Part shown: positions 1 through 64,000 of the stretch, in pieces
Position numbering within the stretch: position 1 is the stretch's first letter
Layout of the letters: every line of letters starts with the position of its first letter
NCBI RefSeq assembly: GCF_958298935.1
Contig: NC_084932.1
Coordinates: forward strand, 11,697,501 to 11,761,500
Length of the DNA stretch: 64,000 nucleotides
Source of the DNA: Phragmites australis
Lineage: Eukaryota > Streptophyta > Magnoliopsida > Poales > Poaceae
Reading direction: 5' to 3'
The notes under the pieces: model-generated
The model's input: the letters and a program-made list of their open reading frames with translations, nothing else
What the model was told of the DNA's origin: nothing
Databases searched by the model: none
Position numbers and translations under genes: made by a program

Positions 1-790
1 ACTCCTTGCTTTGTTAACTCATTTAATGGAGCAGCAATGGTGCTAAAATTCCGCACAAATCGCCGATAGAAACCCGCAAGATCATGAAAGCTTCTCACTT
101 GTGTAATAGTCTCAGGAGTTAGCCAGCTCTTTATGGCTTCAATTTTTACTTCATCCACCTCTATTTTTTGTGGAGTAACAACATAGCTAAGAAAAGAGAC
201 TCGATCCGTGCAAAAGATACACTTTTCAAGGTTACCAAAAAAACATACATCTCTCAAAGCATTGAGAACAGCACGTAGATGATTAAAGTGTGACTCATGG
301 TCCAAAAGGTCTTAGACTTATTCCTGAATTTCCTTAATCTCTTCCGGGTTGATCCTACATGTAGCACGGTTTGGCAAAGTTGCTCCTGAAATCAAATCAA
401 TTTGATGTTCAATCCCTCGAATAGGTGGTAATCCTGGGGGTACCTTAGCCAGAATACATCCACAAACTCCTGCAAAAGGTTGGTAACAATGGGAGATAAA
501 GAGCTAGATATATTCTTGAGTGAAACTTAAACATATTTGCATATCAAAGAATAGCATCACGGTTCATTATCACAAATTTCAGTAAGGTCAGATTTAGTAG
601 CAAGCATAACACACCCTTTTAGTCTAATTCCATCGGACTTAGAAGTTGTTGTTGCTTTCTCCTTTTTGGGTGGAAATTTTTTTTTTTGCTACTTGCTGAT
701 TTTCAGATTCATTCTCAAACTCTTTTATCTTATTTTCAGCTCTCTATTGTTTGCATTTCACAATTTTAGCAGGGGTTAAAGGTATAAAAG
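1..790 (-). pseudogene. pol fragment of element A (linker, broken RT/RNase H)
   Basis: On the minus strand, 790-600 matches the lysine/glutamate-rich linker of element B and about 480-305 matches the stretch before RT. From about 305 to 1 the sequence matches the end of RT and its connection to RNase H. The part in between, which in B includes the YFDD polymerase motif, is missing: the join runs from a copy of B near 46705 straight to a copy near 47115. This is an internal RT deletion, so no polymerase could be made. Several stops are also present. Family assignment rests on collinearity with B. Confidence 0.75.
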
Positions 791-942
791 TTATTTTCTT
801 TCCTTTATGCATAAGGGTGTACTTATTACTTCTACCATGATGTGTTGCATCAGTATCAAACTCCCATGGTCATCCTTACAAAAGTGAACATGCTTGCATG
901 GGTACTACATCGAAAAACACACCCTAACTGTTTGCATTACCT

Positions 943-1100
943 TCACCTTACCACTATTGTTGAACAATTGAATATGATAAGGGTGAGGATGGTTTCTCGT
1001 ACGGCAAGCTTCTTGACCATATATGAACTTACCATGTTGTTGCAGCTTCCTCCATCAATAATGACTGAAACACAATAATCCTTGACTATAAGGAATATTT
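943..1100 (-). pseudogene. retropepsin-like protease segment of element A
   Basis: The minus-strand translation contains VSVIIDGGSCNN (about 1036-1070). The Asp-Gly-Gly matches the aspartic protease active-site loop as it appears in this grass gypsy group, and element B has the same motif at 45420-45450. It continues in frame from the gag zinc-knuckle region, so gag and protease share a frame here. The segment is short and runs into a decayed region, so it is not a complete enzyme. Confidence 0.72.
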
Positions 1101-2505
1101 GAAATAAAATGTGGCATTGTAGCTGTTCCGCTTGCTCCATTTGAGTGCTTAACAATCGTTGCACAATGAGGGCCTGATAATCCTCCGTGGCAGTGGCATC
1201 AAACACTTCCTCATGGTGGATATCCGCATCACGAACATCCTCATCACCTGCATGGTTTGCTGCAAGAGCATATTCATCCTCAACATCACTAGCACTTACA
1301 TATCCACCATGTTCTGTTACAATGTGCGCTCGCTGACTTGGACAATCCTTCATGACGTGGCCCATTCCCTTGCATCGGTGGCATACAGTCTCGATTGATC
1401 GGCCTGTAGAAGCAACCGAAGAAGAGCTCTTGGTTGGACCCTGAACACTTACGGATTTGCTTACCTCGGGAGCGTATGATAGTGTCGAAGGTACTGCTGA
1501 ATGCGCACTACTCGAGAAGTGAGCAGCAGACCGTGTAGCTGAATGTGGGGCTATTTTGACTTGTCCCGGTGTTGATTTTGAAGTGGTCGTGCTTCCAAAA
1601 TTGCTCCTTGGCCTCTGTTGGCATCCCTGCAATTCTTTTTCTGCTAGACATGCAAGTTGGAACAATCTAGGAACACTATTGTATTCTTTGTAATCAACTA
1701 TCTCCTGAATTTCACGCCTTAACCCTCCATAAAAGCATGCTACTACAGCCTCTTCATCCTCAATAATATCACAACGCAACATACTAATTTGAAGCTACTG
1801 ATAATATTCTTCTACTGATCTATCACCTTGGATTAAGCACTGCAATCTCTTACGCAAATCACGTTTAAAAGAGGGTAGAACAAATCTGTTACGCATAGCA
1901 ACCTTTAAAGCATTCCATGTGGTAGGCGCTAATCCATTGCTACATACTCTATTCCACTAGATAATTGCAAATTCTTTAAATTCACTAGTGGCTTGCCTAA
2001 CTCTATGCACTTTAGGAACTAAATGAGCATTAAACTTCTGTTCAACCGTCATATCCCAATCTAAATACTTTTCAGCATCATAAGCACCCACAAAAGATGG
2101 TATGGTAAACTTAACCTTAGCAAATAGATCATCATTAACACATAGGTTATGTTGCTGAAAATTATTACCTCTCATATCTTGACGGTTGAAGTTTAATCGG
2201 TCTCATTGTCATGCATCAAAGGCGTCTTGTTCTTGCCTCAAAATTTCATCATCTGCGACGGACTCCTCTTGCTCATGGGCTGCTCCATGAGGATCCACAC
2301 AACTATGGTCTGGTGGCTGATTAACCACTTGATCAAAGCGTGTATTGAGCATGGCAATACTATCATTTAGTCATTGCAATGTAGTGTTTGTCTCTGCAAG
2401 CTTCTTATCGATGTCCTTGTTGATAGTTTGTCGATGATCATTCAACACCATTGTGAGTTCTTCCCCCAAAACACACTCCTGTGCATCCGATGCTTCTCCT
2501 GCCAT
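1101..2505 (-). pseudogene. gag of element A, with CCHC zinc knuckle
   Basis: The start ATG is the complement of 2505-2503, at the same place as in element B (31856). The protein has an N-terminal coiled-coil-like stretch, then a capsid-like region (about 2175-1640) with YLDWDMTVEQKF and ACFYGGLRREIQ. A single zinc knuckle follows, CHRCKGMGHVMKDC, at about 1383-1342. Several stops break the frame, for example near 1959 and 1799. The knuckle is intact, consistent with nucleic-acid binding in the family. The product would be the structural protein of the virus-like particle. Confidence 0.82.
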
Positions 2506-2555
2506 GATTAGTCGAAGATAGAAAACAATGCGAGATAAATTATCCCGATCGACTA

Positions 2556-2738
2556 CTAAGTGGAGGAGGTGAAGTCACACACTCTCAAGCATCTTACCAC
2601 GCTCTTGCAAGTGTTCTTACCAATCACCGCAGTTGGCACAACCACTAGCTGGTTCGTGATACCATATCGGGTGCGAGTGAGGTAGTTGCAAGGGGAGAAA
2701 CCATTCTGATCGAGAGAAGGTGTAGCTTGGACAGGCAA
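2556..2738 (-). other. Small leader ORF upstream of gag in element A (60 aa)
   Basis: A 60-codon frame starts MPVQATPSLDQNGF and ends 50 bases before the gag start. Element B has the matching stretch near 31625-31808, with the same frame recognisable as VQATPSLDQNGFS and IGKNTCKSVVRC, but broken by stops and lacking the ATG. It may be an upstream ORF affecting gag translation, a spliced leader exon, or chance. I do not recognise a protein family. Confidence 0.3.
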
Positions 2739-3164
2739 TATTTAGTAGCAAGGAATAGCAATAATTGATATCATATTAGCAAAGCTGAGTAAAAGTTTAT
2801 AGTACTCGTTACAGTTGCTGGCCTGAACACGTTCCTAGAACTAGCTCAAGCAAGCCAAAAACTATAACAGACACAAGCACAATGGAACAAAATTCGCAAT
2901 ACAAACTGATTCTTTGTTTGAATTCTCTCACTCTTTTGCACTCTTTGCTTCTTGCTTGCTTTTTTTTTTGCGAATGTGACATAAACTCAAAATCTCTTCT
3001 AGTGCCTTTTCTAAGACCAGTGAGATACGTGGATCATAAACTTTTTCTGGACAGTAGGGGTATAAAGGTAATAAACTCAAAATCTCTTCTACTCTCTCTC
3101 TCTCTAAACTTTGGCTACCTCTGCTTTGGCTATGGTGGTCGGATCTGAGAAGGTGGGAAATTCC

Positions 3165-3620
3165 GATTAGGTGGTCCGAGTGACTGGTCGGGACCCCGAG
3201 TGGGTGGTCGGAGTGCCTGGTCAGACCCCGAGTGGGTGGTCAGAATGACTGACCGAGACCCCGACTAGTTGGTCGGAGTGCTTGGTCGAACCCTGAGTGG
3301 GTGGTCAGAATGACTTGTCGGGACCCCGACTAGGTGGTCAGAGTGACTGGTCGGGCCCCGAGAAGGTGGTCAGAGTGACTGGTCGGGACCTCAAGGGGGT
3401 GGTCCGAGTGCCTAGTTGGACCCCAAGTGGGTGGTCAGAATGACTAGTGATCGAACCCGAGTAGATGGTCAACTCGACTAGTGGTCGAACTCCAGTAGAT
3501 GGTTGAAGCGACTAGTGGTCGAACACGACTTGATGATCGACTTGACTAGTGGTTGAACTTGAGTAGATGGTTAAAGCGACTAGTGGTCGAACACGAGTTG
3601 ATGGTTGACTTGACTAGAGA
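3165..3620. repeat. Leader minisatellite of element A (about 33-34 bp units)
   Basis: A direct tandem array of roughly 33-34 bp lies between the primer-binding site and gag. It has two sub-types: a GC-rich one built on GGTCGGAGTGACTGGTCGGG (about 3165-3450) and an AT-richer one built on GACTAGTGGTCGAAC (about 3450-3620). The same two-part array occurs at the equivalent place in element B on the opposite strand. It is part of the element leader. It is not a CRISPR array, because units abut without unique spacers. Confidence 0.85.
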
Positions 3621-3903
3621 CACAATCTCGGCTATTGCAGACAAGGGTAGGCTGAGATACACGACGACTAAACAACAAGACTCTACACTAGAAACTAGAT
3701 CACGATGACTTGACCAGCAATAAAGACATGGACGATGGACTCAAACTCAACAACGCGAATACTGAAGAAAATTATGAAGGCACAAAGTGGTTTGGACAGC
3801 GGAAAAACTAAGATCTAAATATTTTTATGGGGCAATTTTCTGGACTCTAGGTAATGGAAAATGACGAAACAAAGGTAACTGAGATTACCTAACTAGCAAC
3901 CGA

Positions 3904-3916
3904 GGCTATAATACCA
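3904..3916 (-). promoter_or_regulatory. Primer-binding site of element A
   Basis: Read on the minus strand this is TGGTATTATAGCC, two bases beyond the LTR end. It resembles the initiator tRNA-Met complement TGGTATCAGAGCC used by many plant Ty3/gypsy elements, with two changes. Confidence 0.75.
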
Positions 3917-3918
3917 CT

Positions 3919-4849
3919 TGATGCACATTTGCCCAATCTTCCAAAGGTAATATGATAAGGTTATTGGTGTTGTTTCGATGTTGATGATCCAAAGGCTCTG
4001 ATCAAGACAGATCGAGAACCCTCGCAACCACTACACCACTACTCCGTGATTATCAACTGTGCCAAGATACAGTTGACCTCGCGCAGAAGGCTTTTCCTGG
4101 AAGTGAATTGAGAACACAAGCAAGAAGATGTAGTTGCAATCTGAATATTGCTAATTACCAATGAAGTCTTCAAGTTGGGGTTCCACAAACCGAACAAGCG
4201 GCAAAACTGTATAAAATAGAATAATCAAAGCAATACCTGAGCCTAAACTATGACGGCTATTGTGTATATATAGGGGTGCATGAGGAGGTTGACCTAGGGT
4301 TTTGCATCCATGGAAAGAGGCGTACACAACTTGGACTCCAACCCCGACACGATTACAAGACCCAACTTGGTCCAAAAGGGTGGTGCCACACCTTATTTCT
4401 TTGACTCTAACTAATCTATAAGGAATATTTGGTCGAGCTCATATTCATTGGAAAGGGCTTATTGTAACCTCTCTAGAATGTCCAAGATTGCCTAAAACGG
4501 ACTTCGTATGAGGGAGTTATGCCCAATTTACTAATGTGATGTCCTACGACTCGACCATGACCATGACCATGACTTCGACCACGACCACGACTAGTGCTCA
4601 GCCTCGAGTCCGAGTAGACTTGTCCTTTGAGGGGTGACATCTCGGTAAGTTTGCGGTGCTTCTCCAACATTGCTAAGCAGTAAAACATCACAAGAATTTA
4701 GTAGGAATACATTCAAGGAAGGATGAACAGTAAGAAACGCTTTCACCTGGTGGTCTAATTGTCATGCATGTGCTCTTGTAATTGGACCTTGTATGATTTG
4801 AGGATTATTGATGATATTGATCATATCCGAAGGAGCCATCAGTTCATCA
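3919..4849 (-). repeat. 5' LTR of element A (931 bp)
   Basis: Read on the minus strand it begins TGATGAACTGATGGCTCC and ends GTGCATCA, followed by the primer-binding site. It aligns with both LTRs of element B (915 bp net and 883 bp). The first part of the LTR is homologous to the C-terminal coding tail of pol seen in B at 49146-49394. Confidence 0.85.
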
Positions 4850-6033
4850 CATGTGGAGGCTATCCTGACAACCAGGACAATGTGGCTCCGTGCCGCAATT
4901 GATGACCGGCTCAACATCGCACCCTTACGGTTGCGTGCACCACTATATTTTCCATAATAGATAATATTCTAGGTAGGGCTAAAAGTATTTTTACCAAATC
5001 TCGGGTTGTGTAAGTTTGACCAATCTTAGGCCCTGTAGTATGGCGGTAACTTGTACCATTATTTTTGTAGGGGAATACTTGTACGTTTATACCCCGAATG
5101 ACACTATAAATATAGATCCCTGGCCACCATACCAGGAGTTGAAACTTTTGATGATCAATACATTTGGTGTTCCTTCCTCTCCACTCTTTCTCAAAGCTTG
5201 AGCTATTCATATGAGTGTGTTCTCGTCGTAGTTGTCCATGGAAGGCAATTGTCTTCCGCCAACAGTCACGGACCAAGTGCTATCACTACTACTCATGTTG
5301 CTGAAAGGATTCATCCCATATATACTCAACCCGAACCTTATATTCGTCATGTTATGTGCAAATGACTTCTTATATTTTCTATTGATGTTCCTCCATTGCA
5401 TGAATAAGTAAGGTGTCTGAGCATTCCGTCTTTCTTGTGCTCTTTGGTGTGCCACCGCATCAACTGGGTGTGCCTTTCATTCGGAAATAATCGCTTCAAA
5501 TGGGGGATTCTCGGGAAATACCACACCACCTTAGTGAGGCCTTTTCTTCTTACAATTCACCCCCACGTCATCATAATTGTTGCGCCACTTGTACCGTGAT
5601 GCTCTGCACACCGTACATGTATATAATTCTACAAAATCTTTGTGATACAATATGTAGTCATTTTGACTTGCATGTATTATCTCTACTTCTAATCCCAACG
5701 GGTATACAACCTGCTTGGCTTGGTATATGATTTCGTGCAACACGTTCCCCTCTGGTAAGCAAGTCACCCAAGAAACATAACAAATCATTGAAGATCTTAT
5801 CCGACCAACCATTGCTAGCCTTCAACTGTAGCTGTGTCAGTACCATATGCAGCTTTGTGTGCTCATCCTTATAGTTTAGGAACAAGGGTGTTTTAGAGTC
5901 ATCTATCATACGCTAGAAGTTTTGACGTTGTCTCTCTCTAGTGAAGTCCCCCTCCCCATCGTGCAACATCTGATCTATGCATCTTCATCGTTGTGGACCA
6001 AAGTATCTTCAAATGCCAGTGTATCATTGTCTT
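4850..6033 (-). pseudogene. CACTA TNP2-type transposase relic
   Basis: Minus-strand frames at 5912-5207 show plant TNP2 hallmarks in order: KASNGWSDKIFNDLL, LPEGNVLHEIIYQAKQVVYP, IHASQNDYILY and NIRFGLSIYGMNPFSNMSS. They correspond to the conserved GWSD, LPEGN, IHACxNDC and NVRLGLxxDGFNPFGNMSS blocks of En/Spm transposases. The frame shifts between blocks and stops are present. The left side is cut by element A and the right side by the LTR starting at 6034. It would have bound CACTA termini and catalysed excision. It is now only a fossil of the element into which A jumped. Confidence 0.85.
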
Positions 6034-7330
6034 TGTAACACCTTAAATCTTCAATTTTCTAATAGTTTAAAATTTTGCTAGAATTAAAATAGGAGTTGCA
6101 AATTTTGTTCATGTAACAGAAATTAATTTCTAAATTTAAATTTTCCATAGGTTATAGATAAGTTTGTTGCATTCATGCTGCAAAAGTTGCAATATAGTTT
6201 TATGTGTGGAAAATATTTGCAAAAGTCCGCTAGAAGGCACTCGTTTAATCCTCTTGTGAAAATTGTTCAAATTTTTAAAAGAAAAGCTTTCCTAAACTAT
6301 ATAAAGGGTTTTGGGCCATTTCCCTTCCCCGACCCAACTCTTCCCTTCCCCCTCTCTCCTTTTCTCCCACAGCATGGGCCGCCCCTCTCCCTTCCCTCTC
6401 ACGCTGGGCCTCGGGCAGGCCTGTCCCCACGCCCGAGCTGGCCGCTCACCACTCCCGAGCTGGCCCTTTGCACCGCTCTCTCTACCTCACAGGCCTAGCT
6501 GGAACCGTGCCGCCCGAGCCGAGCCGCCGAGCTGCTCTCCCAACTCATTTTCTTCTTCGTCCCGTCGTGGATTCGCCCCCCAAAATAATCCCGTCACCCT
6601 TTCCCTTCAATTAAAGGCCATGGCCATGATCATCGCCCCTCAATCAAATATCCCTGGCCGTTTCCCCCTTCTTTACCCCTCTCAAATGCGAAAACCGCCG
6701 CATTTAACGCCATTAAGGCTATCGGCCATTTTCTTCGATCCCCAGCTATTTTGCTTTCCCTCTCGTGCATATAAGTCGCCCTCCTTCTTCTTGGCGATGT
6801 TCCACACCTTTGCCACCCTCTCTCACGATGTTTGTCGCTCAGATTTACCGTCGGCACCTTCTTGTTCTTCAACTCCGGTGAGAGCTCTGCCGTCGCTCTT
6901 TTCTTCATGGTCGAACCCTTCTAACCCCTTTTCTCATATTCTTCGGCTTTGCAGAGTCACTGAACAAGCTCCATTAGGTTCTCAGTGTTGCCAGACCTTC
7001 GGAGCACCGTCACACAAAACTCGAGCCCCGCCGGTCACCTCTCGTTGTCGCCAACCACCCAATGTGCCTCTGCCAACATGAAGCCCTCCGTAATGATCCT
7101 CGCGTCATCCTCTTCATTTTGCGCATCTCCCCGCCAAAATCCGTGGCTGAAGGCACATTTTTGCGCCACTCCGATGAAGTTGCTGCTACCTGCCACTGTG
7201 GGCCGGTCACTGGACTGAGTTCTTTCCCCCCATAAATTTTTGGCTCTCTGATCAAGATCTAGCGGCCTAAATCGCACACGCCTTCACTCATATGTAACTA
7301 GTCCACCGTGGACCATGGACCGGCCTTCAG
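6034..7330 (+). repeat. Truncated long LTR (chromovirus style), plus strand
   Basis: It begins TGTAACACCTTAAATC, similar in layout to the LTR of element D: an AT-rich start, then a GC-rich pyrimidine-dense block (6310-6600), then a TATA-like GCATATAAGTC near 6767. Overlapping open frames on both strands in the GC-rich block look compositional. The 3' end and any internal region are not clear; similarity fades near 7330. I read it as an LTR fragment inserted into the TNP2 relic at 6033. Confidence 0.5.
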
Positions 7331-7900
7331 GCTGTGGTGCATGGGCCCATGAAACCGTTTCTGGGGTTTTTTAATAAAAAAATATTTCCTTTTTGCTTTA
7401 TGACATCATAATCAGGATTTTTAGTATAAAAACTAATAGGTTTATTCTTATGGTTCAAAGAGTGAAGAGCAGTATGGGAACAATGACACGTATTTATTGG
7501 AAAATGCAAACTTTGAAACACATGAGTACGAGGCTGATGATGGTGAATATGAATTGGGCTTGAATTACTTAGCGTGCAAGTCTTTTGCACTTGTTGATGA
7601 GGTGGACACTACACAGGTAGTTTGTTCACAGCATCACAGAGGACATTACTTGCTCCCATTTTCCCCATGGGCACTTCAATTTCTTTGTTGGTAGCCCCAT
7701 TTCCAGTTAGTAGCAGCCACATGGTAACTACTACTAATGTTGGCAAGTTCATAGTTGTTTATTTTGATGGTATCTTGATCTACAGTAAATCATTTGATGG
7801 GCAAATTGATCATATTTGCCATGTACTAGCTCTGGAGAGATGAAAAATTATATGACAATATAATATTGCTAAATACACTTCTTATGAAGGGCCGAAAAGG
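7331..7900 (+). pseudogene. Gypsy reverse-transcriptase fragment with altered active site
   Basis: At about 7738-7840 the frame reads GKFIVVYFDGILIYSKSFDG, matching the polymerase motif C region of Ty3/gypsy RT, where YFDD is usual; here the second Asp is Gly (7760-7771). Flanking sequence (7497-7694) is open but has no motif I recognise. It precedes a gag fragment from a different clade, the wrong order for one element, so this is a jumble of truncated retroelements. Confidence 0.6.
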
Positions 7901-8015
7901 CCTCTAGGTATGTTCCTGCAGCTCGTAAGAAGACCCAGTAGGACAAACTAGAAGAGACTTTCACCAAATTCAAAGAAGAGCACCCATACAAAAACATCAG
8001 ATCCTTGGACAGGCA

Positions 8016-8530
8016 TTGTGCAGGACATCCAAAAAGCAAGTTGTCTCCGATGAATTGTTCAAGTGGATGTTGTTTCCATTTTCATTAACAGGAAGAGCAA
8101 ACATTTGGTACAGTTTTGTGGCCGGTGAGGTAAGTGATGATTGGGCTGAACTTGTTCAAATATTTTGCATGAAAATTTTCCCAATATTGAGAATTCGTAA
8201 TCTTAGAATGGAAATCATCATGTTCAAACAATCACCTACTAAAACTTTAACTTATGCTTGGGAACGCTACAAAAATTTGTTAATGATGGGTCCAGATCTT
8301 GGTATAGCTAACCTGTAATTATGCAAACATTCTATATGGCTCTGTCTAAAGATTTTTCAGTGCATCTTGATTCCGCATCTGGCGGAAGCATCATGACAAA
8401 GACTGCCACAGAAGCAAAGCAGGTAATCCTGGTCATCATGTCCGCTGAAGCAATGAGAACAGACTGGGAGGAATACAAGGCGAAAGAAGATCAGCGACCA
8501 ATACACAAATGGGGGAGCCAGCCGAGCTAG
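8016..8530 (+). pseudogene. Retrotransposon gag fragment (Athila/Tat-like)
   Basis: Two plus-strand frames (8016-8318, 8321-8530) together read as a plant retrotransposon gag domain. Recognisable parts are LFPFSLTGRANIWY, LRMEIIMFKQSPTKTL, AWERYKNLL and then FYMALSKDFSVHLDSASGG, as in Athila/Tat-type gypsy gag. The frame shifts at about 8318 with a TAA. It would form the capsid in an intact element. No zinc knuckle or pol follows; a CACTA element (8688) interrupts the sequence next. Confidence 0.72.
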
Positions 8531-8687
8531 ACGCTGCCATGAAAGTTTGAGCTGTAGAAGGAGGCTTGACTGCTACAATGTTGTCTCTACTAAAAGATCC
8601 AAGAAAGAAGTGGCTAAGGGAGACGCCACCGCCAGCATAAGCACCACAAATGGCACCACACATTACAGTATCACCACAGATTCAAGT

Positions 8688-9723
8688 CACTACTACAGAA
8701 AATCTTATCACTGTCGGCTCTAAAGTTTCCTTTACTGCCAGCTCTAACCGGCAGTGGGCAACGGATAGTGAAAGTCGGAGACTATCACTGCTGGCCTAGA
8801 CACCAGTAGTGAAGGGGCTATCATTGCCGGCTGAAGGCTTCAGCCGGCAGGGATACAGTCTGCCCTTGATTGATTTTTTGGGTCATTAAAACTAAATAAA
8901 TAAATAAATTTTGCACCCGAGGAACCCCCACGCCCACGCTATCGCAAGTCACAAGTCACAAGTCACGTGAAATACGTGCATGTGTGGTTCGTGGCACTCG
9001 AACCTAAGACCTTTAAGCTCGCGCGATACGTCCTTACCATCTCACCATAGAAGTACTTGTGATAAAAATTGCATATGCAATCACTTTGATCTCTTCTATC
9101 TGAAACTTCAAACGATTATTTGGATATCTAAATTATTTCAAATAAAAAGTTTTTAACTACAAAGTTGTAGATCTCACTGAGGGCGATAATTTTCATATAA
9201 ATGTTGTCCCTATCCAAAAAGTTATGAATTTTTGAAGATAAGCTATCATCCATTATCACTATTATCTCGTGTTACGAACCGGCAATGATACCCCTATCAC
9301 TGTCGGTTCATAACACGAGCTAGCAGTGATACCTGACCAGACACTATTCACTCGACCAATCACTGCTCACCCGTTATCACTACCAGTGCTTTTTATGTGA
9401 TGGCAGTGATACCCATTATCACTCCCAGCTCATAATATCAGACAACAGTGATACTTGACAAACTATCACTGTCGGTTCATGACTAGAGCCGGCAGTGATA
9501 GTTCACATATCACTGCCGGCTGGTGCCTTCACCTGGCAGTGAAGCACCCCTGCCAGCTCAAATCATCAGCCGACAGTGATACCAATCATCACTATCGATT
9601 CATAATCCACATTCGCTGATTCTTCCCGTGCAACTTTTGAACCGGCAGTGATGCCTCATCACTGCCGGCCCACTAGCAGCTAGTAGTGATGGGTCGGCAT
9701 ATAAGCCTGGTTTTGTAGTAGTG
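8688..9723. mobile_element. Non-autonomous CACTA element 1 (1036 bp)
   Basis: The left end is CACTACTACAGAAAATC. The right end is the inverse, finishing in TTTTGTAGTAGTG. A 3-bp target duplication AGT flanks it (8685-8687, 9724-9726). Subterminal regions are filled with both orientations of a TATCACTGCCGGCT-like motif, as expected for transposase-binding repeats of this superfamily. The AT-rich middle has no coding potential. Its ends match CACTA 2 and CACTA X, so X-type transposase probably mobilised it. Confidence 0.92.
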
Positions 9724-10500
9724 AGTGTAGCTTGTACAGCTGCCCTGCTCGGCTGTGACAATGGCGCCACGACAAGGAGCCAACCCAGAACCATCAGGAA
9801 GAGCTAGGCCAGATTTGCCTCAGCCTAGCATGGTGCTATGCGGCACCACGGACGGTGCTGCATGGCACCGAGATGAAAGAAGGCCTCCTTGACCCATCTT
9901 TCTCCCAAAGTCGGTTCACCCTGACCTAGAGTTTTGGAGCCATTCTCAAAAGAAGAGAAATATCTGCAACAACTTCATCCACCTTTCCAAGAAAGGATCT
10001 TGTCCGAAGGCCTATATATAGAAGAGCACACCCCATGGTGAGACTATCAAGATTTCCTATGGAGAATAGGACAAATTAGGATTAGACACAACATGCCGCT
10101 ACCCTCCATGAAACCCAAGGCACCACAATGAAGAACAGAGCATTGCTACATGACACAACCATGTGGCACAATTGCCCTGGCGCCAGGTCGGCTGCCTCCC
10201 TTTGCAGAGGACTTCCAGGAAGGTTTCCTAGCATCCCCAAACATGTATTTTGGCCATTTTAATGAAAAACTGATGCCCTTGAAAGAGCATTGAAAAGACT
10301 AGATGTGGGCATTTCTAAGCTTTTTGGACACTTCCTGTTCTCGAGGGGCATCTAAAGCATAAGTTGCCATCAGCTGAGTGAGTTTCCCCCTCCTAAATAG
10401 CCAGTGTTTTGATTGTGGGACCCCCTTGGCCGTCATAAGTGTGATACCACTATGAGTTAGTTATTCTTCCTGCTTCTCCCATAGTAGTATTTTCTTCATC
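9724..10500. other. No recognisable gene; retroelement-like filler
   Basis: I see no motif-bearing frame here. All frames are broken at short intervals. It continues the host sequence of CACTA 1 and probably belongs to the decayed retroelement carrying the gag fragment at 8016-8530. Confidence 0.4.
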
Positions 10501-10504
10501 TACT

Positions 10505-13500
10505 CACCCATGACACAGTGTCAAGACCCATCCAAGAAATTGACCAATCTCATCTATATGCTGAGCCCAAAAACCAAACCGAATACATAGTGACTTCATT
10601 AATTATCATTACAATATCCAACTTAATCATACTTAAATCATCTTACAAAAGTGACATTCGAGGGTCAAAGAAGCAAATAAATCTATAGCGAATCTACGTA
10701 GACTTTATTCCTCCTGACAACTCCACAAGCAAACTAATGAAGAACCACCTTAGAATTCTCAATCTTTAATAAACTCATCAACAACTTCTCTAACTGAGTT
10801 TGTTTGGTTATAACAAGTGCGAGCATATGTCATACATCGCAAGTTGTGAGAAAAATATGCATATGAAGACTTGAGCAATAATATGAAATTTTTTGCTCTT
10901 TTGTGTAAAGAACATTTACTTTACTGTTAAAAGTGAGTAAATTAGTAAGTGAACAACAATAAATGAGTAACTACCTTAAGATTCCAACCATCTTGACTTA
11001 ACCAACCTTCCAACACTTCAACCAATGTTCTCACCACCAGGATTCACTACTGCAGAAACCCTTCACACTGCTAGCTCCAAAACCCCCTTCCGTATCGGTT
11101 TTGGAGTTGGCAGTGGGCAACAGGCAGTGATAGTCCCAAGGACCAGTAGTGAAGGGGTTATCACTGCCAGCTGAAGGCTTCAGCCTGCTGTGAAAGGGGT
11201 TATCACTACTGGCAGTGATTGCTAGTCCCTGATTCAAGAAGTTTGTGGTCAAAAATAGCAAAAAAAAAAATTTGTGACCAGAGGCACCCAATCGACTACT
11301 GCTCACTCACCCTCGACTAGAAGCTCGAGTACTAATCATTGCTCACTCACTATTTTTTTTACGTGAGTTCCAGGATTTTAACTCATGACCTCGATCAGAA
11401 GCTACACGCGTGTGACCTCTCTAACCGTCTCACCTCTTATTCATTCTTGAGCAAAAAAGCAAAATTAATCCTTTTGACATCTTCTCATTGAACGTTTGAA
11501 TGACTATTTGCACATATAAATGATCCTAAATGAAAAGGTTATCGACTACAAAGTTGTACATCTCGTCACATTCTACAATGTTAATGTCAAGTTTGTCTCT
11601 ATTTGACTCCATATGAAAAAGTTTGTGTCCAATCCATACAATGTTCAGTAAAACAGCCATAACTTTTGCATAAGGAGTCCGATTTCAATGTTTGACCTCT
11701 ACTTTCGAATCTAATGATGAGACACATCCAAAAAATATACAAGTCTTCAGAGCTCTATCTTTCTTTATTCTCAAAAAGGCTCAGAAGATCCTCGATAGGA
11801 CCTCTGAAGTTTTTGGACGAAAACTAACCTTCTCCAATAGGCCTGATAATTTTTGGAGACATAGTGCTACATCTGAAAGTCAGTGTCGTGCAGATGTTTC
11901 ATCAATCCGAGTTACCAAACTCGTGATAAAAGTATTTCAATTTGCAGTTTTCAACTTTGTGACCTTTTCTGTGGTTTTTCAATGATTTCTACTAGTTTTA
12001 CATTAGATCGAAGCCAAAAGTTTATGGTCAAGTATGTGGCTTCCTCTGTATCAGATTTAGACATTTATTTGCATCTATATGGCATCAAATAAAAAAATAA
12101 TCAACTACAAAGTAGCAGATCTCATCGAGAGTTATAATTTTCATATAAAGTTTGTCTTCATCCGGCTTCATATGAAAAAGTTATGATTTTTTTAAGATTA
12201 GCTATCATCAACCACGACTGAAACTTTGTTAAGATTATTTGGACATTTAAATGACCACAAATTAAAAAGTTTTCAACTAGAAGATTATAGTCCTCGTCGA
12301 GGACTATAATTTTCATGTAAAGTTTTCCCCATCTGACTTTGTATAAAAGTTATGAAGTTTTTAATGTATGCTATCATCCATTATCACTGCTAGCTCATCA
12401 CACGAGCTAGTAGTGATACCCATTATCACTGCTGGTTCATAAAACGAACCAACAATGATACTTGACGAACTATCACTGCTAGTTCGTGGCTAGAACCGGC
12501 AGTGATAGTTCAGGTATCACTGCCGATCGTGCCCTCACTGGTAGTGAAGCATCATTGCCGGCTCAAGTCTTCAGCCGGTAGTGATGCCCTTCATCACTGT
12601 TGGTTCTTAAACCACATTGGCTGATTCTTCCCGCCTGACTTTTGAACCGACAATGGTGCTTTATCACTGCGGCACATTAGATACCGACAGTGATGGGCCA
12701 GCATATATGACTGGTTCTATAGTAGTGGTTGACCATTACCAACACCTCAATCATAGTTCCCACCATCCAACCAACCCATCCAGTTCTAATCATGTGAGGA
12801 TTCCTTTTGTGTCACTCGTGATCATGAGTATGGCTAAATATTTAGTTTTACACTCTGCAAAGGTTGTACACTCTACCCATAAGTCATAATTACCTATTTT
12901 CCCATGTTGATCAAATACTTACACACTTTCAAGGTGTGAACCTAGGAAATAAGTACAAAGCCTTTACAAAGCCCCTCTTAGTATGTGCATTCCTACTAAG
13001 GTTTCACCACCGCATTAATTAACCTAAACAATGGAAGTACACCCTTCCATTCCAGGTACCACCAATTGGTCTACACCATGTTGAGAGTAAAGCAAATTAA
13101 TCGGCCAGACACTTCTCATACCAGGCATGTGGTTATACTATTACTCGGAATTATTATTTCACAAACCGGTCCTTAAATTTGAGCAAGACAACCACAAAAT
13201 CCTAAACCCTAAACCCTAAAAAACCATAAATCCATACATGTATCGATCTCATCCAAACCACTTGCTCAAATCCTAATTCTATGTTGCTACAAAAATTATA
13301 CCATCATCTTTAATCATAATTGCATAAGACCATTATTATATTTAGTTGATCCATTATCATTATCACTATCCCAAAGCAAGCCTAAACATCACCTACTCTT
13401 CCACAACCGAAACTACAACCATGGTGACAAGAATGTTAATGGAAAACTAGGGTAAAGCCTAACTTGAGTTCCCAGCAATATTATTAGCATGCATGTTTGT

Positions 13501-14240
13501 AAAACAAAATATTTTAGAAACTAAGATCAATATGATCAAGGACACAACTTACCTTTACAATACTCAGTTGGATCCTCAACGAAGTCTTGGTTTTAAGTCC
13601 TTGCCCCTTTGGAACGTTAGTGTGTATGCATGAAAATAAGCGGAAAAACAACAAATAAACACCAAAATCGAAAAAAACCAAATAGTACACAACAAAAAAC
13701 TTCACTAGATAGATTAGGATTTTCTAATAATTTTGGCAAAAGAACAAATTAAATAAGAGCTACGGTTGACAAGTTAAGGATTTTAGAACAATAAAATAGG
13801 TCAAATATTAATTACATGTGAAACTAAGCGATTATTAATTTTTCTAGAATTTTCTGGAGCGATCTATGATTTTCTAGGGCTGATGTGGTGCTGATGTGGC
13901 TGGCCACATGGGGATGACACAGACGGCTGAGTGGATTTATGGCTATTTAAATGTAATGCATATATCTTGCATCCTACGGTCCAGATCTATCCTACCCAAA
14001 TGGGTAAGCACGATGTAATCTAGCAGCACATGCTAGATCAGATGGTCAGGTTGCTTACCTTTCTGTTGCTTCGGTTAGAAGGCAGCGTCAACGATCTTCA
14101 TGCGGCGGTGCTCCACTAAAATTCCGCCAAAAGCTCACTACACCGCACAGACTGCTCCGATGAGTGGTAAAAAAATGTCGAGTGCATCACAACAATCCCA
14201 TTAATTTGAGCTACACATAAACGTTGACAAGCTTCACAGA
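10505..14240 (-). repeat. LTR-like unit 1 (interrupted by CACTA 2)
   Basis: This sequence is repeated immediately downstream at 14245-16980, and in shortened form at 17560-18500 and 57560-58500. Landmarks shared in order are CAATCTCATCTA, GTAGACTTTATTC, ACCACAAA, CAAGGACA and CTGATGTGG. Related units end in TGTAACAACCC (19343) on the minus strand and contain a minus-strand TATAAATA, which suggests LTRs. No coding frame is supportable. Confidence 0.5.
11045..12727. mobile_element. Non-autonomous CACTA element 2 (1683 bp)
   Basis: The left end is CACTACTGCAGAAACCC and the right end is CTGGTTCTATAGTAGTG. Comparison with unit 2 (14739-14750) shows the empty site as CCAGGGTTGACC. The flanks are ATT and GTT, a 3-bp duplication with one change. 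Subterminal motifs are the same as in CACTA 1. The interior is AT-rich, with the repeated filler phrase CTACAAAGTTGTA. Confidence 0.88.
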
Positions 14241-14244
14241 GACA

Positions 14245-16980
14245 CAGTGTTGAGACTAGTCCAAGAAACTAACTAATCATCCTCATGCATAGTGATTTTA
14301 TTGACGATAATTATTATAATATCCAACTTAATCATACATGAATTATCTTACAAAAGAGACTTTCTAGGGTCAAGAAGCGAATAAACTACAGCGAATCTAT
14401 GTAGACTTTATTCTTTATGATAACTCCGCAGGCAAATCGACGAAGAATCACCTTAGAATGATATGTCTTCCATAAACTCCTCAACATCTTTTCCAACCGA
14501 GTTTTTTTTGATATAGCAAGTGTGAGCATATGTTATACTCTACAAGTTGCGAGAAAGATACGCATATGTAGACTTGGACATGAATTTGGCTAATGTGTCT
14601 TTTTTGCATAAAACAACATTTACTTTAAAATAGTTAAAAGCGAGTAAAAGAATTAAGTGAGTATAGTAAATAAACATCTAACCTCAAGATTCCAATCATC
14701 CTGATTTAACTAACCTTTCTACACATAAATCAAGGTTCTCGCCACCAGGGTTGACCATACCAAACAACCATGGCTCCCACCGTCACTGTGATTGACTAAC
14801 ACAACACTATCATCCTCAACCATGGCTCCAACCACCACAGCTGACCATATCGACCAACCCATCAGGTTCTAATCGTATGTGGGTTTCTCACCACTCTTGA
14901 CCAAGAACATGCTGATTAATTAGTTTTACACTTTGTAGAGGTTGTACACTGATGATGAATAACAGATAGTTACCATATCCGGGCACTCTAGGGTTTCCTA
15001 TAATTCTCGGGGCATATCTTTATCTCTAGGAAGGCGATCCCTAAATGAAAGGAAACTACTCATAGGCACCTAGGGCATCCTGTAACCGGGAAGGATTATC
15101 TCCAAGAACATGAAAGAGGAGTCCGGAGGATGTACCACACCCCCATATATATATGAGCCAAGGGGCCCTGTGGAGGACAAGTCATTAGGAGCCCATATAG
15201 GTCGAACAAGAACAACACAAGCCAAGATAGACTAATAGAAGCTGAGCATGGAAGTCGCCGACTAGGTTTAGATCCATCTAGGCTAACCACGCACCCACTT
15301 GTAGTAGGCTCAGATCAATACATGACAAACATGATGTAGGGTTATTATCATTAGGGAGGACCGAACATGTCTAAAAACTCTTGTGTGTCCCCTTATGATT
15401 AGTCTACCTCAAGCATCCCCTATTTCTTCAACAAGTTTGTTAGATCGGCGGTTCAACAAGCATCAACAACACTTTACCCACAAGTAAAGATTTCCATTCT
15501 ACCCGTCTTAGCTATACACGTACAAACTTCTGAGGTGTGCGGCCAGGAATCATTACAAAGCTCCTCTTAACATGTTCATACCCACTAAGGTTTACACCTC
15601 AACAACGGAAGCCCCATCTTGCACTTTATAGATTCTAGGATGCATATCGTTCCATTCTGCACCACCAACTTGTCTACACCATGCTAAAAGTAAAGAAAAT
15701 TAATTAGCTAGGCATGTCCCATACCAGACATATGGTTGCACTATTAATTTGGAATGATTGCTCCATAAACCGGTCCTTAGATTTTAGTAAGACTACCACA
15801 AACCCAACTGTACATCATGTACTAGTCTTATCCAAACCACTTGTTCAAATCCTAATTCCATGTTGCTAAAATTGTCACATCATCTTTTAATCATAGTTAC
15901 ATAGGACTAGTAGCCGGTGTAGTTGAACAATTTCATTATCATCATCTGAAAGCAAGGCTAAGTATTATCTCCCCTTCGATAACTAAAATCATGATCATGG
16001 TGACAAGGGTGTTAAGGAAAAATATGTTAAATCCTAACTTTGGATTCCCAGTAATATTATTAGTATACATGTTTGTAAAACAAAACATTTTAAAAACTAG
16101 GATCAATATGGTCAAGGACATAACTTGCTATCAGAATGCTCACCTGAATCTTCAAAGTTTTGGTATTGTCGTCCTTCCTACTCCTCTAGAACATTGGCGT
16201 CTACTCACGAATATAAGCAGAAAGACAACAGATAAACACCAAGAACCAAAAAGAACCAAATATCACATAACAAACAATATCACTCAATAGATTAAATTTT
16301 TTTGAAAATTTTAGCGAAAGAACGAAGCTACGGTTAACAAGTTATGACTTCTAGAAGATTAAAACAGGATAAAAATTTAACTATAGGTGAAACAAATGAG
16401 AAAGAAAAATAAAGCTGATTGGGCTAACATGTGGTTTGACAAGTCGGACAGAAGGCTATGGTGGCACTGATGTGGTAGCTAAGTTGGCTGACCATGCGGT
16501 GAGGCTGATTGTTCTGATACCTATTTAAATCTAGATAGTTGACTTTAGATTGGATGGTTCTGATACCTATTTAAATCTAGATAGTTGACCAATCTTCTAA
16601 CATTGGCTATCGACAAAGATCTAACAGCTAACGCACGATCGCGCTTGGCTCCAGCAGGTCAGAGGGCATCAACAGCTTCAAGATGGTGGCATGCCATCAG
16701 AATTTGGCTGGAACAGCACTGGAGGCCATCGTGTGTGATATCGAGGGGAGAAAGAGAGAGGAGAGCACAACAAGCTAACCTAGGTGGCACTCCATCATCA
16801 GTGAGGTTCTGTTCAAGCTAGGGATGAGCAATGGTGGGTTTACTCTTTGGAGCTCATCAGAGATGGGTCTCTTGTCACTAATCCACCTTGAGAACTTGGC
16901 TAAAGCTATGGGATTATGAGAGGAGGCCATGAGGGTTGCTATGTATAGTCAAGGAGGGGCAGGGGATTGTAGCTGGGTCA
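14245..16980 (-). repeat. LTR-like unit 2 (uninterrupted copy)
   Basis: Collinear with unit 1 but without the CACTA insertion. The right part (16390-16980) matches the TATA-containing half of the unit at 17950-18500. It contains a local tandem duplication of 46 bp at about 16511-16596. It ends abruptly at 16980, where the duplicated segment starting GATTTATGAGAAC begins. Confidence 0.5.
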
Positions 16981-18473
16981 GATTTATGAGAACTTCTCTT
17001 ATTTGTTTATTATAAAACATAAATTGTTCCATAATAGATAAGATGTGGACGCAAAGAAAGTGCTTGAGAGCGATTCTGCAACTCATAAAAAATGAAAAAC
17101 CAAGCAAACCAAAACACCAAATGACCTAAGAGCGAACACTAAATGTTTATTGGCTCAAGGGTCAATCCTATCTTAGGAATATAGGGTGTCTAAGGCATTT
17201 TCCGAGGTTGACTTCCTTTTAAAACTTGAGATGCTAATGCCAAAAGAGGAGAAAGGTTCAACTTCAATTTCTTGTTACTCTGGGTAGAGGGTAGCAGTGA
17301 TGAGCCTCCTGGAAGCTGGCGTTCTTGCAATTGTCTCTTCTGCGTATAGTGGCATCTTCTTGTGTCTTCAAGACTCCAGAACTTCCAAAAGCATCAACAG
17401 CACAATTTTAGCTTCCAGGGTGTAAAGGGGGTCACAAAAGAGAAGGAAAGATATAGATGAGGAGTCTTTAACCATATCCTTTAAGATTCCAAGTTTTAGC
17501 TTTTTAGGGCTTTCCAGACTATCAAGGGTTTCATTTTAGGTTGATATGGCTATGATACATCCTCTATTTGAGAAACTGATCAATCTCATCTATGTGCTGA
17601 GCCCAGGAATTTTTTAACAAATAGTGACTTCAATAATGATAATCATTACAATATCTGATTTATTCGTACTTAAATTATCGTACAAAAGAGACCTTCAAGA
17701 GTCAAGAAGCAAATAAACTGCAGTGGATCTATGTAGACTTTATTCTTCATGATGACTCCACAGGCAAACCGATGAAGAAGCACCTTTGAATGGTCCATTG
17801 TCCATACACTCCTTAACATCTTCTCCAACTGAGCTATTATATAATTAATATTAATTATCAAAATTATTTTATATTATAAAACATATTTATTGCATAATTA
17901 TTCTATATATGACATGAGCAACAGAAAACAAATAAAAAAAAAGAAGAAAAAGCTGATAGGGCTGACACGTGGCTTCACACAATTTGATAGAAGCCCCATG
18001 TGGCATTGATGTGGCAGCTGAGGTGGCTAGCCATGTGGCAAGGCTGACTGTATTGATTCCTAATTAAATCTAGATCATTGACTTTAGATCAGATGGCTCA
18101 AATCTAACCTAATCAAACCCGTAACAATCTTCTAATCTTGGCTGTCGATGAAGATCTTAATGGGTCAAGCACGATCGCGCATGGATTTGACAGATCAGAG
18201 GCTGGTGGTGGCTTCATGACATTGGCACATCACCGGAGGCCGGAATAGTGATAGAGGAGGTTTGTGATGACAAGGGGTGGAAGAGAGAGAGAGAGAGAGA
18301 CAAAGAGAGAGAGAGGAGAGCACAATGAACTCACCTAGGTCGTACAACATCATCGGTGAGGTTCTGTTGAAGCTGGTGATGAGCAATGGTCAAAGATGGG
18401 TCTCTGGTGGCTAATCCACATCAGGAACTTGGGCGAATGCTGTGGAATGTTGAGAGGAGTCCGTGAGGGCTGC

Positions 18474-18481
18474 TATTTATA
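18474..18481 (-). promoter_or_regulatory. TATA box of LTR-like unit 3
   Basis: The minus-strand sequence GACTATAAATAGCAGCC has a canonical TATAAATA core and is conserved in the duplicate at 58477-58470. It probably marks the LTR promoter. Confidence 0.5.
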
Positions 18482-18827
18482 GTCAGGGTGGGGTAGGGGA
18501 TCATAGCCAAGTTTGATTAGGGTTTTCAGAGTTCGGCGGTACCATGACTCCAATCCTGAGCTCATCCCGAGTTTCAAATGAGCTCAACTAGGAATCTTCT
18601 AGAAGATCTTGCACGCATATTTTTCATAATTTGGTTTGGATTCGTTTCTCCCAACATTTTGATCTTGAAATTGATATCGTGTTTTATTCAGGCTCTGAGA
18701 AAATTGTTGGGGGCTAAAGGGGCATTGTGTTCCTACAAACTCATCCTTCTAGTCTCCTTGTGTTCCTTGCCTTGGATATGGCAGATCAGCGTGGTGGATT
18801 CTCGATGTCATATGTGTTCCACATGGG

Positions 18828-18828
<1 letters not shown>

Positions 18829-18873
<45 letters not shown>
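18829..18873. repeat. (GA)n microsatellite
   Basis: An almost pure GA run inside LTR-like unit 3. The duplicate copy carries a longer run at 58870-58925, so the array has changed length since duplication. Long Arg-Glu frames across it are artefacts. Confidence 0.95.
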
Positions 18874-18876
<3 letters not shown>

Positions 18877-19343
18877 ACGAAGAGGCCAGCGAGTTGGGCT
18901 GGGCTAACGCACGTGCAGAGAGAGGCGAGGATGGCACGTTGTGCGGCTTAGTAGAGAGAAGAGAGTGGGAGCGGGAGGGAAAGTGGCTGGGCCATCTCGG
19001 GTTGGAAGGAAGAGAAGAGAGAGAGGTAGCGGGCTGGACTAGAAAGAGGAGGTCAGCCCAGGTTTGATTTATCCTTTTCTTTTTCCCTTTCCATCTCCTA
19101 TTCCCTTATATTTCCTATATACATATGCATACATGTATATATGTATTATCTGATATACACTATAACCAAGCAAACAATTCAAACAAATATATATCAAACA
19201 TTTTCCAAAAAAACTAAAACCTTTTGCATATACACATATATGTAAATAAACTAATTTAGGTTTTATTTCTTCTATTCTTCTATTCTTCTATTTTATTTTG
19301 GATAAAAATAGATTTTGAACAAATCTGAAATTGGGTTGTTACA

Positions 19344-20175
19344 CACAGCAGTAGAGATGTGCAGTGGTGGTTTTCGGACATCGTCGGGAAGGCGATCTAG
19401 TGGCAGATTCTTTGCGAGGAGGCTATGGGCGAGTGTTGCAAGCTCTTGGGGAGATTCTTGAGCACATATTTATAACTGGGGCCAAAGAGAGGTGTAGATC
19501 AAATCGGTTTAGGGTTTGCGGCAACTCGAGCTCAATCTCTTTAGTTTGAACACCTTCTGCTAGACATAAGGTGGCAATCCGATGAGGTGTCCTTGGCAAT
19601 CACACGCTAAGCCTTCTAGAAGGTCGATTCTTTGTATCTAAGGAGGATTCTTGCACCCAATGTTGTTGCTAGACTGACACTAGAGGAAGGGGATTGATTT
19701 GGCATTGGAAAGAAGGAGATGATGGCGTGATGGGATGGCATAGCTGCTTCCTGGCATAGGAGACGGGCCAGCGTAGGTTGTCACTGTCCAGAACAGAGTG
19801 GTGAACCAGAGGAAAAGAGGAGGAGAGCTGCTGGGCCGGCTGGCTGATCGGGCTAGTGGAAAAGAGAAGGGGAGAGAAGTGTGAATGGGCAGAGGGTGAG
19901 CAGTCGACGCTAGGGTGGAACATGCCGAAAGAGGAGATGTCGGCCTGTGTTCAACAGGTGGTCTTCTCTTTTTTTCTCTAATTATATTTCCTTGATATAT
20001 ATTTATTCCAACAACATATATTCAAACAATTCAAATAAACATAAATCAAACAATTGAAATCAAAATTGGAAACCATTTTAGTATCTATATATTATAGGTT
20101 TTATTTATTGTGTTCAATTATTTTTTTGTAGAAAAATGAATTTTGATATATTCAAAATTTGGGTTGTTATGTGTT
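19344..20175 (-). repeat. LTR-like fragment with TAACAACCC start
   Basis: On the minus strand it starts near 20175 with CATAACAACCCAAATTTTG, similar to the start of unit 3. It has a TATAAATA-like sequence (minus, about 19473) and ends where unit 3 begins. The duplicate is 59387-60225. It is probably a related LTR fragment placed head to tail with unit 3. No coding sequence is seen. Confidence 0.45.
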
Positions 20176-20425
20176 GATAATAAAAAATTAAAGTGTTAGT
20201 AGAAAGATGTTATATCCTAGAGATGGATATCCACCATACACATATTCTTAATAATTTCTTATCTTTCATGTTTTCTAGTCTCTTTATATTGGAGGAGTAA
20301 CTGGATATAACTTTTGAAACCATTCTAGACTTGTATAGGCTAGTTCTCTCTTCCCTACTCAGAGTGTAGAAAGTTGTGGGAAGGTAACGTTAGCATTTCC
20401 CTCTTTTTTAGGATATAGCTCCTCC

Positions 20426-21719
20426 CACTCCTACAGAAATGGTCATATTTGCTGCCTCATCGCTGCCAGCTTGGTTAGAAATGGTAGTGAGGCAATTATC
20501 ACTACCGGTGCGTAAGAAAATTAGTATCACTGTTGGTTTTAGAAAACAACCAGCAGTGATAGATTATTATCATTGTCGGTTCATAACAAAAACCAGTAGT
20601 GATACTATCACTGCCTTTTTTGTTATGAACCAGCAGTAAACCATAGATGGACCCGAATTTTGTTTTCAATGCACCTTATTCTCACGCATTCACGTATGCT
20701 TGTTCATCCCCTAAAATATCTATGTCCCATTCACCATCCTTACACTCGCTCGCTCTCTCTGTCGTTGCAGCCGCCGCCCGCCTCTCGAGTGCTGCAGCCT
20801 CGTACCCCTCTCCTCTCTCTCTCAACCATGGCAAGGTCCACGTAGTAGGAAGGAAGGGGGCTGGGCTTGGAGGAAGGTAGGAGGCGGCCTAGAGGAAGGA
20901 AGGTGATGAGATCCGCAACGACCTCCACAACGACCTCTCCCATCTCCCTCCTCGCCCGAGCATCACTGCCTCTCACCCTCTCCTCTCTCTCAACCGTGGC
21001 AAGGTCCACGCAGGGGGAACAAAGGGGGCTGGGCCTAGAGGAAGGTAGGGGTCCGCTTGGTGGAAGGACAGTGATGAGATCCACGGTGACCTTCGTGGCA
21101 ACCTCTCTCATCGATCTTCTCCTCCACCCGTGCCTCCTTTGCCAGCGCCCCTCTGCTGCTCCACCATGATGAGCGTGCACGGCGGTGCCTAAGCGTGGTA
21201 AAGCGGTAGCACATGGGCCATCGCGATGGAGCAACAGATGAGTAGGGTGATGCCATAGCTGATAACCATGGCTAGAGAGGTGGTGAGCAGGATGAGGAGG
21301 TGACAGTTCTCCATGAGCAACAACCACTGCATTTTCCTTTGTGTTTTTTGTTCTCTATGATTATGAAAGACATACTAGATTGTTCTATTATTCGAATTTA
21401 GTTTATGTACACCATGCTTGGGATTGCTTGGGAGGAGTGTATTTCTGCTTGTAGTCCATGGAGGAGGCTGCGGAGGGCGCTTGCCGGTGACATGGTCAGG
21501 ACGGCACCGGTGATGTGGTCGGAGCAGTGTCGACGGCTGGATGCCTTGCTCCAATCATTTTTTCTTTTCTTTCTTTTTCAAAAATACTAATACTGCCTGT
21601 GCACAACAACCAGTTGTGATAGCAATCTGACTATCATTGCCCATAGCGGACTGCAGGTTCCTAAATTCGCAGTGAAAGCCAGTTTGGCACCAGTAGTAAA
21701 GCCATGTTCTGTAGTAGTG
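20426..21719. mobile_element. CACTA element Z (1294 bp), inserted in TNP2
   Basis: The left end is CACTCCTACAGAAATGG, the right end is CATGTTCTGTAGTAGTG, and a TCC target duplication sits at 20423-20425 and 21720-21722. Subterminal repeats of the TATCACTGCCGG type are visible at 20490-20640. The GC-rich middle (20760-21300) has overlapping frames on both strands and internally repeated sequence such as CTCTCTCAACC, but no motif that I recognise. Z interrupts the TNP2 relic, which resumes at 21720. Confidence 0.88.
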
Positions 21720-21724
21720 TCCCT

Positions 21725-21900
21725 GAGTTTCATATCTTCCAAGTTTTTTCATGCTTGTAGAGCATCATTTGTTTTACCATGTATCTCTAGTAAGATACCA
21801 ATAATGCTATCACACACATTCTTCTCTACGTGCATGACATCAATTGTGTGTCAAACATCTAAATCATGCCAATAAGGTAAGTCTTAAAGTACTTAATGAG
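21725..21900 (-). pseudogene. TNP2 transposase relic, middle part, copy 1
   Basis: The minus strand shows a decayed version of the TNP2 block with Met-His, Glu-Lys-Asn-Val-Cys and the following Gly-Lys-Thr stretch, in the same orientation as the N-terminal part at 23290-24345. Stops are frequent. CACTA Z and LTR F lie on either side. Confidence 0.55.
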
Positions 21901-21902
21901 AT

Positions 21903-23290
21903 TCCAGGCAGCCGTGACTACAGCCAAGTTCCAAGCTCTGTAGACCAATTGTGATCATGACCAAGACCCAGCTTCTCATGGTCGGCATCCAACTTTTGAA
22001 AAGTAAGACCAAGTTGTAACCTCTAAAGACTGGCTTCTAGCTTCAGAAGACCAGCTACTAGCCTCTAAAGATTGGCTTCTACTTTTGAAGAGATACGCTA
22101 CATATTGGTCCCATGACCAGAGCTAAAACACAGCAAATACAACAATAGGTGAATCTGTTCTCAAGAACTTTGATTAATATTGATGAGGCCTTTATAATAG
22201 TACTTTGCTTGTGCTTAGATATACGCAAAAAGAAGATGGTTGAGGAGGAGATGATGATGCTGAAAGCAGTGAAGATAAAAATGTTGTTGCCCAATTTTGA
22301 TTATTGGTAGAAGAACATGTCAATATAACACTGAGGAATGAGAGGGAGCCGAGTTACGTTTGAAGACCTTCCAAGACTTTGGGATGCTTTCTTTGCTTGT
22401 TCTCCATGAATTCAGACCAGTCCAAGCACAGAAGTAGAAGATAAGAAGATTTGAACTCAACTTGGACTCTTGTCCGATTTAATCTGAGAAGATCTTGATT
22501 CAAACTGATATAGAAGATGGACATGAACTCCAAATTGGTCTTTATGTGTACTTGTTGGAAAGCTTATTCCGACACATTTCAAATGGGTCCACATGCAGCT
22601 ATAGATTCATCATGTTCTCATCACAAAGACCGGTGCAAAGTCTTGGATGTATCTTATATATATGTATCCTTTCTTAAGTCGTACAGAGTACTAGTTCATT
22701 CCTATTGTCATATGGGGTATAAATAGTTGAGTCCACGACCCTCAAAGGTCAAAACACGTTTACTGTGAAACTCATATTTGTTTATTGCATCCAAGTTAAC
22801 CATAGCACTTGTTCTTCCTATTGATTCGGTCCAACCGCAATAGTGGGGAATCAAACATTTCTTATCAAGATCGTGCTAGCTCCTCTGCTGAGAATTGAGG
22901 GTTCAATATCATCCACTTGTGGTCTTGTTGATTTAAGTACAGAGCATGGTGGGTGGAATTCAAGGAATAACAAGTCCTAGCTTTAGCATGGGTGATTGCC
23001 TACAGTTCGTCAGGTCTCACCTTACGTGTATCCTCAATCCTATGTTAGAGAAGATCGAGCACCCTGCATCAATGCATTTCTAGTTTTCCGTACAGGTGTC
23101 TTATCACGGTTACTCAAGGCAAATGTACTACTTTGGTCTCTATCGGAAGATAACATTAAGACTTTTACATAGCAAATAACTATTTCTAGCTATGATGGCT
23201 TGGAGCTGAACTATTCTCCTTTGTCCTATCAAAAGCACTCTTATTATTGCAGTACGGGTGATATCCATGCAAAGAAACCTACAATGATGC
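21903..23290 (+). repeat. LTR-derived insertion F, copy 1
   Basis: This segment separates two parts of the TNP2 relic and is repeated in copy 2 (60993-62430). It has a clear TATAAATAG at 22718-22726 followed by GAGTCCACGACCCTC, and a region (22525-22600) with TTGGAAAGCTTATTCC, a phrase similar to one in the LTRs of A and B. Exact ends were not resolved, and no gag or pol is recognisable. It may be a solo LTR or a remnant. Confidence 0.45.
22718..22726 (+). promoter_or_regulatory. TATA box in LTR F
   Basis: TATAAATAG within GGGGTATAAATAGTTGAGTCC. The same element is conserved at 61802-61810 in copy 2. Confidence 0.5.
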
Positions 23291-24345
23291 ATGTACACTA
23301 TTCTTTAGTAGTTCTTCAATCATAGGCTCGTTGTTTAATGTGTACACAGCTAAGAAGGAAGGATGTAGATATATAGAATCATGGGCCAATTGCTATGGTG
23401 ACTCCTAATGTTGCTAAAAAGATTCATCCTATTTGAACTTAACCTAAACCTTATATTTCTCATATCATATGCAAAGTGTTTCCTCTATTTCGTATCGATT
23501 TTTGACTACTAGGAAAAATCAGCAGAGTGCCTTAGCATTCCATCTCTCTTACGCTCATCAGTGTGCCATCACATCGATTTGGCATATATTTTGTTTACAA
23601 ATAAATGCTTCAACCAGGGGACTATAGAAAAGTATCACACTACCTTAGTGTTTTCTTCTTATGCTACACCCTGATGCCATCCCTTACATTGAAATCTTTA
23701 TTATTGCACTTGTACCACAATGCTTTGGGCACAAGACACATATCCATGTCCACATACTCTTTCTTAGACATTCTATTTTGCTTGGTACATGGTTTCAGGT
23801 AACATGCCCCACTCTAGAAGCATGTCCCTAAGAGAAATAATAATTTTATGAAGCTCTTATCGAATCAACCATTGAATAATTTCAATAATAGCTTGGGAAC
23901 AATGATGTTTTAGGGTCCTCTACCATACTCTGGAAGTTTTGAAACCATGTTTTATTGGTGTAGTCTCCCTTCCCATTGCACAACATCTGATATAGATCAT
24001 CTTGATCGTCATCGGCCAACCTATCTAGATCAAAACCATATCTAGCATCAGCTGGCATATCATTGTGTTCTTCTTCGACAAACTTTTGCCCTTCCTGTAT
24101 AATCTCAGATTCACTGTGTTCAGTCCAATAAATATAATTAGGCTTAAAACCCCTTCAAACATAGTATGAATGGATCTTCTCTATGGTAAAAAACTATTTC
24201 TCTATCTTGCAATCAATGCGCGGACAATATATATAGTATGCGTGCTTATTTGACTTGTATTCCTCGGTCGCTCTCAGAAAAGCTGTAGTCACACTGTTAA
24301 TGAAATCTAGGCCACGCCAATCTGCATTTTACTATCTTCTGTCTA
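23291..24345 (-). pseudogene. TNP2 transposase relic, N-terminal part, copy 1
   Basis: The minus-strand frame from about 24330 reads FINSVTTAFLRATEEYKSN, then YCPRIDC, then RGFKPNYIYWTEHSES, the usual N-terminal region of plant TNP2 proteins (transposase-associated Cys/His segment). It continues to ARYGFDLDRLADDDQDDLYQ and later the decayed NIRFRLSSNRMNLFSN block near 23430. Stops occur at several points. This is the start of the gene whose middle is at 21725-21900, so the underlying CACTA reads right to left. Confidence 0.8.
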
Positions 24346-26343
24346 TCTACAATTAATTATAACAAATTAAATTTTAATGAATAAATAAATGATCACATAA
24401 TTTTTTATTCATGTAACATCTCACGGCCAAAGTCCGTGTATAGCCCAGCCCACCTGTGGGGTGGACTCATGTATGCTTAGAACCTCTCTCACACTTTCAT
24501 CCTCACTTCATGTAAAATGTAACCCGGATATGCTATATTTGAACTGTGCAGATTTATAAGCTTGCCCAACCTACCTAGACTACCAATGTGGAACAATTCT
24601 CACCATAGCAGAATACTTAGGTCACACGAGCCAAAACCATAACACTAATTAACCGCATATTCACCAAAAAAATAATTGTTAGGGCCTATTTAGGTAGGGT
24701 GATTTGGATCCATCTTTTTAATTTCTCTCATCCAAACACGTCCTTGTTAGTGGCGAGCTCGAGTAAGGTGACTTGTCAAGATTGCACTTTCATACGGTTA
24801 GAGTTACACTAAAGCTATTTCATGCTTTCCAATCCTATCGATGAAATAGTGTCAGAGGAGCACTCCATGCTGTATTTTGCATGTATTAGGACTTTAGAAC
24901 CAACAAACTAAAGTAAGAATACACCAATGAGTGACTAACGATCACACTTAGAAACGAAAATGAGTAAACACATAAACAAACCAATCACAATTCACAAGGG
25001 CGTTATTAGGGCAAACCTAAGACAACATCTATGGCATATATGCATAACAAACAATGAAGACAGCCCGGGAATTTAACCCATTCATAAAACAAGATCCACG
25101 CTCTCGTACGGACAAAACATGCACGTTTTGGTGGCAATCTTGTAACCCTAAAGCAAATTAGCTTTTGCATTCTATATTTAGGGCCTGAATCTTATTCATT
25201 TGTCTAATTTCTCCTCCAGATCTTTCGGCACAAGCTACTTCAGAGTACATTCGCCCATATATTGGCTACATAAAATAAACAAAAGGAAACATTGTTGTAT
25301 AATAAGGATTTGCATTGGGAGGCGGGGGGTGGGGGGGCGTGATCTAGGTAGCTGCTACAGGACATTAGCACTGGAAACTGCTAAGTATCTGGGAACGAAA
25401 ATATACGGATTTGGCCTTTTCTTGCTTTTAATTTTGAAAGATCACGCACTAACTTAGCTGAATTACTTGTTTGGGTAAGATATGTATTCCTATCGTTGCA
25501 TATACCGTGAGCGTATCGCACCCAGTTTTTTTTATGGATATAACTTAATCCCTTCTTACTGGGTGAAATCTACGTGCGTCATCTTCAGGTTATAATAAGC
25601 ACATGTGATTAGGTAAGAGTGATGAGGTGGCATCATTAACCTATATATCATGGTGCATTGCTTTCTGGAAATTGTTCTTGTTCAATTTGTTATTAAATTA
25701 AGTAGTATGGGGTTAGTTACATGTAGCATCCTATATTTTCTTACGCTTAACTACCATTCTTTCTTCTTATAAGAGTCCTTTGCCTAAGAATTAATGATAT
25801 GTTCAAGCCATCATCTTATTTTAGACATTTTGATTTATTTCAACCACGTATGTCTAGAACATGCAAAGAGAAAACCACTCTTATTGTCCAAAGCTTTTTT
25901 AAAATGGAAAAGGTAGCGCTATGCATAGAAAGGAATGATGCTATATGATCAAAGCGCCCTGTGAAGGAATATCCACCCTTAATTATAATTTATGGAATTT
26001 ATTTGTGCTGCTTACTATAATTTATCCTTAGCTTTGGTCTGCCCACAACAGATTAATTATATATCATGAATGCACAATACATCTATCCAACTGTGAACCG
26101 GTACCTTACATTTCTACCTATATATCTATATTATACAATAATTCCACTGGATTTTGATCATCCTTTCACTCGTGTCGCCATGCGCATGCCATGCACTCGT
26201 ATAACTTTAGATATGAAGAACCAGTTAGCACATCGAATATAATGACAAATATATCCTTTTTTGTTCGTTTTCCATGGAAAGCACATTGTTGTGGTTAATT
26301 CCTGATGCCAATATCTCAGGCAACGCATGGATATAGCACCTCA
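24346..26343. other. No recognisable gene; possible LTR relic at 24411-24630
   Basis: Apart from a TGTAACATCTCACGGCC start at 24411 that resembles an LTR terminus, I see nothing identifiable. A G-rich run lies at 25322-25337. A phrase GGGCCTATTTAGG with distant CCAAACACG (24680-24740) is reminiscent of MITE ends but is unpaired. Open frames are short and motif-free. Confidence 0.35.
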
Positions 26344-27380
26344 CACTACGTGAAAAAAGGTCATAAGTGATGTGTGACAACCGTCATAGGAGATAGGTCC
26401 TCCATCCATCATCTCAAACACGTTACTGATGACTAGTCATCAATGACAGGTGATGACCACATTAGTGACGGGTCATAATAGTGACCTGTCACTTATGAAG
26501 CTCATCAGTGATGCGTCATAACCGTGACTCATCACTTATAACTTGTCATAAGTGGCGGGTCGTAATTTTTACAAGTCACTAATAACTGCTGAACATTTTT
26601 CGTCTTTTTTGAACATGAAAAAATTCAAAAGAAATATTTTATTCACCCGAGCCATCAAAAGAAATATTTTATTCACTTGATATTTTCACACTGTTTTTAT
26701 ACCCTGCGTTCTGTAAGAATGGAACCCACAATATTCCCTCGCACACGCTGCCCCATTACCACCACACCCTCGCATACGTTGGGATGAAGTCGGATATTTT
26801 ATCCTTTTAACCTTTTCTACCGAAGATCTTAAGTGACGGGTCATAACCGTGACCCGGCACTTACTACTACAGAACAACACATCGTGTCGACTCCAAAACC
26901 TCTTCAGTGCCAGTTTTGGAGCTGGTAGTGGGTAACAGAAAGTGATAGTTGGGGACTATCACTACCGGCTCGGGGGACTAGCAGTGAGGGAGCAATCACT
27001 ACTAGCTAAAGGCTTCAGCTGGCAATGATGTCTTGGGAATCACTATCGGTTGGTGGTTTTAGCCGGCAGTGATTTCCAAGGCATCACTACCGACTGAATG
27101 TTTCAAGCGGTAGTGTTTTGTCTCTCCTCCTTCCCTTCCTCCCTCTCTCTGTCCTCTCTCTATCTCTTGGATCTCTCCATCTCTCTCCCTCTTAATAAAT
27201 GCATACAATAAGACATATATTTAATGTAAAACAATAATAAATGCGCCTACAGTAATACATAGTAATTCATGTCATATTCGAGTAAACACATATTACAAGT
27301 CATAGGCATCAACAAACACACATATATACATAATAGTTCTCACAGGTCACCCCCCGAAAAGTCGGTTGAATTGAGCTAGT

Positions 27381-27715
27381 CTAGTATCCCTCTACTCTCA
27401 CATGATGAGGACCACATCCTCGCACAGACTGCTGATGGTGTGTGTATGTCCGGGGATGCCGGGGCACCGATGGTGATGGAGCAGAGGACCCGTCCATGCC
27501 TGATCGATCGCAGTGTCGCCTATGCTCTAGGCTCACCGGCGTGTCAAAGATATTGAAGTCTGACACCTAAATGTCACTACGGTTTGAGCTTTCGGCCTCC
27601 TTCGCTGTGCACTGATGGGCCACTCTCTCATCCTCCTCCTCTTGGGCAAACTTACGGAATGCTGCTTCTGGCTCCTCCGAAGCGCACAGTTGACGGGCCA
27701 GCCTCTCATCCTCCT
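27381..27715 (-). pseudogene. C-terminal tail of the CACTA X protein
   Basis: This continues in frame from 50019-50225 on the other side of element B, once one copy of the CTCCT duplication is discounted. The junction falls inside a repeated coiled-coil-like module: EEPEAAAHKHAQKE precedes it and SEEPEAAFRKFAQEEEDERV follows. One TAG lies at 27569-27567. The frame then runs to a stop at 27381 through a Ser/Pro/His-rich tail. It shows that B split a continuous exon. Confidence 0.75.
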
Positions 27716-27810
27716 TGATGAGCCCACAGCTCCTTTAGATACAATTAATACTACTAATATTCCTCAAATCATACAAGGTCCAATTACAAGAGCACGTGCA
27801 TGATAATTAG

Positions 27811-29649
27811 TGATAGGGGAAAACCCGTGGGTTGGCTCGATCTTCACGGCAGTAGGTACGACAAGAGATAACTTGCTGAAAAATGCAGTGGGATAACTAG
27901 CTTTATACCTGACAAAGGTTGGAATGTGGCCAAGTAATGAGGAGAGAGGCACTGAATCCTTGGACTCGACTCGATCTCCACGAACTCAAGAACACAAACC
28001 GGGTAGCTTTAGACTTGGTCAAGGTTGGTTGCGACCAAGCGACGGGGAGAGAGGCACCGAAACCTTGATGGATTTCGACTCGATCTCCGAACGACAGCAG
28101 AACCACAAACCGGGACTAATCCACACAAAACAGTGCAGCCTAACTGGAAACCGTAGAGCACGAATTAGGGGGTCCTAGAGGGACCTTCACATATATACCA
28201 GTGAATCAGTCTCTCACAAGTCGATGAAGAACTCGCAAGAAATTTGGGGTAAGTCACTCAACTGCTCTTGGCTGGAAACACCATCTGGTGGATTTTCTTA
28301 ATTCATAATCGTGCCCCCTTTGGCTTAGATACAGTAGGTATTTATACTAGGAACACCCCTCCTAGCTAGGTGTGAAAGTTCTATAAGTTTCCACGAAAAT
28401 AAAGGGAGATGAAAAGGGGAAAACATGGGTTCCCGAGAAGCCTTGCGTGATCCTCCTAGCTAGGTGTGAAAGTTCTATAAGTTTCCACAAAAATAAAGGG
28501 AGATGAAAAGGGGAAAACATGGGTTCCCGAGAAGCCTCGCGTGATCCCCGTGGGTTGGCCCGATCTTCACGGCAGTAGGTACGACAAGAGATAACTTGCT
28601 AAAAAATGCAGTGGGATAACTAGCTTTATACCTGACAAAGGTTGGAATGTGGCCAAGTAACGAGGAGAGAGGCACCGAATCCTTGGACTCGACTCGATCT
28701 TCACGAACTCAAGAACACAAACCGGGTAGCTTTAGACCTGGTCAAGGTTGGTTGCGACCAAGCGACGGGGAGAGAGGCACCGAAACCTTGATGGATTTCG
28801 ACCCGATCTCCGAACGACCGCAGAACCACAAACCGGGACTAATCCACACAAAACGGTGCAGCCTAACTGGAAACCGTAGAGCACGAATTAGGGGGTCCCA
28901 GAGGAACCTTCACATATATATCGGTGAATCGGTCTCTCACAAGTCGATGAAGAACTCGCAAGAAATTTGGGGTAAGTCACTCAACAGCTCTTGGCTGGAA
29001 ACACCATCTGGTGGATTTTCTTAATTCATAATCGTGCCCCCTTTGGCTTAGATACAGTAGGTATTTATACTAGGAACACCCCTCCTAGCTAGGTGTGAAA
29101 GTTCTATAAGTTTCCACGAAAATAAAGGGAGATGAAAAGGTGAAAACATGGGTTCCCGAGAAGCCTAGCGTGATCTTCAGCCTCCCTGGCAGTCTTCACT
29201 TAAATGGTCATTACTCCTTAATGGGAAGTCGAAAAGATGAGCCGTTTATTGGAGGTGAAAGTAGACTTGATTATCTTTCTGTCCATGTGCATTATGCATG
29301 GTGAATCTTGACCAGTTTTTGCGTGTGTCTCTTGGAACATGGCTCTGATGTCAGGAGTCAGTGTGATGGTTCAGCTTCTGCGTAACTCGTCTCCTTCTCG
29401 GTGTAACTTGTCTCCTTTGGTCCAGCAGCAGCTCCAATATGCGTAAACCTTAGCAATACAAAAGTAGAACATTTAGGTAGTATAAAATTCTCATTTGTAT
29501 TGTAATCAAATTTAGTAAGGAGAGAGTTCACCTCTTGCTGCAGTTTCCTTGCACGACTCCGTGTGATGGGTCCTTGTATTGGTGTAATTGGTGCTTGACT
29601 TGTTTCAGCTTGTCCATGGCTTGGCACATTTGCTGGGAGGTCCTCATCA
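27811..29649 (-). mobile_element. Solo LTR C in the 5' LTR of B (1839 bp)
   Basis: ATTAG occurs on both sides (27806-27810, 29650-29654). Read on the minus strand the element begins TGATGAGGACC and ends CCCCTATCA, as LTRs do. Minus-strand 29627-29440 encodes GPITRSRARKLQQEVNSLLT, the pol C-terminal tail that related elements carry at the start of the 3' LTR. There is no primer-binding site, gag or pol core, so it is a solo LTR. It is enlarged by an internal 723-bp tandem duplication. Confidence 0.85.
27824..29190. repeat. 723-bp tandem duplication inside solo LTR C
   Basis: 27824 onward and 28547 onward match closely (CCCGTGGGTTGGC to AACATGGGTTCCCGAGAAGCC). At the join a 94-bp segment beginning CCTAGCTAGGTGTGAAAG (28361 and 28455) is also doubled, which suggests a stepwise duplication with slippage at that point. 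Confidence 0.9.
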
Positions 29650-30476
29650 ATTAGACCACCAGGTGAACTTGTTTCTCGCTGCTCATGCTTCCTTGGATGG
29701 ATTACTACTAAATTCTTGTGATGTTTTATTTCTTAGGAATGTGGGAGAAGCACCACAACCTTACTCGGATGTCACCCCTCGAAGGCCATGTCTACTCAGA
29801 CTCGAGGCTGAGCTCTAGCCGTGTTCATGGTCGTGGTCGAGTTCTAGGACAGCACGTCAATAAAACGGGCATAACTTTTGCATACGGAGTCCAATTGAGG
29901 TGTTTTTGAACTCTTTGGAAAGCTATTGACCTAACATTTTCAATGGATAAGAGCTCCACTAAATATTACAGATATTTTAGTTAGATTCAAAGAAATAAGG
30001 TGCTACACCACTACTGTGGACCTTGTTGGGTTTTATAATCGTGTCAGGGTTGGAGTCCAGGTTGTACACGCCTCTTTCCATGGTTGCACAACCTTAAGTT
30101 GATCTCCTCACGTCCCTACTATATATACAAAGTAGACATCGTAGTTTAGGCTTGAGTTTTAGCTTAGATTATTCTGTTTTAGATAGTTTCGCCATTTATC
30201 AGTTTGTTGAACCCCAACTCGAGTACTTCATTGGTAATTAGCAATATTCACATTGCATTTACCTGTTCTTGCTTGTGTTCTTGATTCACTTGCAAGAAAA
30301 AGCTTCTTAGCGAGGTCAACCGCGTCTTGGCATGGTTGATTACCATGGAGTAGTGGTGTAGTTGTTGCGAGGGTTCTCGATCTGTTCTGTTCAGAGCTTT
30401 TGGATCATCAACGTCGAAGCTCCACCAATCAACTTATCATATTACCTTTCAGAAGATCGGGCAAACACACATCAAG

Positions 30477-30489
30477 TAGTATCAGAGCC
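30477..30489 (+). promoter_or_regulatory. Primer-binding site of element B
   Basis: TAGTATCAGAGCC, two bases after the LTR end, matches the initiator tRNA-Met complement except for one base. Confidence 0.85.
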
Positions 30490-30739
30490 TCGGTTGCCCG
30501 TTAGGTAATCTCAGTTATCCCCATTGTTTCGCCGTTTTCCATTACCTAGAGTCCAAAAAAATTGCCCCACAAAAATATTAAGATCTTAGTTTTTCTACTA
30601 TCTAAACCACTTTGTGCCTGCGCAATTTTGTTTACAGTATTTGCGTTGTTGAGTTTGAGTCCATCGTCGGTGTCTTTGTTGCTGGTCGAGTCATCATGAT
30701 CTAGTTTCTAGAGTTGAGTCTTGCTGTTTAGTCACTTTA

Positions 30740-31130
30740 ACTATCTACTCGAGTTCGACCATTAGTCGAGTCGACCATCATGTCGTGTTCGACCACTAGT
30801 CGTTTCAATCATCTACTTGAGTTCGATCACTGGTCAAGTTGACCATCAACTCATATTCGACTACTAGTTGAGTAGACCATCTACTCGAGTTCGACAACTA
30901 GTTGCTCCGACCACCCATTCGGGGTCCTGATCAGTCACTCCGATCACCCACTCAGGGTCCCGACCACACACTCTGACCACCTAGTCGGTGTCCGGGCTAG
31001 CCACTCCGACCACCCACTCAATGTGTCGACCAATCACTCCGACCACCTAGTCGAAATCACCCACCTTCTCAGATCTGACCATCCATTTGGTTTCAACCAC
31101 CTAGTTGGATTCAACTATCCACTCGCTTTC
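30740..31130. repeat. Leader minisatellite of element B
   Basis: An array of about 33-34 bp units between the primer-binding site and gag, the counterpart of 3165-3620 in element A. The first part is built on TCGAGTTCGACCACTAGT and the second on CACTCCGACCACCCACTC. The units are more diverged than in A. Confidence 0.8.
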
Positions 31131-31855
31131 GCCACCACAACCTAGTCAGAGTATATTTATTTCTGGCTGCTCTCAGACACCCCCATACACCTTTCATATC
31201 GAGCATTGTTCGACAAAGTTCAAGTATCACTCGATAGCCCAAACAAATGTAGCCAAAGTTCAGAGAGGGAGAGAGAGAGTTTGTGACCCACATGCCTCAC
31301 TGTTCTTAGAAAAGGCAGTAGAAGAGTTTTTGAGTTTGTGTCACATTCGCAAAAAAAGAAAAAAGAAAGAAAAGCAAGCAAAAAGTAAAGAGTGCAAAAA
31401 AAAGCAGAAGTGCAAAAAAGAGAGAGAGAATTAAAAAAACAGAGAGAGAATCAGTTTGCATTGCGAATTTTTGTTCCATTATGCTTATGTCTATTATAGT
31501 TTTCAGCTTGCTTGAGCTAGATCTAGGAATGTGTTCAGGCCAGCAACTGTGATGAGTACTGTGGACTTTTATTCAGCTTTGCTAATTTGATTTCAATTAT
31601 TGCCATTCCTTGCTACTAAATGTTGCATGTCCAAGCTACACCTTCTCTCGATCAGAACGGTTTCTCCCGTTGCAACTAGCTCACTCGCACCCGATAAGGT
31701 ATCATGAACCAGCCATCGGTTGTACCAACTGCGTTGATTGGCAAGAACACTTGCAAGAGCGTGGTAAGATGCTTCAAAGTATGTGACTTGACCTCCACCA
31801 CCTATTAGTCGATATGGATAATTTATATTTCGTTGTTTTCTATCTTCGACTAACC

Positions 31856-32141
31856 ATGGCAGGAGAAGTATCGGATGCGAAAGAGTGTGTTTTGAGGGAA
31901 GAACTCACAATGTTGTTGGATGATCATTGACAAACTATTAATGATGATATTAACAAGAAGCTTGCGAGAACCAATACTGCGTTGCAACAACTCAATGAAA
32001 GCATTGCAATGCTCAATATATGCATTGATCGATTGGTTAATCCGCTACCGAACAATGGTCGAGTGGATCCTCATGGTGCAGCCTATGAACAAGAGGAGTC
32101 CATTGCGGATGATGAAATTTTGAGACAAGAACGTGACACCT
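31856..32141 (+). pseudogene. gag of element B, 5' part
   Basis: It starts ATGGCAGGAGAAG at 31856, as in element A, and runs through a predicted coiled-coil stretch with QQLNESIAMLN and the acidic EQEESIADDEILRQE. An early in-frame TGA occurs at 31928. It is interrupted by D at 32142 and continues at 44264. Confidence 0.78.
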
Positions 32142-32833
32142 TGTAACAACTTAATTTTTCTAATTCTAAAATTTTCTCTATATTTGTTAAAGTTCAAATG
32201 AGTTTAAATATTTTATTTAAAAAGAGAGAAAACCCAATTTTATATGAAAGAAAAAGAAAATGACATAGAAAACCCTATTTCATGCTGGATTAGGCAAATA
32301 AGATTTTTATTTGATTTTTGATGAATTTATTTGAAGAGTTTTTGCCTGGATTTTGAATTTGAATTTGGATTTTGAATTCATAGGAAAAAGAAAAAGAATA
32401 AAATCTCTTCAGGACTGCCTTTCCTCTTTTCGGCCCACTTCATCCTCGGCTTCGGCCCAGCCGCCGCCGATCTCTCTCACCCGGGTCGCCTGCCTCGGCC
32501 CAACTCCGCGCACCAGCCCGCGCGCCGAGCCACTCACCCGAGCCGCTGACATGCGGGTCCCGCATGTTAGAGCCTTCTTCCTCCTCAGTCGGACTCCGAC
32601 TCAGAGACGGGAACGCGTCGGCCGCCGTCTCCCGTTAAAATCCGAACCCAAGCCGAACCCGAGAGCTTCTAGAGAGTTCCCAAATCAAATCCCCGGGATC
32701 CCCTCTATCTTTACCCGGCCTTATCTCTAAGGAAATCGCGGATTTGAGCTCGGATGCATCTCCTCGCCGCCGTGTCCGAGTCGATCCGCCGTCGCACTGG
32801 AGTCCTAGCGCACCACGCCCTTCCGAACCCGCC

Positions 32834-32840
32834 TATATAG
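32834..32840 (+). promoter_or_regulatory. TATA box of the D LTR
   Basis: TATATAG in a GC-rich setting (CCCGCCTATATAGCTAGC), conserved at 41753-41759 in the 3' LTR. If used, transcription would start about 30 bases on, giving a leader of about 2.6 kb before the extra ORF. Confidence 0.55.
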
Positions 32841-33908
32841 CTAGCCCGAACCCCCTTGACCAGTTCCCATCGCCAATTCGCCAAAACCCGAGCCTCCTCG
32901 CCGAGATTCATCTCCCTGCCGATGCCACAGCCGCCGCCTCTGCACGAGCTCACCGCCCCGTCGATCCCGAGCATCCCGGAGCCTTCCAAGCCCACCATCG
33001 GAACCACGTGACCCCACAGAAGCTTTTTCAGCCCTCGCCACCACTGATTGATCGCCAGAGCACCCTCTCCGACGAGTTCCCGAGGCAGCCGCCGCCCCCT
33101 TCCGTCGTCGACCACCTTCCCGTGCCGCGCCGCCTTCGGTAAGCCCCAAAACAAGATCGCCGTTTCCTTCTCGTCGTGTTCCACCGCTTGTCGTCGTGAT
33201 CCAAGGCCGGGGATGAGGTTTGCGCTTGTCTCCGGCGAGTCGTCGCCGTGCCCGAGCTCGGCTCCGCCGAGGACCACCCTGTCGACCGCCCAAACCTTCC
33301 CCAACCGTCAAATCCGAAGCCCTCAGCCCAGATTAGATCTGTTCTTACCCCTTCGATCAACCAATCAGAAGCTGCCACGTGTTGCCACTTCACCCAGTCA
33401 GCAGCCATGCCATATCACCCATACACCTCAGCCGCCACCTCAACCTTTCTGCTGATGTGTCACCCTTGTCACCATGCCATGTCAGCCAGAGCTACCCAGT
33501 CAGTAATTCAAACCTTTTTCAGTATAAAAATAAATCTGATATTTTCTTTAATTGGTAATTTTGCAATTTAGCCCCTGAACTTTTCTAAAATAACAAAAAG
33601 AGCCCTATCTTTTACAGTTAGGTCCCTATACTTTTTCATAATTACATTTTGGTCCCTCTGTTGTTACAAAAAGGTCCCTGGACTTTCTGTTAATTCAATT
33701 TAAGTCCTTTTCTTTTTCCAGATTTAACCCTAGACTTGTTTTAGCCCTAACTTTTCCATCGTAACTCCGATTTAAGCGGTTCTTGCGCCGATGGATTCGT
33801 TTTTCAGTGTTCTTTCTTTTTAGCCAGTTTTTATCTTGTTGTTCTTTTGTTTTGTGCTCTGTTCTTAGTGTATCTTGTTTGTTTGTTTGGCGGTAATTGT
33901 GCGATTAG

Positions 33909-35071
33909 CCGATAACATTACGGATCAATTTGAAGAACAGCAAGACCAGGAGCAAGAATACACTGAGCAGCAGCAAGGAGAAGGCAAGTATCCTTGATCA
34001 TATTGAACCTATATTTTTAAATGTTTTGTTTTACAAAACTGCATGCAATGTCTATCAATATGATGGGTAGTCACCTATGTTAGGGTTTTTCCCTAGATAT
34101 TCCCTTATCATTCCTTGGAACCTAGATGTTTTATGGGTAGATTGCTTAGCCTTGCTTTTGGGATATTGGGAAGTGTCATAATTTTGACTAATGAACATAT
34201 GCAGTAATGATGGTTAATATGATAATGTTTTAGCAACATGGAATCTTAGGTCTTGAGCATAGGGATGTTGGTGATAGTTGTCATGGTTATGATATTGGTT
34301 TAGTATTTGCTCAAGTAACCTAAGTAAGGACCGGTTCGTGGAGCGACAACCCAAGAAGTGACGTACCAACCACGAGGCTGATATGGGTAAGGTGTGACAT
34401 ACTAATTAGAGTCTGTCCAGTGTACGTTGGGTCAGCACAAAAGGGGGCTTCTGGGTAGGAGCTTTGCTTGCGTAAAGCCTGGCGGTGAAACCTAGTGGGC
34501 AGACATGCACTGGATTAGTCTCTGGTTAGTGGAAAGTGTCATACAGTGATTCTTGGCGGCACACCACTGACGTGTGTTAAGTGTCTTGCAAACACGGCTA
34601 CATAGAATTCACTGACTCGTGGGTAAAGTTGGACAACCTCTGTAGAGTGTAAAACTGTTATAACAGCCGTGCTCACGGATATGAGAGACTTGGATCCTCA
34701 CATGATTAGATGGTGGTTTGGTTTTGGTTCTGGTACAGGGAGTACTAGATGTTGTGGTTTTGGTCTTAGTACAGGGCGTACTAGACGGTTGTGGTATGCA
34801 GGGTGGGGAACCTTGTATGCTAAATGATGGATAGTTGGGTTACATTCATTTAATACGTGTCTAATGCTTTTGAGTCCAAATGTGTTTTCATTACTCGCAT
34901 TTACGCAAATGTTACCTTGTGTCAGCCTATTCTTGATATAAGCCTGCATGTCATTATTTTCCCACACTTGCTGAGTACATTATGTGCTCACCCTTGCTTT
35001 GTCCTACCAAAAACATATGCTGCTCAGTGGAAGACTTTGAGGATTTCCAAGACGACGACCTGGTGTTCTAA
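33909..35071 (+). other. Possible spliced acidic mini-ORF within the D LTR
   Basis: A Gln/Glu-rich frame (DQFEEQQDQEQEYTEQQQGE, exon 33909-33983) follows an AG. It is followed by GCAAGT, a GC-type donor. A second acidic frame (EDFEDFQDDDLVF, exon 35028-35071) follows a CAG and ends in TAA. Joining them across the 1044-bp gap keeps the frame, forming a Val codon. The 3' LTR copy (42828-42902 and 43964-44007) preserves donor, acceptor, phase and stop; the QEQEY and QDDDLVF frames survive with mostly silent changes. An upstream GT donor (33139) could supply an earlier exon. The initiation codon is not identified. Confidence 0.4.
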
Positions 35072-35327
35072 GGAGCATGTCTTCCAGTCGGTGCCTGTGG
35101 AGTTTTGGTCGCCAATGTTTTCGTCCCGCTGCCGTCGTTTAGATGATGTCGTTTAGGTTAAATTTTGAGGTTGCTTAGGTGAAGTCTTTTATTGTAAGAA
35201 GTGAACGTTTGATTATTTAAAGTATTGCTTTTGTTACTTCACCTATGACGTCCTTATGTGTGTTAAACTTCCTGGGCACACATAAGCTGCACTTGGTTTT
35301 GGCCGTTAAAACCGGGTGTGACAGAGG

Positions 35328-35340
35328 TGGTATTAGAGCC
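35328..35340 (+). promoter_or_regulatory. Primer-binding site of chromovirus D
   Basis: TGGTATTAGAGCC, four bases after the LTR end, matches the initiator tRNA-Met complement with one transition. Confidence 0.85.
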
Positions 35341-35490
35341 ATACTGACTGTAGGATCGCAAGCCTAGTTAGCATGGTCGTCCTAAGGAATTGCGTAGTCG
35401 TCTAAACCCATCCAAGCCTTTCCATAGTTCTCAAACTTGTCTCTTGCTATCCATAAGACTATTTCTTACATCCCATCTCTTCCTTTTTAG

Positions 35491-36282
35491 ATGGTTCGCC
35501 AGCTACTTACTGCCCGCAAGTCAACCGGAGGACGTCCACCTATTCTACCACGTGTGCCAACTGAAGAGGAGATTGATAACCCCACCTTTCGGAATATGGA
35601 TCCCGTTCCTGACGTTTATGAGAGTGATGGTCTTCATGCTGGGCATCTTCCGCGCCTTCTTTGGGGGATACTTTCTGGACTTGGACATACTCAGAAGCCA
35701 GTCTACAAGGGAGTGAAGAAACTATACCCTGGATATGTGGAATGGAAGGTTGAAGTCACTATTTATGACTACGAGCGAAGTCAAGACAAGGGTATGGAAG
35801 TTCGAAGAGTGGTGGGCATTCACTCAGCAATGGTCCCGAGAGCAACCTTCACCGCTGGAGTTCGAGATGCGGCTCGACAAGCCATATCCCGTGTTCGTGA
35901 TCAATACAACAACAAGATGGATAACTCTCCGTATGCTTACTGTCCCCGCAGAACTCGGGGAAGTGACGAATCGTTCGTGAAGAGCACCTTTGGAGAAAAC
36001 CCCAAGCTATGAGAGCAAGTTGCCCTTACCATGGCCTTGGAGGATGAGCTCAACTGTGCTTCATGGGAGTTGGGAGAAGTTCGCCAACACCTTGCCTTCG
36101 TCTCCGCTTCCCTTGAGGATGAACAAGATGCAAATCAAGAGGAATCTGAAGATGACGAAGAAGACTTGTCAATCCACTCGCCCCCGCGCAAGAGGATCTG
36201 CTTCAACACCCTCGCCGCCTCTGAGGATGGATCAGTTGATTCCTCCCCCTCTGGGTCCCGCACTAGAGAGGAGTCCCAGTAG
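35491..36282 (+). pseudogene. Extra ORF of D with a histone H3 tail-like N-terminus
   Basis: A 263-residue frame between primer-binding site and gag, broken only by TGA at 36010-36012 (codon 174). It begins MVRQLLTARKSTGGRPP. Histone H3 after its Met reads ARTKQTARKSTGGKAP. Counting from the residue after Met, ten of 16 positions agree (2, 6-13, 16), including Arg8, Lys9 and Ser10; Lys4 is Leu and Lys14 is Arg. The middle (residues 40-165) contains HLPRLLWGILSGLG and EVTIYDYERSQ, which I cannot place in a family. The C-terminal part has an acidic run (EESEDDEEDLS) and a basic PPRKR patch near residue 231, possibly nuclear targeting. The ATG directly follows CTTCCTTTTTAG, a splice-acceptor-like sequence. 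Role unknown; I infer histone mimicry. Confidence 0.8.
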
Positions 36283-36553
36283 TGTAGTCATTCCATAGTA
36301 GTCTTTTCCTTATTAGAACCTAGCGTCGATGTAATCGTTAAGGGTAATATTAATGTTAGTGTGAGCTTTGTTATGGTGCTAAGTGTGCAAGTTGGAGTTT
36401 TTGCTTGAGTGCTGATGCGAGCTGTGGGATGCTTTGGCACTTTGTCCACAGACGCATCTTTATTTCTATATAATATAATATAGATGGGTTTCTTTAGTTA
36501 AACTTCTCCAGACTTGCTTAACTACTTCTGTTCTTTTCTTCAACCCTAACCAG
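36283..36553 (+). other. Spacer between extra ORF and gag of D
   Basis: This is 271 bases, AT-rich, ending in a pyrimidine-rich tract and CAACCCTAACCAG directly before the gag ATG, which again resembles a 3' splice site. No coding frame is visible. Confidence 0.5.
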
Positions 36554-39500
36554 ATGGTTAACACAAGGAGGAGCATTAACACTCAAGAGGAGAACAACAA
36601 CAACTAGAACCCACCCCCGCCCTCTCCATCAACCTTGGAGCAGCATATGGCTATGCAAACTCAAATCTTGCAAGCTTTAGCTCAAACAATGGTGCATATG
36701 CAACAACAACAACCAAACCATATTCCTCAACCACATCAACCATCAAGGCTTGGAGAATTCAAATGAACTCCAGCCCCAGTCTTCAGTCATGCAGTGGTAC
36801 CAATGGATGCAGATGATTGGCTGAAGGATATAGATAGGAAACTACACGTTGCTCAGTGCAATGATAGGGAGATGGTTCTCTACGCCTCACATCAACTCAC
36901 TGGTCAAGCCCTAGATTGGTGGGAAGCCTACTGCGCAGCACACGAAAACCCTGCATCTATCACATGGATGGAGTTTAAAGCTAGTTTCCGCACCCATCAT
37001 CTTTCCTCTGGAGATGTACGTCTGAAAAAGAAGGAGTTCATGAGTTTGAAGCAAGGACCCATGACTGTGAGGGAGTACCTAACCAAGTTTACTCAGTTAT
37101 CCAGATACGCACCCAATGAAGTGGACACAGAGGAGAAGAAATAGGAACATTTTCTGGAAGGCCTGAATGACGCCATAGAATATGCGTTGCTACCCCAGGA
37201 GTTTCCCAGTTTCCAAGCATTGGTAAACAAAGCCCTAATGGTTGAGCACAAGCGCCGCCAGCTGGAAGAGAAGAAGAGGAAGATGTCATTCCAAGGACAA
37301 GGAAGCAACACACGATCCCGTGGAGCTACATAGATGTCTCCGCAAGGCCCCATGTTTTGTTCCAACGTTCAGTATCGGACTCAGTCACAAAACTTTGTTC
37401 AGCGCTCCAACTATCAGACGCCCCGATCAACCCCACCAGCCACACCTCAAACCAAGAACAGTCCAGCAACTCCAGGCCCAAACAAGGGATGTTTCTATTG
37501 TGGAGAAGAAGGGCACTATGTGAATAAATGCCCTAAAAAGACGCAAGATCTGGCCTGAACCAACAACACACCAAGGACAACTCCAACCCCAGCCCAGTCA
37601 CGCAATGGAAGTCAGAACCCCAGCCAGAATAATCATGGACAACAGAACTATGTGCATGGGAAGGTCAACCATGTCACAGGAGAAGAGGCTAATGATCCTC
37701 AAGATGTGGTGTACGGTATGTTCCTCGTTAACTCCCGACCTGCATCTGTTTTATTTGATTCTAGAGCTTCGCATTCTTTTATCACCATTCAGTATGTTGC
37801 AAAGCATGGATTGCCTATGGTTATGATGAAGAATAATATGTTTATTAGCTCGCCTGGAGGGAATTTGAAGGCAAAATATATATGTCTTAGGATGAGGCTT
37901 AGCATAAGGGGGGTAGAATTCCCCGCGAACCTTATAGTTTTGGAAACCAATAGCATAGACGTAATCCTTGGAATGGATTGGTTAGCCAAGTTCAATGGAG
38001 TTATAGAATGTGCCAGAAGAGCAGTTCACCTGACCAATGGAGAAGGTACCAAGGTAGAGTTCGTAGCCACGGAACCAGCAACAGAGGATCGGTCTCTCTA
38101 TTCACTTGAAGGAACAACCATTGAGCAGATCAAGATAGTTTGTGAGTTTCCCGATGTCTTCCCCGACGAATTGCCAGGTATGCCACCTGATCGAGAAGTC
38201 GAGTTTGTCATTGAGTTGGTACCTAGTACGGCCCCTATAGCAAAAAGGCCATATAGGATGTCGGCTAACGACCTAGTCGAATTAAAGAAGCAAATTCAAG
38301 AGCAGTTAAGCAAAGGTTTTATTAGACCCAGTGCATCACCTTGGGGAGCCCCAGTTCTTTTCGTAGATAAGAAGGATGGTAGCCGAAGGATGTGTGTAGA
38401 TTACAGGGCACTTAATGAGGTAACCATTAAGAACAAGTATCCGTTGCCCCGGATTGAGGATTTGTTTGATCAGATGAGAGGAGCCCAGGTGTTCTCCAAG
38501 ATTGATCTAAGATCAGGATACTATCAGCTGAAGATTCGACCGTCGGATGTACCAAAGACGGCTTTCAGTACTCGATATGGGCTATACGAGTATACAGTTA
38601 TGTCATTCGGATTGACCAATGCCCCAGCCAACTTCATGAATCTCATGAACAAGGTATTCATGGATTATTTGGACAAGTTTGTGGTGGTGTTCATTGACGA
38701 TATTCTAATCTTCTCCGGAAGCAAAGAAGAACACGAAGGACATTTGAGAATTGTGCTACAGACACTCAGAGAACATCAGCTGTATGCCAAGCTTAGCAAG
38801 TGTGATTTTTTGTTAGACCAAGTCGCGTTCCTTGGCCATATCTTAACCGCCGGAGGTGTAGCGGTAGACCCTAGTAAAGTGAAGGAAGTACTGAATTGGT
38901 TACCACCAACCAACGTGTCAGAAATCAGAAGCTTTCTTGGATTAGCAGGGTACTATCGCCGTTTCATACAAGGGTTCTCTAGGATAGCCCGACCTTTTAC
39001 CTCTTTGCTTCAGAAGAATGTGGTGTTTAAATGGAGTCCTGCTTGTCAGGCAAGTTTTGAAGAACTGAAGAAGAGATTGACTACGGCCCCAGTGCTAGTT
39101 TTACCCGATATTAGCAAAAACTTTGATATCTACTGTGATGCTTCGCGACAAGGACTTGGATGTGTTCTTATGCAAGAAGGTCGAGTCGTGGCCTATGCGT
39201 AAAGACAATTAAGGAAGCATAAAGAACACTACCCCACACATGATTTAAAACTAGCAGCTGTAGTTCATGCTCTGAAGATTTGAAGGCATTACCTCATTGG
39301 AAAATGATGTGAAATATACACGGATCATAAGAGCTTGAAGTATATTTTCACTCAACCGGATCTAAACCTTCGTCAGCGCAGATGGTTGGAGTTAATTAAA
39401 GATTACGATGTGGGAATTCACTATCACCCAGGAAAAGCAAATGTTGTGGCTGACTCCTTGAGCCGGAAAGGTTAATGCAATTTGATGATGGTTAAAGATA

Positions 39501-41032
39501 ACCAACCTGGGTTATGGAAAGAGTTTGAAAAGCTCAACCTTGGATTTGTGGCAGACATGGAAACAACCACCATGAAAGTAGATTGTACCCTTGAACAAGA
39601 AATTCAGAAAAGTCAACTGGAGGACGAGAAGCTCAAGGGAATTAGACATCTTATTAAGGAGGATAAAGCTCCAGGTTTCACGGAAGATAGTCAAGGTACA
39701 ATATGGTTCAAAAAGAGAGTTTGCGTACCCAACCGGGAAGATATTAAAAAGACAATTCTGAGAGAAGCTCACGAATCAGCTTACTCCATTCACCCTGGGA
39801 GTACTAAGAGGTATCATGATCTTAAGGATCGTTATTGGTGGTATGGAATGAAGAGAGAAGTTGCAGAATATGTAGCTCTGTGTGATACTTGTCAAAAAGT
39901 CAAAGCAGAACATCAGAGACCAGCAGGTTTACTGCAACCCTTGAAGATACCTGAGTGGAAGTGGGAAGAAATCGGTATGGATTTTATCGTTGGATTGCCC
40001 CGTACCCAGAGTGGATATGACTCTATTTGGGTGGTAATTGATCGCTTGACAAAGGTCGCCCATTTCATCCTAGTAAAAACCACGTATAATGGAGCTAAAC
40101 TAGCAGAGCTGTATATGTCAAGAATAGTATGTCTGCATGGAATACCAAAGAAGATTGTTTCGGATAGAGGAACTCAATTTACCTCTAAGTTTTGGCAGAA
40201 GCTGCATGAGTCTATGGACACGAAGTTGAATTTTAGTTCTACCTATCATCCTCAAACAGATGGTCAAACAGAAAGGATGAATCAAATATTGGAAGATATG
40301 CTGAGAGCGTGTGCTCTTAAGTATGGAAAAAGTTGGGACAAAAGTTTACCTTATGCTGAGTTCTCGTATAACAACAGTTATCAGACAAGCCTCCAAATAT
40401 CTCCCTTTGAAGCCTTGTATGGGAGGAAATGTAGAACACCGCTGTTCTAGAATGAGACGGGAGAGAGTCAGGTTTTTGGACCAGAAGTTCTACGAGATGC
40501 AGAAAAACAAGTTCAGGTGATTCGGGAAAATCTGAAGATTGCACAGTCCAGACAGAAAAGTTATGCGGATAATAGACGAAGAGAATTGGTTTTTGAAATT
40601 GGGGATGTCGTCTATCTTAAGGTCTCGCCAATGAGGGGTCTTCGTAGATTTAAAGTTAAAGGAAAGTTGTCACCAAGATTCATCGGGCCTTTCAAGATAT
40701 TGGGTAAAAGGGGAGAAGTGGCTTATCAGTTGGAATTACCACCTCAGCTGTCAGATGTGGACGATGTTTTTCTTGTTTCCCAGTTGAAGAAGTGTCTTCG
40801 GGTACCAGAAGAACAATTACCTATGGAAGAATTAGACATTCAAGAAGATCTCTCCTATATAGAATACCCTGAGAAGATTCTTGAAAGATCGGAAAGAGTA
40901 ACTAGAACCAAGGTAATACCAATGTCCAAAGTGCAATGGAGTCACCACTCGGAAGACGAAGCAACTTGGGAAAGGGAAGAAGATCTGCAAGCGGAGTTTC
41001 CTCATCTCTTCTCTGTTCCAGGGGATTCTTGA
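36554..41032 (+). pseudogene. gag-pol polyprotein of chromovirus D
   Basis: A single frame of 1493 codons with no frameshift but ten internal stops (36605, 36764, 37142, 37331, 37556, 39200, 39281, 39305, 39473, 40448). Capsid-like gag comes first (36794-37250: LTGQALDWWEAY, MTVREYLTKFTQLSRYAP), then one zinc knuckle CFYCGEEGHYVNKC near 37490. Protease has DSRASHSF near 37757, with Arg where the active-site Gly is expected. RT has [17 protein letters not shown] and catalytic FIDD (38690-38701). RNase H has [10 protein letters not shown] and YTDHKSLKY. Integrase has the HHCC zinc finger, MDFIVGLPRTQSG, SDRGTQF and [13 protein letters not shown], so the D-D-E residues remain. A chromodomain closes it. 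The product would be particle, protease, polymerase and integrase. Confidence 0.93.
40861..41010 (+). other. Chromodomain at the integrase C-terminus of D
   Basis: The segment YPEKILERSERVTRT, then VQWSHHSEDEATWEREEDLQ, has the chromodomain pattern: a beta strand with the central Trp, then ATWE and a C-terminal helix. It fits the plant Tekay/Del type, in which some aromatic-cage positions of HP1 are not kept; here Trp is kept but the residue three later is His. In the family this domain targets integration to heterochromatin marked by methylated H3. That is notable given the H3-like ORF in the same element. Confidence 0.82.
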
Positions 41033-41048
41033 GGGCGAGATTCATTCC

Positions 41049-41062
41049 AAGGGGGGTAGGTT
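41049..41062 (+). promoter_or_regulatory. Polypurine tract of chromovirus D
   Basis: AAGGGGGGTAGGTT lies immediately upstream of the 3' LTR TGTAACACC, where plus-strand DNA synthesis would be primed. Confidence 0.8.
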
Positions 41063-44000
41063 TGTAACACCCTAATTTTTCTAATTCTAAAATTTTCTCA
41101 ATATTTGTTAAAGTTCAAATGAGTTTAAATATTTTATTTAAAAAGAGAGAAAATCCTATTTTATATGAAAGAAAAAGAAAATGACATAGGATATAAGTGA
41201 ATATTTTGCATTCATGCTGGATTAGGCAAATAAGATTTTTATTTGATTTTTGATGAATTTATTTGAAGAGTTTTTGCCTGGATTTTGAATTTGAATTCAT
41301 AGGAAAAAGAAAAAGAATAAAATATTTTCTGGGCTGCCTTTTCTCTTTTCGGCCCACTTTCTCCTCGGCTTCGGCCCAGCCGTCGCCGATCTCTCCCACC
41401 CGGGCCGCCTGCCTTGGCCCAACTTTGCGCGCCAGCCCACGCGCCGAGCCACTCACCCGAACCGCTGACATGCGGGTGTCGCATGTCAGAGCCTTCTTCC
41501 TCCTCAGTCGGACTCCGACTCAGAAATGGGAATGCGCCGGCCGTCGTCTCCCATTCAAATCCGAACCCAAGCCAAACCCGAGAGCTTCTAGAGAGTTGCC
41601 AAATCAAATCCCCGGGATCCCCTCTATCTTTAGCCGGCCTTATCTCTAAGGAAATCGCGGATTTGAGCTCGGATGCATCTCCTCGCCGCCGTGTCCAAGT
41701 TGATCTGCCGTCACATTGGAGTCCTAGCGCACCACGCCCTTGTGAACCCGCCTATATAGCTAGCCCGAACCCCCTTGACCAGTTCCCATCGCCAATTCGC
41801 CAAAACCCGAGCCTCCTCGCCGAGATTCATCTTACTGCCGACGCCACAGCCACCACCTCTGCACGAGCTCGCCGCCCCGTCGATCCCGAGCATCCCGGAG
41901 CCTTCCAAGCCCACCATCGGAACCACGTGACCCCACAGAAGCTTTTCCGGCCCTCGCTACCACTGATTGATCGCCGGACCACCCTCTCCTACGAGTTCCC
42001 GAAGCAGCCGCCGCCCCCTTCCATCGCCGACCACCTTCCCGTGCCGCGCCGCCTTCGGTAAGCCCCAAAACGAGATCGCCGTTTCCTTCTCGTTGTGTTC
42101 CGCCGCTCGTCGTTGTGATCCGAGGCCGACGACGAGGTTTGCGCTTGTCTCCGGCGAGTCGCCGCCGTGCCCGAGCTCGGCTCCGCCGAGGACCACCCTG
42201 CCGACCGCCCAAACCTTCCCCAACCGTCGGATCCGAAGCCCTTGGCCCAGATTAGATCTGTTCTTACCCCTTCGGTCAACCAATCAGAAGCTGCCACGTG
42301 TTGCCACTTAACCCAGTCAGCAGCCATGCCATGTCACCCATCCACCTCAGCCACCACCTCAACCTTTCTGCTGATGTGTCACCCTTGTCACCATGCCACA
42401 TCAGCCAGAGCTACCCAGTCAGTAATTCAAACCTTTTTTAGTATAAAAATAAATCCGATATTTTCTTTAATTGGTAATTTTGCAATTTAGCCCCTGAACT
42501 TTTCTGAAATAACAAAAAGAGCCCTATCTTTTTACAGTTAGGTCCCTATACTTTTTCATAATTACATTTTGGTCCTTCTATTTTTACAAAAAGGTCCCTG
42601 AACTTTCTATTAATTCAATTAAGTCCTTTTCTTTTTCCAGATTTAACCCTAGACTTGTTTTAGCCCTAACTTTTCCATCGTAACTCCGATTTAAGCGATT
42701 CTTGCGTCGATGGATTCGTTTTTCAGTGCTCTTTCTTTTTAGCCATTTTTTGTCTTGTTGTTCCTTTGTTTTGTGCTCTATTCTTAGTGTATCTTGTTTG
42801 TTTATTTGCCGGTAATTATGCGATTAGCCGATAACGTTTCGGATCAGTTTGAAGAACAGCAAGACCAGGAGCAAGAATACACTAAGCAGCAGCAAGGAGA
42901 AGGCAAGTGTCCTTGATCATATTGAACCTACATTTTTAAATGTTTTGTTTTACAAAACTGCATGCAATGTCTGTCAATATGATGGGTAGTCACCTATGTT
43001 AGGGTTTTTCCCTAGATATTCCCTTATCATCCCTTGGAATCTAGATGGTTTATGGTTAGGAGTCTTTTATGGGTAGATTGCTTAGCCTTGCTTTTGGGAT
43101 ATTGGGAAGTGTCATAATTTTGACTAATGAACATATGCAGTAATGATGGTTAATATGATAATGTTTTAGCAACATGGAATCTTAGGTCTTGAGCATAGGG
43201 ATGCTGGTGATAGTTGTCATGGTTATGATATTGGTTTAGTGTTTGCTCAAGTAACCTAAGTAAGAACCGGTTCGTGGAGCGACAACCCAAGAAGTGACGT
43301 ACCAACCACGATGCTGATATGGGTAAGGTGTGACATACTGATTAGAGTCTGTCCAGTGTGCGTTGGGTCAGCACAAAAGGGGACTTCTGGGTAGGAGCTT
43401 TGCTTGCGCAAAGCCTGGCGGTGAAACCTAGTTGGCAGATATGCACTGGATTAGTCTCTAGTTAGTGGACAGTGTCATACAGTGATTCTTGGCGGCACAC
43501 CACTGGCGTGTGTTAAGTGTCTTGCAAACACGGCAACATAGAATTCACTGACTCGTGGGTAAAGTTGGACAACCTCTGCAGAGTGTAAAATTGTTATAAC
43601 AGCCGTGCTCACGGATATGAGAGACTTGGATCCTCACATGATTAGATGGTGGTTTGGTTTTGGTTCTGGTATAGGGAGTACTAGATGTTGTGGTTTTGGT
43701 CTTAGTACAGGGAGTACTAGACGGTTATGGTATGCAGGGTGGGGAACCTTGTATGCTAAATGATGGATAGTTGGGTTACATTCATTTAATACGTGTCTAA
43801 TGCTTTTGAGTCCAAATGTGTTTTCATTACTCGCATTTACGCAAATGTTACCTTGTGTCAGCCTATTCTTGATATAAGCCTGCATGTCATTATTTTCCCA
43901 CACTTGCTGAGTAAATTATGTGCTCATCCTTGCTTTCTCCTACCAAAAATATATGCTGCTCAGTGGAAGACTTTGAGGATTTTCAAGACGACGACCTGGT

Positions 44001-44258
44001 GTTCTAAGGAGCGTGTCTTCCAGTCGGTGCTTGTGGAGTTTTGGTCACCATAATTTTCGTCTTGCTGCCGTCGTTTAGATGATGTCGTTTAGGTTAAATT
44101 TTGAGGTTGCTTAGGTGAAGTCTTTTATTGTAAGAAGTGAATGTTTGATTAAATAAAGTATTGCTTTGTTACTTCACCTATGACGTCCTTATGTGTGTTA
44201 AACTTCCTGGGCACACATAAGCCGCACTTGGTTTTGGTCGTTAAAACCGGGTGTGACA
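41063..44258 (+). repeat. 3' LTR of chromovirus D (3196 bp)
   Basis: It begins TGTAACACC and ends GGGTGTGACA. It is collinear with the 5' LTR with scattered substitutions and small indels. It retains the TATATAG (41753-41759) and both acidic exon candidates with their splice-like borders (42828-42902, 43964-44007). Confidence 0.93.
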
Positions 44259-44263
44259 CACCT

Positions 44264-45170
44264 TTGATGAATGACAAAGGAACCAATTGAACTTCAACCG
44301 TCAAGGTATGAGAGGTAATAATTTATAGAAACATAACCCACGTATTAATGATGATCCATCTGCTAAGGTTAAGTTTACTATACCATATTTCGAGGGTACT
44401 TATGATGCTGAAAGGTATTTAGATTGGGAGATGATGGTAGAACAGAAGTTTAGTGCTCAATTAGTTCCTGAAGTGCATAGAGTTAGGCAAGCCATTAGTG
44501 AATTTTAAAAATTTTCAATCATCTGGTGGAATAGGGTATGCATCATCGGATTAGCTCTTACTACTTGGAATGATTTAAAGGTTGCTATGCGTAACAAATT
44601 TGTTCCAACCTCTTTTAAACGTGATTTGCGCAAGAAATTGCAATGCTTAAACCAAGGTGATAGATCTGTAGAAGAATTTTACCAGGAGCTACAAGTTCGT
44701 ATGTTGCACTCTGATACTATTGAGGATGAAGAGGCTGCAATGGCACGCTTCTATGGAGGGTTAAGGTATGAAATTCAGGACATAGTTGAGTACAAAGAAT
44801 ACGATAGTGTTCTTAGATTGTTCCAACTAGCGTGTTTGGCAGAAAAACAAATGCGGGGACGACAGCAGAAGCCAAGGAGCAATTTTGGAAGCGCGACTAC
44901 ATCAAAATCAATACCTGGATAAGTCAAAAGAGCCTCATGTTTAGCTGCAATGTGTGCTGCCCCCTTCTCAAGTAGGACGCATTCAGCAGTACTTTCGACA
45001 TTGTCGCACGCTCCCAAGGTAAGCAAATCTGTAAGTGTGCAGGGTCCAGTTAGGAGCTCTTATTCGGTTGCTTCTACAGGCCGATCGACCGAGATTGTAT
45101 GCCACCGATGTAAGGGAATGGGCCACATCATGAAGGATTGGCCAAGTTAGCGAGCGTACATTGTAACAAA
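44264..45170 (+). pseudogene. gag of element B, 3' part with zinc knuckle
   Basis: It resumes gag after element D. Capsid-like features are AERYLDWEMMVEQKF, KRDLRKKLQCLNQGDRSVEEF and ARFYGGLRYEIQDIV (44587-44922). The knuckle is CHRCKGMGHIMKDW (about 45101-45142), in which the last Cys has become Trp, so zinc binding would be lost. Stops occur at about 44506, 44920 and 45148. It is collinear with gag of A. Confidence 0.82.
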
Positions 45171-46080
45171 AGACGGTAGATATGTAAGTGCTAGTGATGT
45201 TGAGGATGAATATACCCTTGGAGCTAACTACGGAAGTGATGACAATGATCGTGAGATAGATATTGACCATGAGGAAGTGTTCGATGCCACTGCCACAGAG
45301 GATTATCGCACCCTCATTATGCAGCAAGTGTTAAACACTCAAATTGAGCAAGTGGAACAGTTACAACACCATAATTTGTTTCAGATGTTCCTCGTAGTCA
45401 AGGATTATCGTGTTTGAGTCATTATTGATGGAGGAAGCTGCAACAACTTGGTAAGTTCAGATATGATCAAGAAGATTGCCTTGCCGACAAGAAACCATCC
45501 TCACTCGTATCATATTCAATGGTTTAACAACAGTGGTAAGGTGAAGGTAATGCAAATAGCTAAGGTGCATTTTTCTATTGGTTCATACCATGATTGTGGT
45601 GACTTTGATGTTGTACCCAGCAAGCATGTTCACTTTTGTTAGGATGACCATGGCAGTTTAACACTGATGCAACACATCATGGTTGAAGTAATAAGTACAC
45701 TCTTATGCATAAAGGAAAGAAAATAACTTTTCTACCTTTAACCCCTGCTGAAATTGTAAAATATGAACAAGAGATAGCTAAAAATAAGAGAAAAGAGTTT
45801 GAGAATGAATCTGAAAATCAGCAAATAGAGGAAGCTTTTCCACCCAAAAAGAAGAAAGCAACAACAACTTCTAAGTCCGATGGAATTAGACTAAATGGGT
45901 GTGTTATGGTTGCTACTAAATCTGATCTTGCTAAACTTTATGCTAATGAGCTACCATGCTATGCTTTGATATGCAAATAGGCCTTAGTTTCACTCGAGAA
46001 TATATCTAGCTCTTTGCCTCCTGCTATTGCTAACCTTTTGTAGGAGTTTGTGGATATATTTCCAGAAGGTACCCCCGAGA
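45171..46080 (+). pseudogene. Protease and linker of element B
   Basis: IIDGGSCNNLVSSDMIKKIA (from 45420) is the aspartic protease active-site region in this group, followed by HSYHIQWFNNSGKVKV and FSIGSYHDCGDFDVVPSKHV. A stop (TGA, 45415-45417) sits just before it and another at 45640. The linker at 45705-45980 is rich in Lys and Glu with PPKKKKATTTSKSDGIRLNG, also seen in A. RT begins soon after but is cut by the hAT-like insertion. Confidence 0.75.
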
Positions 46081-46149
46081 TTACCACCTATTCGAGGGAT
46101 TGAACATCAAATTGATTTGATTCCACGAGCAACTTTGCCAAACCATGCT

Positions 46150-46669
46150 TAGGGATGCCAATGGGGAATTCCCCGTCGGGGAATGGCTCCCCATCCCCGT
46201 CCCCGCACAAACAAAAATTCCCTGTCCCCGTCCCCGCCCCCATTCGCGGGGACTATTTCTCCCCATCCCTATCCCCGCGCGGGGAATGGAGACCCGACGG
46301 GGAACCTATCCCCGCCCACCTGGGCCGAGGCAGCCCACTGGACCGAGGCCACCCACTGGGCTGACCCGCACCATGCCACGGCACCAGGCCATGCCTGGCT
46401 GGGTTGCGCGCTAACGCCTGCCTGGGCTGCACATCTGGCTCGCGCCTGGGCCGGTCGCGCACGCTTTGGCCATCACCGCTGGGCCGAAACGGGTCCCCGT
46501 GGGGAAACGGGGAGGGGAATGCTTCCCCATACCCGTCCCCGCTAGACCCGATGGGGATATGATTTGTACCATTTATATCCCCGCGGGTGACAAAATCTCC
46601 CCATCCCCGTCCCCTAATAGGGGAATTCCCCGCGAGGAATCGGGGATCGGGTCCCCATTGACATCCCTA
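46150..46669. mobile_element. hAT-like non-autonomous element (520 bp)
   Basis: The termini are TAGGGATGCCAATGGGGA and the inverse CCCCATTGACATCCCTA. Flanks are ACCATGCT (46142-46149) and ACCGTGCT (46670-46677), an 8-bp duplication with one change, as expected for hAT. The element is very GC-rich and full of CCCCGTCCCCGC phrases in both orientations. Proline-rich frames across it are not genes. The empty site is seen in element A, where the sequence runs on uninterrupted. Confidence 0.85.
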
Positions 46670-46677
46670 ACCGTGCT

Positions 46678-47330
46678 GCATATAGGACCAACATAGAAGA
46701 GACTAAAAAAATTCAGCGACAAGGCTATGACCATTTGGATTGCGGGTATGTACGAGAAAGTCTTAGCCCTTATGTTGTTCCCATTCTTTTGGTTCCTAAG
46801 AAAGACGGTAGTTGGCTTATGTATGTTGATTGTAGAGTCATCAATAATATTACTATAAGATATCGTCACCCTATCCCTAGGTTAGATGATATGCTTGATG
46901 AGTTGAGTGGAAACTTTGAGATGAATGAAACTTTGAGATGAATAAAAGACTACATTTAAAACTAAGTTTGGTTTGTATGAGTTGTTAGTAATGCGTTTTG
47001 GGTTAACTAATGCACATAGTACTTTCATACGATTTATGAACGAAGTTTTACATGTTTTCATTGGAAGATTTGTGGTGGTTTACTTTGATGACATCTTGAT
47101 TTACAAGAAGTCATATGAACTACACTTTGATCACTTATGTGCTGTTTTTAACACTTTGAGGGATGCATGTTTGTTTGATAACCTCGAAAAGTGCATTTTT
47201 TGCATGGATCGAGTCTCTTTTCTTAGCTATGTTGTTACTCCACAGGGAATAGAGGTGGATGATGCAAAAATTGAAGCCATAAGACTGTTACACAAGTATG
47301 AAGCTTTCATGGTCTTGCAGGTTTCTATCA
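46678..47330 (+). pseudogene. Reverse transcriptase of element B
   Basis: VVPILLVPKKDGSWLMYVDC, DCRVINNITIRYRHPIPRLD and later [18 protein letters not shown] and [11 protein letters not shown] (about 47080-47112) give the RT order, with the catalytic YFDD intact. The stretch between DELSG and the FGLTNA motif, which should hold the first catalytic Asp region (FSKIDL), is replaced by a short out-of-frame duplication of GAGATGAATGAAACTTTG near 46918. It is not functional. Confidence 0.8.
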
Positions 47331-47333
47331 GTG

Positions 47334-48040
47334 ATTGAGTGGGATTTCAGCACTATTGCTGCTCTATTAAATGGGTTGACAAAGAAAGGAGTAGTTTTCA
47401 AATGGGGACCTTCACAAGAACAAGCATTCAAGTTATTGAAAGAGAAGCTCACCCATGCTCCATTGCTTCAACTCCCTGATTTTGGTAAGACCTTTGAACT
47501 AGAATGTGATGCTAGTGGAATTGGAATTGGAGCTATACTAATTCAAGAAGGTAAACCTATTGCTTATTTCAGTCAAAAATTAAGTGGGCCAAGTTTGAAT
47601 TATTCCACTTATGATAAAGAATTGTATCCTTTAATTCGTGTGCTTGAAACTTGGCAACATTATCTATGACCCAAATAATTTGTTATACATTCTGATCATG
47701 AATCATTGAAACATATTAGAAGTCAAGCTAAACTGAATAAATGACATGCTAAATAGGTAGAATTTATTGAGTTTTTTCCATGTGTCATAAAAATAAGAAA
47801 CGAAAGGACAATGTGATTAATGATGCGCCTTCTAGGCATTATACCATGTTAGGTCTACTCGATCATAAGATTTTTGGTTTAGAGACTATTAAGAACTTAT
47901 ATGCTACTGATTTGGACTTCAAAGAAGTGCTTGAACATTGTAAATAAGGAAAAACATGGAATAAATATCTACTGAATGGTGGATTGCTCTATCTACTAAC
48001 AAGCTATGCATTCCAGCTAGCTCTGTTCATCTTTTGTTAT
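47334..48040 (+). pseudogene. RNase H and connection of element B
   Basis: [40 protein letters not shown] and [20 protein letters not shown] (47398-47640) form a typical gypsy RNase H start. It decays after a stop at 47667, though HSDHESLKHIRSQAKLN can be followed to about 47740. The remainder up to the integrase zinc finger has several stops. Confidence 0.72.
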
Positions 48041-48573
48041 TGTAGGAGGTGCATGGAGGAGGATTGATGGCACATTGTGGAGCAAAGAAGATTGAAGATG
48101 TACTGGCCACTCATTTATTTTGGTCAAAGATGAGACGTGACGTCGAGCGCTACGTATCATGTTGCACCACTTGCAATAAAGCCAAGTCTCTTTTAAATCC
48201 ACATGGTCTTTATATGCCTCTTCCTATTCCTAGTGCACCTTGGGAGGATATTTCCATAGATTTTGTTTTAGGATTTCCTAGGACAAAGTGGGGAAGGGAT
48301 AGCATATTTGTAGTGGTGGATAGATTTTCTAAACTAGCACATTTTATACCTTGTCATAAGAGCGATAATACTACAAGCGTAGCCGATTTGTTTTTCAGGG
48401 AAATCGTTCAACTACATGGAGTGCCTAATACTATTAACTCGGATCGTGATGAAAAGTTTTTAAGTCACTTTTGGAGATCACTTTGGAATAAATCGGGAAC
48501 GAAGCTGCTGTTTTCTACTGTGTGTCATCCACAAACCGATGGTCAAACAGAGGCGTCAGCCGTACATTATTGA
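48041..48573 (+). pseudogene. Integrase core of element B
   Basis: [20 protein letters not shown] with CCTTCNKAK forms the HHCC zinc finger. The catalytic core follows, with [33 protein letters not shown] and [10 protein letters not shown]. The first two catalytic Asp and the following Glu are visible. The frame is lost directly after QTE, at about 48550, so the C-terminal domain is out of phase. Confidence 0.85.
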
Positions 48574-49118
48574 CCATGTTACGAGCAGTTCTAAAGAAGA
48601 ATTTAAGGATATGAGAAGAGGTTTACCACATATTGAATCTGCTTACAATAGGTCGGTACATTCCACCACCAAGGTAAGTCCGTTCCAGGTAGTGTATGGA
48701 TTTAATCCCCGTGCTCTTATTGATTTACTACATTTGCCTACTTTTGAAAGACTTAATTTAGATGCTAAGAAATATGCTGAATTTATTCTTAAGTTGCATG
48801 AGACCACTAAAAAAGAATATAGAGAGCATGAATGAAAAGTATAGGATTACTCGAAGTGAATGTAGGAAGGAAATAAAATTTGAACTGGGTGATTTAGTTT
48901 TTGTTTGCATTTGAGGAATGATAGGTTTCCAGAACTAAGAATGTCAAAGTTGATGTCTAGAGCTAATGGACCATTTAAGATAATTGTGAAAATCAATGAC
49001 AATGCATACAAATTGGACCTACCTATAGATTTTGGGGTTAGTCCCACATTTAACATTTCAAATTTGAAGCACTACTTGGGAGGAGAAGAAGAGCTTGAGT
49101 CAAGGATGACTTCAATTT
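48574..49118 (+). pseudogene. Integrase C-terminal region of element B, frameshifted
   Basis: Fragments in shifting frames carry HIESAYNRSVHSTTKVSPFQ and VYGFNPRALIDLLHLPTFER (48600-48760). Then FPELRMSKLMSRANGPFKII and YKLDLPIDFGVSPTFNISNL (48925-49070) follow. They are the usual sequence between the core and the C-terminal tail. At least two frame changes are present. Confidence 0.75.
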
Positions 49119-49135
49119 AAGAGGGGGGGGGGGGA
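49119..49135 (+). promoter_or_regulatory. Polypurine tract of element B
   Basis: AAGAGGGGGGGGGGGGA abuts the 3' LTR TGATGAGCCC. This is the expected plus-strand primer site. Confidence 0.85.
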
Positions 49136-50018
49136 TGATGAGCCCTTGGCTCCTTCAAATACGATCAATACTATTAATATTCCTCAAATCATAAAAGGTC
49201 CAATTACAAGAGGACGTGCACGACAATTAGACCACCAGGTAAACCCGTTTCTTACTACTCATGCTTCCTTGGATGGATTACTACTAAATTATTGCAATGT
49301 TTTATTGTTTAGGAATATGGGAGAAGCACCACAACCTTACCCGGATGTCATCCCTCGAAAGCCAAATCTACTCAGACTCGAGGCTGAGCTCTAGCTGTGG
49401 TCATAGTCGTGGTCGAGTTCCAGGACAGCACGTCAATAAAATAGGCATTACTTTTGCATACAGAGTCCAATTGAGGAATTCTTAGACTCTTTGGAAACCT
49501 ATGCACGAGACATTTCCAATGGATAAGAGCTCGACCAAATATTTCTTATATTTTAGTCAAGGTCAAAGAAAGGTGCTATGCCACTGTTTTGGACCTAGTT
49601 GGGTCTTGTAATCATGTCGGGGTCAGAGAGTCCATGTTGTACATGCCTCATTCTGTGGTTACAAAACCCTACGTCGGTCTCATCACGTCCCTCCTATATA
49701 TACACAGTAGCCAACATAGTTTAGGATTGGGTTTTAACTTAGATTATTCTATTTTAGACAGTTTCTCCATTTCATTAGTAATTAGCAATATTCAGATTCC
49801 ATCTACCTGTTCTTGCTTATGTTTTCAATTTGCTTGTAGGAAAAGCCTTCTTGGCGAGGTCAACTGCGTCTTGGCACGGTTGGTAACCATGGAGTAGTGG
49901 TGTAATGGTTGCAAGAGTTCTCGATCTGTTCTGTTCGGAGCCTTTGGATCATCAACATCGAAGCTCCACCAATCAACTTATCATATTACTTTTTGGAAGA
50001 TCGAGCAAACATGTATCA
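49136..50018 (+). repeat. 3' LTR of element B (883 bp), with pol C-terminal tail
   Basis: It begins TGATGAGCCC and ends ATGTATCA. An open frame at 49146-49394 within the LTR reads IPQIIKGPITRGRARQLDHQ and continues to a stop at 49394. It is in the position of the pol C-terminus and resembles the basic TRARAR tail of related elements. The LTRs of A and C have homologous coding. A and B LTRs share a phrase near 49490-49530 with TTTGGAAACC. Confidence 0.88.
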
Positions 50019-52604
50019 CTCCTCCTTTTGGGCATGCTTATGGGCCGCTGCTTCTGGCTCCTCCTTTGCATCATAGTTGGAAGGCCATTCTGTTGAAGAG
50101 TCGTCCGACGGTACCAACTCCAAAAGCAGGTCAAAGGCCACAATAGGATCCTCCGAACCAAGTGCACTAACATGCATACAATGAGACACAGATTTAATGT
50201 AAATCAATAATAAATACATCTTCATTAATACATACTAATTCATGTATTTTATTGACACATAGTAATTAATATCCTTCATTACAATGGTGTCATTTGGCGA
50301 TATATAAGTCGTCTAACCCCCTGGTAACCTTCCTCCTAGTCGCATACGCTCTACTAAAAGGTACGGAATCATTTGAAGATCTCTCATATGTCGATGGCAC
50401 GATCGGTTCATGAAACTCGCTGGTTGGGTTGATAACATGTTCCATGAAGAACCCGGTGACCTGCTATTGAATGGCATGTATTTCTGCAGGTTGTAACACA
50501 CATGTGCATTGTTTGGAGCGCTACATTTGAATAATTTAAATAATTAGTCCTTGAACACGTATAGAAATTGAAAAGAAGGCATCGATATGTAATTTCATGC
50601 CTCAAGATCATTGAACCTAACAGCGTTTCCGTCAGGGCTAAATCTGTGAATGAAAGTAAGAACATAGAACCCATAGAGATTGTTGCTTTGTGGCTGCCTC
50701 ATACACTTCAAGAGGAAAGGATTCGTTAGTGGAATAAATTGAAACTTTTTATTCAGTAGGAAATGCAAGTTATGAATATTCCTTGCGTACTGAAAAGTCA
50801 GTTTTTACATCATACTGCTTCTTATATGGATGATACATAACACTCTTTTTGCAATACCTTGTGTACGCCTGTACATGAATATGAATACCAATTAAACTTA
50901 TATGCAATCGATGTGAAGATTAAATGATCGAGTTTACCTGTTTAGCATGTCAATGAGGTCTTGGTAAGTCGTCTTATCTTTGTTTTGTGAGCCCAAGACA
51001 ATGATCTTGCTCAAGCTTGGGTGAATGACAAGGAGGATGCAATTAAAACTGCAAGAATATGTCACCATAGCTAATTAGTACTAGAATCAAGTTGCCCATA
51101 AAAGGAGAACACCCTATCACACAAACACATACTCAAAGCTATAGGAAAAGAGTACGAAAGTCTTGTGTTCCCGGTGAAGCAAACACTTTAATAAGTAGTC
51201 CTCCGTGAAATTTGTTTTCGGCCATATAATTTTCTGGTTGACAAGCCCAGAATTGATGAATCGTACTTTATTATCTAATTCTTGTCTGCACTATTGAATC
51301 TCCATTCTACAAAAGAGAGAAGTTAGCCATGCGATTTCAATGTGCAAGATCATATAATGTGAATTATATACATAAGTAACTTACATAGTCCATGCTCCAA
51401 TTATGGCCACGTCGAGGGTATCTTCCTTGTATATTTCATACAAGCACTTGAACTTCACCCAAAAGAAGCCATCCCCATTAAGGAAATATTCATCTCTGTA
51501 CCTTATGGGGGACGCCTGTATACCCTACCTGGACTGCTATAAGTATCACTAATATAATCGGTGCATTTGAGTTGTAATGTTTCTTTCTATATCTAGTTTG
51601 ACCAAAGGTTTGCCCAACTCAAACAACCTAATACATCCGACGTTGTCATATCTGCTCCCACAGCAAGCCGTGTTAGTTCTTCTGCTGTTAATATAGAAGA
51701 AGTAAGGAAGTCTCCAATGCTTGGAGCATCCTGAATGATTGGACCTGATTTACTGGTGGCCTGCTTCTTATTGATACGTTTATATTCAGTTGGAGGCTTA
51801 CTTGAAGCCACCCTATCTGTTTAACTTTGGCTAAGGAGGTGAACTTCTTACAGGAGATGGCTGACGAGAGGGAGATCTACGAGGCGACGATGGCCCGGGG
51901 TGTTGTGGAAAGTATAGGTTGTCGAGAGCTATCCTTGGTGGAAACACTATGTAGGCCCTATCCCATGCGATGAATGTGTGCTCGTTCTCTTCTATAGTGT
52001 TTGCCCCCTCCTTTGTTGGGTAGGCCACCTCAATATGACGGTACTGGTCAATTACCTCTTCTACTTTGACCATGACGTAGCCCTCTAGTATTGGACATCT
52101 GTGCAAATGTTCATGGGAGCCACGCCAGAAGCCACCTTGATGGTAATGTTCCTAGCACCAATGTGTAGTTCACATGATGTTCGTGCTGTGATAAGGTCCA
52201 CAGGATAAGTCATGGTGTTAGCTCCTGGAACTGCTGTGCACGCAAAACTACTTTGACGACCACTCGGTCTGGAGCGTGCAACGTTAGAAGATGTTACCGG
52301 CCATTCCGTTTTGCTCACAATGGCGCTCCATTCATGCATGAGGGCTTATTGTATCACGTATGAGAACATATATGATCATAAATACAACAGATGCATTTAT
52401 CTAATTATGAAATTCCTCATCGCCTCCAATGACGTATGTTTGGTCCAGGTTGAGGTAGGTACTCGGGCTACCTTCTTTAATGTTTGACAACGGCACATCT
52501 CCTTCCTGCACTTGAGCCGTGTCAGAGGAGCCACCTTCCTGAGTGTTTTCCATATGATCGCAATGAGCGGTTGGTGATGCCATCCCTTCCTCAAAGTTCT
52601 GCAT
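50019..52604 (-). pseudogene. CACTA second-gene protein: DUF8039-like and Ulp1-like
   Basis: Read right to left. An acidic N-terminal part (52604-52397) is followed by CELHIGARNITIKVASGVAP and VMVKVEEVIDQYRHIEVAYP and HTFIAWDRAYIVFP (52200-51950), the pattern of the DUF8039-type domain in grass CACTA proteins, with a frameshift near 52110. A Ser/Pro/Arg repeat (SPRRSPSRQPSPVRSSP) follows. Frames at 51530-50290 resemble a Ulp1/C48 cysteine protease (DGFFWVKFKCLYEIY; ILLVIHPSLSKIIVLGSQNK; GFYVLTFIHRF), but the catalytic His-Trp and Cys positions are not preserved. A coiled-coil tail (50225-50019) continues beyond element B at 27715-27381. Assignment of the protease part is tentative. Confidence 0.65.
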
Positions 52605-54985
52605 ACAATGGCGACAAGCGGTTGACTATTATACGGATAGAGAGCAGAGGAAGGAAGGAGGAAAAGAGGTTGTCAAAATAGTGTAACTAACTAGAAGGGA
52701 GTCAATAGATAGAATGCAAAGAGATATATTATGACCACATTTAACAAAAAAAGTACAGTATCGTGATTCATTTGTGTCATGACTTATAATACATAATTGC
52801 ATAATACAAAACTATTCAAATTATCATTAACACGACAAAGGCACATAATTAAATAATACAACCCCTTATCAAAAAAATAATAATATTGTGAGTACATAAT
52901 TACAACTCATAGTACATAAAAAATAATTCAACACACATATTACATAACTAAATAGTACAAAACTATTCAAATTCTTGCAAAAATTAAAACATGCATGAAA
53001 ATAACATTAGCATCAGATTATGGATATAATTATATACCACTGCAAGCTCGACTGGGATAGTGAAAAGACATGCAAGATGCATGTGTTATAACCATCCCAC
53101 TCGAGCTTTGCAATCATATGTATGGTCTCCAATTTCATCAGCAAAAAGAAAAACAATTATGAAAACAATGCAATTTTAATACAACACATAACATGAATAA
53201 AAAATAAATACAGCCTCAGAACAAAAAAATCTAGTTTTGCAATCACTAACAAATAAATTACCTCGTGATCTCCTACCCGGAATTGGCCCAGGTTGGAGGA
53301 GCTGCCTTTTGTATGCTTTTGCATCCCCTTCCAATCAGTGTTTGTTGGTGCCATCCCTAGAAATTTTTATTATTATTCAACCTTTACATGCATGACATAC
53401 GATAGCTATAACTTATCAAAATTAAATAGCACATTAACCCTCGAGATCAACCTCGTGACACTTTGCGATGTTGTACTCTAAATAGCGATAAAGTGCATCG
53501 AAATGAAAATGGATGAAATGTCATGAGATGTGATCAAAACAACATGAAATTTGGTAGAGATGTAGTGCATGAGGTTATGAATGCAATAGAGGCAGAATCA
53601 CATGAATTGGAGTTTATTTGCCCACTTAATTAACCAAATTACTTGCTTGCTATTTTTAAATCCAAAATTAAATGAGGTAGTTCAAACAAACTCACATGAG
53701 GGAAGTACTCAACATGGCAAAAGGTATTTTTACTGTGTAAGGCATACATAGAGAAGACCTAAAAAAAATAGTTTCAAATTTTATGATTTTTGTTAATTTC
53801 CAGTTTAAAAGGCTAAATCAAGATTAATAAAGAATTAGTGTTAAACAAGCATTTCATGCTTGAAATATATTTTTCCTGTATAGAGCATGACAAAAGAAGA
53901 ATAACGAAGTTTTAATTGACCAATTTTGGATATTCCAAGATTTAATTAGGGATTAACAAGTTACAATATATTGAATGAAATAGAGGTATTTCAGTGAACA
54001 TTTCATGCATGCATGTATTTTTATCATGTAGACCATTACAAAACAAAAGTACAAACTTTGATTCATATTTTTTGAGCTCTACATATTATTCTATAAATTA
54101 TAGATTAGTTCAATAAATTTATTAATACAACTAATATTCTTTTCGGAATTTTCTGCATTTTCTGATTGCTATTGACTGACTTTGATAGGTCGCTAGTAGC
54201 GCATGGTGGTGGAGCTTGGCTGAGGAGGAGTACCAATATGCTCAACACACTGTGGCAAACTCGTTTGAGGGGTTAGCGATCGCATGTACGGTGACAAGCA
54301 CGTCCAGTGGTGACCATGGCAGGCAGCGGAGCTAGGCCAATGATGGTGGTGCACTGTAGAGGGAGAGAGTGAAAGGGAAGTTGGCGGAGAGGTTCTCTGG
54401 CCATGGTGAGGCTCACTACGTGTTTGGCGTGGACAGAGGCAACTCATGTTCTGGAGTTCGTCGGGGAGGTGGGTGAGCTCATGGTGGCGGCCGACCAGCT
54501 TACGCAGAGTACTGGGCGACAATGGGCTATGATTGAACTAGCATGTGCAAAAGATTGGGTGTGGCATTATGAAGCTCATTGAGCAATAGAACTGGATGAA
54601 GAGGGCTTAGAAGCAGTGGTGCATTGGTGAGGGCAAGGAAGGTCGTTGGGGCCAAAAAGACGGTGTTATGCTCGGGCTTATGGGAGGAAGGGCCACTATT
54701 TTATACTGGACACATCACTGCCGGCTCATACCACCAGCTGGCAGGGATGTTCTAGTATCACTGCCAATCAATGGCTTCAGCAGGCAGTGATGATGGAGCT
54801 ATGCATCAATGCTGGTTCAAGCCATTGGCCGGTAGTGATGACCCTTATAATTGACAGTTCATAAGCCACAATGATAGATTCTTCCCGCGCGGCTTATGAA
54901 CTGGCAGTGATGCCACATCACTACCAGTCCATTAGTAACCGATAGTGATGGGATGGCATATAAGCCCATTTCTATAGCAGTGACT
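52605..54985. other. Right part of CACTA X without recognisable gene
   Basis: 52605-54180 is AT-rich with no credible frame; TNP2 would be expected here but is absent. 54190-54690 is GC-rich and similar in character to the middle of CACTA Z. 54700-54982 has the subterminal TATCACTGCC-type repeats and the right terminus. Confidence 0.55.
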
Positions 54986-56191
54986 AATGATTGTGCAAGA
55001 GTGACATGTTGTAATCTTGACCCGTCACTAATGACTGTTTTTGACAATAGGTGATCCGAAGTTCTTTCATTAAAATAGGCATAACTTTTGCAAACAAACT
55101 CTGATTTTTGATGTTTTTTTTACTATATAGACATCAACAGAAAATGTTAAATCCATTTATCCTCCACTTTGTCAGGTTCGGGGAATTTTTCACACTCAAA
55201 AATGGATTGAAAGATTGAGTTCTCGTCCATTGAAGTTTCTACACCATTTTCGAAATACACTTTGTGTCCATAGCTGCCACCCCTTACATCAAACATTAGT
55301 AGAAATGTACAATGATTCATATTCTAGTGGTACTGAGGTGAGAAAAAATAAGAGAAAAATAAAAGAGTATTTGTGCCTACTACGCCATTGTACCCTACAC
55401 CAACTTTATTTAACATGTGAATGGAAATTCATGAAATACGCTAAAGATAATTTGTAACTTGTTGATGCATTTTTCTGTAAATGTTTGTAGTATCATGCCT
55501 CTTTGGTTTGAATCTTAGCTATAGCATGGTTATAAGTTTAGTGTTTACATTTGTGCTTTTATGCGTAAATGTTCAGCTATAGCATGGTCATAACCTTTTT
55601 GCACAATATCTTTTCTAATCTAAACAATATGTTTGGTTTTAAGTTGGGAAAATTAAGTAAGAAAAGATAATACCTCGCTAGCTCTATTAACAGAGCTGAG
55701 TCATCAATGACGGGTCATAACCTATGACTGACCCAAGGAGACCCGTCACTGATGACAAGTCATTAGTGACGGGTCGTAACATGACCCATCATAGATGACT
55801 AGCCTAGGATGACTTTTCACTGATGAGTTGGTTATTAGTGACGGGTCATAACTTCACCCATTAGTAATATCATTAGTGGCAGGTAATTTTATGACCCGTC
55901 ATTGATGACCTATCATAAATGATGGGTCATGGTTTGGCCCCGACTTGAGGGTACATAAGTGATGGGTCGTAACATGACCCGTCACTTATGACTCTTAAGT
56001 GACGGGTCCTGGTGACACGTCACTTATATAGTGTCTCTTTTGTCTTTTTTTTTCATGTTGTATCATGCACGCACATAATTAAAAATGATGTATTTAAAAT
56101 GCAATGAAATGAAATATTTGATTTTTGGGATTTAGTTTCTAATTTTTGGTTGTGCGTCTGCTTCTAACAAACAACCAAAGTATATTTGTAT

Positions 56192-56500
56192 CACTAGTAT
56201 AGAAAGGCTGATCATTGCCAGTTTCAAACTACCACCAGTACTAGTTTTCGTTCCGTTAGTGAACACTCGATAGTGATTGTCAAGCGCTATCACTGCCGGG
56301 TTCACAACTGGCAACGAATTCGTTTCTGAGGGCACAAAAAAAAAGAATTTGAGCTGGCCTTGGTATCAAGCTAGAGTTGCTTGAACAATAATGAGCTGGA
56401 CCCACTCGAACCGAAGCCACTTGAGCCTGCCTCCCATGAAGAAGGACATGCTGCTATGCCACCCCTATGGAAGATGGATGCACCGCCGCTACCCTTGAGA
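56192..56500. mobile_element. Left end of another CACTA element
   Basis: CACTAGTATAGAAAGGCTG at 56192 is followed by subterminal repeats with ATCACTGCCGG. No right end is visible before the duplicated block starts at 56933, so it is truncated. Confidence 0.45.
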
Positions 56501-56510
56501 AACACCCGCC

Positions 56511-56660
56511 ATGTCGAGCCCTAAGCAGCACCCGTTACTCCATGGATCTTGTGCCTTCCTCACCAAAGACATCAGCGTGGTATGGATGAGCTCACCTAGG
56601 GAATGGGCCACCGCCGTTGACAAGCTCGTCGAGGAAGCAAATTTGCGTATAGATGGGGGG
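56511..56660 (+). pseudogene. Possible captured gene fragment
   Basis: A GC-richer stretch reads FLTKDISVVWMSSPREWATA and then VDKLVEEANLRIDG in one frame from MSSPKQHPLLHGSCA. It differs in composition from the AT-rich repeats on both sides and is followed by a G run (56656-56668), beyond which the frame continues only through repeat sequence. I do not recognise the family. It may be a host exon fragment carried by the CACTA end at 56192, or chance. Confidence 0.3.
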
Positions 56661-56932
56661 GGGGGGGCGGACAAATACACAAATGGTTTAAAAAAATCCA
56701 TCTATGACAATAAACACGGATGGGTTCAAAACAAACCTATATGTGACTCTTAGTAATCACAGATGAGTTTAAACAAACACCATCTGTAACTCTTACTATG
56801 CATAGACGGTTATCTGAAAAATGAGTCTGTAACAAGCCTGATATCACAAACAATTTTACAGAAAAGGAACCTATCACTCTCTATGATAGGGTTTAAAATC
56901 TATCTGTAAATACTCGTTCTTGGGTACTACTT
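56661..56932. other. Subterminal-like repeat sequence
   Basis: Repeated AGATGG and CCATCTGTAAC phrases in both orientations (56690-56900) suggest the end of another DNA transposon. Neither terminus could be set. Confidence 0.3.
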
Positions 56933-57559
56933 GATTTATGAGAACTTCTCTTATATGTTTATTATTAAACCTAAACTGACCCATAATAGATAAGATGTGG
57001 ATGTAGACAAAGTGCCCAAGAGCGATTTTGCAACTCACAAAAAAAGAAAAACCAAGCAAACCAAAACACAAAATGACCTAAGAGCTAACACTAAATGATT
57101 ATTGGCTCGAGGGTCAATCCTAACTCTTAAGTATATAGGGTGTCTGAGGCATTTTTTGAGGTTCACTTCCTTTTAAAAGTTTAGGTGCTAATGCCAGAAG
57201 AGGAGAAAGGTTCAACTTCAATTCCTTATTACTTTGGGTAGCGGGTAGCAGTGATGGGCCTCCTAGAAGCTGGTGTTCTTGCAATTGTCTCTTTTGCGTA
57301 GTTGTTCCTCGCGATCAGGTATGTTGATACTTGGACCTTGGTAGAGTGGCATCTTCTTGTGTCTTCAAGACTCCAGCACTTCCAAAAGCATCAGTGGCAC
57401 AATTTCAGCTTCCACGGTGTAAAGGGGGTCACAAAAGAGAAGGAAAGATATGGATGAGGAGTCTTTAAGGACATCCTTTAAGATTCCAAGTTTTAGCTTT
57501 TTAGGGCTCTCCAGACTATCTAGGGCTGCATTCTAGGTTATATGGCTATGATACATCCT

Positions 57560-58867
57560 CTATTCAAGCAACTGATCAATCTCATCTATGTGCTAAGTCC
57601 AGGAATCAATCCCAACATATAGTGACTTCATTGATAATTCATTACAATATCTAACTTAATCGTACTTAAATTATCTTACAAAAGAGACCCTCAAGGGTGA
57701 AGAAGCAAATAAACTACAGTGGATCTATGTACACTTTATTCTCCATGATGACTCCACAGGCAAACCGATGAAGAAGCACCTTTGAATGATCCATTTTCCA
57801 TACACTCCTTAACATCTTCTCCAATTATGTTATTATAAAATTAATATTAATTATTAGAATTTTTTTATTAGAAAACATATTTATTGTGTAGTTAATCTAT
57901 TTATGACATTAGCAATAGAAAACAAATCAAACAGAAAAAGAAAAAGCTGATAGGGCTGACACATGGCTTCACACGATTTGATAGTAGCCTGATAAGGCAC
58001 TGATGTGGCAGCTGAGGTGGCAGGCCACATGATGAGTTTGATTGTATCGATACCCATTTTAATCTAGATCGTTGACTTTAGATTGGATGACTTAGATCTA
58101 ACCTAATCGAACCCGAATCAATCTTCTAATCTTGGTTGTCGATGAAGATCTTAATGGGTCAAGTGTGATCGCGTTTGGCTTTGATAGGTCAGAGGGTGGC
58201 GGTGGCTTCATGACAATGGCGCATCACCGTAAGTTGGTTGGAATAGTGCAAAAGGAGGTATGCGATGGAAAGGGGTAGAAGAGAGAGAGGAGAGCACAAT
58301 GAATTCACGTAGGTGGGATGTCATCATCAGTCAGGTTCTGTTGAAGCTAGTGATGAGCAATGGTAAGTTTATTGTTTGGAGCTCATTGTGGACTGGTCTT
58401 TGGTGGCTAATCCACCTTAGGAACTTGGGTGAATGCTATGGAATGATGAGAGGAGGCCATGGGGGTTGCTATTTATAGTTAGGGAGGGACAGGGGATCAT
58501 AACCAGGTCGGATTAGGGTTTCCAGAGTCCGACGGTACAATGACTCCAATCATGAGCTCATCTCGAGTTTCAAACGAGCTCGAGTGAAGATAAAATGGGA
58601 AAATGGATCAGGGAAAGCATATGAACTCATCTGGGCATCTTCTAGAAGATCTCCCACGTATATTTTTCCTAATTTGGTTTGGATTCGTTTCGGCTGGCAT
58701 TTTGATCTTGGAATTGATATCATGTTTGATTCAGGCTCTGAGAAAATTGTCGGGGGCCAAAGGGGCATTGTGTTCCCGCAAACTCATCCGTCTGGTCTCT
58801 TGTGTTCCTTGGCTTGGATATGGTAGATCATCGTGGTGGATTCCAGGTGTCATACATGTTTCACACG

Positions 58868-58929
<62 letters not shown>

Positions 58930-59386
58930 ACGAAGAGGCTATCAAGCTAGGCTAGGCTGACGCACGCATAGAGATAGGATAGGATGGCACATTGCGCTGC
59001 CAAGTAGAGAGAAGAGAGCAGGAGCAGGAGGGAGAGAGGCTGGGCCATATCGGGCCCAAAGGAAGAGAAGAGAGAGAGGTAGTAGGCTGGCCCGGAAAGA
59101 GGAGGCCGGCCTTGAATTGATTTCTCCTTTTCTTTTTCCCTTTCCATCTCCTACTCCTTGTATTTCCTATATACATATGCATACATGTATATATGTATTA
59201 TTTGATATACACTATAACCAAGCAAACAATTCAAACAAGTATATATCAAGCATTTGCGAAAACACTAAAACCTTTTGCATATACACAAATATGTAAATAT
59301 ACTAATTTAGGTTTTATTTATTCTATTCTTATATTTTATTTTATATAAAAATAGTCTTTGAACAAATCTGAAATTGGGTTGTTACA
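57560..59386 (-). repeat. LTR-like unit in duplication copy 2
   Basis: The counterpart of 17560-19343. On the minus strand it begins TGTAACAACCCAATTTCAG at 59386. The minus-strand TATAAATA is at 58477-58470. A GA repeat lies at 58870-58925. Confidence 0.55.
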
Positions 59387-60269
59387 CACGGCGGTAGAGA
59401 TGTTCGTGGTGGTCTTCGGACAGAGTCGGGAAGGCGATCTAGTGGAAGATTCTTTGCGAGGAGGCTATGGACAAGGGTTGCATGCTTTGGGGGAGATTCT
59501 TGGGCACATATTTATACATGGGGCCAAAGAGAGGTGTCGATCAACTCGGTTTAGGGTTTGCAATAGCTTGAGCTTAATATCTTCAGTTTGAACATCTTCA
59601 GCTGGACATAAGGTGGCAATCTGATGAGGTGTCCTTGGACATCACATGCTTCGCCTTCTAGAAGGCCAAGTCTTCGTATTCGTGACAGATTCTTGTGCCC
59701 AGTGTTGTTTCCATGCTAGTGCAGGAGGAAGGGTTTTCATTCGGCATTAGAAAGAAGGAGATGGTGGTGTGACGGGCTGGCCTGGCTACTTCTTTGAATT
59801 GAAGACAGGTCAACCTAGGTTGTCATGGCCCAGAACAGAGTGGTGAGCAGGAGGGGAAGAGGAGGAGAGCTGCTTGGCCGGCTGACCGATCAGGCAGGTG
59901 GAAACAAGAAAGGGAGGGAGGTGGGAATGGGCTAGGGGTGAGGGGGCAGAGCTTGGGTGGAATAGGTCGAAAGAAGAGATGTCGGCCTGTGTTCAATATG
60001 TGGTTTTCCCTTTTTTTCTCTAATTATATTTCCTATCTCCTTGATATATATGTACATATATGTACTCAAACAACATATATTTAAACCAACATAAATCAAA
60101 CAACTGGAAAACCAAAATTGGAAACCTTTTTTGCATTTATATATTATAGCTTTTATTTATTGTCTTTAAATATTTTCTTTTGTATAAAAATGAATTTTTA
60201 TTTATTCAAAATTTGGGCTGTTATGTGAAGATTTGATAATTAATAATTAAAGTGTTACTAGAAAGAAGT

Positions 60270-60809
60270 TATATCCTAGAACGAAGGGTGCCGGGACTCG
60301 AGGAAGGTAGGGGTGGGCTTGGAGGAAGGATGGTGATGAGATCCACGGTGACTTCCATGGCAACCTCTCTCATCGATCTCTTCCTCCGCCTATGCCTCCT
60401 TCGACTGCGTCCCTCGGCTACTCCACCATGGTGAGCATGCATGGCGGCACCTGAGTGTGGTGGAGCGATAGTGCCCGGGCCATTGCGGCAGAGCGGCGGA
60501 CAACCATGGTGAGGGAGGTGGTGAGCAGGATGAGAAGGTGGCAGTTCTCCACGTGTGACAACCACTGCATTTTGCTTTGTCCGACGAGCATCAATGCATT
60601 TTCTTTGTGTTTTTTTGTTCTCTATGATTATGAAAGACAAAGTACATTGCTCAATTCTTTGAATTTGGTTTGTGTACACCATGCTTGGGATTATTTGGGA
60701 GGTGTGTATTTATGCATGTAGTCCATGGAGGAGGCCGTGGAGGGTGCTTGTTGGTGACCAAACTGGTAGTGAACGCCAGTTTTGCATCGGCAGTAAAGCT
60801 ATAGTAGTG
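60270..60809. pseudogene. Remnant of CACTA Z in copy 2
   Basis: Only the GC-rich right portion and right end (AAGCTATAGTAGTG, followed by TCC at 60810-60812) remain. The left terminus and subterminal repeats seen at 20426-20640 are deleted. Confidence 0.75.
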
Positions 60810-60811
60810 TC

Positions 60812-60990
60812 CCTGAGTTTCATATCTTCCATGTCCTTCTAAGCTTGTAGTGTACCATTTGTTTACAAGGTATCTCTAGTAAGATACCAATAATGCTATC
60901 ACACACGTTCTTCTCTATATGCATGACATTGTTAGTGTGTCGAACATCTAAATCATACCAATAAGGTAAGTCCCAAAGTACTTGATGAGA
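60812..60990 (-). pseudogene. TNP2 transposase relic, middle part, copy 2
   Basis: The counterpart of 21725-21900, equally decayed. Confidence 0.5.
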
Positions 60991-60992
60991 TT

Positions 60993-62430
60993 CTAGGCAG
61001 CCGTGACCACAAACAAGTTCCTAGCTCTATAGACCAAGTTGCGATCATGACCAAGACCAAGCTTCTCAAGGTCGGCATCCAACTTTTGAAAAGTAAGACC
61101 AAGTTATAACCTCTGAAGACTGGCTTCCAGCTTCAGAAGACCAGCTACCAGCCACTAAAGACTGGCTTGAACTTTTGAAGATCCGCTACATACTGGTCCC
61201 ATGACCAGAGCTAAAATATGGCAAATACAACAGCAGGTGAATCTGTTCTCAAGTAATTTGATTGATATTGATGAGAACTTTACACTAGTACTTTGCTGGT
61301 GCTTAGGTATACACAAAAAGAAGATGGTCGGAGAGGAGATGGTGGTGCTGAAAGCAGTGAAGATAAAAATGTTGTTGCCCAATTATGATTATTGGTAGAA
61401 GAACATGTCAATAGAACACTAAGGGAGGGGAGGGAGCCGAGTTACGTTTCAAGACCTTCGAAGACTTTGGGATGCTTTCTTTGCTTGTACTCCACGAATT
61501 CAGACCGGTCCAAGCACAAAAGTAGAAAATAAGAAGATTTGAACTCAACTCGGACTCTGTCCGATTCAGTCTAAGAAGATCTTGATTCAAACTGATATAG
61601 AATATGGACATGAACTCCAAATTGGTCTTATGTGTACTCGTTGGAAAGCTTATTCCGAGACCTTTCAAATGGGTCTACATGCAGCTATAGATTCATCATG
61701 TTCTCATCACAAAGACCGGTGCAAAGTCTTGGATGTATCTTATATATGTTTACTTTCTTAAGTCGTAGAGAGTACTAGTTGGTTTCTATTATCATAAGGG
61801 GTATAAATAGCTGAGTCCACGACCCTCAAAGGTCAAAACATGTTTACTGTGAAACTCATATTGTTTATTGCATCCAAGATAATCATTGCACTTGTTCTTC
61901 CTATTGATTCTGTCCAACCGCAATAGAGGGGAATCAAACATTTCTTATCAAGATTGTGCTAGCTCTTTTGCTGAGAATTGAGGGTTCAATATCATCCACT
62001 TGTGGTCTTGTTGATTTAAGTTCATAGCATGGTTGGGTGGATTTCAAGGAATCACAAGTCCTTGCTGTAGCATGGGTGATTGCCTACAGTTCGTCAGGTC
62101 TCACCGTATGTGTATCCTCAATCCTATGTTAGAGAAGATCGAGCACCCTGCATCAGTGCATTTCTAGTTTTCCGTAGAGGTGTCTTATCACGGTTACTTA
62201 GGGCAGATTTACTACTTGGTCCCTATCGAAAGATAATATTAAGACTCTTACATAGCAAATAAGTATTTCCAACTACGACAGCTTGGAACTAAACTATTCT
62301 CCTTTGTACTATCAAAAGCACTCTTATTATTGCAGCATGGGTGATATCCATGCAAAGAAACCTACAATGATGAATTAATACCATTTTTCTGTAGTTCTTC
62401 AATCATAGGCTTGTTTTTTAATGTGTACAT
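60993..62430 (+). repeat. LTR-derived insertion F, copy 2
   Basis: The counterpart of 21903-23290, with TATAAATAG at 61802-61810. It interrupts TNP2 at the same place. Confidence 0.45.
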
Positions 62431-62469
62431 AGCTAAGAAGGAAAGTTGTAGATACATAGAATCTTGGGC

Positions 62470-62937
62470 CAATTGCTATGATGACTCCTAATGTTGCTAA
62501 AAAGATTCATCCAATCCAAACTTAACCCAAACCTTATATTTCTTATATCATATGCAAAGTGTTTCCTCTATTTCGTATCGATTTTTGACTACTAGTAAAA
62601 ATCAGCAGGGTGCCTTAGCATTCCATCTCTCTTACGCTCGTCAGTGTGCCATCACATCGATTTGGCATATATTTTGTTTACAAATAAATGCTTCAACCAA
62701 GGTATTATAAAAAATATCACACTACCTTAGTGTTTTCTTCTTATGCTACACCCTGATGCCATCCCTTACATTGAAATCTTTATTATTGCACTTGTACCAC
62801 AATGCTTTGGGCACAAGACACATATCCATGTCCACATACTCTTTCTTAGACATTCTATTTTGCTTGGTACATGGTTTCAGGTAACATGCCCCACTCTAGA
62901 AGCATGTCCCTAAGAGAAATAATAATTTTATGAAGCT
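62470..62937 (-). pseudogene. TNP2 transposase relic, N-terminal part, copy 2 (cut)
   Basis: The counterpart of 23400-23855, reading toward lower coordinates. The NIRF-type block is near 62530. It is truncated at 62937 by element E, so the extreme N-terminus seen in copy 1 (24345-23860) is outside the window or separated by E. Confidence 0.65.
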
Positions 62938-64000
62938 TGTGAGGAACCGTCCAAATAGTATTCTAATTAATCATCAGGAGGATCATTATTCATAATCACA
63001 ACCTCGACGATTAACCAGAATACCATTCCGGTAGTCCCGGCACGTGTTTTGTGCCCAGGATCGGAACACATGCCTTCCAACTCAAATATCACAACACAGT
63101 TTAATAGAGAGCAAATAATTAAACTGGATTACCATTGTTAAACAAGCAACTGCTTCCACAATTTACAACAAAAGAGGAACAACAACAACTACTATGCAGC
63201 GGAAGAAAAACCTATACAACAAAAAGAGTATGGAGCCGTATGCCCTTAGGCTCCATACCAAAAGCGCCGGAGTTCGGAGTAGAAGGTGCTACTCCTGCCC
63301 GCCACCCTGATCGGCAGGCACAAAGTAGCCGAACACTGCCTCTTCTTCGCCGACCTGCGAACCTGAAAGCAACTTAAGGGCAGCACCCTTAGTACGAAGG
63401 TACTAGCAAGTCTTACACAGTATGAGTATATATATTCTCGACTCCAAGGATCATGCATTTAAAGCTGTAGCAAGGATTAAGACATGTTTAAGTTCATTAA
63501 GCAGTAAGCAACCTAGACTCTAGGTGTAAGCAACTGACTTAACCAACCACCGACTCAAACCCTGCCAACCAACTGATCAGAACAGATATATGAACAACAA
63601 GTGTATAAAAGCAAACCATTCCCACCAAACCACCAACCACATATCTACCAAACCACCCCAATCCAACCATGCCACAACCCACATCGAAACTCTACGACCA
63701 AAACATGGTCGCTCGGTGGAGATAAGCGATAGCGATGCTCATGACCGAGAGCGCGGCAGTTCGAACTGATTATACACCCTGCAGGGGGATACTCCTGGAC
63801 CCACACGACACAGGGACCATACGGCTTGTGCCACCCGCTAAGATGCGCACAAGGGGTACCCGTGACAACCTTTCCCAACCAGGCCCAACCATGTGGATCA
63901 ACCATAGCTCGGCACGGCGGTATTAGAACTACTCCCCGAGCAAACTAATACCGCTAAAAGCCCGGACTCAAACCGGACTCACACCGTCTATGACGAGGCC
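62938..64000 (-). mobile_element. Long-LTR retroelement E, LTR end only
   Basis: The plus strand starts TGTGAGGAACCGTCC at 62938; on the minus strand this is an LTR end, GGACGGTTCCTCACA. It is inserted after AAGCT (62933-62937). On the minus strand an AG-bordered acidic frame (VGEEEAVFGYFVPADQGGGQ, 63354-63289, stop TAG) follows a GTACTAAGG-type stem-loop, the same layout as the 3' half of the D LTR. No internal region is in the window. Orientation is inferred from that layout. Confidence 0.6.
63289..63354 (-). other. Acidic terminal mini-exon candidate in LTR E
   Basis: A 21-codon frame begins after CTTTCAGGTTCGCAG and ends TAG. It is in the same relative place as 35028-35071 in the D LTR. 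The sequence differs but both are acidic, short and end within the LTR. Confidence 0.3.

Follow-up and report, generated by a model that had tools for sequence, protein, structure and literature searches.

Does an accessory protein of a plant retrotransposon carry a genuine likeness of the histone H3 tail, and what could such a tail do for its element when plants silence retrotransposons partly through methylation of that very tail? The question is raised by a 173-codon ATG ORF in the window, by which we mean the whole stretch of 64,000 nucleotides of Phragmites australis DNA that was analysed. The first 17 codons of this ORF encode MVRQLLTARKSTGGRPP. Numbered from the residue after Met, its positions 2, 6-13 and 16 carry the same residues as mature H3. 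A first-pass annotation had pointed out these identities, and they are borne out by the ORF translation; the resemblance is stronger than was first stated.

The element and its accessory ORF

The ORF lies in a structurally complete but dead LTR retrotransposon (32142-44258) with the domain order gag-PR-RT-RH-INT between two LTRs and a target-site duplication. It is a Ty3/gypsy chromovirus of plants, probably of grasses, and its domain order and chromodomain indicate that it is probably of the Tekay/Del type. The features of the element are as follows.

32137..32141, no strand: target-site duplication CACCT, 5' copy, directly before the 5' LTR
32142..35323, + strand: 5' LTR of about 3.2 kb, first bases TGTAACA, last bases GTGTGACA
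35324..35345, + strand: primer-binding-site region GAGGTGGTATTAGAGCCATACT, from sequence, which we take to resemble the complement of the initiator tRNA-Met 3' end
35491..35541, + strand: putative H3-tail mimic MVRQLLTARKSTGGRPP at the ORF0 N-terminus, from the ORF translation and a family profile matching H3
35491..36012, + strand: ORF0 (5' accessory ORF), an ATG ORF of 173 codons plus stop in this copy
35611..35904, + strand: predicted dsRBD-like domain of ORF0, approximate, from an alignment of 65 members (equivalent to P0004 residues 32-126)
36554..37555, + strand: gag region with Retrotrans_gag (PF03732) and a CCHC zinc knuckle, interrupted by stops, from Pfam and sequence
37559..39199, + strand: protease, reverse transcriptase and the start of RNase H (PF08284, PF00078, PF17919)
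39476..40447, + strand: integrase, H2C2 zinc-binding domain (PF17921, E 5.7e-18) and core (PF00665, E 2.8e-7)
40451..41029, + strand: integrase C-terminus (PF24626) with chromodomain (PF00385, E 3.1e-6)
41063..44258, + strand: 3' LTR, from LTR comparison
44259..44263, no strand: target-site duplication CACCT, 3' copy, directly after the 3' LTR

The two LTRs are 94.05% identical over 3,212 columns. The integrase core scores 31.2 bits, slightly below the PF00665 cut-off of 32.6, and the chromodomain region contains DEATWERE, one letter off the Tekay motif EEXTWEXE given in excerpts of PMC3350952. Direct repeats at 27716-30474 and 49136-50018, which are 86-87% alike and about 19.5-21.4 kb apart, flank the element, and it may have inserted inside another repeat. 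A 94-base unit also occurs three times to the left, twice in tandem at 28358-28545 and once at 29081-29174, adjoining a direct repeat of 300 bases whose copies, at 27824 and 28547, are spaced by 723.

In the window element, ORF0 is the sense ORF between the LTR end at 35323 and the gag ATG at 36554, and it is the 5' accessory gene (ORF0 or 5' aORF) of a chromovirus with LTRs of about 3.2 kb. A TAG stands in frame immediately 5' of its ATG, so the H3-like block stands at the N-terminus, barring an upstream exon brought in by splicing. This copy is damaged by the ORF0 stop at 36010-36012 and by stops in gag. Beyond the ORF0 stop the frame still resembles homologues as far as 36279, and a tblastn of the homologue P0002 against the window covers 35554-36279 at 96.7%. 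P0002 reads through the position of the stop, which implies that intact copies exist elsewhere. A basic stretch, SPPRKR, is still encoded in the ORF0 frame past the stop (36178-36195); in homologues it lies near the C-terminus.

Homologues with the H3-like tail

Three protein searches, two of them limited to the scoring of some 8,000 candidates apiece, yielded 64 distinct homologues at E <= 0.01; two of the search profiles contained tail sequences. The named organisms among them are all grasses (Urochloa humidicola, Eleusine coracana and Digitaria exilis). An H3-like tail is present in 35 of the 65 proteins formed by these homologues and the window protein; the bearers include U. humidicola and D. 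exilis proteins, and one tail-bearing cluster, P0020, represents 40 member sequences. The tail directly follows the first Met in 33 of the 35 and an internal Met behind a predicted extension in P0052 and P0059. It keeps the exact H3 register in all but P0035, which is one residue short, so the register-locked N-terminal mimic described in the first-pass annotation is not a one-off.

The homologue alignment proposed there as a check went only part of the way. Residues T6, R8 and K9 are kept in 34, 31 and 33 of the 34 in-register tails, but the other 30 of the 65 proteins begin downstream of the tail, seven without a Met and 23 with one. Among the Met-starting proteins, P0010, P0013, P0014 and P0030 begin in the linker, P0040 has a different start that does not align, and 18 begin in the core or later. 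Any of the 30 may be a fragment, a model with the wrong start or a version that truly lacks the tail. No intact element lacking the block was found among the homologues, yet 23 of them do start with a downstream Met. Pattern scans of viral and genome contigs gave matches but confirmed no DNA encoding the relatives, and for this reason we can only infer that the homologues are also located in retrotransposons.

Conservation at the remaining positions of the 34 in-register tails is graded: A1 and R2 are each kept in 28, T3 in 27, P16 in 26, S10 and T11 each in 21, K4 in 17 and K14 in none. Position 7 is A in 12 tails and P in 22, mostly as TPRK, and position 5 is Q in three and hydrophobic in 28. 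K4 is replaced by Y, L or R in 17 tails, and S10 is lost in 13. The mimic had been read as specific to the Lys9 site, which holds for the window copy, where K4 and K14 are both lost, but not for a family in which half of the tails keep K4 and A1-R2-T3 is widely retained. The most H3-like clade, which includes P0054, has 13-15 matches to H3 residues 1-21. Across the family the linker after the tail varies from about 10 to 160 residues, and the whole region before the core, tail included, from 31 to 183.

Statistical support for the H3 resemblance

The chance of at least 10 matches in 21 positions is p = 1.5e-7 per N-terminus under general composition and p = 3.9e-6 under the basic composition of the tails themselves, neither figure being corrected for the many ORFs and motifs that could have been noticed. 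Searched alone against the PDB, the window tail reaches H3 at a marginal E of 0.048 (the best 60 of its 101 matches are all H3), and it is the family evidence, not this tail alone, that settles the resemblance. A profile built from 22 of the 34 tails, compared with 177,635 distinct PDB sequences at E <= 10, gave 137 matches, of which the best 60 are all histone H3; the best E is 1.4e-7, and the best H3 match aligns residues 1-19 on 1-19. An 18-tail profile, from which the most H3-like clade and the window's own tail were removed, has a best E of 1.5e-6, and the best 60 of its 137 PDB matches are all H3 or H3 fusions. As a control, the columns of the 22-tail set were permuted, and no PDB match resulted.

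The closest single tail is that of P0054, ARTYLTPRKSTGGRFPRGQLA, which matches H3 at 15 of 21 positions and alone finds it in the PDB at E 2.9e-4 (the best 60 of 129 matches are all H3). Six of its matches (A1, T3, R17, Q19, L20 and A21) fall where the window tail mismatches H3, with p = 2.1e-5 as the best of 21 tails so examined. In the same test two more members of its clade reach 3.2e-4, and the rest, at 0.004 to 1, contribute little. At the level of sequence, these comparisons show that the predicted ORF0 product begins after its Met with a peptide that is either a homologue or a close mimic of H3 residues 1 to 9-21.

A true histone was also considered and rejected: the Pfam matches, including the best 25 of 50 families, contain no histone, and the modelled core is dsRBD-like. 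An accidental likeness in one decayed ORF, or an artefact of the assembly, confined to the window, could draw on the broken state of this copy and the E of 0.048 of its tail, but it is hardly credible and is refuted by the 34 homologues that carry the tail, the two named grasses among them and the P0020 cluster of 40 sequences.

Conservation and origin of the tail

A tree of the core from 33 proteins, with the tail excluded and the root at the midpoint, has three deep groups; 17 of its 30 inner branches are open, and long branches are flagged. Identity between these groups is 65.8% for tail residues 1-9, a block chosen after inspection of the tails, versus 64.3% for the best of 88 nine-column core stretches and 24.9% for the mean of such stretches. 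For tail residues 10-21 it is 14-20%. The lead of residues 1-9 over the best core stretch is thus narrow. A constrained short linear motif, kept at one set distance from the N-terminus, has this pattern.

Fitch reconstruction places the H3 residue unambiguously at the root for 11 of 21 positions and among the options for 8 more, and excludes it at positions 14 and 18. The first-pass annotation had left the choice between a captured H3 exon and convergence undecided. These root states, and the P0054 clade that still matches H3 out to residue 21, tilt the choice toward an H3-like ancestor over late convergence, but weakly: the root is uncertain, as are many forks, and the root states are no more than indicative. 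It is plausible that the tail descends from a captured H3 N-terminus. Most likely the element would have captured it from a host H3, with later drift at positions other than the contact residues A1-R2-T3-T6-R8-K9.

A predicted dsRBD-like core

The rest of the protein adds a second element to what was first described. Structure comparison of AF2 models of P0004 and P0054, which stand in for the window protein, predicts a dsRBD-like core whose nearest relatives are plant DRB/DCL domains. In the models a low-confidence, probably disordered tail and linker lead into a domain with a predicted alpha-beta-beta-beta-alpha fold and then into a long helix, and relatives have an SPxRK-type, NLS-like C-terminal end after this helix. 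The same core fold is predicted to be shared with the plant dsRBD proteins DRB7.2, DRB4, HYL1 and DCL3/DCL4.

At the sequence level ORF0 differs from these proteins in having no match to them. The core profile finds no dsRBD in the PDB, its single match at E <= 10 being a proteasome subunit, and a dsRBD is absent from the best 25 of 50 Pfam families. Foldseek alone gave no match at E <= 0.001 in the PDB or viral libraries, and its best PDB hit is DCL4 dsRBD2 at E 0.22. A second difference is at the start of helix 2, where dsRBDs carry the dsRNA-binding motif KKxAK. This basic motif is absent in the 14 ORF0 members inspected (for example FAAGIGDAAR, FTAGVRDAAR and SDDVAVNDAAR), which have a single K in one case and a single R in several. 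On the strength of the models, ORF0 would be an accessory protein that joins an H3 tail to a dsRBD-like domain.

Possible roles of the tail

Interference with H3-directed silencing is the likeliest role of ORF0, and we would put it at about an even chance. The idea of a decoy, already raised in the first-pass annotation, is plausible. If the initiator Met is removed and the mature protein enters the nucleus, then its free N-terminus would be offered to host readers, writers or erasers of H3-tail marks. There it could, as an anti-silencing factor, compete with or divert H3-directed silencing, both the H3K9me2/CMT pathway and, within RdDM, the H3K4me0-K9me readout; RNA or the DCL/DRB machinery might be engaged by the dsRBD-like domain. 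The residue set A1-R2-T3-T6-R8-K9 fits proteins that recognise R8-K9 along with a free N-terminus. Simple docking on a chromodomain is disfavoured by the frequent P7 and the hydrophobic residue 5, and the candidates left are writers, dual readers of K4 and K9, and LSD1-type erasers; P7 (22/34) and the lost S10 (13/34) are not expected to be acceptable to all H3K9 readers. A more specific version, which we hold only tentatively, is that grass chromoviruses joined a captured H3 tail to a dsRBD-fold module and so gained a two-armed antagonist. One arm would act against chromatin silencing, by way of K9 readers, K9 writers or erasers of the LSD1 type, and the other against RNA silencing (DCL/DRB).

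Next in likelihood, at a fairly low probability, the tail may be a SNAG-like ligand for the H3 pocket of LSD1-family demethylases (FLD, LDL1-3) that blocks H3K4 demethylation or recruits the enzyme. The substitutions of Q5 by hydrophobic residues (28/34) and of K4 by Y, L or R (17/34) are in keeping with such a ligand, and SNAG itself has F4-L5 in a sequence that is less H3-like than the ORF0 tails. Met-4 H3 peptides such as 2v1d, listed with 4gur, are among the top PDB matches of the window tail and of the P0054 tail; these two entries are presumably LSD1 and LSD2 complexes. These peptides may rank high merely because M outscores K against Y or L, and they do not lead with the family profiles. 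The strongest constraint, moreover, is at T6, R8 and K9 rather than at position 4. Excerpts of PMC5896174 and PMC12612597 describe SNAG domains as N-terminal H3-tail mimics that occupy and block LSD1. The SNAG proteins SNAI1 and GFI1 thereby share with ORF0 an N-terminal H3-tail mimic in a non-histone protein, but they differ from it in being animal transcription repressors.

A somewhat less probable function is that of a targeting or assembly handle, in which methylated Lys9 would be bound by CMT3, SUVH, an ADCP1-like protein or the element's own chromodomain so that the particle or cDNA is tethered to heterochromatin. R8-K9 is nearly invariant, the same element encodes a chromodomain and the C-terminus of relatives resembles a nuclear signal, all of which would suit a handle. 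The P7 of 22 of the 34 tails should hinder chromodomain-type binding, in which A7 of H3 is buried. Docking on the element's own chromodomain is further disfavoured by excerpts of PMC3350952, where the first cage aromatic is missing from group II plant chromodomains, Tekay's included, as is usually the third, and where no interacting factor is said to have been found for plant CHD_II.

It is improbable that the N-terminus is just a short basic nuclear-import or nucleic-acid-binding motif with an accidental likeness to H3, and with TPRK as a phosphorylation or NLS motif. The tail is indeed basic, P occupies position 7 in 22 of 34 cases, mostly as TPRK, and histone tails themselves act as import signals. 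A basic motif does not account for a match that holds the N-terminal register and includes the non-basic residues A1, T3, T6, S10, T11, G13 and P16, and in one clade Q19-L20-A21 as well. Nor does it account for PDB matches that are only H3 among the best 60 of 137; columns permuted at the same composition produced none, and a simple basic motif was rejected on this ground.

Relation to known accessory ORFs and histone mimics

The fusion suggested by the models, an N-terminal H3 tail kept across deep divergence beside a fold typical of RNA-silencing machinery, would place a known phenomenon in a surprising setting: histone-tail mimicry itself is already known, and here it would occur in a retrotransposon accessory protein. 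The role of the 5' accessory ORF becomes a matter of simple peptide-binding and reporter tests, and the answer bears on how abundant chromoviruses persist in heavily methylated genomes. The family also supplies natural H3-tail variants (P7, Y4, L5) tried by evolution.

We know of no other transposon-encoded H3-tail mimic, and none in a plant transposon appeared in the titles or abstract starts of the best-listed matches from the open-licence PMC literature. VANC of the VANDAL transposons, which are DNA transposons, is a different protein that acts sequence-specifically, and no H3 tail is known to us in it. It is a functional analogue to the extent that, in excerpted accounts from Arabidopsis, it too is a transposon-encoded accessory protein that counters silencing. 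ARKS-type histone mimics are usually internal and only a few residues long, whereas the ORF0 tail matches the first 9-21 residues of H3 at the N-terminus of a transposon protein with a predicted dsRBD-like domain. Both have an H3K9-like motif in a non-histone protein, the known cases being G9a and other non-histone substrates (PMC10611923, PMC9768651). In the same literature a search that paired the H3 N-terminal sequence with retrotransposons led to a single paper, on a mouse retrotransposon.

By description, and not by comparison of sequences, the window ORF0 resembles the ORF0s of grass Tekay-type elements (Retrosat2, RIRE3, RIRE8, ZMsat2, Sorsat2 and Sb7), which in excerpts of PMC3485330 and PMC11728184 are likewise sense ORFs upstream of gag-pol in chromodomain elements. 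Retrosat2 has LTRs above 3 kb there, as does the window element, and the known grass 5' aORFs are predicted to be nuclear, with a long C-terminal helix in maize and sorghum. No homologue retrieved with the window ORF0 was named as an ORF0 of Retrosat2, RIRE3 or RIRE8. Gao et al. 2012 (PMC3485330, in excerpt) report ORF0 of Retrosat2 and relatives in grass elements and its absence from dicot and Selaginella homologues, give Ka 0.257 and Ks 1.647 for four Oryza elements, and use homology models to suggest roles as metabolic enzymes. The excerpted sunflower study (PMC11728184) finds maize and sorghum 5' aORFs weakly DRBM-like (TM 0.35-0.37) and suggests silencing modulation. In these portions of the literature the dsRBD likeness was thus suggested earlier, though more weakly, and the H3 tail is not mentioned. 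The word "histone" is absent from the main texts of PMC3485330 and PMC11728184 and from the excerpted aORF review PMC7264820. It occurs once in PMC6317226, a plant LTR survey that reports extra ORFs of at least 250 codons in 3,372 Ty3/gypsy elements and leaves their function open.

Transcript signals around ORF0

The ORF0 ATG (35491) and the gag ATG (36554) each stand directly after a pyrimidine-rich tract that ends in AG, and each is followed by GTT. The two tracts (35470-35490 and 36533-36553) resemble splice acceptors. Counted over the two strands of the window, there are 169 AGATG sites; six of these have a tract with at least 75% pyrimidine over 20 bases, the ORF0 and gag starts among them. 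Alternative splicing could produce separate ORF0 and gag mRNAs. The leader 5' of ORF0 also contains a ten-codon upstream ORF, MVVLRNCVVV, at 35373-35405.
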